Origin: Planoprotostelium fungivorum
Taxonomy: Eukaryota > Evosea > Variosea > Cavosteliida > Cavosteliaceae
Assembly: GCA_003024175.1 (NCBI GenBank)
Contig: MDYQ01000100.1
Coordinates: forward strand, 62,001 to 126,000
DNA: 64,000 nt
Reading direction: 5' to 3'
The position numbers and the translations under genes are program-made. Positions 1 through 64,000 of the stretch are shown here, piece by piece. Numbering within the stretch: the stretch's first letter is position 1; each line of letters opens with the position of its first letter. Below the pieces are notes generated by a model. That model saw nothing but the letters and a program-made list of their open reading frames with translations, did not search any database and was not told the origin of the DNA.

Positions 1-2136
1 GAGCGTGTTTCTCTCGTAGATTGAGATGAGTGGGTTCATCATACGGCTGTCGGCAGCGTTTGGACCTCTACCGAAACCAGAAGAGGGTACCGTTAAGACG
101 GCGGGATGGATGTGGTTGTTGTGAACGAGGGCGTACTCCCACTGCCACTGAAGACGATCTGTCGGTGTGGAGTCGTCGGTGAATTGAGCTGTGAGCCTGA
201 CTTCTTGTCCCGAATTGAACTGGAACCACTGTGCACCGGCGATCTTGGCCTGAGGTGGATCGTTGTCCGTGACGACGGTGACGGTCTCTTCAGAAGAGAA
301 GCCGGCGGCGTTCTTTACTTGTAGATTGACCTTGAAGGTACCACCGGTGGTGAAGGTGTGACTAGGGTTCGGTTGGCGGGAAACCGTTCCGTCTCCGAAA
401 TTCCACAGGAATTCGAGGGAAGATTCGGACGGGTCGAACGTGTTGTCCGAAGAGAACTGTACGGTGGCCGGGCGGTTGGCAATGTTGATGAAAGAGGGGA
501 AAGCCTCTGCTGACACGATGGGAGCTCCTACGTAGCCAGAAGTGTAGCGAATACGGTTGATCTCTCCAGACTGGGTGACGTAGTAGACGTCTTTGTTGAC
601 GGGAGACGTAGTCATGAACAGGATGGCCCCGACGTTGTCTAAGAAATCTTGCACGCCGTAAGAGGGCACGTACTGTCACGGCGTGAGATGGGAAGATATA
701 TCAATTAACGGTTCACCTTGTCGTCACCATCTAAACGGATGACTTTGATCCATTGGTTACCAAAGTCAGAGATGAAGAGGGTCTTGACGGTGTCTTTACC
801 CCTGTAGCGATCGGGGTAGCTGTCACCTTCGTAGAAGGCCATACCGGAGGCACAGTTACCGATGATTCCGATCTTCTCTCCGTACACGTACTGCGATCTA
901 GAGTAGAAAAAGGCGGGAATCTTCGTCTGGGTGAGCGACGGTTTGAGGTTGTTGCAACGGTCGACGGTAGCCTGTCTCGTCGGATAGCGAGGGACGTAGT
1001 ACTCTGTCGGCGTCGGAGCATTCGTGAACCAAGGTTGCTCCCTGCGATTTGCAGTCTGGCAGGGCCAACCGTAATTAGATCCTCTATCTTCTGCTCGGAC
1101 GACGTTGATCTCCTCGTAGTCTTTTGCACCGACGTCAGCCACGTAGAGGGTACCTGGGGCGGGCGTGTTGGGCTTGATGCGGAGCTTCCAAGGGTTGCGG
1201 AAACCGATGGCCCAGGTGAGCGAGGCGGGGCTGGAAGGCTTGGCGGCGTCGTAGAATGGATTGGCGATGAGATTGGGGAAGTTGTCGGGGCCGATGCCTT
1301 GACCGGTGGCAGGGTCCATGCGGACGATGCGACCCCCCATGGAGGTCATGGATTGAGCTCGGAAGGAGCCGATGTCGTTCTCCGGTCCAAAGAAGGGAGA
1401 GCACTGCCAGTCGTAGATGGCCCACGGGTCATCGAGGCCATCGTCTACGGAGTCCCAGTGAGAACCCTCTCCAGCGGATGCAAAGAGGGTGCCGTCGGTG
1501 CCGAAGATGAGGTCGCCGGTCACGTGACTGTTGTGGCAGGAGGGGAAACCGGTTCCGTTGATCTACGGTAGAGTCAATGGATGGACAGAGGGTGTGAGAA
1601 TATCATCGTGGAGAATGAGATGACATCATGGCGAGAAAAAAGAATAAAAAAAGAGTTGAAGATTAAATTCGAATAAAATGGCTCACCCTGCCGACGAGGA
1701 GGAATTCAGAAGAGATAGAACCTGAGCCACTGACATCCGTGTAACGAGCGACGATTCCTTGTGTCACTCGGTTTAGATCACGACTGTCTGACTGCCAGAG
1801 AGGATATGTGGCATACAGATAAGGGACGGTGGGGAATTGAGGGTGTAAGACGATCGATGTGAGTCCCTTGTCTCCCGCAGAGTTGACCCGGTCACTGAGA
1901 TCGAGCCATGGCGTGGGCTGTAAATTTCCATTCGCATCGATGACACGAATGATTCCGTTCTTCTGGCCGACAAAGATCCTTCCATCAGGAGAGAAGGTCA
2001 TAGTGGTGGGAAAAGAGGTGGTGCCGAGGGCAACCAGGGGGAAGATGGTGAAGTCACCATTATCTGGGTTCGCAACGACATCGTATGCGTGAGCGGATAG
2101 ACTCAGGCACAGAAAGAGGATGAGAGCTTGCATCAT
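1..2136 (-). CDS. Secreted GSDH-fold sugar dehydrogenase-like protein with PKD domain (3' end cut by window)
   Basis: Three exons are visible: 2136-1687, 1562-717 and 672 to the window edge. The start gives a signal peptide (MMQALILFLCLSLSAHA), so the product should be secreted or on the cell surface. The next ~430 residues resemble the six-bladed glucose/sorbosone dehydrogenase (PQQ-dependent, HHIP-like) fold, with the family blocks DKGLTSIVLHPQF, GFRNPW and NYGWPC. The last exon encodes a PKD/Ig-like domain containing WNFGDGTVS and NPSHTFTTGGT. By family knowledge it would oxidise or bind sugars; which applies here is not visible. It is a paralogue of the gene at 43809-47057, with the same domain order. 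The C-terminus lies outside the window, so I cannot say whether it also ends in a GPI signal. Confidence 0.85.
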
Positions 2137-2667
2137 GTTACGTCGTTGTGTGGGTTGAGTTGGTACGTAGAGGGTGCGTGCTTGAGCTTGAGCGGAGCGC
2201 GAAAGTGTGAAGCGAGAGCTGGCTTCCAGGAATGAGAAGTTTGAGAAGGAGAAGTGCGGTGCTAGATTTCAGGTGAGTTCCTTAGCTTCTGTTCGTCTTT
2301 CGGTTCTGTGTCAGCAGACAGAAGCCGGAAATGGTTCGGAGGGGGCGGGGTGATTGAGGACCCCGAGCTGGGTAGAAGATGGTGCCCCTGGGAACGAGCG
2401 GTGACCGTCACCAACTGTGGTACAGTGGAGTGTCGCTACGATGGCCCACCGCTGATCAAAGTTGAAGTTGGAATCTGTGTATGAATATTTGTTTACATCA
2501 TGTGTGTGTACAGACCATGATAGACGAGGTATCGAATCACACCGATGGTGTGCAGCGATGTGATAGATGCTGGAGATGGAGATCGTTATAAAACATTATT
2601 TATAGCACATTTTACTCGCGGATCTCCTCTGATTATCACGACGGAGTGGCTTCAGATGAGGCCGCCT
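2137..2667. other. Intergenic: upstream region of the GSDH-PKD gene
   Basis: About 530 bp between the GSDH-PKD start codon and the small ORF at 2668. It holds no open frame I would defend. An AT-rich stretch with TTATAAAAC lies near 2589. It probably contains the promoter of the minus-strand gene at 1-2136; no specific site can be assigned. Confidence 0.4.
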
Positions 2668-2895
2668 CTACAGCTTGTTCTTTCCTTGATACGGTCCTGA
2701 TGTGATCTTACTTCCTTCCACTGGTGGCAAGATGGGTGGAGGCAGAGTCTTCGCTGGACGAAGCATTTGATAGATGAGTCTACCATAGCACAAGATCATA
2801 ATTTGTGTATACCATTTCATCTTCTTGCGTTGATGTTGATGTTGATGTTCGTTTTTATTGGATTCGACCTGAAATTCGGTGTAGATGGACACCAT
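2668..2895 (-). CDS. Small ORF or terminal exon, unrecognised
   Basis: A 75-codon reading frame from ATG at 2895. The same frame stays open upstream to a good acceptor (TTACAG at about 2970), so it may be the last exon of a spliced transcript rather than a gene of its own. It has a Gln/His run (HQHQHQ), a hydrophobic patch (QIMILCYGRLIYQML) and a proline cluster (LPPPILPP). I tried to join it to the membrane protein just upstream (ending at 2974), but no donor there keeps the frame. No family recognised. Confidence 0.25.
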   Translation of the reverse strand: MVSIYTEFQVESNKNEHQHQHQRKKMKWYTQIMILCYGRLIYQMLRPAKTLPPPILPPVEGSKITSGPYQGKNKL

Positions 2896-2973
2896 CTCTC
2901 TTTGTAAATGGAAGTCAGCCGGTTTCAGATCATGATAACAATCTTTCTTGAATTGTCCGGTTATGTACTGTAA

Positions 2974-5900
2974 TTATAGATCAGCAGTGACGGACGAATA
3001 CGTAATGAAAGAACGCGACATTTTATCATCTTCAATAATGGTTGTTCTGATGATCCATGAGGAGTTCTCCTCGCTCTTCTGCTTTCTTCGTCTCATATAG
3101 AAGAACACGGCGGTTGCGATAAGTCCAACACCCAGAATGACGCCGATGGCTATGCCTGCCTTCTGTCCTGGCTTCAGCGACGTGTCTTCGCTCTTGACAG
3201 AGCCGTCTGTGGGCTGAGGCTGTCCGCTTGATGTCACACTCGAGCTCTGTGTGACCTCTTCACTGCTGCTGGTCGAAGAGGTTGTGGACTCCTGCACAGA
3301 GGTCTTAGACTCTGTGGTAGACGTAGTTCCTGGCTCGTCACGTGTTGGTGACTGGGTGACGACCGTCTCTGATGTAACATCACTGGTAGAGACAGTAGAA
3401 TGAGTGGATGTAGAGGAAGAGGCAGTGGGACCAGGAGCTACGGTAGAGGTGGTAGGGACAGAAGATGCAGACGTGATGTCATTGACTGCTATCGATACGG
3501 CAGGTAAGCCTGCAGTGGCTGCGTACTCTGCAAATCGGTTTCTTCCTGCGTTCTGTGCCTCGTCCATCGCAGTGACGAAGCTGCTCTGTGCTGTGGCAGG
3601 ATCGATACGGCCCTGACTGAAAACGGCCGTGGCTGACCCTCCTTGTCTCTTTCTCGATGATGCGACAAAGTTTTGTAGGGAGAGGGACTTGATGTTAGAT
3701 CCAATGGTACCAGCGATGATCTGTCTCAGCTGCGTGCTATTCACTGCACCCACAAAGTGAAACGTTATGCTCTGTGATAGTCGTTAACAATATGTACATC
3801 ATCTGTACGATATCTTACAGTATTAGACGGAGGCTCGGAGCTGTTGCCATACCACAGACGAACGACTGTCATCTGTCCCATGTTCTCTCTCTGTGCCGTC
3901 TCGTTGAACAAGTTATCTGTTCCTTCGTACTGTCTGCCCAGCGCATCGTTCAGCTTCTCTACAGCAGATGCCACAGTGACGTTGTCTCCTATCATCCGCA
4001 ACGCCATCACTCGTTCGTATCTCTCGTCAGCCAGCTGCCATTTCTCTTCATCGGCTTGTTCGACATATACATTGGTGATGTTGGAGAAGAGGGAGAGAAA
4101 CTGAGGGTCAGAAGCATTGCGATCTGTGAAGAATCGTACGTGGACCATCTATCTTCATTCATTACATTATCTTTCGATCGACATCACCTCCTCGGTACCC
4201 TCCGTGACTGATTGTAGATCGATCTTTCCGTACACTTGATAACCGCTCTCGATCTCTCTGTTCACCGATGTGTTCGTCAGGCTCAACAGAGCGTCCTCCG
4301 TCTGGCTACCGATATCATAAGAGAATCCACTGATGATGATCGTGGCTGTTACGTTGTAACGATAGAGGTTGAACCCAGCGCCGCTGTTGTTCTTCACGGT
4401 ATATCGAGTTTTGAACGTGAAAGACTGCAGAGCGTTTCCTCCCTCGCAAGCGAACATGAATGCGGAAGAATAAGCGTCGACGTAGAAATCATCCGGTGCA
4501 GCCGGAGAGACCATGGCATACCGAGCTACGATGATCTGTCCTCCGTCACGATTCTGTCTCGTTGTAGTGTGACGTCACCTTCGAATCGACTGGCATGGTA
4601 GGCTCTGGCGTACCTTTCATCCACAAGTAGATGAGTCTCGGGTTCAATGGTTTCGGGCAGTTCATGTTCATGTAACAAGTGAAGACCATCTTCTTGCTAC
4701 TCTGAGCCCACGAGTGGAGACGCTCGACGGCGGCGAAGAAGTCGGTCGAGTTTGCCGTCAGGCCGTAAGAGGCCGTAACGTCAAAGTTGGTCAAGCTGCG
4801 GTTTCCACTGTAATGCGACGTCCAATACGCACCGCTCTCTTCGTGTAGGATTCTAGCTGATGTGACTTGACCCCAGAAAGGACTGAAACCATCGTTGGGC
4901 GATATAGACAGACCAGTGTACAAGATGCGCGTCCAAAATACCTGATTCGAATGAGACGACATCTAGAAAGTGTAGCTCACAGTGGTAAGAGAGTAAGCGG
5001 GCTCAGTCTCGTTCGCCCTCCACAGATGGATACCTCTGAGCTCGGACAAGTTGTACATCCTAGAATACTTCTTCCACTCTCCCTCTAGCAGAAATTCACT
5101 CAATGTGTTCATCGAGGAGATTAAAGTCCTCTGGTTGTCCCACGTCAGGTTTCCTTGTGCCCTTACGGTGGCCACTGCAAGACAGGCGGTCAAGCTGGTG
5201 AGATTGTGTGTCTCGTAGGCGGTGGGAGCTATCTCGGTCAGGCGAACGTCAGCCACATTGGAGAACAGACGGAGGTAACCATCTGCGTCGAAGAAGGTCG
5301 AGTTGTAGTCGAAGCTGACGTAACGGATGTTGTAGTCCTGTACGGGTCAGTGGTTGTACGAGGTTTAAGGTTTTCACCTCGGTCTGTGGATCCATCGTGA
5401 TGGCATCGGGGTAAGCAGGTCTTTCATCACCGTCTCGCCAGACAGCACCCACGCGAATGTAGGGAAGGGTCGAATTGTCTATGACGGGATTGAAACGTTC
5501 GTAATCTCGGTCGGCCACCGCAGATCGCAGGTTCGCAAATGCGAGGGTGACGTTGTCCCGGTAACCGACCAGATCGAAGTTGTAGATCTGCCAGTGATCG
5601 TACATCGCGCTGTCGGGGGAGATCCTTCTGACGTATCCACTGAGCCCATCTCTCGAGCTGTTGGAAAATTTGACGCCCGGAACTTTCATCGCATGGACGA
5701 TGGAAGCGTTTAGATCGAGATACGGCAGAGAGTTTGTACCGTCTCTGTAGTAGACTTGCACGTGGAACGACTGATCATGAGTCAGTGATCGTTCGAACGT
5801 ATTTCATCTTCACCTCCGTGTGTGCCGGGTCAACTTCGAAGAGAGAGAAATGTGGAATCTCGCCTTCGTCGCACATTTCATTCAAGACGGACTGGTTGGC

Positions 5901-7246
5901 GTGGTGAAGAAGATACGAGAAGGCCTCCACATTTCGTCTCAAGTTGCTGTCGTCACCGTAGATCGTCAAGTTACCGTTGACGTTCACTGTAAGAGTGGCA
6001 AAGTATTTGAATGTGGAGTCAAAGTGATGATGGCTGTCCAAGCTAGCGATGATGCGACCGATGGATAGATTGTGAGAGGTAGATAGAGTTCGGATGACGT
6101 AAGCCATGGCCTTCGGATTGGCGGCAGTCTCGTTAGATGGTTGTTCCCACGAGATCGGTACGTTCACTCCCTGCGTCATCATCAGATGATGGTGATAGAC
6201 ATCATCGTGTGATGATGTCGACATCGTGAAGGGTATACACTCTATAGAGTATAGATTCATCTCTTCACCTGTTCTACGGTGACCACGGGGACGGCTGGTA
6301 TGGTCTCGCCATCTTCCCAGAATGAGAGAGAAGTCATGGTGGCATTCGCGCGAGTGGTGAAATATAAATCCTCGTCATTCTTTAAATCGCGGATTACGGT
6401 GTCGGGCAGATCCGTCCATCCCCTGATGTTCAGCTTGGCCACGGCACTGAACGAAGTCGTTCCGTTGTAGATGAACCTCTCCTGTGTCAAGTCGGACAGC
6501 GAGATGTCTGCAAAGCGGGCACGGTAAGAGACGCTGGAGAAGATGGGAGCCCAGTCGTTCTTCTGTTCTACCCCATTGTACGAGAAACGGATGTTGATGC
6601 TCTGATGAGATCAGGTGCGTGATGGATGGATGTTCTTCACCTTGTTGGTTATTTCGAAGGCGGGCTCGGTGGTGTCGGCGTCCCAGAAGCCAAGGACGTA
6701 TATGGGAGGGACTGTCAGAGTACGGCGATAATCGTAGAAACTGTTGCCGTTTCTGGCATAGAGCTCTTGGCTGTCTAAAGCGCTGACAAAGATGAGACGT
6801 GCATATATGTGAGATGAATCGAGAGGATTCCAATGTGATGAGACCTACCGGTTGAGATTGTTGATGGCCACCGTATCATTCGTCACAGTAAAGTTGACCA
6901 CCTGATCACGGAAGGCGGCTGCACCTCTCTTCTCCGTAGGCAGGCTCAGAGAAGAGACAGAGGCGGATCGGCGATCGGAGTAGTAGTGGGACGTTGCGAT
7001 GTGCTGGAAGATGTTGACAAATTCGGATGTGCTGTCATTGGTGTAGCGAGCTCCCACATCGCTCAGAAATCGACCACAGAGAACCTGTGTCTTGTCATCA
7101 CCTCTTCTCTCTATACTGCAACTCACTCTATCGGAGGCCTCCACAACAGCGGGGCCTGTTGTTTCGATCAGGGCTGCATCGACAAGAGACTTACCATCAA
7201 AGAAGGCCAAGGAGAGGAGGCAGAGGAGAGCAGCTACTGTCTTCAT
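2974..7246 (-). CDS. Large type I membrane protein with repeated ~115-130-residue ectodomain units, one per exon
   Basis: Ten exons: 7246-6849, 6770-6641, 6601-6269, 6170-5814, 5770-5378, 5337-4981, 4941-4579, 4535-4188, 4148-3819 and 3771-2974. Together they give 3807 nt, exactly 1268 codons plus stop. The start at 7246 was chosen because it opens a signal peptide (MKTVAALLCLLSLAFF); an earlier in-frame start would bury it. Most exons encode one repeat that opens with a beta-strand-like segment (NIRFSYNG, VQVYYRDG, VRFFTDR) and closes with an aromatic/EP motif (GFWDADTTEP, HLWRANETEP, YLWMKGTPEP, RLWYGNSSEP). N-glycosylation sequons are abundant. The last exon adds a Ser/Thr-rich stalk, a membrane helix (IAIGVILGVGLIATAVFFY) and a short basic tail. 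Probably a surface receptor or adhesion protein. I do not recognise the repeat. Confidence 0.8.
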
Positions 7247-7438
7247 CTTGTCCTGTTTCGAATGCCGACTCACAAAAGACGAATGACACATTTCAAGTCG
7301 GATTCTGTTGTAAATGTCCCGACGTAACATGTCTATGCCTCCAGAACAGAAGCGCATTCTCCTCGTTCTTCTGCTTTCTCATATGATTTGAGAAGTGCAC
7401 CGGACAGAGTTTGTCTTCGATCCATTTATATAACTTTG

Positions 7439-8312
7439 TCATGCCTTCAGATTCCACGTCTCTCTTATCGGGGGCATCTCCCTCATCATCTTCTGATCTG
7501 CATACATCTTGACGTACCGTCTCGTCTTCTCATCGGATGGATAACCACTTCCAAAGTCCACGCCATATGTTTCCTTCAACTCTCTCACTTCTCTCTCCCT
7601 CTCATCTTTCGCTGCACTTGTTTCAGTTTCCTTTGACGCGAATGTCTGAATTTTGAATCACCAAGTATGGATGCTACGGCCACTTGGATATATGTATCGT
7701 CTGATCGAGGTTCCATGTGAAGTTCTGCGAGGGGAAACTTGTCTTGAACTGTGTCCAGAAGTAATTTGTACCGTGAGCCGTCAAAGTTGATCATGTGACC
7801 TTCGAAATGAAGGGGGCTGCCGATGAGAGGGAGACGTAATGAATGGAGCTGTAACATTCGGATGGTGTGTTCGACTTGAAGTTCGTCTAAACTCTTCTGA
7901 CGAATGATCCTTGCATCAATCTCTTGAGAGGTGATGTGATGTGTCGTGTAACACAATCCTCGATGGTGTCAGATGAAAAGAATTGTTTGCATGGTTTGCG
8001 ATGCTCACCTACTGTGTCTCTCAGCTGCGATGCCACACTCTGAATCATCTTGGGGCTAAGTTGTTTCGAGTCTCTGATGTCTCCTCTTTCTACGAGTATT
8101 CTGGCCGTATCGGCCGTCATCGATACAGTGCCTGTCTAATGTGAGCAGAGGCACAATGAAGATGAGATGTTCTAAGAATACTGACACAGAACGAGAGGTC
8201 CCACGACAGCACCTCTGCCCGTCTCATCGACTCCTGATACGAAACTGTGACTTGGTGATTTGAACTCGACCAGATTTGTCCCTCTATTTGTCCATCTGAG
8301 GAACCTCCGCAT
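7439..8312 (-). CDS. Ribonuclease HII, archaeal-like
   Basis: Type 2 RNase H, which cuts RNA or single ribonucleotides out of RNA-DNA hybrids. Spliced frame contains SGVDETGRGAVVGPLVLC (first catalytic Asp-Glu), RDSKQLS, ITSQEID, VASILAKDERERE and the C-terminal FGSGYPSDEKT with PPIRETW. The ASILAKDE block appears only after removing an intron (donor GTGATT, acceptor GTGCAG near 7617); another intron with donor GTCAGT joins the first two motifs. Stop is at 7441-7439. The C-terminus resembles single-subunit archaeal enzymes more than eukaryotic RNASEH2A, which is longer. The start is uncertain: in-frame Met codons lie at about 8312 and 8333. The gene abuts, or overlaps head to head, the plus-strand gene that begins near 8370. 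Confidence 0.8.
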
Positions 8313-8371
8313 CGTGATCGCGGCCCAAATCATGATCGGCCCATCACTCTCCTCTACAACTTGATTTCCAG

Positions 8372-9253
8372 CACGATGATGAGATCCCGTGTATTGGATG
8401 TACACGATGGAAGGAGGTTGTGGGAGTGCTGTGGAATGATCTGCTTCTCTTCCATTCTGCTTCCTCGCTCATGCAATACCAGGACACTCAGCTGAGCGAC
8501 CACCTCTGGATCCTGCTGACGGTGAGTCCACTCCCTCATCTTCCTCTCATCGTCTTCCAGTATAACGAGAACGAACACGCGAGGAAGAAGGGCTACACCG
8601 CAACCGACTCAAAGCTGTATTTACGGTGGCACAAGGTAGTCTTGACAGCTACACCCTATACATTCGAATGGATCGTCAATCGAGAGAGGATCATACCTTC
8701 TCACAGGATGGAGGGTGAGCACCGTCAAAATCTTACGTCTGACGGTCTTTAGACATCAAGGGCCTGATCATCAGCGAGAACCCTGACGTGCCAAAGCTCT
8801 TCCCCCCTTCCATACGGTTTCGTTCCATCAAACTTGACTTCCAGAGAGGAGTCATGCTGATGGGAGTTCCGTGGGACCACCCCACGACCGTCTTAGAGAA
8901 ATGGACAGACCACTTGAGAAGGTGAAGTAGAGGACGTCACCTCTAAAGATGATGTCGATCAGATGCAGCGTAGAGGCTGGTGTGAAGATCGATGAACTCG
9001 TGGAGAAGTTTAGTGAGGATTCCATGACGTTCAAACCGAAACGGAGATCATGCCGACAACATCAGAACCAGTGAGTCTACCCACTCATCTTGTCTCCTGA
9101 TGACTCGACAGTTTGTTGAACTCTGGACGGCCCGAACCCAGCTTGAGAGGAGAATCTATGTTATACGAGATGAAGAGTTTGACGAGATCAGAAGACAACG
9201 TCACCAGCACGGTTGTGTTAGAATCACTATCACCGAGAAGGATGAGCCTTTGA
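8372..9253 (+). CDS. Unrecognised spliced gene
   Basis: A continuous coding frame begins after an acceptor (GATTTCCAG) at about 8371 and reads HDDEIPCIGCTRW. An intron follows (GTGAGT at 8521, acceptor TTCCAG), then the segment YNENEHARKKGY. Further introns lie at about 8714-8752 (joining RMEDIKGLIISENPD), 8925-8970 and 9070-9112. The last exon ends with PRRMSL at the TGA at 9251-9253. No upstream ATG fits before an in-frame stop at 8333, so the first exon is missing from this model and may overlap the RNase HII 5' end. No signal peptide or membrane helix is seen. The conserved-looking core LFPPSIRFRSIKLDF did not match any family I know. Confidence 0.5.
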
Positions 9254-9340
9254 ATATATTTGTTATATAAGATGAGCCGTGTCGTTCTTGTGGTCACGTG
9301 ATCTCATTTTTTCGTTTTTACAAGACATAACATCGACACG

Positions 9341-10451
9341 ATGGCTAATCCAAAGACACAATTTTACCAGCTGAAGGATGGAACTCGCCTGGCCTATCAG
9401 ATATATGGATCAGAGATCTCTAATGAAGTTCCCCTCGTTATGGTTACTGGACTCTCTGCCGTGAAGGAGTTATGGGCAGAACTACCTCTCAAACTATCAC
9501 ATAACAGACCCGTCTTAGTTTTAGACAATCGTGGTGTCGGTGAATCATCGTTATCGGTCGATGCCGAGTCCACGAAAGAGTGAGTGTCCACGTGAACGCT
9601 CTATCGACCGACTTGACTAGATATGGCATCACCATCCTTAATATGGCCAAAGACGTCATCGCACTCGTGGAGAGCCTCGGATGGAGACACATTGACCTCT
9701 TAGGATGGTCCATGGGAGGGATGATCGCTCAAATGGTCGTTATAGAACTGGTCAAGAGAAGAAACGACGTTCGATCGCTTCTTCGTGTGAGAAAGTTGAT
9801 CCTCTGTGCAACGACACCCAAAAACATTCCCTCGGGCATCGTCCCTGTCTTGAAAGACATGTTCGAGATGAAGGTTGACGTAGATCCATTGATCGTCACT
9901 CACGCTTACAGGCATCCCCGAAGCCAGAAGAGAAGATGGTGCAGAGGCAGAAGATGATCAAGTTGTTAACCAAACTCATCCAACTCAACTTCTCAAAGAA
10001 GTTCCTCGAACAGCACCCTGACGTTGTCGCTGCCGTCGGAGCCGAACAGGTGATCCATGTTCTATCATCCATCATCCATCGCCTTATACATCACAGGCAC
10101 GATACAGAGTCCCCATTCGAGTCCTCCAAGAGCAGTCGAGAGCTGTGGGCCAGTTCGACGTCACATCCGAATTACATCTCCTGTCTAATGTCCCCACCCT
10201 CCTCATTCACGGCAGCGAAGACTATGTCTTGGGCATAGAAGGCACCAAATTGATCTCCAAGGGTGTACCTCACGCCGAAGTGGCCCAGCTGTCCTCATCT
10301 GACTATGGACATTGGTTCTTCGCAGAGGTGATATCCACAGACTCATCTTCCATCATCCTGACTCCATCAGGTCGATGTCGTCCCCGCCATCGACAACTTC
10401 TTGAACAAGAAGGTCACCATCCACGACGTCCACACCAAGTCCAAGTTGTAG
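9341..10451 (+). CDS. Alpha/beta hydrolase
   Basis: Five exons. The joined frame runs from MANPKTQFYQLKDGTRLAY to VHTKSKL with the TAG stop at 10449-10451. The nucleophile elbow is GWSMGG, the oxyanion region PLVMVTGLSAVKELW, the acidic residue sits in HGSEDYVLG and the catalytic His in SDYGHWFF. All three members of the triad are therefore present and the enzyme should be active. Introns are at about 9579-9621 (donor GTGAGT), 9874-9911, 10050-10095 and 10329-10371; removing each restores frame. Length (~290 residues) is usual for the family (esterases, epoxide hydrolases, haloperoxidase-like enzymes). Substrate cannot be read from sequence. It is convergent with PWP2, 187 bp between stops. 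Confidence 0.85.
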
Positions 10452-10638
10452 TCACATAAACCCCTTCCACTTCTTTTCTCTTTCATTTCGATACAAATCT
10501 GTGACACCTTTTGAATACCAGGGCGATCGATCCACCCAAATACCTTCGACGGTCACTGCTCTTCTCCTCTTCTCTCTCGCAACACGCAGAAACCTCGTCT
10601 CATCACGATTATGGTCACTCTATCCTATTGAACCTTTT

Positions 10639-13600
10639 TTATTCTCTCATCTTCCTCTTCTTTGCCTTCAAAGGCTGGCTCTTCACCTTCTTCGTGGTCG
10701 GTGCCGTTGTCTTCTTGTGGGACGATTGGAACTTGGCTGGCTTGACCGAAGGTGCCTGTGGTGCCTTCTTCGCTGCTGTCTTTCCCTTCTGGACTTTCCG
10801 TGGCCTCTCTTCTTCTTCCTCTTCTTCCTCTCTCTCCTCCTTCTCTTCTTCTTCTTCCACCTCGATCTCTACCTCCTTCTCTTCCTTCTCCTTCTCTTCC
10901 TCTTCCTTCATTCCTTCCTCTTCTTCATCGACTTCCTCTTCCTTCTCTTCTTCCTTCTCTTCTCCTTCTTCTGGCTCTTCTTTGATGTTCTGTAGGGTAT
11001 CGAACACTGCATCTCCATCTTCCACCTCTACGTCTTCCTCTTCTTCCTTCTTCTCCCTCTCTGGCTCGATCTTGGCCTGAGACAAGAAAGCCAGGGCGTA
11101 CGTGTTGTCCTCACACCTTCTCTCGTCAGCTCTCGATCGCTCGATGTAGACTCACACTGTGGAGAGGTCGCTCTCCAATCGGCCGATGCTCTTCTGAAGG
11201 TTTCTAAAGATAGACATCATCTCCATGCCTCTGTCCTTCAGATAAGGACCGTGGACGTTGAACAGATGAGTCAACCACATCATGTGATATTCTACAAGGG
11301 GTGACGTCTCCAAATCCTTTGACAAGAAAGACAAGAACCTGTCTGCGTCAGACGTCTACATACGATACAACCACACACCTCGACAGATACACGGAAGGGA
11401 AGCCTCGGACTAGAGTCTGTATCTCCTCCGCAGGTATTTTGACAAAGACTTCCTTTAGAATGTGTATCTCGTTGAGTCGTAAAGCCATGACGAGTGAGAA
11501 GAGGTAGTTCTTCCTGTGCAGAGTCTGTCTTATGCTTCCCTCCGTGACATCGATGTCCAATTGAAAGGGATCAAAGATGACGTTCTCGTCGAGGGAATAG
11601 ATGAGAAGTCCTTCTATGGTGATGACACACCAAGAGCGGCCGGTGGGGGAGAATGCGATGCCGAGAGATCTGGTGGAGGTGAGGGGAGGAGGAGGGGTGG
11701 TACTCACTTGATCTGGTAGGTGATGTCTCTCTTACCGGGGTCGACTCCTTGTTTCTGTCCGGGGAGGCGGGATCGAATGATGTTCCTGAGGCGGTCAACT
11801 TTAAAATGAAATAAAATGGAATCGTACGATGTGTGATGAATCGATCGAATGGAATCGAATCAAGTGAAATAAAATGGAGGTAGGAGTGATGGACTCTCAC
11901 AGAGGTGTGTCGTTCGAGAACTCATCCAGGTCATCCTTGATACTGACGGCCATTCTCTTGTCTCCCACTTCAGTCTTCCTCATCTTATTGAAGAACTGTT
12001 TCTCCGTTTCCACTCCACCAATGTTCTCGTTCTTTGTCGTCTGGAACTTGTGCAGGAGTGTCTGGTGGTTGACTTCGTACATGCAGACGTACTTGCTGTC
12101 TCCACCCGCCACAATGGTCGTCCCGTCGGCAGAGTAAGCGAGGCTGAGTCGAGTCAACTTACGGCCTACGAGTCGGACTCACGTCGTGAAGCCGACGTTG
12201 GCCTCGCGGTTCGTCTGCTCCAAGCGAGTCCCGACGATCAATCTCTTGCCCAAGTCTTTCCTTCCTTCTATGAGGCCGGTGTTGACTCTGTCCTGAACGT
12301 CAGCTTGGACATACGGTGGAGATAAATATAGACGCTCACGATAGCTTCGGGTCCCAGAAGCTGATGTTACCGTCCATGGTGGCTACGGCAATCTGGTTAC
12401 CGTCCGGTCTGTATGCCACGGCGAGCACCTCGGACGAGTGGTTGAAGGTCTCCACGGCTGCTCTACTCTTGAACACCTCCCACACTTTGATCGTCTTATC
12501 CCACGATCCGGAGACGAGTTGGCCCTGTGGGAGTGAGTTGAATTGAGTTTCGCGGGGAAGCTCACCGTGATGGGATTGAATGAAACGCAAGAGACCGGGC
12601 CTATATTTCGTGTCAAAAAAGTCGGTGATGATGAGACGATCACCTTCGTGACCAGTCATGATGTCTAAAAGCTTTCCGGTCTGAACGGACCACACGTACA
12701 CGTCGAACGTGTCCATTCCTCCGGCGCAGACCACCTCTCCAGAAGAGTCGACGGCGACGCTGCTGAACTGAACAGGGTCCACTCCCGTGAAGGTTCTAAA
12801 GTTCCTGTACCTCCCCACATCGTAAGCTCTGACGGTACCGTCCGTGCTGGCCGAGTAGATGGAATTTCCATTCTTCGAGAAGGTGAGTGCAGTGATGGCT
12901 CCCTTGTGTTCAGTGAAGGTGACAAAGCAGAAACCGGTCGAAGTGTTCCACAGTTTGATCTTTCCGTCCTGACCTCCCGTGGCGATGAAACGACCGTTAC
13001 CGCTGTAGCTGACGCAGGACATCTCTAAGCTGTGACTCTGCTGCTTGAGGATGTACGTCTCCGATTTCCACTCCCAGACGAGCAGCTGACCGGCACGGCC
13101 GACGCCGAAGGCGAGCCACTCTCCGGAGGGGTTGATGCTGCACGAAGAGATGCGATTGCGTGACATCGTCAACTCGCAGAGGAGCTGCACCGATTTGTCG
13201 TACGTGGACAGCTCGTACAGTTGAAAGAGCCCTTGAACCCTTCCGACAGCCAACATCTTCTTGTCCGCATTGTAGTCCAGGGAGATGATCTGAAGGAGGT
13301 GAGAAGAGAGAGGGGAGAGGATGGACTCACCGGCATGCCTCGGATCGTGATGTACTTTGAGCTCCACACGCCATTCTTCTCCCACCAGATTCGAATCTGA
13401 CCGTCGCGGCTGACAGAGACCAACTGATTTGGGTCGATATGTATCGTCGTGAGGAATCATTCTCACCTGTCGGCTGGATTCCTCCCACCACAATCGCAGG
13501 ACGTAGTCTCGATGACCGACGAGGGTGGCGACTAAGCCGTCCCAGTAGTCGTAGTAACGGATGATTCCATCTTTACCCGCTGATGATCGTGAGTTGATGA

Positions 13601-14380
13601 TGGATGATGGTGATACATGATGATAATGAACCGATGGAGGATGGAATGTCACCTGTGAACCATCTCTTCTTCGTCTTCACGAGTCTCCAAGTGCTGTCTA
13701 AAAGTTCCGTGTTGACCGAGTATTTCTTGTGGATGACGAGTGGGGCGTACTCTTTGATGAGACTGGGTGTCAGAACAACGCAGAAGAACCCCTCGCAGGC
13801 CACCATGAAACACCTGTTGTCTTTAGCCACAGACATCGACCTTAAGAAGGTGGTTTCCTTCCATCATGATGGAGAGGAGAGACTCACTTCGAATCGGGTG
13901 CGAAGGTGACTGCATTCACACGACTTTTGAACTTGTGTACGGTGGTTAATGTTCTACGACGGAAGTTGATGACAAGCATCTGACCCTCTGTACAGGTGAG
14001 AAGGAGATGACGTTCGATGATTCACCTTCGTCGACGACAATGAGGACTTCATCGTTGGGAGATAGGGCTATCTGTCTGATATCATGACTGGTCTCCATTG
14101 GAAGGGTGTCGAATCTGTTTCTGTGAAAATGTTAATGGAAAGAAGAATTGATGAGATGTGATGTGATTTCTGGATGATGATTCAAGTGAAGGAACTTACT
14201 CTTTGAGATCGAATACAGAGACTCTATTTCCAACTGGACTCAATAGTGTATTACCATCTGATGTGAAAGTCAATCGGCCCTTTCTGTATACAGGGCCACA
14301 CAGATTCGAGAACTGTTTGGAATCATCAGGTGACACTCTATAGACTGTCCGCAATCATTCACCTTGAACCCAAACTTCAT
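10639..14380 (-). CDS. PWP2: Periodic tryptophan protein 2, U3 snoRNP/SSU processome WD40 protein
   Basis: Nucleolar scaffold of the small-subunit processome (UTP-B complex) needed for 18S rRNA maturation. The first exon is only MKFGFK (ATG at 14380), followed by a spliced frame FSNLCGPVYRKGRLTF that matches the PWP2 N-terminus. Tandem WD40 repeats follow, including LVWEWKSETYILKQQSH, GRFIATGGQDGKIKLW and CFVTFTEHKGAITALTF. The C-terminal UTP12-like part has LGIAFSPTGRSWCV and EGLLIYSLDENVIFDPF. The extreme C-terminus (10639-11085) is a long Glu/Lys-rich acidic run ending in basic residues, encoded by a CTTCTC-type simple repeat and longer than in human PWP2. Many short introns. Confidence 0.95.
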
Positions 14381-14693
14381 CGTGATGTGCGATGAGGAAG
14401 GCCTTCAGAAAATGAGAAATGGAATTTGATTGTAGATCTCACCATTTTAATCACACAAATGCAGCAACCTCTTAGAGGCTATGAGCTTGTGTGATGAGAT
14501 CGATTCAATGCACTCGTGCATCCCTATTCCACACACATCATAAGACCTCTTACAATGACTCTATCAACATAATGTCTTCCTCCATTATCACATCACACAT
14601 CGAAATCTCCACAAAGAACAAACAATCTCGTAACAATAAAGAAGACATAAATCAGGGGCCGAGACATTTCATTCACCGATGTCCATGGTGAGC
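14381..14693. other. Intergenic between RPL18A stop and PWP2 start
   Basis: About 310 bp containing the 3' flank of RPL18A and the upstream region of PWP2, both on the minus strand. AATAAA near 14636 is on the plus strand and therefore not in the orientation of either neighbour. No gene seen. Confidence 0.4.
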
Positions 14694-15535
14694 TTAGTGC
14701 TTGTAGGTTCCTGGTCTGGTCTGAGCGTAAGTTCTTCTCAGAGCCTTGGGAACGGAGGTGATTCTGTGGGGCAGAGGGAACTTGAGCTTGGGGTTCAAGA
14801 ACTGCTTGGTGTTGGCTCTTCTGACGTCCTTGTTGGCGACCTCGTCGACGGAGATGATCTGGACGGATCGGAAACGAGCGCGGTAGCGACCGGCCAAGTC
14901 AGAGTCTGATGGAACGTTAGGATCGAGATGGAAAATGAGAATGGAGATGGAAAATAAAATGTGATATGAGATGAAATGGGATGCAGGACTCACACAGCTG
15001 CTGGACGGCTCCGACACGGGTTGTGTCTCTGTACTCCTTGTACAAGTTGGTGGTTCCGGTTCTGGAGTCGTATCTGAGGACGATTCCAAAGTTCTTGACG
15101 ACCAAAGGGCTCTTCTCGAAGATCTTTCCAAAAGATTAGACTCTAACATGATTGGTAGACTCTTTTCGGTCTTTTTCTTTGTATGGATGGAGATCAAGAA
15201 AATGAATCGAAGAGAAACACACCTCGCTGACGGAGAGGACCTCACCGCTAGTTCTCTTGACCTTGACCTGACGAGACAGGAAGTACCAGAATCTAGACTT
15301 GGCGTGGATGGGGTTCTTGGCGAACAAGACCATCTTGTAGATCTTGGGCTCGGGCTGAGTAGCCGTGGGGTTGGGGCGACCCACTATCTGGTACTCGTGG
15401 AAGATGGTTGTGCTCTGTTCACATCCATCAGAATCCAATCCATATCATATCATATCATCTCTCTATCAGAGCCGAACGCTTCCACAACGTGAGGCAACTC
15501 GATTCATCTCTTCATTCAATACATCCACCCACCAT
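14694..15535 (-). CDS. RPL18A: 60S ribosomal protein L18a (eL20)
   Basis: Four exons: 15535-15533 (only the ATG codon is coding), 15414-15223, 15123-14994 and 14905-14694. The spliced protein starts [17 protein letters not shown] and carries family blocks [59 protein letters not shown] and KFPLPHR. Length (~178 residues) matches human eL20 (176). It is a structural protein of the large ribosomal subunit. An intron straight after the start codon is a common feature of ribosomal protein genes. It shares a ~280 bp divergent promoter with CSTF1. Confidence 0.97.
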
Positions 15536-15770
15536 TGTGACGGTGATTAGTGCGGTCCCTTCTTATCAAAAGCCAAAGAAAACGAGGCAAGACAAAAGCA
15601 AAGCCTTCTTCCTTCTTTCCTGACTGAAAGCAAAGAAAAAAAAGTTCGGTATGAAGATGTCTCCATGAGATGTCGTACCGGATCGAACATTTGGACCGCT
15701 GAGTGCATCTCTTTCCATCGTCTTCTAAGATTAAGCCTACGTGTGGGTTCTTCTTCTTATCGAAGATTGT

Positions 15771-15780
15771 GTATATAAAG
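15771..15780 (+). promoter_or_regulatory. TATA-like element upstream of CSTF1
   Basis: The sequence TATATAAAG sits about 40 bp before the CSTF1 start codon, in the 282 bp shared with RPL18A. It fits a TATA box by sequence and position. No transcript start is known. Confidence 0.35.
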
Positions 15781-15817
15781 CATCGAACACGAAGGTGTAC
15801 ATCTCACGGTTGACATT

Positions 15818-17652
15818 ATGAATGGAAGTGGGTTGGGCGCTAAGGACAAGCGATTGTTATATCAATTCATCATCAACCAACTCAATGAGGACGGATATCT
15901 CAATGCGGCTCGATTGGTCAGTGAAGTCACTTCGATTCCATCAACTCAACAACCTCCCGCCTCTGTAATGGGACCTCCTCCCACGAAGAATCGCCTGTGG
16001 AACCTAATTCAGATGGGCCTACAGAAAGAGAGAGAGGAATTGAACCGTGAGTTGTAAATGACATTGTCTTCGTGGCCGATGTCTGAGACAATCGGCAGCC
16101 AATGGAATAGAGCCAGCTGCGACGCAATCGACTGCTAACACGAACGACGACTTCATGATGGAAGAGCCAATCTTTGTCATCAGAACCAATCTCCCAGGAA
16201 TCGACCTCGATGTCAACGAACCAGGTGAGATCATCAGATGGACATCAGATCACACCTTGTCAGATCCAATCGAACCTCCTTGCGATGTTATTGATGTCTA
16301 AAACGACACAGGAAGACGCATGGACGTACCGATTTACAATACAAAATTCATCACCACACACAAGAATGCATGCAGAGTGGCCAAATTCAGTCCAGACGGA
16401 AGACTCGTCGCCACTGGTTCCACCGACACCTCCATCAAGCTCCTGGGTACTGACCTCTATATTCCATCCCATCATGTTGACGTGATGCATGCAGATGTTG
16501 GAAAGATGAAGAGTTACAATCAGAATAAATCCGAGCACGGAGAAGATTTTGCCCCAGCCAAGCCAGTTATTCGTACCTTCTACGATCACACCGAACCCAT
16601 CAACGATCTCGACTTCCATCCAACAGCTCATGTCCTCGCATCGTGCGCGAGAGACAACACTGTCAAATTCTACGACTTTTCTCAAGTGAGTCCTCTCTCC
16701 ATCTCATGCCATGTCATACTCTGCGATGCACCATCCATCATGAAAAAGATGATGTCAAAGACGATGATGAGATGATGATGATGTTGACGCTCACCATCAC
16801 AGGCAACGATGAAGAGAGGTTTCAGATACATCCAAGAATCAAACAACGTCCGCACCATCAACTTCCATCCGTCCGGTGATTACCTCCTCGTTGGAACCGA
16901 ACAGCCTACGATTCGTCTCTACGATATCGCCACATCACAAGCCTACATCTCCGATCGACCGAAAGACCAGCACGCCGGACCCATCAACCAGGTACATCCC
17001 AATCTCTCATTTATACCCTAAACCCAGCAGTTGAGGTACAGTGTACAAGGTAACATATACGTCTCTTGTTCAAAGGATGGCGCCATCAAAGTGTGGGACG
17101 GTGTGAACAACCGAGTCGTCACAAACATCCCAAAGGCTCACTCGGGCTCTGATGTGAGTCTCTTCTTCATCTTGTTACAATTGCAGCTTAATTATTCAAG
17201 GTCTCTTCCGTTCAGATCAGCCGCAATCAAAAGTACATCTTGTCGAGCGGTAAGGATTCCATCTTCAAGATATGGGAGTTATCTACGGGGAGACAGCTCC
17301 TGATGAAGAACGGGCCGTCGACGAAGAATCGACTCCAAGTCACTTGGAATTGGAACGAAGAGATGGTGAGAGACACATATGATGATGATGATCATGATGA
17401 TGATCATGATGATGATCATCATGATGATCATGATGATCATGAAGACGATGGGGCTGATGACGGTGACAGATTTTGACCAGCGAAGAGGCGACAAATACGG
17501 CGAACGTGTGGGACACTCGATCCGGCGAGTTGGTTCAGAAGCTGAGCGGACACACGAACGTGGTCAAGTGGATCGCTTCCTCTTCGGTGGAGCCCGCCGT
17601 GGTCACTTGCAGTACGGACCACAGGGCGAGATTCTGGCTGGATGAGAGATAA
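15818..17652 (+). CDS. CSTF1: Cleavage stimulation factor 50 kDa subunit
   Basis: WD40 subunit of the CstF complex, which binds the GU-rich element and stimulates pre-mRNA cleavage before polyadenylation. The N-terminal dimerisation segment DKRLLYQFIINQLNEDGYLNAARL is recognisable, followed by repeats with CRVAKFSPDGRLVATGSTD, DLDFHPTAHVLASC, FHPSGDYLLVGTEQPTIRLYD, VSCSKDGAIKVWDGVNNR and YILSSGKDSIFKIWE. It ends RARFWLDER with TAA at 17650-17652, as in animals (RARFWYRR). At least seven introns; the one near 17366-17470 consists largely of GATGATGATCAT repeats. Length about 430 residues, usual for the family. Confidence 0.95.
17381..17446. repeat. GATGATGATCAT simple repeat inside a CSTF1 intron
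   Basis: Tandem GATGATGATCAT units with small variations fill most of one intron. The donor GTGAGA lies at about 17366 and the acceptor is near 17472. Confidence 0.8.
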
Positions 17653-18064
17653 AGTATGGTTCGTGTGGATGTTCCTCTTCTTCTGGCGTCAACTTCTTCG
17701 GTTGCTTTTCGTCTAAGAACAAGAAACACAGATGGAGAGGACAACCGAGAGAATCGATGGAGAAGGAGAACAGACAGTAGCTGTGTGACACAGAGGAGTA
17801 GCACGAGCATACAGACGATAGGAGGACGGTGCAGTAGTTGAGCAGGAGAATATTAAATATTCAGCAAGATAGGCGAAATGGCAGGAGCGGCATCAGGAGA
17901 AAGATCGCGGTGGTGAACCAAAAGTAGGAGCACAAGCACAGGTAATATCAACAGATATAGCATCCGCATCAGAGTGTCCATTACCCGTTCATTTCTAGCT
18001 TCTATTTATGTGTGTACATTTTCGATTTCATTGGGCTGCGATCCATCGCCTTCTCTCTCCTTCT
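17653..18064. other. Intergenic, convergent 3' flanks of CSTF1 and the G-alpha gene
   Basis: About 410 bp. Short frames occur on both strands, but none has splice signals or recognisable content. It includes an AT-rich stretch (AATATTAAATATTC) near 17850 that may hold 3'-end signals. Confidence 0.4.
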
Positions 18065-19622
18065 TCACGTGATCATCATCGTATTGTTCAACACCTGTTC
18101 GAGTCATCCTCTGTGGCATTCATCTCCTCTCACGTGTGACAATACGATCTCTTGTATGGATTTAAATATGGTGCAGATGTCCTCCGTGTCTGTGGCGCAC
18201 GTGCGATGAGCGTAGACTGTTTCCGGGCGTGGCGATTGGCTCTTGAACTCTGAGATGACAAAATTGGAGGCCTCTTCGTATTCATCGGCTCCTGAATGGA
18301 TGTCAATTTCGTTCGAGTGTGTGATCGTCATGATGATGATGGATGATGGTGTTTGATTCATCTGAAATCGGTACACTATTTCGAATGGGTTCGATAACGT
18401 TACATAACGATGAATATCCATAAACATTGTAACAGTCGATCTTTCACCTGTATAACTCGGAAAGCAGACACGAAGTGAAGTCGTATTGATCTGAAACCTT
18501 CAGACATCCATCTCCTCTCTCCTCTCACCTTCTTCTCAAATATGTCCTTCTTGTTGAAGAAAATAACCATGGCCGTATCTGAAAACCACTTGGACGTGCA
18601 CACGTCGCGAAATAACGTGAGGGATTCGTGCATTCGATTCGTCTTCTCGTCTTCGTACAGCATCTGATCGTAATCGGATAGTGACACGCAAAATAAGACG
18701 GAAGAGACGCCCTGGAAGCAGTGCATCCACTGTACAATGCGTCAGGCGGGAACCCGCGAGTTTTCTCTCACTTTTCGCCGCTCGCTCCTCTGTCCACCCA
18801 CATCGACCATCCTGTTGAGGTGAGGGGGGTGGTGAAGAGAAAACTCACTGAAATATCGTAGATCCGACTTGAAATCTCGTCTCGGAAACTCCGGTTGTCT
18901 TGGCCCTCGATCTGATCATGTCTTCTTGTGTGGGTACGTAATTCTCCTTGGCTATCCTCTTCACGTTCTTTAAAAAGCTGTCGAATCGATCAGACGATGC
19001 ATGGATTGGACATATCGCAATCGCATGATGTTTGTGAATGCGGATGAGTGAGGGCGAGGTAAAGGCTCACTATTCGGTGGAATCACCAAAGTGGAATTCT
19101 TGTGTCTTTTGCAGTGTCGTTTGTATGGCTGAATCAGACCACAACCGATCGATTCTTTGTGATGCCTTCGATGAGATCCTTCCTTGATTGATCTCGAACA
19201 TTATCCCGTCCGTGAATTCCGATGCCAGCTGTGGGGTTCAATTCGCCATCGAAATCATGGACGCACTTGTTCGTTATTTGGATCTGACCATTCTATGGCG
19301 AGTTTCTCTCTCGCCTCTAGCAACGATTTGACGTCGTTCAAAACATTGGAGACGATAATGGGTGTGTACTCCACTAATTCCTCTTTCTTGTAATCTCCGA
19401 GGTGCATAATCCTTATCTGCTTGGCGATTGTACTCTTTCCGCAATCACCAGCACCTGAACAACATCATTTTCCATCTCCATAATCCTTCATCTCGCGAGA
19501 TTCTAATTCTCACCCAGTAGAAGCAGCTTGACCTCGCGGGCAGCCCGCTTGCGATCTCGCTCCAACTCCCTGTTGATCCGATCTGATTCTTTCCTTTCTT
19601 CTAGACTTCCTCCAAAGCACAT
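18065..19622 (-). CDS. Heterotrimeric G protein alpha subunit with unusual N-terminus and P-loop
   Basis: GTP-binding switch that couples a membrane receptor to effectors. Starts [17 protein letters not shown], then [23 protein letters not shown] (P-loop), [16 protein letters not shown] (switch I), [13 protein letters not shown] (switch II), a helical domain and FFNKKD, and TCATDTEDI near the end. A 39-nt last intron (donor GTGAGA after VLSH, acceptor GAACAG) replaces a premature end with VLNNTMMIT and stop 18067-18065, close to the usual C-terminal length. Oddities: Gly2, needed for N-myristoylation, is Cys; the P-loop is GAGDCGKS instead of GAGESGKS; and the C-terminal receptor-contact peptide lacks the usual Cys. 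It is close to normal length and looks functional. Confidence 0.9.
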
Positions 19623-20040
19623 GATGATACAACAGAGGAGAAGAGGAGCGTCCCTGATGTGAGAGCCAGTAGAGGTCGGCTCTTTTGAATAATACCACCC
19701 GCTCTACAGAGCGGTTATTATTATTCCACACAGTATGCTCTTCAACCGACTCTTTATTCCATATAGCGGAGGGTCCACACCGCGATAGAGAGATCGTGTC
19801 ACAGATAAAGGGTCTACTTGATCGTTGTCCCCTCGTATATTCTGCTCTCGGTCATCTACGGAATAAATTTAGATGACAATCGAGAGATATAGAAGGTAGC
19901 ACCGTCTAATTGAATATGTGTGTCCTCTGATGCAGGTGTTCTCTGATGGTACCTCTTCCTCTTTGTCATTCACACGATCAAGCAGAGTCACGTGATAAAC
20001 GTAACCGCAACACTGCCGAACCATTTTTCAGTCAAACAAC
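19623..20040. other. Divergent intergenic region between G-alpha and NAD synthase
   Basis: About 420 bp between two start codons pointing away from each other, so it should hold both promoters. No recognisable core element and no gene. Confidence 0.4.
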
Positions 20041-21081
20041 ATGCCGGCAGTCACCATCCACGATGAGCTAAAGAAGGAGCTCCAAGAGATCAGGACGAAG
20101 AAGAACTTTGTAGCGAAAGAGTGGGCCGATAAGAAGGCTGCCATCTTGAACGATTACTGCCGCAAACATGGATTGAAGGCAACTGTGGTCAGCGTATCCG
20201 GTGGAGTCGATTCTTCAGTCATTCTGGCCCTGTGCCATCATGCGATGAGTTTAGAAGGTGAACCGATACATTGCTTACGTCTACACCCAGATGTAATCTC
20301 TTAAAGGTTCTCCCATCCAAAAGGTCATGGGTATCGCACAGCCCATCCATTCCACCGAGAAGATCTGGAAGAGAGCCCTCGAACTCCAGCATCATTTCCC
20401 AAAGAGCGAGATTATCACAGTCGATCAGACGCCCGTTTTTGATCTCCTCAAGCCTCTCGTCGATCAGAGTGTAGGAGTCAAAGGTAATGCATCGATCTCA
20501 TGTATCGTCCAATCGAACCAGCACATTCTGACTTCCATTAGGAGGTGATTTCGCCAGTGGACAATTGAGAAGCTACATGAGGACGCCCGTCGGCTTCTAC
20601 GCCGCTCAACTCCTTTCCCAGAATGGAACACCCGCCATCGTCGTTGGTACAGGCAACAAGGACGAAGATGGATACCTCTTCTACTTCTGCAAGGCAGGAG
20701 ATGGAGTCGCAGACATCCAACTCATCGCAGATCTTCATAAATCAGAGGTGACATGGTCTTTCTCATCCACCATTCCATGACGTCTGATCGACGTCGCAGG
20801 TGTTTGCCGTTGGAAGAGTCCTCAATGTCCCTCAATCTGTCCTCGAAGCTGCTCCATCTGCCGATCTGTGGGCCGATCAATCAGACGAAGATGAGCTCGG
20901 TTTCCCTTACGACTTTGTCGAGCTGTGGACGACTTACTTGGAATACCCTGAAGGAGAGAGAAAGAGAGTCAGGGACTCATTCAGCGAGGAAGCCAGAAAG
21001 CAATTCGATGAGCTGGGAGAGAAGGCAGCGTTGGTTCACAGGAGAAACAGTCACAAGGAGCACTACCCACTTAATCTGTGA
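20041..21081 (+). CDS. NAD+ synthase, stand-alone NadE type
   Basis: Amidates nicotinic acid adenine dinucleotide to NAD+ using ATP. Four exons; removing introns at about 20260-20306, 20485-20541 and 20748-20799 keeps the frame. Motifs: VVSVSGGVDSSVILAL (PP-loop ATP binding), SYMRTPVGFYAAQ, VVGTGNKDEDGYLFYFCKAGDG and DLHKSEVFAVGR. It ends HKEHYPLNL, stop at 21081. About 300 residues, the length of ammonia-dependent bacterial-type enzymes. The usual eukaryotic NADSYN1 is about 700 residues with a glutaminase (nitrilase) domain, absent here. A horizontal origin is possible, but introns show it is long settled. Stop-to-stop distance to the next gene is 76 bp. Confidence 0.9.
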
Positions 21082-21157
21082 TAAAGAACGTGTGTCGTGT
21101 GTGATGATGTCGATGCGATGGAAGATGGCGAGCGTTACATAACATGTTGTTTATCAT

Positions 21158-21598
21158 TTAAAAGATCTTCTTGAAGGCCTTGAATCCTTTGAATCCCTTC
21201 CTCTTGTATCCCTTGTGCTTGTAGCCGTGATGGTGGTGGTGTCCATATCCGTGAGCTACATTTCGGGTCACGAACGGACACATCCTCCTTCTCACCTGGC
21301 GCATGAGTCGTGTGGTGAGTGACGTGAGTCACTCCGTGTCCATAGACTGGTGGTGGGGCACCGTATGGAGCGGGGGGATATCCTATCATAATCGGTCAGC
21401 GACGCAGTGTCTAAGTCGTCACATACCATGAGCTGGGGGAGGGTATGCGGCGGGTGGATAACCGTGGGCGGGTGGAGGATATGCACCTGGGTGAGGATAT
21501 GCACCCGGGGGGGGATAAGCACCGGGAGGAGGATAAGCACCGTAGCCTTGAGCTGGTGGGTAACCTGGAGCGCCGTATGGAGGAGGATAGCCGCTCAT
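21158..21598 (-). CDS. XYPPX-repeat protein with His/Lys/Phe-rich tail
   Basis: Three exons. The first encodes MSGYPPPYGAPGYPPAQG and then about six GAYPPP-type units. The second continues with YPPAPYGAPPPVYGHGV and Thr/His residues. The last gives HGYGHHHHHGYKHKGY and a basic aromatic end (KGFKGFKAFKKIF). About 107 residues, low complexity, no signal peptide or clear membrane helix. Similar GYPP-rich proteins with basic tails occur in plants, amoebozoans and other protists and may coat membranes or self-associate; function here is unknown. It is related in style to the cluster at 37207-39054. The start at 21598 is the only ATG in the frame. Confidence 0.8.
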
Positions 21599-21800
21599 GT
21601 TGTCGGTTGTCGGTGTGAAATTGAAGTTCGAGCTCGGCTGTTCTGTCTACGTCGACTGTGTTTCGCAGAGAGAAGCGATTTTGCGTGTTTGTTCTGCTCG
21701 TGTTGAGGAAGAGGTTGTGCTTTCACTCAGGCGATCAGAAGATACAGAGAGGATGTTGGGGAGAAAGACATATTATCCCAATTTTAATCTTTTTATTCAC

Positions 21801-24016
21801 ATGATGTCCCGACATCATCGGACTTTTTGGGATGACCTACGAGAGGAGAAGTGGATCACACGAGAGAAGGTGTTGCGATGCAGTGATGTGATCACATAGA
21901 CTGACATCAATAGTCCGACCATTCAGGATGATGAATGTGAAGAGAAAGCATTTTTGGAGAAGCCATCTGGCTATGTGCCACAACGATTCATAATCGTTTT
22001 CCTCGCTTTCATAGGTGACCCCGACTAGCACGTGGATCTCAGATGATGATGATTGTGTCTCACACGAACACTATAGGTACCGTCGTAGTCTATCTTCAGA
22101 GAGCCAATCTTTCTGTTGTTGCCAAGATACTCCACGAAGAATTTCACTGGAGCACCACATATCACAGTGAGCACATCATCGCTTTCCACCCATCACCGTT
22201 GACGATCGATAGCTCTCGCTCTTAGCGCCTTCTTCGGAGGTTATCTCATGTTGAACGTCTTCGGTGGATATTTATGCACAGTCTGGGGCAACAAAGTGAC
22301 CGATCCCATCATCGCATTCCATCATACTCTTAACTGACGCCATCGCAGACGGTGCTCGGATTGGGCATCTTGGGTTCTTCCACTTGCACCATCCTCCTTC
22401 CTCTCACTGCCGATATCCCCTGGCTCTTCTTATTCTGTAGATTTATGACTGGCTTCTTCGAGTCCGTAGCTTATCCCGCCATGAACGACATCTCATCGAA
22501 ATGGTATTTTATTTCATTTTATTCTTCACAACCTCTTTATCCTTCTCCACGAAACACGAGAGGCTGAGTGATGATGAGGTACCCCAAAGCCGAGGCCAGT
22601 ATGCTGTTAGGCATCGTCAATTGTGGAGGGTGAGTGGTCACGTGATCGAAAAGGCTGACGAGAGCAGATATCTGGGAACGATTGTCGCCTTCGGAACTTC
22701 CGACCCAATCAACGATCACTTTGGTTGGCGATGGGTGTTTTATTCGAGCGGAATCGCTGGTATCGCGTGGTGTGTCCTGTGGACCGTCTTCTCTACTTCT
22801 GCTCCACAAGGTTCGAATCTTTCTCATGACGATCAATCATCACCTTCAATGACATCATCGTGATGATGACGACGATGACGATGATGACGAGGAGAGTGAC
22901 ATTGGATAGGTAATGGATGGGTCAGTCAGTACGAATTGGAATGGATCATGCACGGTAAAGAACAAAAGTCACGACCGAGTGTGCCATGGATCAAGATCCT
23001 CACCTGCCTTCCCTTCTGGGCTTGTGTGGTCGCTCACTTTGCCAGTAATTGGGGTCTGTACACTCTCCTAGCCTGGGCACCTCAGTACTACAAGTCCATC
23101 ATCGAGGTATCTTATTTATATCGATTTCCATTGACTTTTCTATATCAACACGGGTCATCATCATTGTCTTTCGTCCTCAATCTTGCATCACATCATCAAC
23201 TCTGCATCACACGATCAGATCATGCATCTCATCGATCATCATCGGCTCTTCTCACATCTCCCAGGCCAACGGAAAGAAGCCAGCTTTCCTTCTGTACCTC
23301 CCTTACATCTTCATGATCATCGTCAACGTCGCAGCCGGCCGCGCCGCCGACTTCTGGATCAATTCGGGTAAGAAGAGAGAATCAACGGTGAGAACGATCT
23401 ACATCGCGGGGGACTCAATAGAAAAGGTGAAGGAGAGCAGCATGTTGATCCCCAGAGAGAAGAAGATGTTGGGCAGACCGAAGATCGAGATCATCAGGAA
23501 ATTGTTTCAGACGTCAGGGATGGTGCTGCCCGCCGTGTTTCTCTCCTTGTTGTGTTTGAATCCGTCGAACGAGTACGTATCCATCGCCTTCTTGGTGAGT
23601 TTCTTCCTTTTTGATGATCGCGATGGATGATCGAGTCATGATCGGACTGATGAGACAGGTCATCGCTCAGGGAGGAAGTTGTTTACAAGCCGGTGGCCTC
23701 TATGCCAACTATTTGGACATTGGTCCAGAATATCCTGGTATCTTATACGGGTGATTTCTACATGATCGACTGTCGTCTGAACCTCTCGCAGTATCTCTAA
23801 CACCTTTGCAACCATTCCAGGAATAGGTGAAGAGAGATGAAAACACAGTACTCACTTTGTTCAGCTGCCATCCTTCTGTCTGGACCCATTCTGGGAGCGG
23901 ACGTGAACAAGGCCACGGCAGATCAGTGGAACATCATTTGGGTCACTGCAGCCGGTGTCTACGTGGCTGGAATGGTCTTCTACAACATCACCGCTCGTGC
24001 CACACGACAACTCTGA
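21801..24016 (+). CDS. Major facilitator superfamily transporter, anion:cation symporter (SLC17-like)
   Basis: The model starts MMSRHHRTFWDDLREEKW at 21801 and splices to DDECEEKAFLEKPSGY, then VPQRFIIVFLAFIGTVVVYLQ and RANLSVVAKILHEEF, the typical first helix of the ACS family. Further pieces: LALSAFFGGYLMLNVFGGYL, LGLGILGSSTCTILLPLTAD, FLFCRFMTGFFESVAYPAMN, FGWRWVFYSSGIAGIAW and ASNWGLYTLLAWAPQYYK. It ends NITARATRQL at TGA 24014-24016. Around 12 membrane segments expected; more than ten short introns. Family members move organic anions or phosphate with Na+ or H+; substrate unknown. The first exon is inferred from phase and splice sites only. Confidence 0.85.
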
Positions 24017-24209
24017 CCGGTCGAATAGAATCCATTCTTCTGTTTTCCAGAGATATTCATGATCGAAACGATCCTCCGGGACGGATTTCCATTGTGGAAC
24101 TACCATTTTCTTCCTCTTTGACTCTGATCATTCAGCCACTCTCCCTCTTACACATCACCGTTCGTCCAGGTGTAGATGGTGTGACCGTCTCTCTATCCAT
24201 GGTGAAGCT

Positions 24210-24640
24210 CTACCAGTCGTGCTGCAGAGGATCATCGTCCGGCTTTAAGCTCGCAGCCGACCTCCACAACATCAGAAGAGCAGCCACTGTATGCGATTTG
24301 AACGTACTGAGCGTATATTCCGTTTTGTCTTGAATCGATTGAACCAAATTCTTCGCATTTGTATATCCAGAAAACTGCCAGCAATGCACCCTCTTATCGT
24401 CGGCATCAGCGTGGGATGCCATTTGTGAGACATTGAGAGAAGAAGAGTGTTGATTCCATGGTTGGAAAACAAGAGTTGGCCGATCACAAACGAGACGTAT
24501 CTATGAAACCTCCTCAACGTTACGACTTACCTCGTCATCACGATGTGTCTGTGTCAGTGACGCAAAATTTCTTGTTCCCTTGTGGCACCTTCTGAAGAAA
24601 ATCTTTCTCCCTGGGATCGCCGCGGCTTGATTTTGTGACC
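24210..24640 (-). CDS. Possible small PTB/PH-fold protein (5' end unresolved)
   Basis: The last exon, after the acceptor TTTCATAG near 24520, reads IRLVCDRPTLVFQPWNQHSS, then DDKRVHCWQFSGYTNAKNL, VQSIQDK and a C-terminal helix, ending PLQHDW at 24210. The order beta-strand, HCWQF and then a helix with A..LV..I resembles the end of a phosphotyrosine-binding (PTB/PID) domain. A good donor (GAG|GTAAGT) joins an upstream exon with ASLTQTHRDDE. No in-frame ATG was found before the divergent NmrA-like gene, so the start is unknown and the upper coordinate is approximate. It may be partial or degenerate. PTB assignment rests on pattern only. Confidence 0.4.
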
Positions 24641-24743
24641 GGGAAGAACAAACAGGGTGCCCGATGGAACGCCGGGAAGATACGACGAGCTCTTCCAACT
24701 TCTCACTTTTATCCACACAAGACAAACAGCAACAACAGACACC

Positions 24744-25704
24744 ATGGTGAAGATCATTACTGTCATCGGATCGACCGGAATGCAAGGAGGATCAGTCGTG
24801 AGACACCTCTTGGAGCGTCCAGAGTGGAAGATCCGTGCCATCACGAGGGACACAGAGAAACCGGCCGCGAAGGCTCTACAAGAGAAGGGAGTCGAAGTGG
24901 TCAAGGCCGACATCAGTGATTACGATCAGCTATTGGCTGCTTTCGACGGAGCTCACGCCGTCTTTGCCGTCACGAACTTCTGGGAGCACCTCAGTGAGTT
25001 TATAGATGGTCCGAATCATGTTGACTTTGTTTATAGACAAGGAGAAGGAGGTTGCAGACGGGAAGAGGATGGCCGACGCGGCGAAGGCTGCCGGAGTGAA
25101 GCATTACATCTGGTCGAGCCTCGATTCGGTAGAGAAGATCACAAAGGGAAAGTACACCAAAGTCCACCACTTTGACGGAAAATACGAGGTAGAAGAGTAC
25201 ATCAATCAGATCGGTGAGAATTGGATGATCATCCACCGTTCACCTCTCTTACTCTTCTTCACAGGACTTCCAGCGACCTTTGTTCTCTGCGCGACTTATT
25301 ATGATATCTTCACCCCGAGAACTCTCCCTGATGGTCGATCGGCCATCACCCTCCCCGTTCCATCTGACGCTAAGCTCTTCATCATCGACACGGCCGCCGA
25401 TTTTGGAAAGTTTGTCGCCGCCGCTCTTAAGATGGGAGACTCAGCCATCGGTCGTCGTCTACTGGGCAGTGGCGATGAGCTATCTCCATCCGAAATGGTC
25501 GCAGCTTGGAAGAAGAAGGGAAGAGAAGTCGTCTTCGTGCAGACACCCAAAGACATGATGATGATCCAGCCTGCGGGAGAGGAGCTGTGGGAGATGTTTC
25601 AGTATTTCGTAGAGTATGGAATCTTCAACGGTGTAGATGTTAGACCCTCTCAAGAGTTGGTGGGCGATCTGGAGAGCTACGAGAGATGGGTCATGAGACA
25701 GTGA
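24744..25704 (+). CDS. NmrA-like NAD(P)-binding protein
   Basis: Three exons. Starts MVKIITVIGSTGMQGGSVVR, an atypical short-chain dehydrogenase nucleotide-binding fold with the NmrA/HSCARG-type GxxGxxG variant (GSTGMQGG). It continues AITRDTEKPAAKAL, HAVFAVTNFWEH, GVKHYIWSSLDSV and HFDGKYEVEEYI, and ends ESYERWVMRQ. Family members act as redox (NADPH/NADP+) sensors or regulators and usually lack the catalytic Tyr-Lys pair; I see no classic YxxxK here. Length about 285 residues, usual for the family. Stop lies 130 bp from the convergent anoctamin stop. Confidence 0.88.
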
Positions 25705-25834
25705 TCGACCGATAGACGATGCACTTGTGATAAACGAAACACACTCCACGTCTCTTCCACCACTTCGACCGTTTCACGATTTAAATCCCTTCTACAACGA
25801 ACCACCGCCTCGTTGTAGATCGACACCATTCCAT

Positions 25835-28800
25835 CTATTCGTACTCGTTGAAATCATCCAGCACGTTCTCCTTCTCTTCCTGCAGCAGCCTCTGATGCTG
25901 CACGTAATACTCCTTCGCCCTCTGTACCTCTATATCTCCAGGCACGTCCGGTATGATGGCAGCCAGCAACACCTGCACACGTCAATGTCTAAAGACTCAT
26001 GAGATGACGTACCTTGGCTGCAACGACGAGGTGCTCTCCAAGTAGGAGTAAGAGGACGATGATGGATACGGGCATGATGGTCCAATCGTAAGAGAACAAG
26101 TTGATGCCGTGGGTGGTGTATTGATTCTCGATGGCTTCCTTGATGCCGGTCGTGATGTGTTCTGTGGATGTCGATGAGATGGTGATGTGATGTGATGTGG
26201 TGATGATGGTGATGATGATGATGATGATGATGGTGATGATGGTGATGGTGATGATGATGGTGATGGTGATGATGATGGTGATGGTGATGGTGATGGTGAT
26301 GATGATGATGATGGTGATGGTGATGGTGATGTGATGGTGATGGTGATGTGATGGTGATGGTGATGTGATGGTGATGGTGATGTGATGATGTGGATGGTGA
26401 TGTGGATGTGATGATGTGGATGGTGATGTGGATGTGATGGTGATGTGGATGTGATGGTGATGTGATGGTGATGATGTGATGGTGATGGGATTGTGATGTG
26501 GATGTGATGATGTGGATGGTGATGTGATGTGGATGGGACGAGGGTGATCACCGTTGGGTCGATTGAGGATGTAAGTGGCCAAGAGGGCAAAGTTGGTGAT
26601 GACAGCCGATATGCTCATGAACTCTAAGACGTAATACCACGATCCAATATCAGCAGCCTGTCCGTCATCATCATCATGATCATCTCATGATCATCTCATC
26701 ACGATGATGATGATGATGATCATCTTCACCTGCTTGGCCACAGGCCTTCTGGTGAGGGTGATCAACTTCCAGATGTCACTCCTGATCTCGACTTGATTGT
26801 TGATGACGGACATCAGAGCAGCGAGGGGCCAGACACACCCGAATAGGGTGACGTATCCAAACTGGATGACGATCTTGATGTACTCATCAAACAGTGGTCC
26901 AGGTGATGACATCTGAAGCTCTAACTGGGCGGGAGGGATCTGGATGTCCTGCAAGATGGTTGATGAGATGATGAGATGATGAGATGATGAGATGATGAGA
27001 TGAAAGAGTTGGTGATGAAGAGTTGATGATGAAGAGTTGATGAGATAGTAAGAAGCTGGTGAGATGATATAGAGTTGATGAGGTTATAGAAGGGGCAATA
27101 CCTCGATGTGGGACAGTTCCTCTACCTTCTTGGCTTCTGCGAGGGCAACGGAAGCGATCTGATGATGGATGTCAATCGTGATGTCATCGTGATGTGGTGG
27201 ATGATGCGTGATGAACCTTCATCTCACCGATGTGATGGGATCTGCGTTGATCTGTTTGATCCTCTCTCTGATGCCCCTTCATCACATCAGACACCACATC
27301 AGACACCACATCAACACATCATATCGACATCGAATCACATCGAATCACATCACTCACACTTCCTCCTTCTCCTCCGTTTGAACTTCCTCTTCTTCCAATT
27401 TCAACTTACCCTCCCCAAACTGTCCGCGTCAGAAATGTCGACACTATGACCGTCGACAATGCGTCGCTCACGTTGACGCTGTTTCTCAAAGCTTTCTCTG
27501 GATTCTCCACCCTCTCGAATTTTGACTCCAATTTTTTACCTTCTTCCTTCTTTCCCTTCTGTATGTGCTGATAGATGGCCACCCTGCTCACGTCAATCTA
27601 CAACCCGCCACTCCTCCCTCACCTCTCCTTGATGTACGGCGTCAAGATCTCCTGCAGGTTCCACAGCACCTGAGACGTGATCAAGAGAGAAGCCAGCTGA
27701 GCCCTGAGTGCTGCCACGTCAGCGCGGACGAACGCGATGTAGAAGAGAGAGAGGTAAGAGTTGATGAACCAGAAGAGGATGAGCTTGATGATCTGTGCGT
27801 TGTCGTGGGCAGATTCGGTCCTGTGGTTCTCCCAGTCGTTCAGCTTGACGGCCAGGGCTGAAGCGTTCGGTGAGGATTGGGATGAAACATGAAGGATTTG
27901 GGACGGAGGGTAACGGATTTGGGACGAGACTCACTGGTGTAAGCGACGTTCAAGACGGGGACGAGAGCAGAGTAGACGATGGTGGGTAACAGTCCCAAAT
28001 AATTGTTCAAGAAGGATAAGACTCCACCAAAGTACTGTACACGTCGGTGGATTTAAGGTTTAACGATCTCACCTGCTTGTTACCGACGGACTGTAAGTAG
28101 TCTGCCAGGGCGAAGCAAGTCAACATGAACACGGCAGAGAGGACGACACACAACAAGATGATGGGATAGGTAACGAGGTACCTGCCTACGTAAGACGAAA
28201 TTTCGCCGGAATCTCACTTGAGTCTACGCATGTTGGCGGGGTAGTACAGTTCCGGACGTCCCGTGATGGGAGACAGTCGAATGGTTCCGCGGAATTGTGG
28301 CCTCGGCTCAGCCCACCTCTCTTGTTCTTCCAATCTACAACGGGTCAACGAAGATTACTCTCTTTTTTTCGCCGCGACATTTCACCTGTCTACGGACCAA
28401 TCGAAAGCAAGGATGTTTGTCTTCCTCTTCCAAAATTCGAGATAAACGGTGGACCACAGTGCGATACCTGACACGATGTCTGTCAGACGTGTCGACGTGA
28501 AAGATGTGACGTGTCACCAAGACTGTACAAAGCCGTGTAGATGTCGATCTCGTTATCGTGGATGTAATAGCGATTGTAGATGTGGAGGAAGAGACCCAAA
28601 ATGGCGGGAACAATCAACCAAGTGCTGTAGAAGGAGATCCAACCAAAGTAGAAGGCCGTCTCCGTCCCAAAATATTGGGACACCAGGCGTAATGTACGCG
28701 AGCTGTTGGGGCGTTGGCTGACCTGGAGATTTCTCAGAAGGTTCCGTGGATTTTCTGGGAAATTTCTGACCTCTTCCCACACGGCCCTCTTTAGGCGGTT

Positions 28801-29681
28801 CTCGTGGAGAGGGAAACATTCAACGATGCCTTCGTTCTCTAATATGGGCAATAGACATCTCTTATCACTTCGAGCTCTCACGTCTAACAGGAGAGAGTAG
28901 ACGACGTTCTGTCTCTGTCGTGATGGTCAGGGATGATGGATGCATGATGATGGAAAGAGACATGATGAAGGAAGAGATGAGATCACCTCGAGCGATGAGA
29001 AAAAGTTTCTCCCGCCTGAGAAGGAAGAAGCTTCGTATCCTAAGAATTGGTTGGCAGTGTTCTGGTTGAAGACGGCGCTCGTGATGCCTTTCCACGTCCT
29101 TGCACTGGGGGGTAGATCGAGAACTACTCCATCCTGATCGCGATCACATCAGATCATGATCGTGTGATTGAGATCATGAGATGGAAATACCTTTGCAGCG
29201 ACGAGTTCTTTTCTCATCTCTAATATTTCGGCTTGCTTACAGAGGATGTTAAATGGAGCTGATAGCCCATAGACCTTCGAGTTGGTTTCGACGGCTGCAC
29301 CTTTGGATGTGTCAAGAGATCTGCTGACGTGACGTGCATGAATGTCTCACCCTTCATGACAGAAAATGTGAGCCCTCTGGAGATGGCTCGACTCATGTAA
29401 TACTTTCTGATGGCTGAACAAGTCAATTGATCACTGTTCAGACCTCCGTATGGGATCAGTCGTTCTTCGTCGCAGATGATGTCCCACAGTTCTTGCTTCT
29501 GAGAGGAAGATAACTCTAAATCCTTCCAAACGATGACAAAATCTGTGTCTGGGTCCGAATCATCTTCGGGTTTCTTCAGAGATATCGCCCATAGAACCTT
29601 CTTCCAAAAGCTGAAGAGGAATATGATGGCGACTGCGGCGAATAGACTCTGCGTAACTCTCGATGAGGATTCTGTTGGCAT
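25835..29681 (-). CDS. Anoctamin (TMEM16), ANO10/ANO8-like
   Basis: Membrane scramblase/ion channel family. N-terminal cytoplasmic part includes DFVIVWKDLELSSSQKQEL. Transmembrane core: VSQYFGTETAFYFGWISFYS, WLIVPAILGLFLHIYN, TVYLEFWKRKTNILAFDW, YLVTYPIILLCVVLSAVFML, FGGVLSFLNNYLGLLPTIVY, FIKIVIQFGYVTLFG-like (EYIKIVIQFGYVTLFGCVWP) and SWYYVLEFMSISAVITNFA. The LQFGYV-type segment with following NNQVEIRSDIWKL matches ANO10 closely. It ends NVLDDFNEYE (stop 25837-25835). About 15 exons; one intron (26160-26545) is a ~390 bp GATGGT/GATG repeat. The start at 29681 is the first Met after an acceptor-like sequence, and an extra upstream exon is possible. Calcium-binding acidic residues were not checked one by one. 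Confidence 0.88.
26160..26545. repeat. GATG/GATGGT simple-repeat array filling an anoctamin intron
   Basis: Nearly 390 bp of GATGGTGATGATG, GATGTGATGATG and GATGTGGATG units. The donor lies just right of it (after TYILNRPN) and the acceptor before the exon reading EHITTGIKEAIENQY. By far the longest intron of this gene. Confidence 0.9.
26650..27085. repeat. Shorter ATC/GATGA simple-repeat tracts in two further anoctamin introns
   Basis: About 26655-26722 is an ATCATC/GATCATCTCAT tract. About 26957-27085 is GATGAGATGATGA followed by GATGAAGAGTT units. The exon from ADIGSWYYVLE to HIEDIQIPPAQ lies between the two tracts. Confidence 0.75.
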
Positions 29682-29802
29682 TGGCTTGGGTGTCAGCGAA
29701 CTCGTGTGTTCTCGTTTGTCTATCTCACACCGTTGTAGTGCCCTGAAAAATTCAAAATGATGGACAGCGCAGCAGCCAGATCTTCATCATCACAGATTGG
29801 CC

Positions 29803-30169
29803 ATGCGAAAAACTGCAGATAAGTCGCACTGTAACTGTAGGACGAGTTACTGTCTGAAGGCAAGGTTCTGTTCCTGTCTCTCACAGGGAAGAGTGTGCAC
29901 GACTCAGTGTGGATGCTGCAAGACTGGACTTGGGTGCTTCAATCAAGAGTGAGCTTTACAGAGATCGAAAAGGACATCTCATATGAGATCATTAGGGTGG
30001 CCAAAACGGGAGAACAGAACAACCCAGAACAAACATTGTGAGATCCTTTTGATCTCATCCACTAATTTCCTTCAGAACAGATGAAAAGTCCAATGATGAA
30101 ATAGATGATACACCACCGAAGACACCACAGCGAGTCTACGAACCTTCAGAAGCGGTGATATCTCGTTGA
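29803..30169 (+). CDS. Tiny single CXC (tesmin/TSO1-like) Cys-rich domain protein
   Basis: Three exons: ATG at 29803 to about 29949, a middle exon from about 29997, and a last exon ending at TGA 30167-30169. Removing a 47-nt intron (donor GTGAGC, acceptor CATTAG) and a second one (donor GTGAGA, acceptor CCTTCAG) gives one frame of about 93 residues. The N-terminus is a Cys cluster, SHCNCRTSYCLKARFCSC then GRVCTTQCGCCKTGLGCFN, the spacing of a zinc-binding CXC/CRC domain found in LIN54, tesmin and plant TSO1, where it binds DNA. Those proteins carry two CXC units in a long chain; here one unit is followed by a short acidic tail (DEIDDTPPKTPQ). It might instead be the first part of the next gene, but no join keeps frame. 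Confidence 0.6.
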
Positions 30170-30231
30170 TCCCTTCTGTATGTCCGAGTTTGTGTGACAC
30201 AGTGCAGTTGATCGAGATCGTCATTCGAGCT

Positions 30232-31091
30232 ATGAACGATGAAGAGTTCGATCCCATCTCCATCTCGAAAGAAATCAAAGAGCACAGACCCGAGTGTGGT
30301 CCAGTTAACCTCGACGGATACATCAGCACCTGTTACGGCATCATCGACTCGGTTGCCAAAGCCTCTCTATCTACCAAGTTGGATTGGATCATCAAGAGGT
30401 GATCATCACCGTTGCATTCGACATCGTCCATCACATTGTCATTGCCATCACGATCGATCGAGACTCATGCGATTCTTTCAGATATGCGCCCATGGTGCTC
30501 TCCTTCTTTGACGCAGAGGGTAAGGCCTACGAGGTGTGTCAAGCCATTTCATTTCATCCAAAAAAATGTAAAACAATTGAAAGGTTCGATCACGCTATCC
30601 GAAAGAGGCAGACAAGAGGAACGACTTCTGTCTATTGCAACAATCGAACAACAGCATTTTCCTCGTTGGCAATTGTCAATCGAAAACTGGTTCGCTCATT
30701 GTACAACAAGACAGAGCCTTTAAGAAGATGAAATTATATCAACGGGTGAGACGTCGCATCGTGATGATGATCGGTGAATGATGACACGATCGATCAGACA
30801 TTGGATGCGATGAAGAACAGTTTTGGAAGTGACGCTGCATCACAAGGGGATAAGGTTGTCTTTGGACTCTTAGCCTATCAAGACGTGGTGCGTCCTCTCA
30901 TCAGGCTCCATCGTGACGTGGCTGATGAGAAACAGTTGTGGTTTCTAGAGATGTCTTCTGCCACAGTAGAGGAAGAGGATGGTTACAAAGTCATTGGGAT
31001 CATTCGATCGATCACCCATCCGGAGGAGTTTGCCAAGATGTTTGATATTCTGTGTTACATTCAGGAGAGAATTCAAGATCGAAAGAAATAA
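30232..31091 (+). CDS. Unrecognised cytosolic protein, four exons
   Basis: The frame is open from about 30166, with the first ATG at 30232 (MNDEEFDPISISKEIKEHRP). Introns with clean GT-AG ends at about 30402-30479, 30534-30582 and 30738-30796 join WIIKRYAPMVLSFFD, AEGKAYEVRSRYPKEAD and LYQRTLDAMKNSFGSD in one frame. It ends ILCYIQERIQDRKK, stop at 31091. No signal peptide, membrane helix or motif that I know. A first exon further upstream, with acceptor GACACAG near 30201, is possible because the frame before the ATG looks coding (CDTVQLIEIVIRAM). Stop-to-stop distance to the minus-strand neighbour is 75 bp. Confidence 0.6.
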
Positions 31092-31166
31092 AGACTTTGT
31101 CTTCCATTGTCTCATGTGATGGTCCGTGTCGAATGAACGATGGGAGTGATGGAGGTATAATTTATT

Positions 31167-31584
31167 TTAGTCGATGGCACTGGTGTAATAGGCGGCGGTG
31201 AGTAACATGTAGATGATGGCGGCGAGAACAAAGAGGAAGATGGAAGATTGCATCCTGAAGTCCCCGACGATGCGGTCGATGATGCGAAGCCAAGGTCTGT
31301 CGACGTCAGAGATAGAATTGATGTGAGCAGACCCACCGCAAAATGAGTGACAGAAAGACCTCTAATCCTGTTGAAACGAGAGCATTGATGGGCACGACTA
31401 TGGTGAACACGGCGATCCAAAACAGAAAGCATCGGTGAGTGCAATACGAATGGAGGCGGACGATGAAGCGGAGGAGGTGATGATCAGGTGATACATCATA
31501 TGTTGGCAGTTGAGACTCCAGATCGAAGAGGTAATTCTCTTGCCTTCTCTTCTTTGACGCGGGTCCATCTCTGAAATCTTCCAT
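31167..31584 (-). CDS. Small multi-pass membrane protein, unrecognised
   Basis: Two exons. Start MEDFRDGPASKKRRQENYLF at 31584; the cytosolic N-terminus holds a basic KKRR cluster. Hydrophobic segments are CFLFWIAVFTIVVPINALV and SSIFLFVLAAIIYMLLTAAYY. An intron at about 31337-31292 (donor GTGGGT, acceptor CGACAG) joins LSLILRPWLRIIDRIVGDF. Stop is TAA at 31169-31167. About 120 residues. The two-helix layout resembles small ER proteins, but I cannot place it. It lies head to head with IFT80 (247 bp). Confidence 0.65.
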
Positions 31585-31831
31585 GATTGAAGATGATGGG
31601 CCGTTCAAAAATAAAATTGAATTTTGGCGGTACATCAACAAACACAACAGCTCATCTTCTCTATCCAACTCTTCCTCTGTTCTGCTTCATGTCCCTATCA
31701 TATCAACTCTGCCCTTGCGGTACATCTGTGATGTCTTCACAGTTGCCACTTGAGAGCAGAGGTGTCAAATTCAATGGCGTCCAAATATAGTCACATCCAA
31801 AAACTAATTTGAACGGCTCACTCACTCTGCG

Positions 31832-34644
31832 ATGAGGCTGAAAGTTGCCCAAGCTACTGTCACACGTAAGATCGCACCATTCTTTCGATGTCTAACGTTA
31901 TTAGACAAGGACATCGTCACTGCGTTGGGGTGGACGAGTACAAACGAGTTGGTCAGTGTAGGAGACGATAAGGTATTTCAGAAATGGAACTCTGAAGGAG
32001 AAGCCCTCGCACAGGTATATAGTTGGTGGAATCATTCAAATGTTTGTTCAATGTATGATCTAGATGTGCACTTTGGACACCTACGTGACAGACATCCATT
32101 GGGCTCCAATTAAGAAAGGAGCGAACGCAGAAACTCTTGTCGCAGCTTGCACTGACGGTAGAGGATACATACATCATGCACCTCATTCTGACCTCTTCAG
32201 GGTCTTTCCGTCTCATCGGTAAGAATGGAAAGATCGAAAAGACGGTAGAGAAAGCTCACACTGGAGCGGTCACCGCCTCGAGATGGAGTTACGATGCAAC
32301 CTCCCTCATTACAGCTGGAGAAGATGGCAACCTCAAAGTGTGGTCCAGACTGGGAGTCTTTCGTTCGACTCTCTTATCCGTCGGTTCTTGTATATACAGC
32401 GTGGCGTGGGGACCAAATAACGATCAGATCTTGTTGGCTGTGGGAAAAGAACTCATCATCAAACCCATCAATCCCCCCACGGCCAAGCAGATGCAATGGA
32501 AGGCTCACGACGGCACCGGTGAGTCTGTATCTCTGTCATCGTGGACGCTGACGTCGTGTAGTGTTGAAGGTGGACTGGAATCCAGTCAACAACATGATCA
32601 TCTCTGCCGGTGAAGACTGCAAGTACAAAGTGTGGGACGCCTACGGCAGACTGTTGTATCAGAGTCAAGCTTCCGATTCCATCACAACTTCTGTGGCCTG
32701 GGCCCCTGATGGAGAATTATTCGCAGTCGGCTCGTTCAACACGATACAACTGTGTGACAAGACTGGGGTGAGTCATTCCACAATTTCAAATTCTGACGTT
32801 CAAAGTGGTCGTACTCCCGCGAGAGAACTACTAGCGGCTCTCTATTCAATCTGGCCTGGACCACAGATGGTACAGGTATAGCGGGTGCCGGTGGTAACGG
32901 ATCGGTAGTCTTCGGTCACATCATCGACCGGAGGATCGAGTGGCAAAACTTCGTAGCCTCCCTGGATCAGAACAATCACGTCATCGTTCAAGACTGCAAC
33001 ACGGACACTTTAGAGGAGCTCTCTTTCAGAGATCGTGTCATCAAGCTGTCTCTGGGTTTCGATTATTTGGTGGTAGCTACGTCAACGCAGTGCAGGTGAG
33101 ACCACGAGAAGAAGACACGGACGTGAATTGTAAATAGCATCTATAACATCCAGACATGGAGCTCTCCTGTGGCGTTCGATTTAAAGGACACAGTCAACCT
33201 CATCATTCAGAGCCAAAAGTGAGATGAGATTCATCAGTTGCATTCTGACAATGTGAAGACATTTCTTGACAGTAGATAACATCAACGGAATCAACTTGTA
33301 CAATTACGAGGGAAGATTTCTCAGTAATCCAAAATTTGCCCTACGAACTGGTGACGTCACACCTTCCTCTCTTCTATCTGAAATTCATCAGAGTTTTCAA
33401 ACGAGCAGACGATGTCGCTCAGCAACGATTATCTCGCCATATTGGAGAGGAGCGACAGGAAGTCCATCCACATATTAGATCTGGCCACCGGTAAAGCTAC
33501 GGAACCCATTCGACACAGTTGTGAAATCAACGAGATTTTCATGAATCAATACGGTGGTGCACCACACCGAAAAGTCGGTTTCATCGATAAGAACCACGAC
33601 CTGTATATCGCGCAGGTGAATGTGACACGATCATCGTGCATTCGATATTTATCAACGTTAGGTATTGAAAGCTGCACCCGTAAAATTAGCCTCCATGGTC
33701 AATTCGGCCATGTGGAACGACAAGACGGACATGCTGGCCGCCATTGTAGACGGAGCGTTTGTAGTGTGGTTGTATCCCAACTGCGTATTTTTCGACAAGG
33801 ACTTGACTTACACCACACGAACGCAAAAGGAGAACACGTGAGATGAAGACGATAGAATACCATCTGACATATTCAGTTTGGATTTCGGCAAGGATCCACA
33901 CATCACTTCGTTCTTTGGAAAAACTTGCACCGTGAGGAGAACAGATGGCGCCAGCTTGACTACATCGGTCACGATATATCCTCTCATGCTGTACGAATAC
34001 TGCGAGAAGGGAGATTATGAAAAGGCCGTGCGGCTGTGTCGATTCGTCAAGAATCACGTTCTGTGGGCCACGCTCGCCGCAGCTGCGGTAGATGGCAATG
34101 ACCTCAACACGGGTGAGAGGAGATAGAATGATCCAGGTGACTCACAACCACAGCGGAGGTCGCGTTCGCTGCAGTCGAGGAAGTGGACAAGTTGCAGTTC
34201 ATCACGCACATCAAGCAGATACCCTCTTTGGAGGGGAGGAGTGCAGAAATGTATATATACAAGGGACAGATCAGAGAAGCCGAGACCATCCTGCTGCAGG
34301 CTGGATTAGTGTTCCGTGCCATCAAGTTGAACATCCGTTTGTACAAGTGGGAGAGGTGATGAATAAGACGATCTCTTGACCGCACCTGACGAACGATATA
34401 GAGCTTTGGAATTAGCCGTGCGTTACAAAGTGCACGTGGATACAGTTTTGGCCTATCGCAACAGATACCTCACCTCCTGGAACAAGACCGAAGACCTCCC
34501 GGAATTCATCAAACAATCAAACAACGTGAGCTCATTGGCCATCGACGTCGCATCGCATGCTGATGGAAATAGTTCCCCACCATCGAATGGGAGGAAATCA
34601 AGGCCAAGATGAAGGCCGAGAAGGATAGGGAGGGCAATAGGTGA
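31832..34644 (+). CDS. IFT80: Intraflagellar transport protein 80 (IFT-B)
   Basis: Double WD40 propeller plus TPR-like tail; part of the IFT-B complex that carries cargo to the ciliary tip. Starts [20 protein letters not shown] after removal of a 39-nt-class first intron. Family landmarks: DGSFRLI-type strand, [95 protein letters not shown] and [20 protein letters not shown], then [19 protein letters not shown] and [20 protein letters not shown] before the TGA at 34642-34644. More than a dozen introns. Near full length (human 777 residues). Its presence implies a ciliated stage, or recent loss. Confidence 0.96.
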
Positions 34645-34922
34645 AACGAGGCTGGCTTCGTGGCGGTCGGTGTGAGAGCGTCCATCTCTAGTAATGCGGA
34701 GGAGGAAGCGTTCTCTTGATGCCATCATTGGAGCCACCTCATTCACTTCCATGTGTGTTGATCCCCTCTTTGGGATGATTTTAATAGATATACGGGAATA
34801 AGTGTCTTTGTCTATGTAAGCGTTGGATGGTTGTGATCTGCTATAGAACATGAGCCTGTCTTCGCGTTTGTAGAACGCCAGTGTCTCCCGTGTGAACAAA
34901 ACTCCCGATCGCACTGCAGATC

Positions 34923-35724
34923 ATGAGCGAGCGGAAGAAGAAACAGATGTCTATCTCAGTGACCGAACAACAGTTAGACACGATCCACTATGCAAAAGAA
35001 GAACTCAAGATCCAATCATCGAGCGATGCAAACATCGTCAAGGCCATCCTTGACCATTTGCCCTCACTATTCAAGACCATCAGAGAACAGAAACAGACGA
35101 TATCAGAATCACAGAAGGAAATCGAGAGGTATGATAGATATGATACGTCATCGGATCCATACTGAGACGATGAGACAGTCTGAAACGAAAAAAGACCGAC
35201 CGAAAATCAACCAAGAGTGGTGTGGCAAAAACACCCATAAAGAGGAAGAAACCCTATGATGAGAAGACGAGCCTGACCTCCAAATACAACGAATTAGATG
35301 ACATCCTTCTCTATCTCCAGGTGATGCCGGATGCCACACCCTTCATCGTGTGACCCATCTGATTTCATTCTCACAGCAGCGACACATTCCACTGAGTGAT
35401 CTCAACTATCGAAATGAATTCATAAAGAAGATGAAAGAGAAGACGGAAGCTCAAGCCGCTGTAGAAGAAGAAGACCATCCAGTGGTCGAGAACAGTTTCA
35501 GTAATGACGTGAGCTCATACTGATGATGGATCTTGATGCTGACAAGTACAGGTATTCTCACAAGACAGAGAATTCTCAGAGTTACACGAGGATATGTTGG
35601 TTCAAGATGGAGTGAGTCGACGTCATTCACAATCGCCATTCATCATGTCTAATGGCCACAGGACTTGATGGATCAAAATGTCTTCAACAGCGCCGAATCG
35701 ATTGAGAAAGAGGGTGGATTTTAA
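34923..35724 (+). CDS. Unrecognised coiled-coil, probably nuclear protein
   Basis: Five exons. Starts MSERKKKQMSISVTEQQLDT and has a predicted coiled coil from about residue 15 to 65 (LFKTIREQKQTISESQKEIE). A basic stretch follows (LKRKKTDRKSTKSG, KTPIKRKKPYDEK) that looks like a nuclear localisation signal, then LDDILLYLQQRHIPLSDLN and an acidic C-terminus ending ESIEKEGGF at TAA 35722-35724. Removing introns at about 35129-35180, 35322-35378, 35510-35552 and 35612-35661 keeps the frame. No catalytic motif. About 190 residues. It faces TMEM222 with 100 bp between stops. Confidence 0.65.
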
Positions 35725-35824
35725 ACTGCAAGGAAACCAATATCGACGTCGATTCATTTCAACCTCGCTATCATCTGCGGTACACGGTGGCTGCATCATC
35801 GAAGAATAAAGAGGACAGAGAGGC

Positions 35825-36626
35825 TCAATATTTATCCTTCATCACGGACAAGACGATAATTACAATGACGATGATGGTGGCCAGCGCGTATGATTTTAGA
35901 AATCGATTGAAACTATCATCGTTCAGTGGATGATGATGTAATTGTGACGAACCAACCTAACGAAACGTCCAAATAAGATCATGTAGATGATGAGAAAGAG
36001 TGTGTTCCAATGAGTGAAACCTTCAAATTGTAATTCGTTCAGAGCGCTCGCAACGTGAGCGTGACAGTTGTTCCTGGTAGATGATCAGTCGATGTCGATG
36101 ATGTTCCTCTGCACGTACATGATGATGTTGTGCTGTAGTCAAGTGAGTTCAGATGATCTTATGATCTCAATCACCTCTTGATCTTGAAAGTCGCACGAGG
36201 CCCTCTCGACAGCTGCATCGTACATCTGATACAAGATTAGACTCGAGAGAGATAAGTCGATCACCTCATACACACTCTGTTCGGTGTCCTGAGGGCGTTT
36301 CAGCTGCGTCGATTTGATGGGATAATACTTGGTCACTGATCCGAAAACCGTCGCCGTCTTGTGTTTCTATGAAACGGTTCATCACTCTTTCGATGGAAGA
36401 GGTCTCCTCACGTGAATGTAATATGATCCTCCAAAATCATTGATGACACCCTCTGTCGTACCGATACCGAGGTGCCCGATGAAAGGAATCAGCCACGATA
36501 GAAGAGGCAACGGCGTGAAGACGATGCACACTGTTATTGAATGAGTCCCTCCTTCTAATCACACAACATCCGCATCTCACTTGGATAGTGATCTCTTCCC
36601 GGCTCTGGCCTTGGATGCTTGTTCAT
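35825..36626 (-). CDS. TMEM222: TMEM222 (DUF778) family membrane protein
   Basis: Spliced frame: [15 protein letters not shown], then [110 protein letters not shown] and a C-terminal helix ([14 protein letters not shown]) ending KDKY. These match the conserved blocks of TMEM222 (CIVWTPIPLLTWFFPFIGH, GVIRDFAGPY, NCHSHVALALN). Stop is TGA at 35827-35825. The intracellular role is unknown even in animals. An exon upstream of 36626 is possible because the frame continues a little beyond the Met. Confidence 0.88.
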
Positions 36627-36663
36627 GTTCGATAAATGATGAGAATAAAACGCAGAGTCATAT

Positions 36664-37165
36664 CTACAAATCTATATTTTCGTACGTCGTTGGTCGCAGT
36701 GATAACCCCCAGTCCATCATCGTCCCCGCCGGAATCAAGACATCTTCTCGCCGCGTCAGCTCCATGTAATGGATTTGAGATTCGACGCTGACGATAATGT
36801 TTCGCGATTCTTGTGGCGACATGTTCCATCGAACATCACTCCTCGTTCTCTTTCTCTCCGATCGACCGGGGATGCTGATCTTTGACATGATCTTGTGGAT
36901 ACTCATCGTGTTGCTCTCGTTCTGGGTCAGCTCGAAATGTGTGGTGGTATCTGCGGATCGCAAATATCGATGGAATCTGTTCAATCGGCAGATCTACACG
37001 ATGCAATCTCAGATTGCTTAGATAGAATCGTCCACTGCTTGGCAGCTGAATGATTACAAGATAGAGAAGCACAGGCGCGATGATCGACCTCAAGTAGAAC
37101 AGCCTCCGTCTGCCTATCTGCAGACCTCAAGCAAACATCGAAAGCGAGAGCACAGAGATGATCAT
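36664..37165 (-). CDS. Unrecognised protein with one N-terminal membrane helix
   Basis: Proposed exons: 37165-37154 (MIIS), a middle exon encoding IGRRRLFYLRSIIAPVLLYL and VIIQLPSSGRFYLSNLRLHH, and a last exon encoding TTTHFELTQNESNTMSIHKI, RWNMSPQESRNIIVSVES, HYMELTRREDVLIPAGTM and PTTYENIDL. The donor GTGTAG and acceptor CCGCAG between the last two keep frame. The first exon and its 36-nt intron are guesses based on phase. The hydrophobic segment (IIAPVLLYLVIIQL) would anchor the protein. The DNA is head to tail with TMEM222; a read-through single gene cannot be excluded. Confidence 0.45.
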
Positions 37166-37206
37166 CACGTCAACGAATGAACAATTTTATACACACAAAC
37201 AGCGTC

Positions 37207-37524
37207 TCAATGGTGTCCATGGTGTCCATGATGTCCATGGTGACTGTCATGTCCATGTGGTCCGGGGTAGCCGTGAGGTCCAGGGTGTCCATGAGCTCCG
37301 GGGTATCCAGCCGTATAGACAGTGGTCGTTGGCTGCACATACGCTACGGGGGGTGCAGCATACATCGGCTGAGGTGGATAGCCCATCGGCTGTCCATAGA
37401 CAGGAGCTGGTTGAACGTAACCTGGTCCTGCCTGGTGGACGACAGTTGTCATGTGACCGTGAGGGTGCTGGTGAGGATCGTGATGGTGATGATGGGAATC
37501 GTGATGGTGATGTCCGTGTGTCAT
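37207..37524 (-). CDS. His/Gly/Pro/Tyr-rich small protein, cluster member 1
   Basis: Single exon, 105 residues. Layout: MTHGHHHHDSHHHHHDPHQH, then TTVVHQAGPGYVQPAPVYGQ, PMGYPPQPMYAAPPVAYVQ, PTTTVYTAGYPGAHGHPG and a terminal GHHGHHGHHGHH run. The middle and the Thr-Val-Tyr-Thr joint are nearly identical to those in the gene at 38704-39054, so the two are paralogues. No signal peptide. His density suggests metal binding or self-association; this is inference. The gene start was chosen at the MTHGHHHH Met shared with the paralogue. Confidence 0.75.
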   Translation of the reverse strand: MTHGHHHHDSHHHHHDPHQHPHGHMTTVVHQAGPGYVQPAPVYGQPMGYPPQPMYAAPPVAYVQPTTTVYTAGYPGAHGHPGPHGYPGPHGHDSHHGHHGHHGHH

Positions 37525-37918
37525 AACTAAAGAAGGTCCTGTTGCGGTGTCTGTGGTGGAAATTGTGAAGTGGAGGTCAGAGATATCTTTCGTTCCGGAT
37601 GTCGTGAGAAGAAGCGTTTTTACTGTTTTCTCGCTGACACGAGACGACTGTCGGGGAAACAATGAAGTCTCATGATCGCACAAAGTTCGGCGTTGAAGTT
37701 CCAAAAGAGGAATGGTTAGAATAAAATGAGCAGATCATCTCAGAGAGACGATATCCCATCCGACACGATCGCGGTCACACCCATGGTTACATCTTGGACC
37801 TGGGGGGAATGCACGTAGTTCTCGGTTCAATCAAGACGTGAAGACATTACACCTGATAAGGACACCCGCTTTAACCTTTCGTCAGGATGAACGAACCATT
37901 TTATACAGTACGTCGTCA
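37525..37918. other. Intergenic spacer within the His/Pro-rich cluster
   Basis: About 390 bp between cluster members 1 and 2, including the upstream region of member 1. An open frame runs through the His-rich start upstream to 37704, but it has no paralogue support and I treat it as untranslated. Confidence 0.4.
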
Positions 37919-38158
37919 TTAGAAGTGAGGTCCCGAGTGGTGACCATGAGGTCCTCCTGGTGGTCCGGGAGGAAAGCCTTGGGGCCCAGGCGGTCCGGGT
38001 GGATATCCAAAAGATCCGGGGGGGCCGGGTGGCGGAGGTCCATGATGGTGATGATGCCCAGGGCCGCCAGGCGGGAAACCGGGAGGAGGAGGTCCAGGAG
38101 GGAAGCCATAAGATCCAGGAGGTCCAGGAGGGTAGTTAGGAGGTCCAGGGAGGTGCAT
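37919..38158 (-). CDS. Pro/Gly-rich PPGPP small protein, cluster member 2
   Basis: Single exon, 79 residues: MHLPGPPNYPPGPPGSYGFP, then GPPPPGFPPGGPGHHHHHGP and FGYPPGPPGPQGFPPGPPGG, ending HGHHSGPHF. Irregular PPGP units resemble collagen-like composition, but the strict Gly-X-Y period is not kept, so a triple helix is unlikely. It shares the His clusters of its neighbours but not the QPAPVYGQP core. Short 3' flank sequence (TTTATACA followed by a few bases) is similar to that of members 1 and 3. Confidence 0.65.
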   Translation of the reverse strand: MHLPGPPNYPPGPPGSYGFPPGPPPPGFPPGGPGHHHHHGPPPPGPPGSFGYPPGPPGPQGFPPGPPGGPHGHHSGPHF

Positions 38159-38703
38159 GATTTGAGTGGGTGTTTGTGTGTGCGTGAAAGAATGATTTCG
38201 AGTCAGAGACGCGAACCTTTTCAACGTTTTGGTGTCGGGGCGATTGATGATGATGATGATGATCAAGTGATTCAGTGAATGTGTCAAATCGAAGGGTGTC
38301 GCAGTGGTCGTGTACACTCTGTTGAGGTTGAGAGGACTGTATTCGTCAATAGATTGGTGCAGCTCGATTGAGATGTACGTCTGTGTTGCGAAAGATGACG
38401 AAGTCATTGAATGGAATGAAGATGAATGATCGGAGACATGAGAATGAACAAGGATCACTTCACAGTGAGGCGACCGAGATATTCTCATCATGAGATTCAA
38501 CAGAAGTCATTTATGCACACAAACGTCTCGATGACGAGGTCCAAATCACGATCACCATACCCAGGAGATATTGGTGGTCCAGGGGAGTGTTTGTGTGGTG
38601 TAGGAGGGCCCGCGAGGAGCTCCAGCAAGATCACGAGCCGAAGGCGAAACTTGACAACATTTGAATTGAATGTGAGTAAACAAAACAGATTTATACACAG
38701 AGT
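38159..38703. other. Spacer with a probable decayed cluster member near 38480-38650
   Basis: About 545 bp. Near 38505 the text TTTATGCACACAAACGTCTC is close to the 3' flank of member 1 (TTTATACACACAAACAGCGT, 37190). On the minus strand just upstream, a Pro-rich frame (HSPGPPISPGYGDRD) is visible but short. I read this as the remains of another copy or an unresolved spliced member. Confidence 0.35.
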
Positions 38704-39054
38704 CTAATAGTGGTGTCCGTGGTGACCATGGTGGCCGTGGTGACCGTGATGGCCGTGGTGTCCATGGTGTCCATGGTGGCCGTGGTGTTCGGTAGTATAG
38801 ACAGTGGTCGTGGGCTGCACGTACGCTACGGGAGGAGCGGCATACATTGGTTGGGGTGGATAACCCATCGGCTGTCCATAGACGGGAGCAGGCTGAGCAT
38901 AGACGGGTGCGGGCTGAGCATAGACGGGTGCTTGCTGATGGACGACGGTTGTGGTGTGATGGTCGTGGTGGCCGTGGTGATGGTGGTTGTGTCCAAAGAG
39001 GGTATCAATGATACCGTGGTTGTGGTGACCGTGATGGTGGTGTCCGTGAGTCAT
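38704..39054 (-). CDS. His/Gly/Pro/Tyr-rich small protein, cluster member 3
   Basis: Single exon, 116 residues: MTHGHHHHGHHNHGIIDTLF, GHNHHHHGHHDHHTTTVVHQ, then APVYAQPAPVYAQPAPVYG, QPMGYPPQPMYAAPPVAYVQ, PTTTVYTTEHHGHHGHHG and further GHH units to the end. Compared with member 1 it has an extra AQPAPVY unit, an inserted IIDTLFGH segment and a longer GHH run (8 units). The nucleotide sequences of the two are alike through the core, so duplication looks fairly recent. Function unknown; metal binding or coat/condensate formation are possible. Confidence 0.75.
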   Translation of the reverse strand: MTHGHHHHGHHNHGIIDTLFGHNHHHHGHHDHHTTTVVHQQAPVYAQPAPVYAQPAPVYGQPMGYPPQPMYAAPPVAYVQPTTTVYTTEHHGHHGHHGHHGHHGHHGHHGHHGHHY

Positions 39055-39405
39055 GATATATATACTATAGAGAGGCTCTTGTGGCTGAAAGAATGATTTG
39101 AAGGAAAGAGATATCCGCCTCCGGATCGCGACGGAACACGAAAGAGCTTTTTCATTGTTTCTTCTGACATAGTTTGTTTCTCCGACGCGGAGTTTCTCGT
39201 TGTGCCAACATCACAGCACCCAAGCTCACAGCTCTCATGATCAGCTTCGTCAATGCATGATCACGATAGCTGAATCGGCTGCTGGCAATACAAAATGCTT
39301 CGTGATGATTTATTTCCATTTTCCAGGAAGAGACTGGGGTTGTAGACGATGACTTCTACGAAACAGACGTGGTTCCGACAGACACACCACAACAAGAAAG
39401 GGATC
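39055..39405. other. Divergent intergenic region between His-rich member 3 and PARP1
   Basis: About 350 bp, upstream of both genes. The frame with an ATG at 39349 reads into PARP1 (MTSTKQTWFRQ...), so an N-terminally longer PARP1 cannot be excluded. TATATATACTATA at 39057-39069 lies just upstream of member 3 and could be its TATA region. Confidence 0.4.
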
Positions 39406-42400
39406 ATGGCCGACAAGATTAAGGAAGACTATGTCTTGGAGTATTCAAAATCCAACCGTTCCAAGGTGACGATTCGAATGGTGCATTCGAATCCATCCGT
39501 TCCTCACACGTCCGCAGTGCAAGGGATGCAGTCAGCAGATCGATAAGGATGTTGTGAGGGTGGGAGAGCTGGCCATTTCGGACAAGTTCGATGGAGAGTA
39601 TCGCATGTGGTTCCATACGGCCTGTTTCTTCAAGGTGTGTTGCCCCTAGATTCTTTCAGCATCTCATCCGATGCCTTCAGAGGAAGGGACAGCTGCCCGT
39701 CTCCAAATTGAAGGGATTCGATATCCTCAGACCTGTCGATGTACCCAAGATCAAGAGGTTCTGTACCGAAGAAGACCCCTCTAAGAAGAGAAAGGCCGAT
39801 GAAGATGGCAATGATGGTGGGTCTCGTTGACGTAAGAAACAAATTGATGGTTTTAGATGCGAAGAAACCAAAGACAGACGGAGAAGCAGGCGATGACGAA
39901 GAGAAACCAGGCAAGGACACCTACAGCGAGGACGAAGTCAAGGATCTGTGGCTCATAAAGGATGTCCTCAATGAGAATTACAACGTCAACGAACTGAAGG
40001 AGATGATGAGGTAGATGCGTTCTCCTCCTACTCTCAATTGACATGGAGCAGGGAAAACAAGAAGGGAGACAAGGGAGGCAAGCCCGATCTCATCAACAAG
40101 ATCGCCGACGCCATCTTGAGAGGTAGAATTCCCAAATGTGAAGAGTGTGGCCACGATCGCATCGAGTTCCATCACGGTGAGATGTCATGCATTTCGCACG
40201 TCCATCGTCACAACGTCTGACCTCTATAGGTCGTTACGTGTGTCACGGAGACGCTTCCGAGTGGTCCAAATGCATGTGGAAATCTGATGAGCCCATCAAG
40301 AGAACAAAGTGGAACAAGCCCGAAGGCTGGGCCGCTCTCATGAAAGCAGCGAAGAAGAAGCAAGGTGATGATGTCTACACATCACATGTGATCTGATTAG
40401 ATGATGCAGCCACAGAACAAGTGAGTTCTCTCCCTGATGATAGTCTCTTCGATGAGTGTGTCTTCTACGTCATCGGTCACCTCTCCATGCCAAAGACCAA
40501 GTTCAACCAGCTCATCGAGGTGAAGCAATTAAAATCAAATTGAAATCCATTTTAATTCATTTTCAGAGCCACGGAGGAACTGTCTTGGGCTTGAAGGACA
40601 AGGTCACATCGAAGATATCTTACGTGATATCATCTGACGAGGGAGTGAGCGAGGAGCCAGAGAAGGCAAAAAAGGCGCGAAAATCAAACATCGCAGTCGT
40701 CAACGAACACTTTGTCCACGACAGCATCAATGTGAGGAATGATCGGGCGCCACGTTTAAAATTCAAATGTCTCGCAGGCCAAGAGAATAGAAGACGTCGG
40801 CAGTTACAAAGTCTTTGTCGAGGGTGATGATGAGGCAGCGAAGAAGAAATTGGAGGAGAAAGAAGCGAACAAGATGAAGGAGCTGGCCAATGCCGATGGA
40901 AAAATGAAAGTCATTCGAAAGGGAAGGTGCGTCTACAACAATGTAGATGGATCTCGATTTAGTCTGGTAGGTCGGTCGTGGACGCTTATTTCAAGGAGGC
41001 GGCGGATTATCACGTGCTGGAAGAGAAGACGACTTGCTACACAGTCATGCTCAACCTTGTCAGTGATCACCATGATCATCATCACGATCATCATTATCAT
41101 CATCACATCATCATGATGTGATGATCAACCCATCTTTCAAACATGAACAATAACGATAGAAAGACGATCTTCTTCTCCGATGACGACGAGCCGCTGACGT
41201 TCCCACCAGGCCGACGTTTCTTCTGGCATTCGAGGAAGGAACAGCTTCTGGACCTGCCAGGTCTTAGAACACGACAAGCATCCCAACACCTACCGTATCT
41301 TCCGCCGATGGGGCAGAGGTGTGTCACCTTTGTTTTCATCACACCCTCCGTCTCAATGCATACAGTGGGTGAGACAGGTAATTCCACGGTGAAAGAGTTC
41401 TCTTCTGCTGCCAGCGCGAAGGGGTTTTTCATCGATCAGTACGTCGACAAGACTGGGAACGATTGGGACACCCGCCACAATTTCGAGAAAGTCGCCGGAA
41501 AATTCTACCCCGTCGACGTCGGTGGGTGTAAAGTGCGTGAGATGAAATCTGAGTGAAATTTCAGATTACGGTAACGATGACGATGACAAGGCGGATACGA
41601 AGATGTTAGACGTGCACGACTCGAAGGGGTCGAAACTACCGAGAAGAGTTCAGGACGTCATCTCACTCATGTTTGACATCGAGATGATGAAGAGCACTCT
41701 GGCCGAGCTGGTACGTAACGTACGCACCGAACGTTCTGAGAAAATTCCAGGAAATCGACGTGAAGAAGATGCCGCTGGGTAAGTTGACCAAGGAGCAAAT
41801 TTCAAACGGCTACAAGTGCCTCAACGAGATCTCGAAAGCGATAGACAGGAACGACAAGAGGGAAGCACTCTCTCTCACCAACAAATTTTACACCTTGGTG
41901 ACGAGAGATGTAACGTTTCGTTTTAACGGGTTGCAAGATTCCACAGGACTTTGGTACATCGAAACCTCCCGTTATCGATAACGACAAGACACTCAACACG
42001 AAGATCCAACTGTTGGACGTGAGTTGTCTTTTCGCGATTTTATTCTATTTTATTCTCTACTGAACCATTTCGACAGACACTGAGAGACATTGAAATCGCA
42101 GCGAACCTTCTAAAGATGGACTCTGGCGATTCCGACGCCAACCCCATGGACTTGTCTTACAAGAAGCTCAACACCGACATCACACCTCTAGACAGAGACG
42201 GAGAGCTCTACAAACGATTGGAATCGTACGCCGTAGGATCACACGACACGAACTACTTTGGATACCTCAAAATACAAGTCATGGACATTTTCGAAGTGGA
42301 CAGACAAGGAGAAGAGGAGAGATTCAAAGATTGGGAGGAGGCGAAGAACAGGTACTTGTTGTGGCACGGCAGTCGTCTCACCAACTGGGTTGGAATTCTG

Positions 42401-43007
42401 TCGCAGGGGCTTCGCATCGCACCACCGGAAGCACCGAAGACGGGATACAGATTTGGAAAGGGTGAGCGCCACACCATCACGTCCATCGATGATGATGGGA
42501 AGATGGACGTGATGATGATGATGTGTAGGTGTCTACTTTGCCGATGTCATCAGTAAGTCTGGAAGCTACTGTTTTACCACCCCTCAGAACCCAGTCGGTT
42601 TCATGATTCTGAACGAAGTGGCCCTGGGTGACATCAACAAGGTGCTTTACGACACGTACATGGAGAAGGGTGAGAAGAATAAGATGATGCACGAGCTGAT
42701 GTCGATGACAGCACCCGGAGGAACTCACTCGACTCAAGCTTTGGGACAGATCGCGCCAGATGCAAAGGGAGATTTCATCATGTGAGCTTGTCTTTTGGAC
42801 ATCATCATCTGGAGCTGACGAGTACCAGGGACAATGGAACCGTCATTCCTCTCGGATCTTTAGTGAAGACTGGCCACCACTCTTCCTGCTCTCACAACGA
42901 GGTGAGACGATTGCATCACATTTGTCATCTGATTTCGAAAACAGTTCATCGTCTATGACACGAAGCAGATCAGAACGAGATTCTTACTCAAAATCAAATT
43001 CTATTAA
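39406..43007 (+). CDS. PARP1: Poly(ADP-ribose) polymerase 1
   Basis: DNA-break sensor that makes poly(ADP-ribose) chains. Domains in order: zinc finger 1 (YSKSNRSKCKGCSQQIDKD to WFHTACFFK); a low-complexity linker; the zinc-binding PADR1 region (KCEECGHDRIEFHHGRYVCHG); BRCT (FYVIGHLSMPKTKFNQLIE, GGTVLGLKDKVTSKISYVI); WGR (RRWGR, VGETGNSTVKEFSSAASAK, FIDQYVDKTGNDWD); helical regulatory domain (LPRRVQDVISLMFDIEMMK, MPLGKLTKEQISNGYK); and catalytic domain (LLWHGSRLTNWVGILSQGL, GVYFADVISKSGSYCF, EFIVYDTKQIRTRFLLK). The His-Tyr-Glu triad is present, so chain elongation is expected. I see zinc finger 1 but not a second PARP-type finger before PADR1. Many introns; one near 41060-41125 is an ATC repeat. 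Confidence 0.95.
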
Positions 43008-43026
43008 ATAAAACTACACATCATCT

Positions 43027-43683
43027 TTACATCGTATTGGTCTTTCGAGTTTCATCGTGGGATGGGCTCTTGGTTGGTATCGTGCTGGCTCTCGCTTTTC
43101 TGACGAGTTCGTTGTGTTTCTGTTTGGCGATACGGACAAAGTCATCGGTGAACTCGATCTTGTCCAATGTGTGGATCGGATCTTCTGATACGAAATCGTT
43201 CATAGGTAATGCGGGTTTGAGATGGAAGATCGTCGTCGAGATGATGTAGACAAAGTGGAGGATCTTGTAGGTGTCGCTGGGTTCGAACCGGTCCAGGTGC
43301 AGATCCGAGAAGAGAAGGAAGAGAGGTTTCGAAAATCGAGAGATCACGTAGCTGAAGATAGGGGTGAAGCTCTCGCAGCGGCCGGAGGCTATACCTTCTA
43401 TGTCGAGATCATCCACAAAGAGGACGGTTGCGATGCGTTCACTTAGTTGGTCTATATACAGAGTCAAATGACTGCAGTAGAGCATTTGTAATCGTACCTA
43501 AAGCTTCTAGGAGGTTGCTGTCGAAGGCCATGCTTGCTTGTGTGACCTCTATCCATTTTCGTGCGATAGATTGATGCTGTAAAAATTTCAATCAATCCGA
43601 ATCACGCCACACTGGCCGCAGTAAGTGATGATGCCCTTGACGCTCAATTCTACATTGGAACTAGTGCCTCGTATTAGCTCCAT
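43027..43683 (-). CDS. Unrecognised spliced gene, convergent with PARP1
   Basis: First exon from ATG 43683: MELIRGTSSNVELSVKGIIT, ending near a Cys pair (YCGQCG). A short second exon includes SMAFDSNLLEAL. The main exon reads LTLYIDQLSERIATVLFVDD, DIEGIASGRCESFTPIFSYV, FLLFSDLHLDRFEPSDTYK and ILHFVYIISTTIFHLKPALP, then a charged tail with LVRKARAS and the stop at 43027. Exact joins between exons 1-3 are unsure because several possible introns are only 26-36 nt. No family recognised; probably cytosolic. Stop-to-stop distance to PARP1 is 19 bp, so the two transcripts must overlap. Confidence 0.5.
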
Positions 43684-43808
43684 ACAGATGATGAGTTCAT
43701 CATGTCACCTCACGTTTTATAGTCGCCACGCTAACTATACGCGATTGATATCAGTAACGACATCACTAAAACAGAAGAGGTGACACACATGCGAGATATC
43801 TCATTGTA

Positions 43809-46800
43809 TTACAAGATCAGAGCCAAACAGAAGACGATCATCTTGATGCCGGCGGCGACCCTCGCCGATGAACCCTCTTGAGGTCTAGCACTCTCTTTGT
43901 TTTCAGAATCCGTGACGGTCTCTCGAACGGATGAAGAAGTTGCTTGTGTTGAGTTGTCCGATGATGATGTTGTTGTTGTTGACGGTGCCGGGGATGTGAC
44001 GGTGGACGTCTCATCTGATGATGGAGCCGAAGAGGTGGACGATGAGAATGTGGAAGGAGGCGTTGACGTCGAACTTGCCGAAGAGGTCGTCGCTGAGGTT
44101 GATGAGGTTGATGTTGTTGATGATGTCGTTGGGGGGATGGTGGACTGTGCGAAAGAGGCAGGTGGCAGCTGCGGCGTCGGGGGTATCAATGGCATCTTCA
44201 CCCAACCATTTCCCGCCAAAATCTCCACCCTTCGGTACAGCTTCGAAATGGCGCCAAAATTGTCCTCCACGTACAGTGTCACGTTGTAGACACCGGGCTG
44301 GTAGTAGACGTGCGATGTGATGGCGTGAGAGTCCGCCAGCTTGAAGTCATAGATACCGTAACCATCTCCAAAGTCCCAGGAATAGCTTAAGAAGTCGATG
44401 TCTAAATCGGTGGAGCCGGAGGCATCGAATCGGACAATTTGTCCAGCCCGGAAGTCTCCCCTGACGACCAGATCGGGCACGGGAGCCGCGTTTCCCAGGG
44501 AAGTGTACCACCCTTCCGGACGTAACCGTACGTAACTCTGCGCCGTGGCTCCCTGGGCGTCCGTAACTGTGAGTAAGGCGAGGAAATTGAAACGGAGTCC
44601 AGTGTGAGATCCCGACACGGCTTCGGCATCCAGAGACAACGTAGATCTCGTTGAAATCTGCGTACCGGGATGGTAGTGATTGACGTGGATCATGATGATG
44701 TCCCAGTAGTACGTTACGTCCGAGTACGCTCTTACGCTCGCCGCGAGGTCGATCTGACCGGTGAGGGGGTAGTCGTGATAGGCTTTAGAGGTTGGTGATG
44801 TCATGATGACTGAAGGTGCTGCTCTCCCGACCGTGATGGTGATCTGTCGTGTGGCCGTGAAGAGACTGCCCACCACGGTGAGGGTGGCTACGTACGTACC
44901 GGCCGTGTTGTACGTGTGGCTCGGGTTCGGAAAATCCGCGGAAGTTCCGTCTCCGAAATCCCAGGTGGCCCGTGTGACACTGTTCCCATTGGGATCGTAC
45001 GTACCGTCCATGGAGAAGATTACGTTCAGTGGAGCGGCACCGAATAGAGGAGCGGCGTCGATCTTGATCACCGGCGGCGTGGAGTCTGAATAAGAGATGC
45101 AGTGGATTTCAGCAGCGAGCATCTGCAAGTAACAGATGTCCTTTGTCTTTGGGTTGACTTCTAATGACACGATGGGTGTACCGTAATTCGAGAACGAATT
45201 GATCCTCTCGTAGCGATCGGCCGTGACGTCGAGCGTCTACAACGAGTCAGTCGACATCCTTTCGAATGACACGTACCTTGATCCAACTCGCTCCGTAGTC
45301 TAAGACGAAGAGGTCGTTCTTGTACTGAGTCGGGTAGCTGTCCCCAGTGTAGAAGCTGAGACCCCCGACACAGTTGCCGACGAACCCCATGTTGAGTTGA
45401 TATTGCTCTCCGTACAGACCTTGCATCTGATCGGTGTAGCGAGACCAATAGAAGAGAGGCGCATCGGTGGAGACGTTCGCGTAGACGTAAGGACAAGAGA
45501 AGGCCCTGCCGTCGTCGTTGAAAGGACGATTCAGCCTGGGGTTGTTGTAGTTCAAATTGTTCATCGCGTTGCCGCGGTAACCTCCCATCGGTTTCGGTCC
45601 TGTTTCGTTCAGATGGCGCGTTGTAGATGGACGTTACCCTCCCAGCAGGGCCAGCCAAAGTTCATACCGGGCCGCACGGCGGCGTTAATTTCTTCGAAAC
45701 TTCCGAGGCCGACGTCGCCGATGTAGGGTGTCCCTGGGCCCTCTACAGTTTCCCCGGGGGACAGTGGTCGGATGTTCATAGAGTAAGGGTTACGTATGCC
45801 CATAGCATAGATTCGAGAGCGAACGGATGAGGTGTTCCTCTCGCAGTAGGGGTTTAAGACGGAGTAGCCGGAGCCGGCACAGATACCTTCACCGGTGGTG
45901 GGGTTGATGCGGATGAGCTTACCGCTGAGGGTGTCCTGTGGAGTCGATGAGATAAAGGTGATGACGAAGAGGTGATGGTCGAAAGGATGTCATATCACTT
46001 AATCACAATGTGATGATGTAAAAGAACGATCGACATGATTGCACCGAAGATGTGACGAGCTGCCCACCTTCGATTGAGAGCGGAAGGCACCGATGGCTTT
46101 TGATGCACCGAAGGCGGTCTGGCAGTATGCATCGTAAGGGAATTTGGAGTTGGGTTGTCCATAGTCCAAGACGTCTGTCTCAAAGTGGCCTCCGTCACCG
46201 AAGACGATGAAGAGAGATCCATCGTGTCCCCATGCGATGCCTCCTCCCAAATGAGTCGACGAACAGATGACAGGTGCATCGTCTTTCGACTGTCCAACTA
46301 AGATACGAGTGGTCGAGAGGTCACCCAGGCCGTTAGAACCTTGGCTCACGCGGATGACACGAGTGTATGAGATGGCATTCTCATCGGTGTTGGGTCCGTA
46401 GAGGGAAGTAACGGCGAAGACGAGATAGACGTGCGGGTTAGCTGCAAAGTTCTTGTTGACTTCTACGGAGAGGAGTCCGTGATCTCCTGCATTGTGAACC
46501 TATGCAAGTCAATCGGATGATTAAAAGTTTCATCTTACTTGGTTGGAGATGTCAAGCCACTGGACGAGTTGCTTCGTGTCCACGTTGTAACGGAAGACGA
46601 ATCCAGCTTTGGCGACGATGAAGATCTCGTTCGTGTTGTCGGTGAATGCAAACCCAACGAGAGTTCCAAAGTTGGGCACTCCTTTCCCTGTTGCAAATTA
46701 GACATCATGTGAGTGAGATGAAGACTGAGTGGGGATCATCTCACCGGACACGAGCGTAAGATCGGTGAATTTAGAGGCGATGGCGGGGTCCATTGCCCTC

Positions 46801-47057
46801 TGTGTGGGTCCAGTTCCGGGATGAGAGACTCCCTTCTCTCCGTCTAAACAAGGGCATGCAGTCGGTGTGGGGGAGTCCCACTGCATCTGCTGGCCTCGGT
46901 TGTTGATACAAGGAGCCCAGTTGAGTCGGTTCCTGCATTGGGCCGGCATGTTGGCGTTATTGTCTCCAGCAGGTGCGATGTGATCGGAGAAAGGCTCATT
47001 GCGAGCCATCGTAGATGCGATGGCCAAGAGGATAAAGAAGATGCTGATCAACTGCAT
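43809..47057 (-). CDS. GPI-anchored GSDH-fold sugar dehydrogenase-like protein with two PKD domains
   Basis: Six exons; the fourth intron is only 38 nt (45637-45600). A signal peptide (MQLISIFFILLAIASTMA) is followed by a Cys-rich segment (CRNRLNWAPCINNRG), then the GSDH/HHIP-like propeller (VHNAGDHGLLSVEVNKNF, GGGIAWGHDGSLFIVFGDGG, GIRNPYSMNIRPLSPGE, GMNFGWPCWEG). Two PKD domains follow (TWDFGDGTSADFPNPSHTYN; SYSWDFGDGYGIYDFKL). Then comes a long Ser/Thr-rich stalk, and the C-terminus is hydrophobic (AAGIKMIVFCLALIL), typical of a GPI signal. It should sit on the outer cell surface or cell coat. Paralogue of the gene at 1-2136. Relatives oxidise sugars with PQQ; the cofactor cannot be judged here. 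Confidence 0.88.
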
Positions 47058-47640
47058 CTTCGTGTATAGATATAGCCGTGGATGATAGTACGTGTGTAGG
47101 TGATTGGCTGTGGTGAGTAGCGTGTGAGCGAGCCGCTGTGCGGTAGAAATGAACGAGACCGGTCAAGCAGTGCTCCCGAACCAACTTCTCTCGTTCCGTG
47201 TTTTGTTGGGAATTTCCAGAAATGTGTCAAAACCCACGGCCCTCCCAGCGTAAGGCCACCTTGGGCACAGAAGCTGCAACCAGAGCTTGATCTTCAGGGG
47301 GCAGGACAGCCCTTCGACTCTTCAGGAGCTATGAGATACATCTATTAATACAATCGATAGAAGGTGGTGACCAGCGTGTGCTCGTGTGCAATCTCATTTG
47401 TGATAATAGTTTAGAACACCTTTCTTTAGAAACTGCCTTTCTTTTATTCGAAACTGCGCAGTAATGAGCATCAGGTGATACCTCGACCTCGTCCTCCTCG
47501 TGTGAGGTCACTCTATCTACAGCTTTCGAGCTCTCATGCCTGATGATGGCTCCGTTCTTAAAAGTTGTATTGATTCAGAAAAGTACTCCAACGATGTAAT
47601 GACTCCGGCTGGACCGTTCATCAGGTCACATCACATTGCA
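47058..47640. other. Intergenic, about 580 bp, no gene seen
   Basis: Contains the upstream region of the GSDH-PKD gene on the minus strand and, at its right end, the 3' flank of the next minus-strand gene. Short frames occur, but none has splice support or composition like its neighbours. Confidence 0.4.
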
Positions 47641-49617
47641 TCATGTCTTCACCTTGATGAGATGGGGATAGTTAAGTAATGTATTCCACGTATACCACAG
47701 GAGTTGCATGAGACCCATCCTCTCTTGGCCTTCTATGTCTTCCCAGGGTATTCCACTCAGAATCTCTTCAACTTCTCGGTTCGTGTTCCTGCATGATGAT
47801 GAGATGACGTAAATGGATTCGAAGTTTCGTCGAAATCTACCTAGTCTCTTGCAGTCCAGACACTGCATTCATTGAGAAAAATAAAACAGAATAAAAGAGA
47901 TTTCGACAGAACGAGAGCTATAAGAGGACTCACACAAGGTGGCCAATAGTATGAAACCTCTATCCATCAGCTCCGGCGTCGTTCGGTGCATGTTGGGTAG
48001 TCTCATCACCGTCTTGACCATCTACAACGAGTCAGTAAAAATCTCATCATCATCATCATCACACCGGATGAGCTACATCCATCAGATTCGTCACTTCAGT
48101 TCGGATGTTGTGCTTTGTGAATTTTGCAGCAGGTAACGCCGATAGACGTTTGTTCATGTTGAAGATCATGTCTTTGATGGTCCTCGACTCTAACACTTCT
48201 TCCTTCCAATTTGAGGTCGATTGATTCTGTTGCATGTTCTGTGGTATGTTCTGTTGTGTCGGTGTGTGACGATAAGCCGTCATAGAGGGAGGTCCTGATG
48301 AAAGATGAGACGGTGATGATGTCTAAACCGTTTACGCACCGTTTGAATTGGGTATACCATACAACATGTTACTGCTCATGTATGCGTTAGACGTAGAGGC
48401 GTTCGCACTCATGGAAGGGTCGTAGTAGGGGTTCTTCATCGCAAGCGTCTCCGGCGTTGAATCTGTGGGCGTCCTCACGTTGAATTGGTTGTTTGTCAGA
48501 TTTTGATTCATCTGAATTGGACCTGGATTCAACTTTTGCAATTTGGATGGATTCACATGAGAGTTGTTGTTCACATGAGAGTTGTTGTTCGCAGGAGAAT
48601 TGTTGTTATTGTTCACATGAGGGTTGTTGCTGGAGTGGTTCGCACTCGTCTTCTGATTCAGTTGTCCGTGAAGGTTGCCACTCATCGCTCTCTCGAAGAT
48701 GATCGGACGGACTCTCTGTCTCTTGTTTGGGTTGTCCTTCTTTGAGCGGGAGAGGGCAGACATGGCAAGTGGATCGTAGCTGAGAGGGTTGTTCTTCAGA
48801 GTTTGAATCGACGTCCAGAGAGAACTCCTCGCATATGTCGATAATTTGAGTTGAAGTTCTAAAACAAGTTTGACGAGCTGTGATGATGGTGAGGATGATA
48901 TGAGATGGATGTGAGATCACTTGGTCGTTGGGCATGTTACGTAAGGACTCTTGGGTGTGAGAGAGCTCTATGGGTGAGCCGATGTCTTTGAATGATTCCG
49001 CCTTCAGAAACGCATCTAACATGACGTCTTGAGGAAATGTGAAGCCTCCAAAGTGTGATATAGCGGGCAGAAATTGCGCGACCTTCTCTTCAGAGACCTA
49101 CACATCATTATCATCACATTGGAATACTCCGTGCGAGCGGATGAGAGGTGTATCGATAGGTAGCAATGGTTTCTCAAGTTTGTGTTTACCCTCTGTGGTG
49201 GTGGCTCGCTGGCGGTGGGAGGGTTGATACGTACGTACGGATTGTACGGGTCATCATCTGAAACATCTTCCTCCCCGATGTCTACTCCAAAAGAAGGTGG
49301 GTGAGTCGATGCATTTGCAAACGCATTAGAGAAATCTTGAATATGACATCAGCGTTCGATGTTTTGTCTGTATGTGGTCTCACTATCGCTCAAATCTGAG
49401 TCTGAAGAGGTGACCACCGATGGTGAGGGGATCTGGGGTGTTAAGAAACCCCCAAAATTTCCCGGTGATGGCACTGACTCAAACAGCAATTGTGAAGAGA
49501 GGTCAACAACATGAGGAGATGCCCCTCGAAGATCATCAGCGACTTTCAGAATCGAGACTGCGACCCACCGGAGAAGTAACCAACCTGATGCCTCTGCAGG
49601 TTGTGCTGTGATCCCAT
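47641..49617 (-). CDS. Unrecognised probably nuclear protein with Asn-rich tract
   Basis: About seven exons. Start proposed at 49617 (MGSQHNLQRHQ); the first splice is unsure. Later pieces: SVPSPGNFGGFLTPQIPSP, DIGEEDVSDDDPYNPYVR, VMLDAFLKAESFKDIGSPIE, KDNPNKRQRVRPIIFERA and an Asn-rich run (HVNNNNNSPANNNSHVNN). A helical C-terminus follows (TIKDMIFNMNKRLSALPAA, HNIRTEVTNLMDMVKTVM, EDIEGQERMGLMQLLWYT), ending HLIKVKT at 47641. The last helices resemble TFIIS N-terminal (TND/LW) type bundles found in transcription factors, but this is weak. The basic NKRQR and acidic patches suggest a nuclear regulator. The lone Asn-rich tract contrasts with neighbouring genes. Confidence 0.55.
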
Positions 49618-49779
49618 CACTATACGCTTCGTCTCTCTTTGTGTGTTCTATGTTATGCCGTTGTCTTATTTTTGTGTGTGCTGAGAAAGAGGGTGATGCG
49701 CGGAACTTCACCACATTTTGAATTCTGGCACACACAGGTACAAATAATAGATGCGATTAATCTCAACGTCTATCCCACG

Positions 49780-51225
49780 ATGAACGCACCCCATAACTTT
49801 TCAGTAGTCACCTATAACATATTAGCACAAGTGCGAAATCACAATCACATCTCATCGATCGATTAACGATAATCAGGTCTACGCCAAGTCAGTATCCTTT
49901 CCTTACACGCAGAGAAAATTTCTCAGACAAAAGTATCGATTCGATCTCTTGAGAGATCAGTTATCACGCCTTCAGGCCGACATCATTTGTGTTCAAGAAT
50001 GCGATGAATATCCAACTATATTGAAGGGGTTGTCATCTTTGGGCTATCAAGGTTTACACCAACAGAGATCAGGAAAGAAGAAAGATGGCTGTGCCACATT
50101 CTGGAAAGTAGATAGGTGATCTCTTGCAACTGAGTCAGACTGATTGATTCTATCAGGTTCCTCCTCTTAGCACATCACGAACATACATTGAATGACATCG
50201 CACAGCAGACAGGTCTGACTTTCTTTTTCACCATCATCTGATCTTGACAAAACAGACGACCCTCTATACAAGAGAGACAACGTGGCTCTCTTCGTCAAAT
50301 TACTTCCAAAGGTACGCTTCACATGATGAATCGAACATCTAAATCCGTTCAGTTCTTAGATAGCAAGGAAGAAGAATTATGCGTCATCAACACGCATTTG
50401 TACTGGGACCCCAGATATCCAGGTGAATTCCATCGAAATTTCATTCTCATTCCACGCAGAGGTCAAGTTCAGACAGATTCAGAGTGTATTGAAACAAGTG
50501 AGTTGGTCACGCGCATCATCATCTTCACCATCTGATGAACTTGCAGGCTGAGATGTACAGAGGAGAGAGATCAAAGATCATTCTCTGCGGTGATTTGAAT
50601 TCTCTACCGGAGAGTGCAGTCTATCGGTACATCACTGGAGAGAAGGTATGAATGTCATCACCATCGTGAACGATCGACATCATCACATCATCAATGTCAT
50701 AACCACCATCGATGATCGAACATCATCACATCATCGTCATTACCGTCGATGATCAACATCATCGGTGCCATTATGCCACGATCACGTTGCATGATCTCAT
50801 CACATCATCAGTTAGAAGAGAATGATCCAGAATTGCAATACGGAGTGCACGATTGGGAGAACAAAGGTGGAATCGAGAAGATGGAACGAGCTACACCGGC
50901 AATCGATTTCGGTCCCCTCCATCACAACTTGAAGCTCTCCAGTGCTTATGCAACCTACCGAGGTGACCTCACACGACGATGCATCTTCTCATCATCGCAA
51001 CTCATCACATCAGATGGAAGGGAGCCCGTATTCACAAACTATTCACAGAATTTCAAAGGAACTTTGGATTACATCTTTTATGAGATGGACAAATTGAAAT
51101 TGAACGGACAACTGACCCTTCCGCCCGAGAGTGAACTGAACGTGGAGACGGCGATACCCAACGAAAAGTTTCCATCTGATCATCTCCCATTGAGAGCCGA
51201 CTTCTCTTATAAAGTGACAAAGTGA
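49780..51225 (+). CDS. Endonuclease/exonuclease/phosphatase family, CCR4/ANGEL/nocturnin-like
   Basis: Eight or so exons. Starts MNAPHNFSVVTYNILAQVYA, the entry strand of the CCR4-type EEP fold. It continues LQADIICVQECDEYPTIL (catalytic Glu), RSGKKKDGCATFWKVD (the KDGC block typical of CCR4/ANGEL), VINTHLYWDP (catalytic Asn-His), IILCGDLNSLPESAVY (Asp-Asn), GTLDYIFY and FPSDHLPLRADFSYK (terminal Asp-His). All catalytic motifs are intact. It is short, lacks the leucine-rich repeats of CCR4 and has no clear transit peptide, so ANGEL or a general 3'-5' exonuclease/2',3'-cyclic phosphatase is as likely as a deadenylase. Stop at 51225. Confidence 0.88.
50655..50805. repeat. Imperfect CATCATCACATCATCG repeats in an exonuclease-gene intron
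   Basis: The intron between RYITGEK and LEENDPELQYG consists of repeated ATCATCACATCATC and GATGATCGAACATC units. Confidence 0.65.
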
Positions 51226-51569
51226 TCGAGAAGTGTCATATTGTGGATGCACAATATGATGAGATACTGTTTTGAAAAAGAGCATGCGATCGATGTTGGC
51301 CAGCTTTGACCGTCATCGAGATACTTTATGTGATATTACGCACTCGATGGAGCATATTTATATCGGTCACTATGGTCGGAGATAAAATTATCAGTATACC
51401 TCAGGGTCTCCATTTGTCAATATAGAGGTTACATCCAGTGTAGTGATCATGTGGTTGGGATGAGCATAGGGAAATCGTGCTGCGTCTTAGATATTTCTCT
51501 TTTATTCGCCTTTCGGGTGGCAGTATTTATACGCGAAATATTCCCTGCCCCTACCGATCAAGCGATGAG
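51226..51569. other. Intergenic between exonuclease gene and Groucho
   Basis: About 340 bp on the plus strand, AT-richer than the neighbouring genes. It carries the promoter of the Groucho gene by position. No gene seen. Confidence 0.4.
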
Positions 51570-54280
<2,711 letters not shown>

Positions 54281-54976
54281 TGGATGTTGTGTCTTCGCTT
54301 CATCTTTCTTCGTGGTGGTTGAACGATGAGAACATCCATCATCCGAACGTAACAAGAAGGGCGAAAACGATTTCGGCGTTAACGTGCAATTACTCCAATG
54401 AAGCACTACAGCCTCAGTAATGGGCAGCAGGTAACCCAGATTGGGCCCAATCCACACGAATGGTACGAATATTAACAGCGGAACGGAAAGATGTCACGCT
54501 TCTTCCTATGTATTAATACTCTCACCTGGCTCTTAATGGATACTCTCTCATCACTTGCAGCTATCCGAATGGCTCGTGCTCGGGAGTTTCTCTGTTCGCC
54601 AACATAGGCCAGACTGTATCGTTAACGACCCACCGCAATACATCAACACAGAGGTCATTGCCAACACGACGACGATCCCCAAGCCTAAGACTTTCTCCGA
54701 TACAGTTTGTACTCTCGACGAGGAGTCACCGTCAGCACAACACCAAATTGACGACGGTTTGTCATTATGCCGAGTCCCGTCGGCACCGTCCAACCGGAAG
54801 AACTCCATCCACGATCAGCCTCCCGCACGATGGCGGTACTTAACGTCCATGTTGCGTACACACTCACGCTCATGACGCGGGATAATCGGGTAATCGGATC
54901 ATCTGAAATAAATTCTCGTCAAAACGCGAGCGCGGATATTGAGATTTGTATGTCATTCTCTCCAACCGCTTACAAG
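54281..54976. other. Intergenic, with overlapping open frames near 54551-54875 of doubtful value
   Basis: About 700 bp. Both strands stay open for 85-106 codons around 54555-54875; the plus frame reads CTLDEESPSAQHQIDDGLSL, the minus frame has a hydrophobic stretch (VLGLGIVVVLAMTSVLMY). Neither has splice support or a good start, and they cannot both be genes. The promoter of the MRH-like gene lies at the right end. Confidence 0.35.
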
Positions 54977-55641
54977 ATGAAGTCAGCTTTCTTCCTCTTG
55001 TGCTTCATTGCCCTTGCCGCCGCATCCTGGGAGGATTGCACTTGGGAGGACACTAAGAACGGTCTCCTGTACAACTTCACCGACCCCAACAACGGTCACT
55101 ACGGGTATTGGCACGGAAAAGACTGGACTGTGAGTTAGGAAGATCATCGGAGGTGTCATGATGTGAACTGACGTCGGACAGGGTTTAGTCCAGTGGACAT
55201 TTACTCTCTGCCAGCCTATCGTCCCCGGTCTCGTTCGCTGCAACACTGAGACATCTGTCTGCAGGGAGAGAAGTTACTCCTGGTGGTGGCCCTACTATGC
55301 TTATCCCACGAGCGTCATCGATCAGAGCGCCGTTTTCGATGAGCGTGAGTCAACTACATCCACCATCTCGCATCGTCGGTAATTTCTTCGTCCTCACAAT
55401 GACCCATCTCACAGCTACCGTGCCTGGAGCCATCGCATCTTTTAGACAGCGAGGTTTACTTTACGGCGATAGCGCCATCGTTGACCTCTTCTGTGATCCT
55501 ACCGCGAGAATCGAAAGTGGTGAAGTGTCCACAGTGGAGATAGTGGACGGTGTGTACAAGGCCAGCTGGAAACTGAGACAGATCTGCAACAAGCCAACTA
55601 AGACGACCGCCTCACCTGTCGTCCACCAGCTCCATGAATAG
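54977..55641 (+). CDS. Small secreted MRH-like protein
   Basis: Three exons. Signal peptide MKSAFFLLCFIALAAA, mature start SWEDCTWEDTKNGLLYNFTD. The second exon carries QWTFTLCQPIVPGLVRCN and a Trp/Tyr-rich segment (SYSWWWPYYAYPTS). The third has LYGDSAIVDLFCDPTARIES, VDGVYKASWKLRQICNK and the stop at 55641. The order Y-N-F-T, then F-x-L-C, then Cys-Asp-Pro and a final Cys is like mannose-6-phosphate-receptor-homology domains (lectins of the secretory route). The match is by pattern only. About 170 residues. An open frame after the stop (55703-55900) may be a further exon. Confidence 0.6.
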
Positions 55642-56530
55642 ATCAGTCCACGAGGCTACGGGCGCATTAATGTTTCATCTTGTATTACCAGAGGACTTCG
55701 ACTAACCTACATGTGACGATTCTATCGATAAACCAGCCGCAGGCGGTACAAAGATCGTGACAACAGATGGTGCGAACATCAGAGCTGAGGACAGCACCAA
55801 AGGGACTGTCGCAGAGGCGGCAAAGACTGAGGCTGGCGCCATTTCACAGACGAAGGTCACTGAGAGATCAGAAAAGTGGACAGAAATCAACTCTCAATGA
55901 ACTGCCGCAGACGGTACAGTGACAGTCGAGTGGAGAAGAGTTGAACGGGAATCTTTTCACTACTCATCTCCAATAAAAAGTCACGTCACCCTTCAGCAAG
56001 CGCATCGATAGACAAACGCGAAGAAGCAGAATAGTAAAGAGACGTGCGCGATGCATGCGAGGAGACAAAAGAACAGATCAGACACCAACATCCCCCTCCG
56101 ATTCACAATGAGACGAATGAATCGGACGATCATCGATTGTCCCTGAACCGAAGTCCAGTGACACACTCTCACGCTCAGAGAACGTTGGTATTTGTCGTCA
56201 ACTCTGTTTGAATTCGTTTGTTCATAGTTGAACTTTATAGACTGACCTCAGTATTAGTGATCCTGAAAGTACGGTCTGAAACGAGATCGAGAAGTTTGGG
56301 GGTCGACCGTGTAAAAATCGAAGATGTCAACATTATGGGATGAGAATATGTCTTCACACCTGGTGGAGGACGATAGAATATAGACGGTGAAGAGATATCG
56401 AAGTAGATGGAAAGAGTGTTACATAACATCAGACACAGATGGAGATGGAATCAATCGTCCGACATCATTCCCACGAGCGATGATATGTTGAGAAAGGGAT
56501 GAGAAAAGACGAATAAAATAAAGAATTTTA
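55642..56530. other. Intergenic with an orphan coding-like frame (55703-55900) and a poly(A)-like signal
   Basis: About 890 bp. On the plus strand, DDSIDKPAAGGTKIVTTDGA, NIRAEDSTKGTVAEAAKTEA and SQTKVTERSEKWTEINSQ are read in one frame with stop at about 55900. No ATG is in frame, so it could be an exon of the gene before it. AATAAAA at 55972 fits a downstream poly(A) signal. The rest (about 55980-56530) holds no gene I can support. Confidence 0.35.
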
Positions 56531-58961
56531 TCAATGCATGTCTAACAGCTCCCGGATGACTTCAGAGACATCTCCCTGATGTTTACCCAACAGCTGTCGA
56601 TTCTTATCATCATCATACCATCCCATCTCGCTCAACAACTGCATGGAAGAGGCGAATAGAGGTTGCTGCTGTGGCATCTGATACATGATGGGAGCTGCAT
56701 CCTCCATATCATCTTGCATGTGAGCCTGCGGAGCTGATACTTGAACTTGTGGCTCTACTTCTCTCTCCTCTCTCTTCTCGATGATCTCCACTCTCGGCTC
56801 AAACTTGACGCTCATCTGACGTCCATTAGACAATCATCGACCTTGTGTCCATCGTGATGATGTCACCTCAGGTCTCGACGGCTTATTGTTCTTCGGTAGG
56901 ATGGAAGAAAAGAAACTGAAGAGAGAAGATGGAACGTTCATCTTCTTTGGTGATTCCTGATCGTTCATGTTGAGCGTGGCGGCTGCCTGATCTAAGAGGC
57001 TCATCGAGGCGGGGGCGGGTGGGTCCATCTTCGGGCCGATTGGGTCCACTCTCGCAGCGACCGACTCCATCACGTCTACCCTCTGCATCTGTCAGCGACG
57101 TCACATGATGTCTAATGTCGATCATCACCTTGATGGTGATCGGCTTCGATGCGACGACTGTTTCGGCCAAGAGTCTCAGTTTCTCCCTCGCGAGCTCTCC
57201 CTTGACAAATGATTCATCATCGTGATCATCATCACGATCGTCTCGTGGCTGACAATCGTTTTCGATTTCGGGTCGAGGTACCTTTCAAGCATGAGGCGTA
57301 CGTAAGTCAATCTCGTCTTCACCTCTACCCAGGCAGTCTCGACGCGTTGATCTGATGCATCATCATCACGATCGTCTCGTGGCTGACAATCGTTTTCGAT
57401 TCCGAGTCGAGGCACCTTTCAAGCATGAGACGTACGTAAGTCAAATTGTCTCTTCACCTCTACCCAGGCAGTCTCGACGCGTTGATCTGATGCATCATCG
57501 TGATGAGCATCTTCACGATCATCACTCCTGTCCTCCACTTCTCTCCTCTCGTCATCTTCTTCCTCCAATTGTCCGACGAGGCGAATGAGATTGGCAACGT
57601 TCTTCTCGTGCACATCCGACCACGAGTTGGTCTTTAAAGAGGGTACCTTGTCCCAATCGATGTCCTCTGATGAATAATCTTCTTCGTATTCTGGCTCGTC
57701 TTCTCTTTCTGCAGTTCGGAGGCAGTTGGGAGGGTGGACTGAATCGAGGAGGGAGGACACTAGTTCGGTGGTGGTGGTCTCGTCTGAATCGTAAGACTCT
57801 TCTTCTTCTTCTTCGTCTGTGTCGACTTCTCTCTCTTCTTCTTCGTCTATCTCTTCTTCCTCTTCTCTCTCTTCTTCCTCTACCTCTTCCTCTTCTCTCT
57901 CTTCTTCCTCCCTTTCTTCTTCCTCTACCTCTTCTTCTTCTCTCCTTGCTTCTCTGTCTTCTCTCTCCTCTTCTTCCTCTTCTTGCTCGTCTTCTCTCTC
58001 TTCTTCCTCTTCTCTCTCTTCTTCCTCTTCTCTCTCTTCTTCCTCTTCTCTCTCTTCTTCCTCTATGTCATCCAGTCCAGTGAAGGGAAAGTCTTCATCA
58101 TCTGATGCTTCCTGGATGGATGGCAGCACGACTTCACAGCCGTACTCGTCCCAACATAGCTCCTCTTGGATGATGCGGAAGAGATCATCCTTGTCTTCTT
58201 CATCTTGCATCTCCTCCAGCGTGACGGTCCTGTCGTGATCGGTGAGGGTGCATTGCAGCTTCTGAGTCATGTCTTCGACGGCACTTCTCCTCTCGATGTC
58301 TCTGAAGGACTTCTTCACGGCCTCCGCGTCGTTCTCGATGCGATGCATCGTTCTCGATTGGAACTGCGAATGTGAGACGGTGATTGAAATGCCCTCGGGT
58401 CTCACCTCGATGGCTGATTCGACCGACTGCAACACTTTACGTAGGGACATGGCCTTACGGGTGAGATGTTCTACATTGTCCGCCCCTCTCGACAGATAAT
58501 CGGACACTCGTGCTTGGATGGAAGATACGAGTTCGTGGGTGAGGAACTCTTTCTGGGGGATGAACGGGGGTTCGATCATTGGGAATGAAGGCTCTTCATC
58601 GACTTCACTGTCGTTTGGTCAGGGGATTTGTGATGGGATGGAACACTCACCGAACTTCAGGGTCTCTGAGAAGGCGCATGGTCTTCGTTCCTACAAAGTG
58701 GATGTGATCGAGAAACTCGGACCATGATCTCTCGTCATTGATAACTTGTGACTGGGAGCCGATGGTGATGGCAAATTGTTGATGCCAAGGGAAGAAGGCC
58801 CGAAGGACGCCGACGAGAGAGTCCCATTCTCTACCTCCTCTATACACTAATGTCCTTGTGATGGCAGATTGTTCATCGAATACTTCAGACTTTATCTGTG
58901 ACGCTGTTAATCACAGCTTTCCATCTCCAATCATTATCACCTTCAGAGGACAAATGGACAT
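56531..58961 (-). CDS. PB1...UBA protein, p62/NBR1-like autophagy receptor candidate
   Basis: The first exon is seven codons (MSICPLK, ATG at 58961). The next gives IKSEVFDEQSAITRTLVYRG, GREWDSLVGVLRAFFP and FAITIGSQSQVINDERSWSE, the strand-helix layout of a PB1-like domain. A long middle follows: helices (DNVEHLTRKAMSLRKVLQSV), acidic motifs (EDFPFTGLDD, DIDWDKVP), and a Glu/Arg run coded by CTTCCT-type repeats (57795-58070). A 31-residue exon (VPRLGIENDCQP...AWVE) is present almost twice in tandem. The C-terminus is a UBA-type domain (LLSEMGWYDDDKNRQLLGKH, GDVSEVIRELLDMH). This order matches SQSTM1/NBR1 receptors, but no ZZ zinc finger or FW domain is seen. EDFPFTGL could serve as an Atg8-binding LIR; inference. 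Confidence 0.7.
57228..57497. repeat. Two-copy tandem duplication, about 134 bp unit, covering one exon and its intron
   Basis: Copy 1 is about 57228-57362, copy 2 about 57363-57497. The two share GGCTGACAATCGTTTTCGAT and TGATCTGATGCAT with few changes (GGTACC vs GGCACC; ATCTCGTC vs AATTGTCTC). Each copy contains one exon of the PB1...UBA gene plus the flanking ~42-nt intron, and both introns keep usable GT and AG ends. The duplication therefore adds 31 residues without shifting frame. Confidence 0.88.
57795..58070. repeat. CTTCCTCTTCTCTCT simple repeat coding a Glu/Arg-rich tract
   Basis: Purine-rich on the coding (minus) strand, giving repeated EEEEREEEE units in the PB1...UBA protein. A similar but separate tract at 10805-10990 codes the acidic tail of PWP2. 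Confidence 0.85.
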
Positions 58962-59530
58962 GGTCGATGATTCTATACAAATGGCTTTCAAACAGTTGTC
59001 TATGTACTATGTAAACAGTATGTATCTCGAAGCTCCTCTGTTTCAGAAGCTCCACGTGATCGTTTTCGTAATGCTGGGGTTCTGCTTCCCTCTCAGCCCT
59101 TTGTATTGTCTACATTCCTTACATTCTCCCGAATATTTCATTATCTTCGGACCATTTGTGTCGACGCATTTCAATTCATAAAAGTGGAGGAAATCTTAGT
59201 TTTCTTCCGTTTCCAGGACACGCAGCATGAGGACTTACGCTCTATATATCTCCTCCTATTTTCCGGGAGCTGGAAACGGGAACAGAGGTCACACATAGAA
59301 AGCGTAAAGAGAAGAGATGGGGACTCGAAGATGGGGTGTGGAAGCCACACCGTTTGGTGGCAGATCGTCCATCCATGCAAGAGACAGATTCAAATGGGTC
59401 GAGAGGTGAAGGAAGAGGGTTTCATCCTGTAGATATAAGTATGAACCCCGTGGCGTCACATTGCATCGAGACGAAACAGAAATCATCGACATCTGATTCT
59501 CTTTATCGATCGTCTTCATCGTCATCTCCT
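58962..59530. other. Intergenic between ABCC transporter 3' end and PB1...UBA gene
   Basis: About 570 bp. Plus-strand open frames (58858-59181, 59106-59432) lack splice support, and one overlaps the opposite gene's start. It holds the promoter of the PB1...UBA gene by position. No gene supported. Confidence 0.4.

Positions 59531-64000
<4,470 letters not shown>

Follow-up and report, generated by a model that had tools for sequence, protein, structure and literature searches.

A repeat-unit surface protein gene of Planoprotostelium fungivorum and its portable membrane-proximal module, in which an invariant Lys-Arg is a likely convertase site

The window analysed here is the whole stretch of 64,000 nucleotides of Planoprotostelium fungivorum DNA. 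Near its start, on the reverse strand, lies a spliced gene (7246–2974) with ten exons that join into 3819 nt, or 1272 codons and a stop. The earlier note had likewise counted ten exons, but exactly 1268 codons, a gap that comes from the choice of splice sites. The introns are 39–98 nt long and have GT-AG ends. Eight of the nine junctions are in phase 0, in keeping with the symmetry noted previously, and the remaining one (exon 1/2, phase 2) falls inside the first unit, U1, which is split across exons 1 and 2. Exons 3–9 encode one unit each (U2–U8, 110–131 aa). The last exon opens with a ninth unit, U9; after it come a Ser/Thr stalk, a single hydrophobic helix and a tail that is short and basic. 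The features are listed below with the evidence for each; the leave-out HMM is built from units of other genes, and P_U3, P_U6 and P_U7 are units of a paralogue.

6849–7246, reverse strand: exon 1, signal-peptide-like start and first part of U1; a Lys-Arg (residue 106) lies directly ahead of a predicted U1 strand
6641–6782, reverse strand: exon 2, remainder of U1, ending in GFWDADTTEP; HMM of other genes' units, E 3.2e-3
6269–6601, reverse strand: exon 3, unit U2; leave-out HMM, E 2.3e-7
5814–6170, reverse strand: exon 4, unit U3; paralogue unit P_U3, 1e-11; missed by the leave-out HMM alone
5378–5770, reverse strand: exon 5, unit U4; leave-out HMM, E 3e-7
4981–5337, reverse strand: exon 6, unit U5; leave-out HMM, E 2.6e-9
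4579–4941, reverse strand: exon 7, unit U6; paralogue unit P_U6, 2e-22; missed by the leave-out HMM alone
4188–4535, reverse strand: exon 8, unit U7, without the Trp-Glu-Pro end; P_U7, 1e-24, and C459 A_i, 4e-4; missed by the leave-out HMM alone
3819–4148, reverse strand: exon 9, unit U8, predicted beta-alpha-beta-beta-alpha-alpha-beta; leave-out HMM, E 3e-10; model pLDDT 91.8, pTM 0.82
2974–3771, reverse strand: exon 10, whole
3478–3771, reverse strand: start of exon 10, U9, the membrane-proximal module with the invariant Lys-Arg; alignment, and AlphaFold model with mean pLDDT 81.0, pTM 0.72
3646–3651, reverse strand: Lys-Arg of U9 (K41 R42) in the predicted beta2-beta3 loop, between strands 30–36 and 45–51; likely convertase site
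3160–3477, reverse strand (limits approximate): Ser/Thr-rich, mucin-like stalk, from the translation
3090–3159, reverse strand (limits approximate): transmembrane helix GIAIGVILGVGLIATAVFF and flank, a hydrophobic helix in the translation
2974–3090, reverse strand: short basic cytoplasmic tail and stop, from the translation

Two other genes of the window, both on the reverse strand (1–2150 and 43812–46499), each combine glucose/sorbosone dehydrogenase-like (GSDH) and PKD domains, which in the second are followed by a Ser/Thr stalk and a hydrophobic, GPI-signal-like C-terminus. There is a U3 snoRNA at 56073–56278 (reverse strand, 75.6 bits), and His-rich and Tyr-Pro-Gly-repeat open frames at 37200–39210 (reverse strand) are perhaps a small gene pair.

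The folded ectodomain contains 31 N-X-S/T sequons where 12.6 ± 3.1 are expected (2000 shuffles, maximum 24). With the signal-peptide-like start, the Ser/Thr stalk and the single helix, this excess supports the reading of the product as a modular type I surface protein, much as had been proposed. The exon joins are read from the sequence, and the model might combine separate genes or contain wrong joins; every join keeps the frame across a GT-AG intron, however, and the order of units is kept in a paralogue about 60 kb away, and we regard an artefact of this kind as very improbable.

The leave-out HMM comprises 13 units, all from other genes, and was searched against the 960 open reading frames of the window. 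It finds U8, U5, U2, U4 and the C-terminal part of U1 (E-values in the list), and misses U3, U6, U7, U9 and the N-terminal part of U1 (E 0.19 or worse); the best value among five shuffles of the 960 frames is 0.085. Aligning the units into a profile, a step proposed in the earlier note, recovers five of them, U1 in part, from other genes' units, while U3, U6, U7 and U9 join the family by iteration or via paralogues only. At least 90% of the 21 aligned internal units retain the Trp that belongs to the Trp-Glu-Pro end, and hhalign relates the profile of the internal units to that of the juxtamembrane ones (probability 92.3, P 5.4e-7).

No Pfam family scores above its cut-off for the 11 juxtamembrane units, the 21 internal units or the whole protein, for which the best scores are TM_ErbB1 (6.6e-5, the membrane helix, below cut-off) and Podoplanin (0.0014, the stalk). 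Among PDB sequences the ectodomain has no match up to E 10; the sole PDB match of the juxtamembrane profile, streptokinase (E 0.66), is taken as chance. A search of genome contigs returned no prokaryote relatives of U8. Judged against Pfam and PDB sequences, the unit represents a sequence family not described before, and its predicted fold is a known one. The structures were predicted with AlphaFold from 11 alignment rows for U9 and 21 for U8. The U9 model consists of strand 2–7, helix 12–23, strands 30–36 and 45–51, helices 58–75 and 79–87, and strand 93–98, and the U8 model has the same order of elements, so that both are predicted to share the ferredoxin-like (beta-alpha-beta-beta-alpha-beta) topology. 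This fold is very common, and is also the fold of SEA domains. An Ig-type fold, an all-beta sandwich, was rejected, as both models contain two or three helices. The best two of 350,542 PDB chains for U9 in Foldseek are IA-2 (3np5_C, E 0.038) and phogrin (4htj, E 0.049), which are not significant, none of 918 matches reaching 0.001 or better. For U8 the first is an ACT domain (5fii_C, E 1.3e-3), followed by other ferredoxin-like domains. Hence the new domain claimed by the earlier note survives as a sequence family and gives way, as a fold, to a common topology in both units modelled; no significant match of a single unit to SEA or Ig was found, and the claim is to that extent not refuted.

The genome searched comprises 36.9 Mb in 471 contigs. 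Its actin has its best PDB matches in 4efh (Actin-1) and 3chw/1nlv (Major actin/Actin), from Acanthamoeba and Dictyostelium, which by a small margin points to a probable amoebozoan. In the paralogue about 60 kb away (L006) every unit from U2 to U9 has its own counterpart (E 1e-11 to 4e-34). A frame-keeping phase-0 intron with an ordinary donor is possible at seven of its eight junctions; at U3 to U4 the sole intron candidate has an unusual donor. Contig C459 carries a tandem gene pair (A, B) that matches unit by unit (A_b–B_a, A_c–B_c, A_d–B_d, A_e–B_e, A_f–B_f, A_g–B_g, A_j–B_h). Its second gene is without a counterpart of A_h and A_i, which means that two units have been gained or lost in frame. 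By best match on the window or the L006 side, A_e, A_f, A_g, A_h and A_i correspond in order to U3, U4, U5, U6 and U7, not every such match being reciprocal best; no counterpart of U8 was found between A_i and A_j. Shorter members have two units (C88) or three (C31, C73). Paralogues thus differ in unit number, as expected if units come and go without loss of frame, and the family forms an exon-by-exon record of gain and loss. One unit per exon describes exons 3–9 of the window gene but does not hold throughout the family: L022 (A_e and A_f) and L023 (B_g and B_h) each have an open frame with two units, and introns at unit borders are therefore common but not fixed.

Two pairs of loci on different contigs are nearly identical, L024/L025 (C31/C73; 98.9% over 2039 bases) and L027/L028 (C126/C197; 98.7% over 4742 bases), and are either alleles assembled apart or recent duplications. 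Asn-Pro-Tyr stands in the short cytoplasmic tails of L022, L023 and L008, and tyrosines are present in the tails of several members; such tails may serve in uptake or bind adaptors.

The last unit stands apart from the others, a point that lay outside the repeat idea of the earlier note. Searches of the genome, with exon 10 or individual last units as queries and same-strand neighbouring open frames taken as partners, indicate that it is a portable membrane-proximal module, shared here by surface proteins of otherwise quite different build. It stands beside Ser/Thr-rich sequence alone (L010, L030), a peptidase S41 fragment (L026, 6.8e-8; L026 is 82.5% identical to L028 in DNA), a GH81 glucanase (L035; GH81 matches 3e-53 and 9.2e-17) and an ectodomain without family assignment (L029). 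In L045 and L046 the host proteins are Ser/Thr-rich and have a hydrophobic, GPI-signal-like stretch at the end. LRR-kinase genes are tentative hosts: L034 has an LRR match (6.9e-10) and kinase motifs read by eye, and L033 a kinase fragment (0.0019, under its cut-off). An LRR ectodomain, one helix and a kinase encoded in short exons give these two the appearance of protist receptor kinases. Some copies are weaker. A single-pass profile gives E 6.6e-4 for L033 and 0.25 for L034, the values for L035 and L046 are 5.5e-11 and 1.4e-4, and L045 is found by one query only (E 0.0088) and by no profile.

The 11 aligned juxtamembrane units are 22–58% identical to U9 of the window and have four invariant columns only: Lys, Arg, one Phe and one Ala. 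Lys-Arg occurs at the matching place also in the five weaker members (L033, L034, L035, L045, L046), which makes 16 of 16 distinct copies in a set gathered by similarity, where Lys-Arg itself adds to the match score. Four loci (L031, L032, L036, L037) were left out of this count as stalk-only or weak matches with no unit passing E 0.1. With Lys-Arg masked, the profile still finds L035 (7.9e-9) and L046 (0.0073), both of which have the pair, and L033 falls to 0.066. In the model of the window's own U9, the pair (residues 41–42) lies in the loop between the second and third strands, and the site sequence, S-R-K-R, is kexin-like. Internal units rarely have it: Lys-Arg is present in 4/34 (window U1, C459 B_c, A_h and B_e) and stands directly ahead of the predicted third strand in two, U1 and B_c, being elsewhere in A_h and B_e. 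The site is thus not unique to the last unit, and U1 and B_c may carry its equivalent. A Ser/Thr-rich stretch precedes B_c (L023:716–1087) in the same frame. Autoproteolysis at a GSVVV-type motif was rejected as a rule for the family, as the motif is not conserved among the 11 juxtamembrane units, some of which read GSATA, GSAVG or GSITI after the loop. The SEA-like domain of Notch is without such a motif. Alignment and model together make the Lys-Arg of the last unit a likely convertase cut site, and the genome holds a kexin/furin-like convertase gene (L044, C116:208088; P-domain E 3.3e-10), whose best match in the PDB is Kexin (1.5e-32); the genome search listed no other P-domain match.

By analogy with Notch and GPR126, the window gene may encode a modular receptor or adhesin in which a convertase cuts the last domain, the halves stay associated and the ectodomain can be shed, a reading to which we give about an even chance. 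Nine ferredoxin-like domains would stand in a row, the first eight serving binding or reach and the last one processing. In the secretory pathway or Golgi, this last domain would be cut after Lys-Arg by a kexin-type protease, and its halves, held by their shared beta-sheet, would reach the surface as a non-covalent heterodimer, which a pull or the binding of a ligand would split, releasing the ectodomain. The protein may have a role in recognition or adhesion. The Ser/Thr stalk beside the module and the single helix fit a shed surface protein. The same Lys-Arg and kexin-like gene would also suit a cut that is a maturation step only, in a row of units acting as a rigid adhesion rod without regulated shedding; the GPR126 furin-site mutant described in PMC6954182 was still at the surface, which implies that cutting can lack an obvious role. 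The site is kept, however, on mucin-like, peptidase, glucanase and unit-array proteins, which suggests a common use, and maturation alone seems to us an unlikely account. The pair might instead have a structural role, or form a turn that its charge stabilises, and never be cut. Its invariance speaks for this, whereas protease sites usually tolerate Arg-Arg or a shift; yet it lies in a predicted loop, the loop lengths around it vary (alignment gaps), and the site is missing from 32/34 internal units, which have the same fold, all of which makes an uncut pair quite improbable.

Should the last unit, with its likely convertase site, be called a SEA domain? According to the sections of PMC6954182 used here, autoproteolysis and furin cleave the MUC1 and Notch-2 SEA domains within the beta2-beta3 loop, that of GPR126 is cleaved by furin at an (R/K)-X-K-R site, and the cut halves remain joined until force is applied. 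PMC6586460, in the part used, treats SEA-like juxtamembrane domains, that of Notch included, as proteolytic switches, and PMC3174154 assigns the IA-2 ectodomain to the SEA superfamily; the cases known from these three sources are mainly in animals, and a literature search for the SEA domain together with Amoebozoa found no paper. It is possible, though we doubt it, that the units are genuine SEA domains that descend from an early eukaryote and have diverged very far. The fold class is the same, the SEA-like IA-2 and phogrin head the Foldseek matches of U9, the place is membrane-proximal with O-glycosylated neighbours, and the KR..GGSATA or KR..GGSITI found after the loop in some members resembles GSVVV. 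Against this, the structural matches of U9 are not significant, those of U8 lead to ACT and other ferredoxin-like domains, and the ferredoxin-like fold is very common. Nor is there a sequence signal to the SEA domain of MUC1, which aligns to the unit profile with an hhalign probability of 0.1, below the best of 60 shuffles. A genome-wide search with PF01390 gave no match, with a control that was equally silent. The last unit would thus work like a convertase-cut SEA-like domain, and it is not filed as SEA because place, fold and loop agree with SEA but the sequence does not.

Membrane-proximal domains that are cut yet joined allow animal receptors such as Notch to convert mechanical pull into a signal. 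Tentatively, and with the balance of probability against it, a non-animal lineage may have its own portable, convertase-primed switch on mucin-like proteins, ectoenzymes, adhesins and LRR receptor kinases, the internal units being copies of the module that lost the cut site and now serve as binding domains. If so, many surface proteins of this organism would be made as separable heterodimers, in the manner of Notch, and this would show whether the design is ancient or arose twice. The Lys-Arg gives a clear prediction of where the cut should fall.

Among known systems, ACT and other ferredoxin-like domains provide the best structural match of U8, but theirs are intracellular ligand-binding domains, none of them membrane-proximal. 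The membrane-proximal ectodomains of IA-2/ICA512 and phogrin, the best matches of U9, belong to type I receptors (PMC3174154, in the part used), although at 10–11% identity and E 0.04–0.05 the likeness is not significant. The SEA domains of MUC1 and GPR110/GPR116 are alike in being ferredoxin-like and near the membrane with a Ser/Thr-rich neighbour, the known cases being cut in the beta2-beta3 loop (PMC6954182, same sections); they are unlike in showing no sequence similarity that could be found, in the invariant Lys-Arg here in place of GSVVV, and in the tandem rows of nine. The Notch heterodimerisation domain and the GPR126 SEA domain have LNR or 7TM partners that are absent here, and the site here is a kexin-type Lys-Arg and not (R/K)-X-K-R. 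What they have in common with the last unit is a ferredoxin-like domain whose beta2-beta3 loop has a basic site for a protease, at which a cut in the last unit is predicted only; the domain of Notch is a juxtamembrane proteolytic switch (PMC6586460, PMC6954182, in the parts used).
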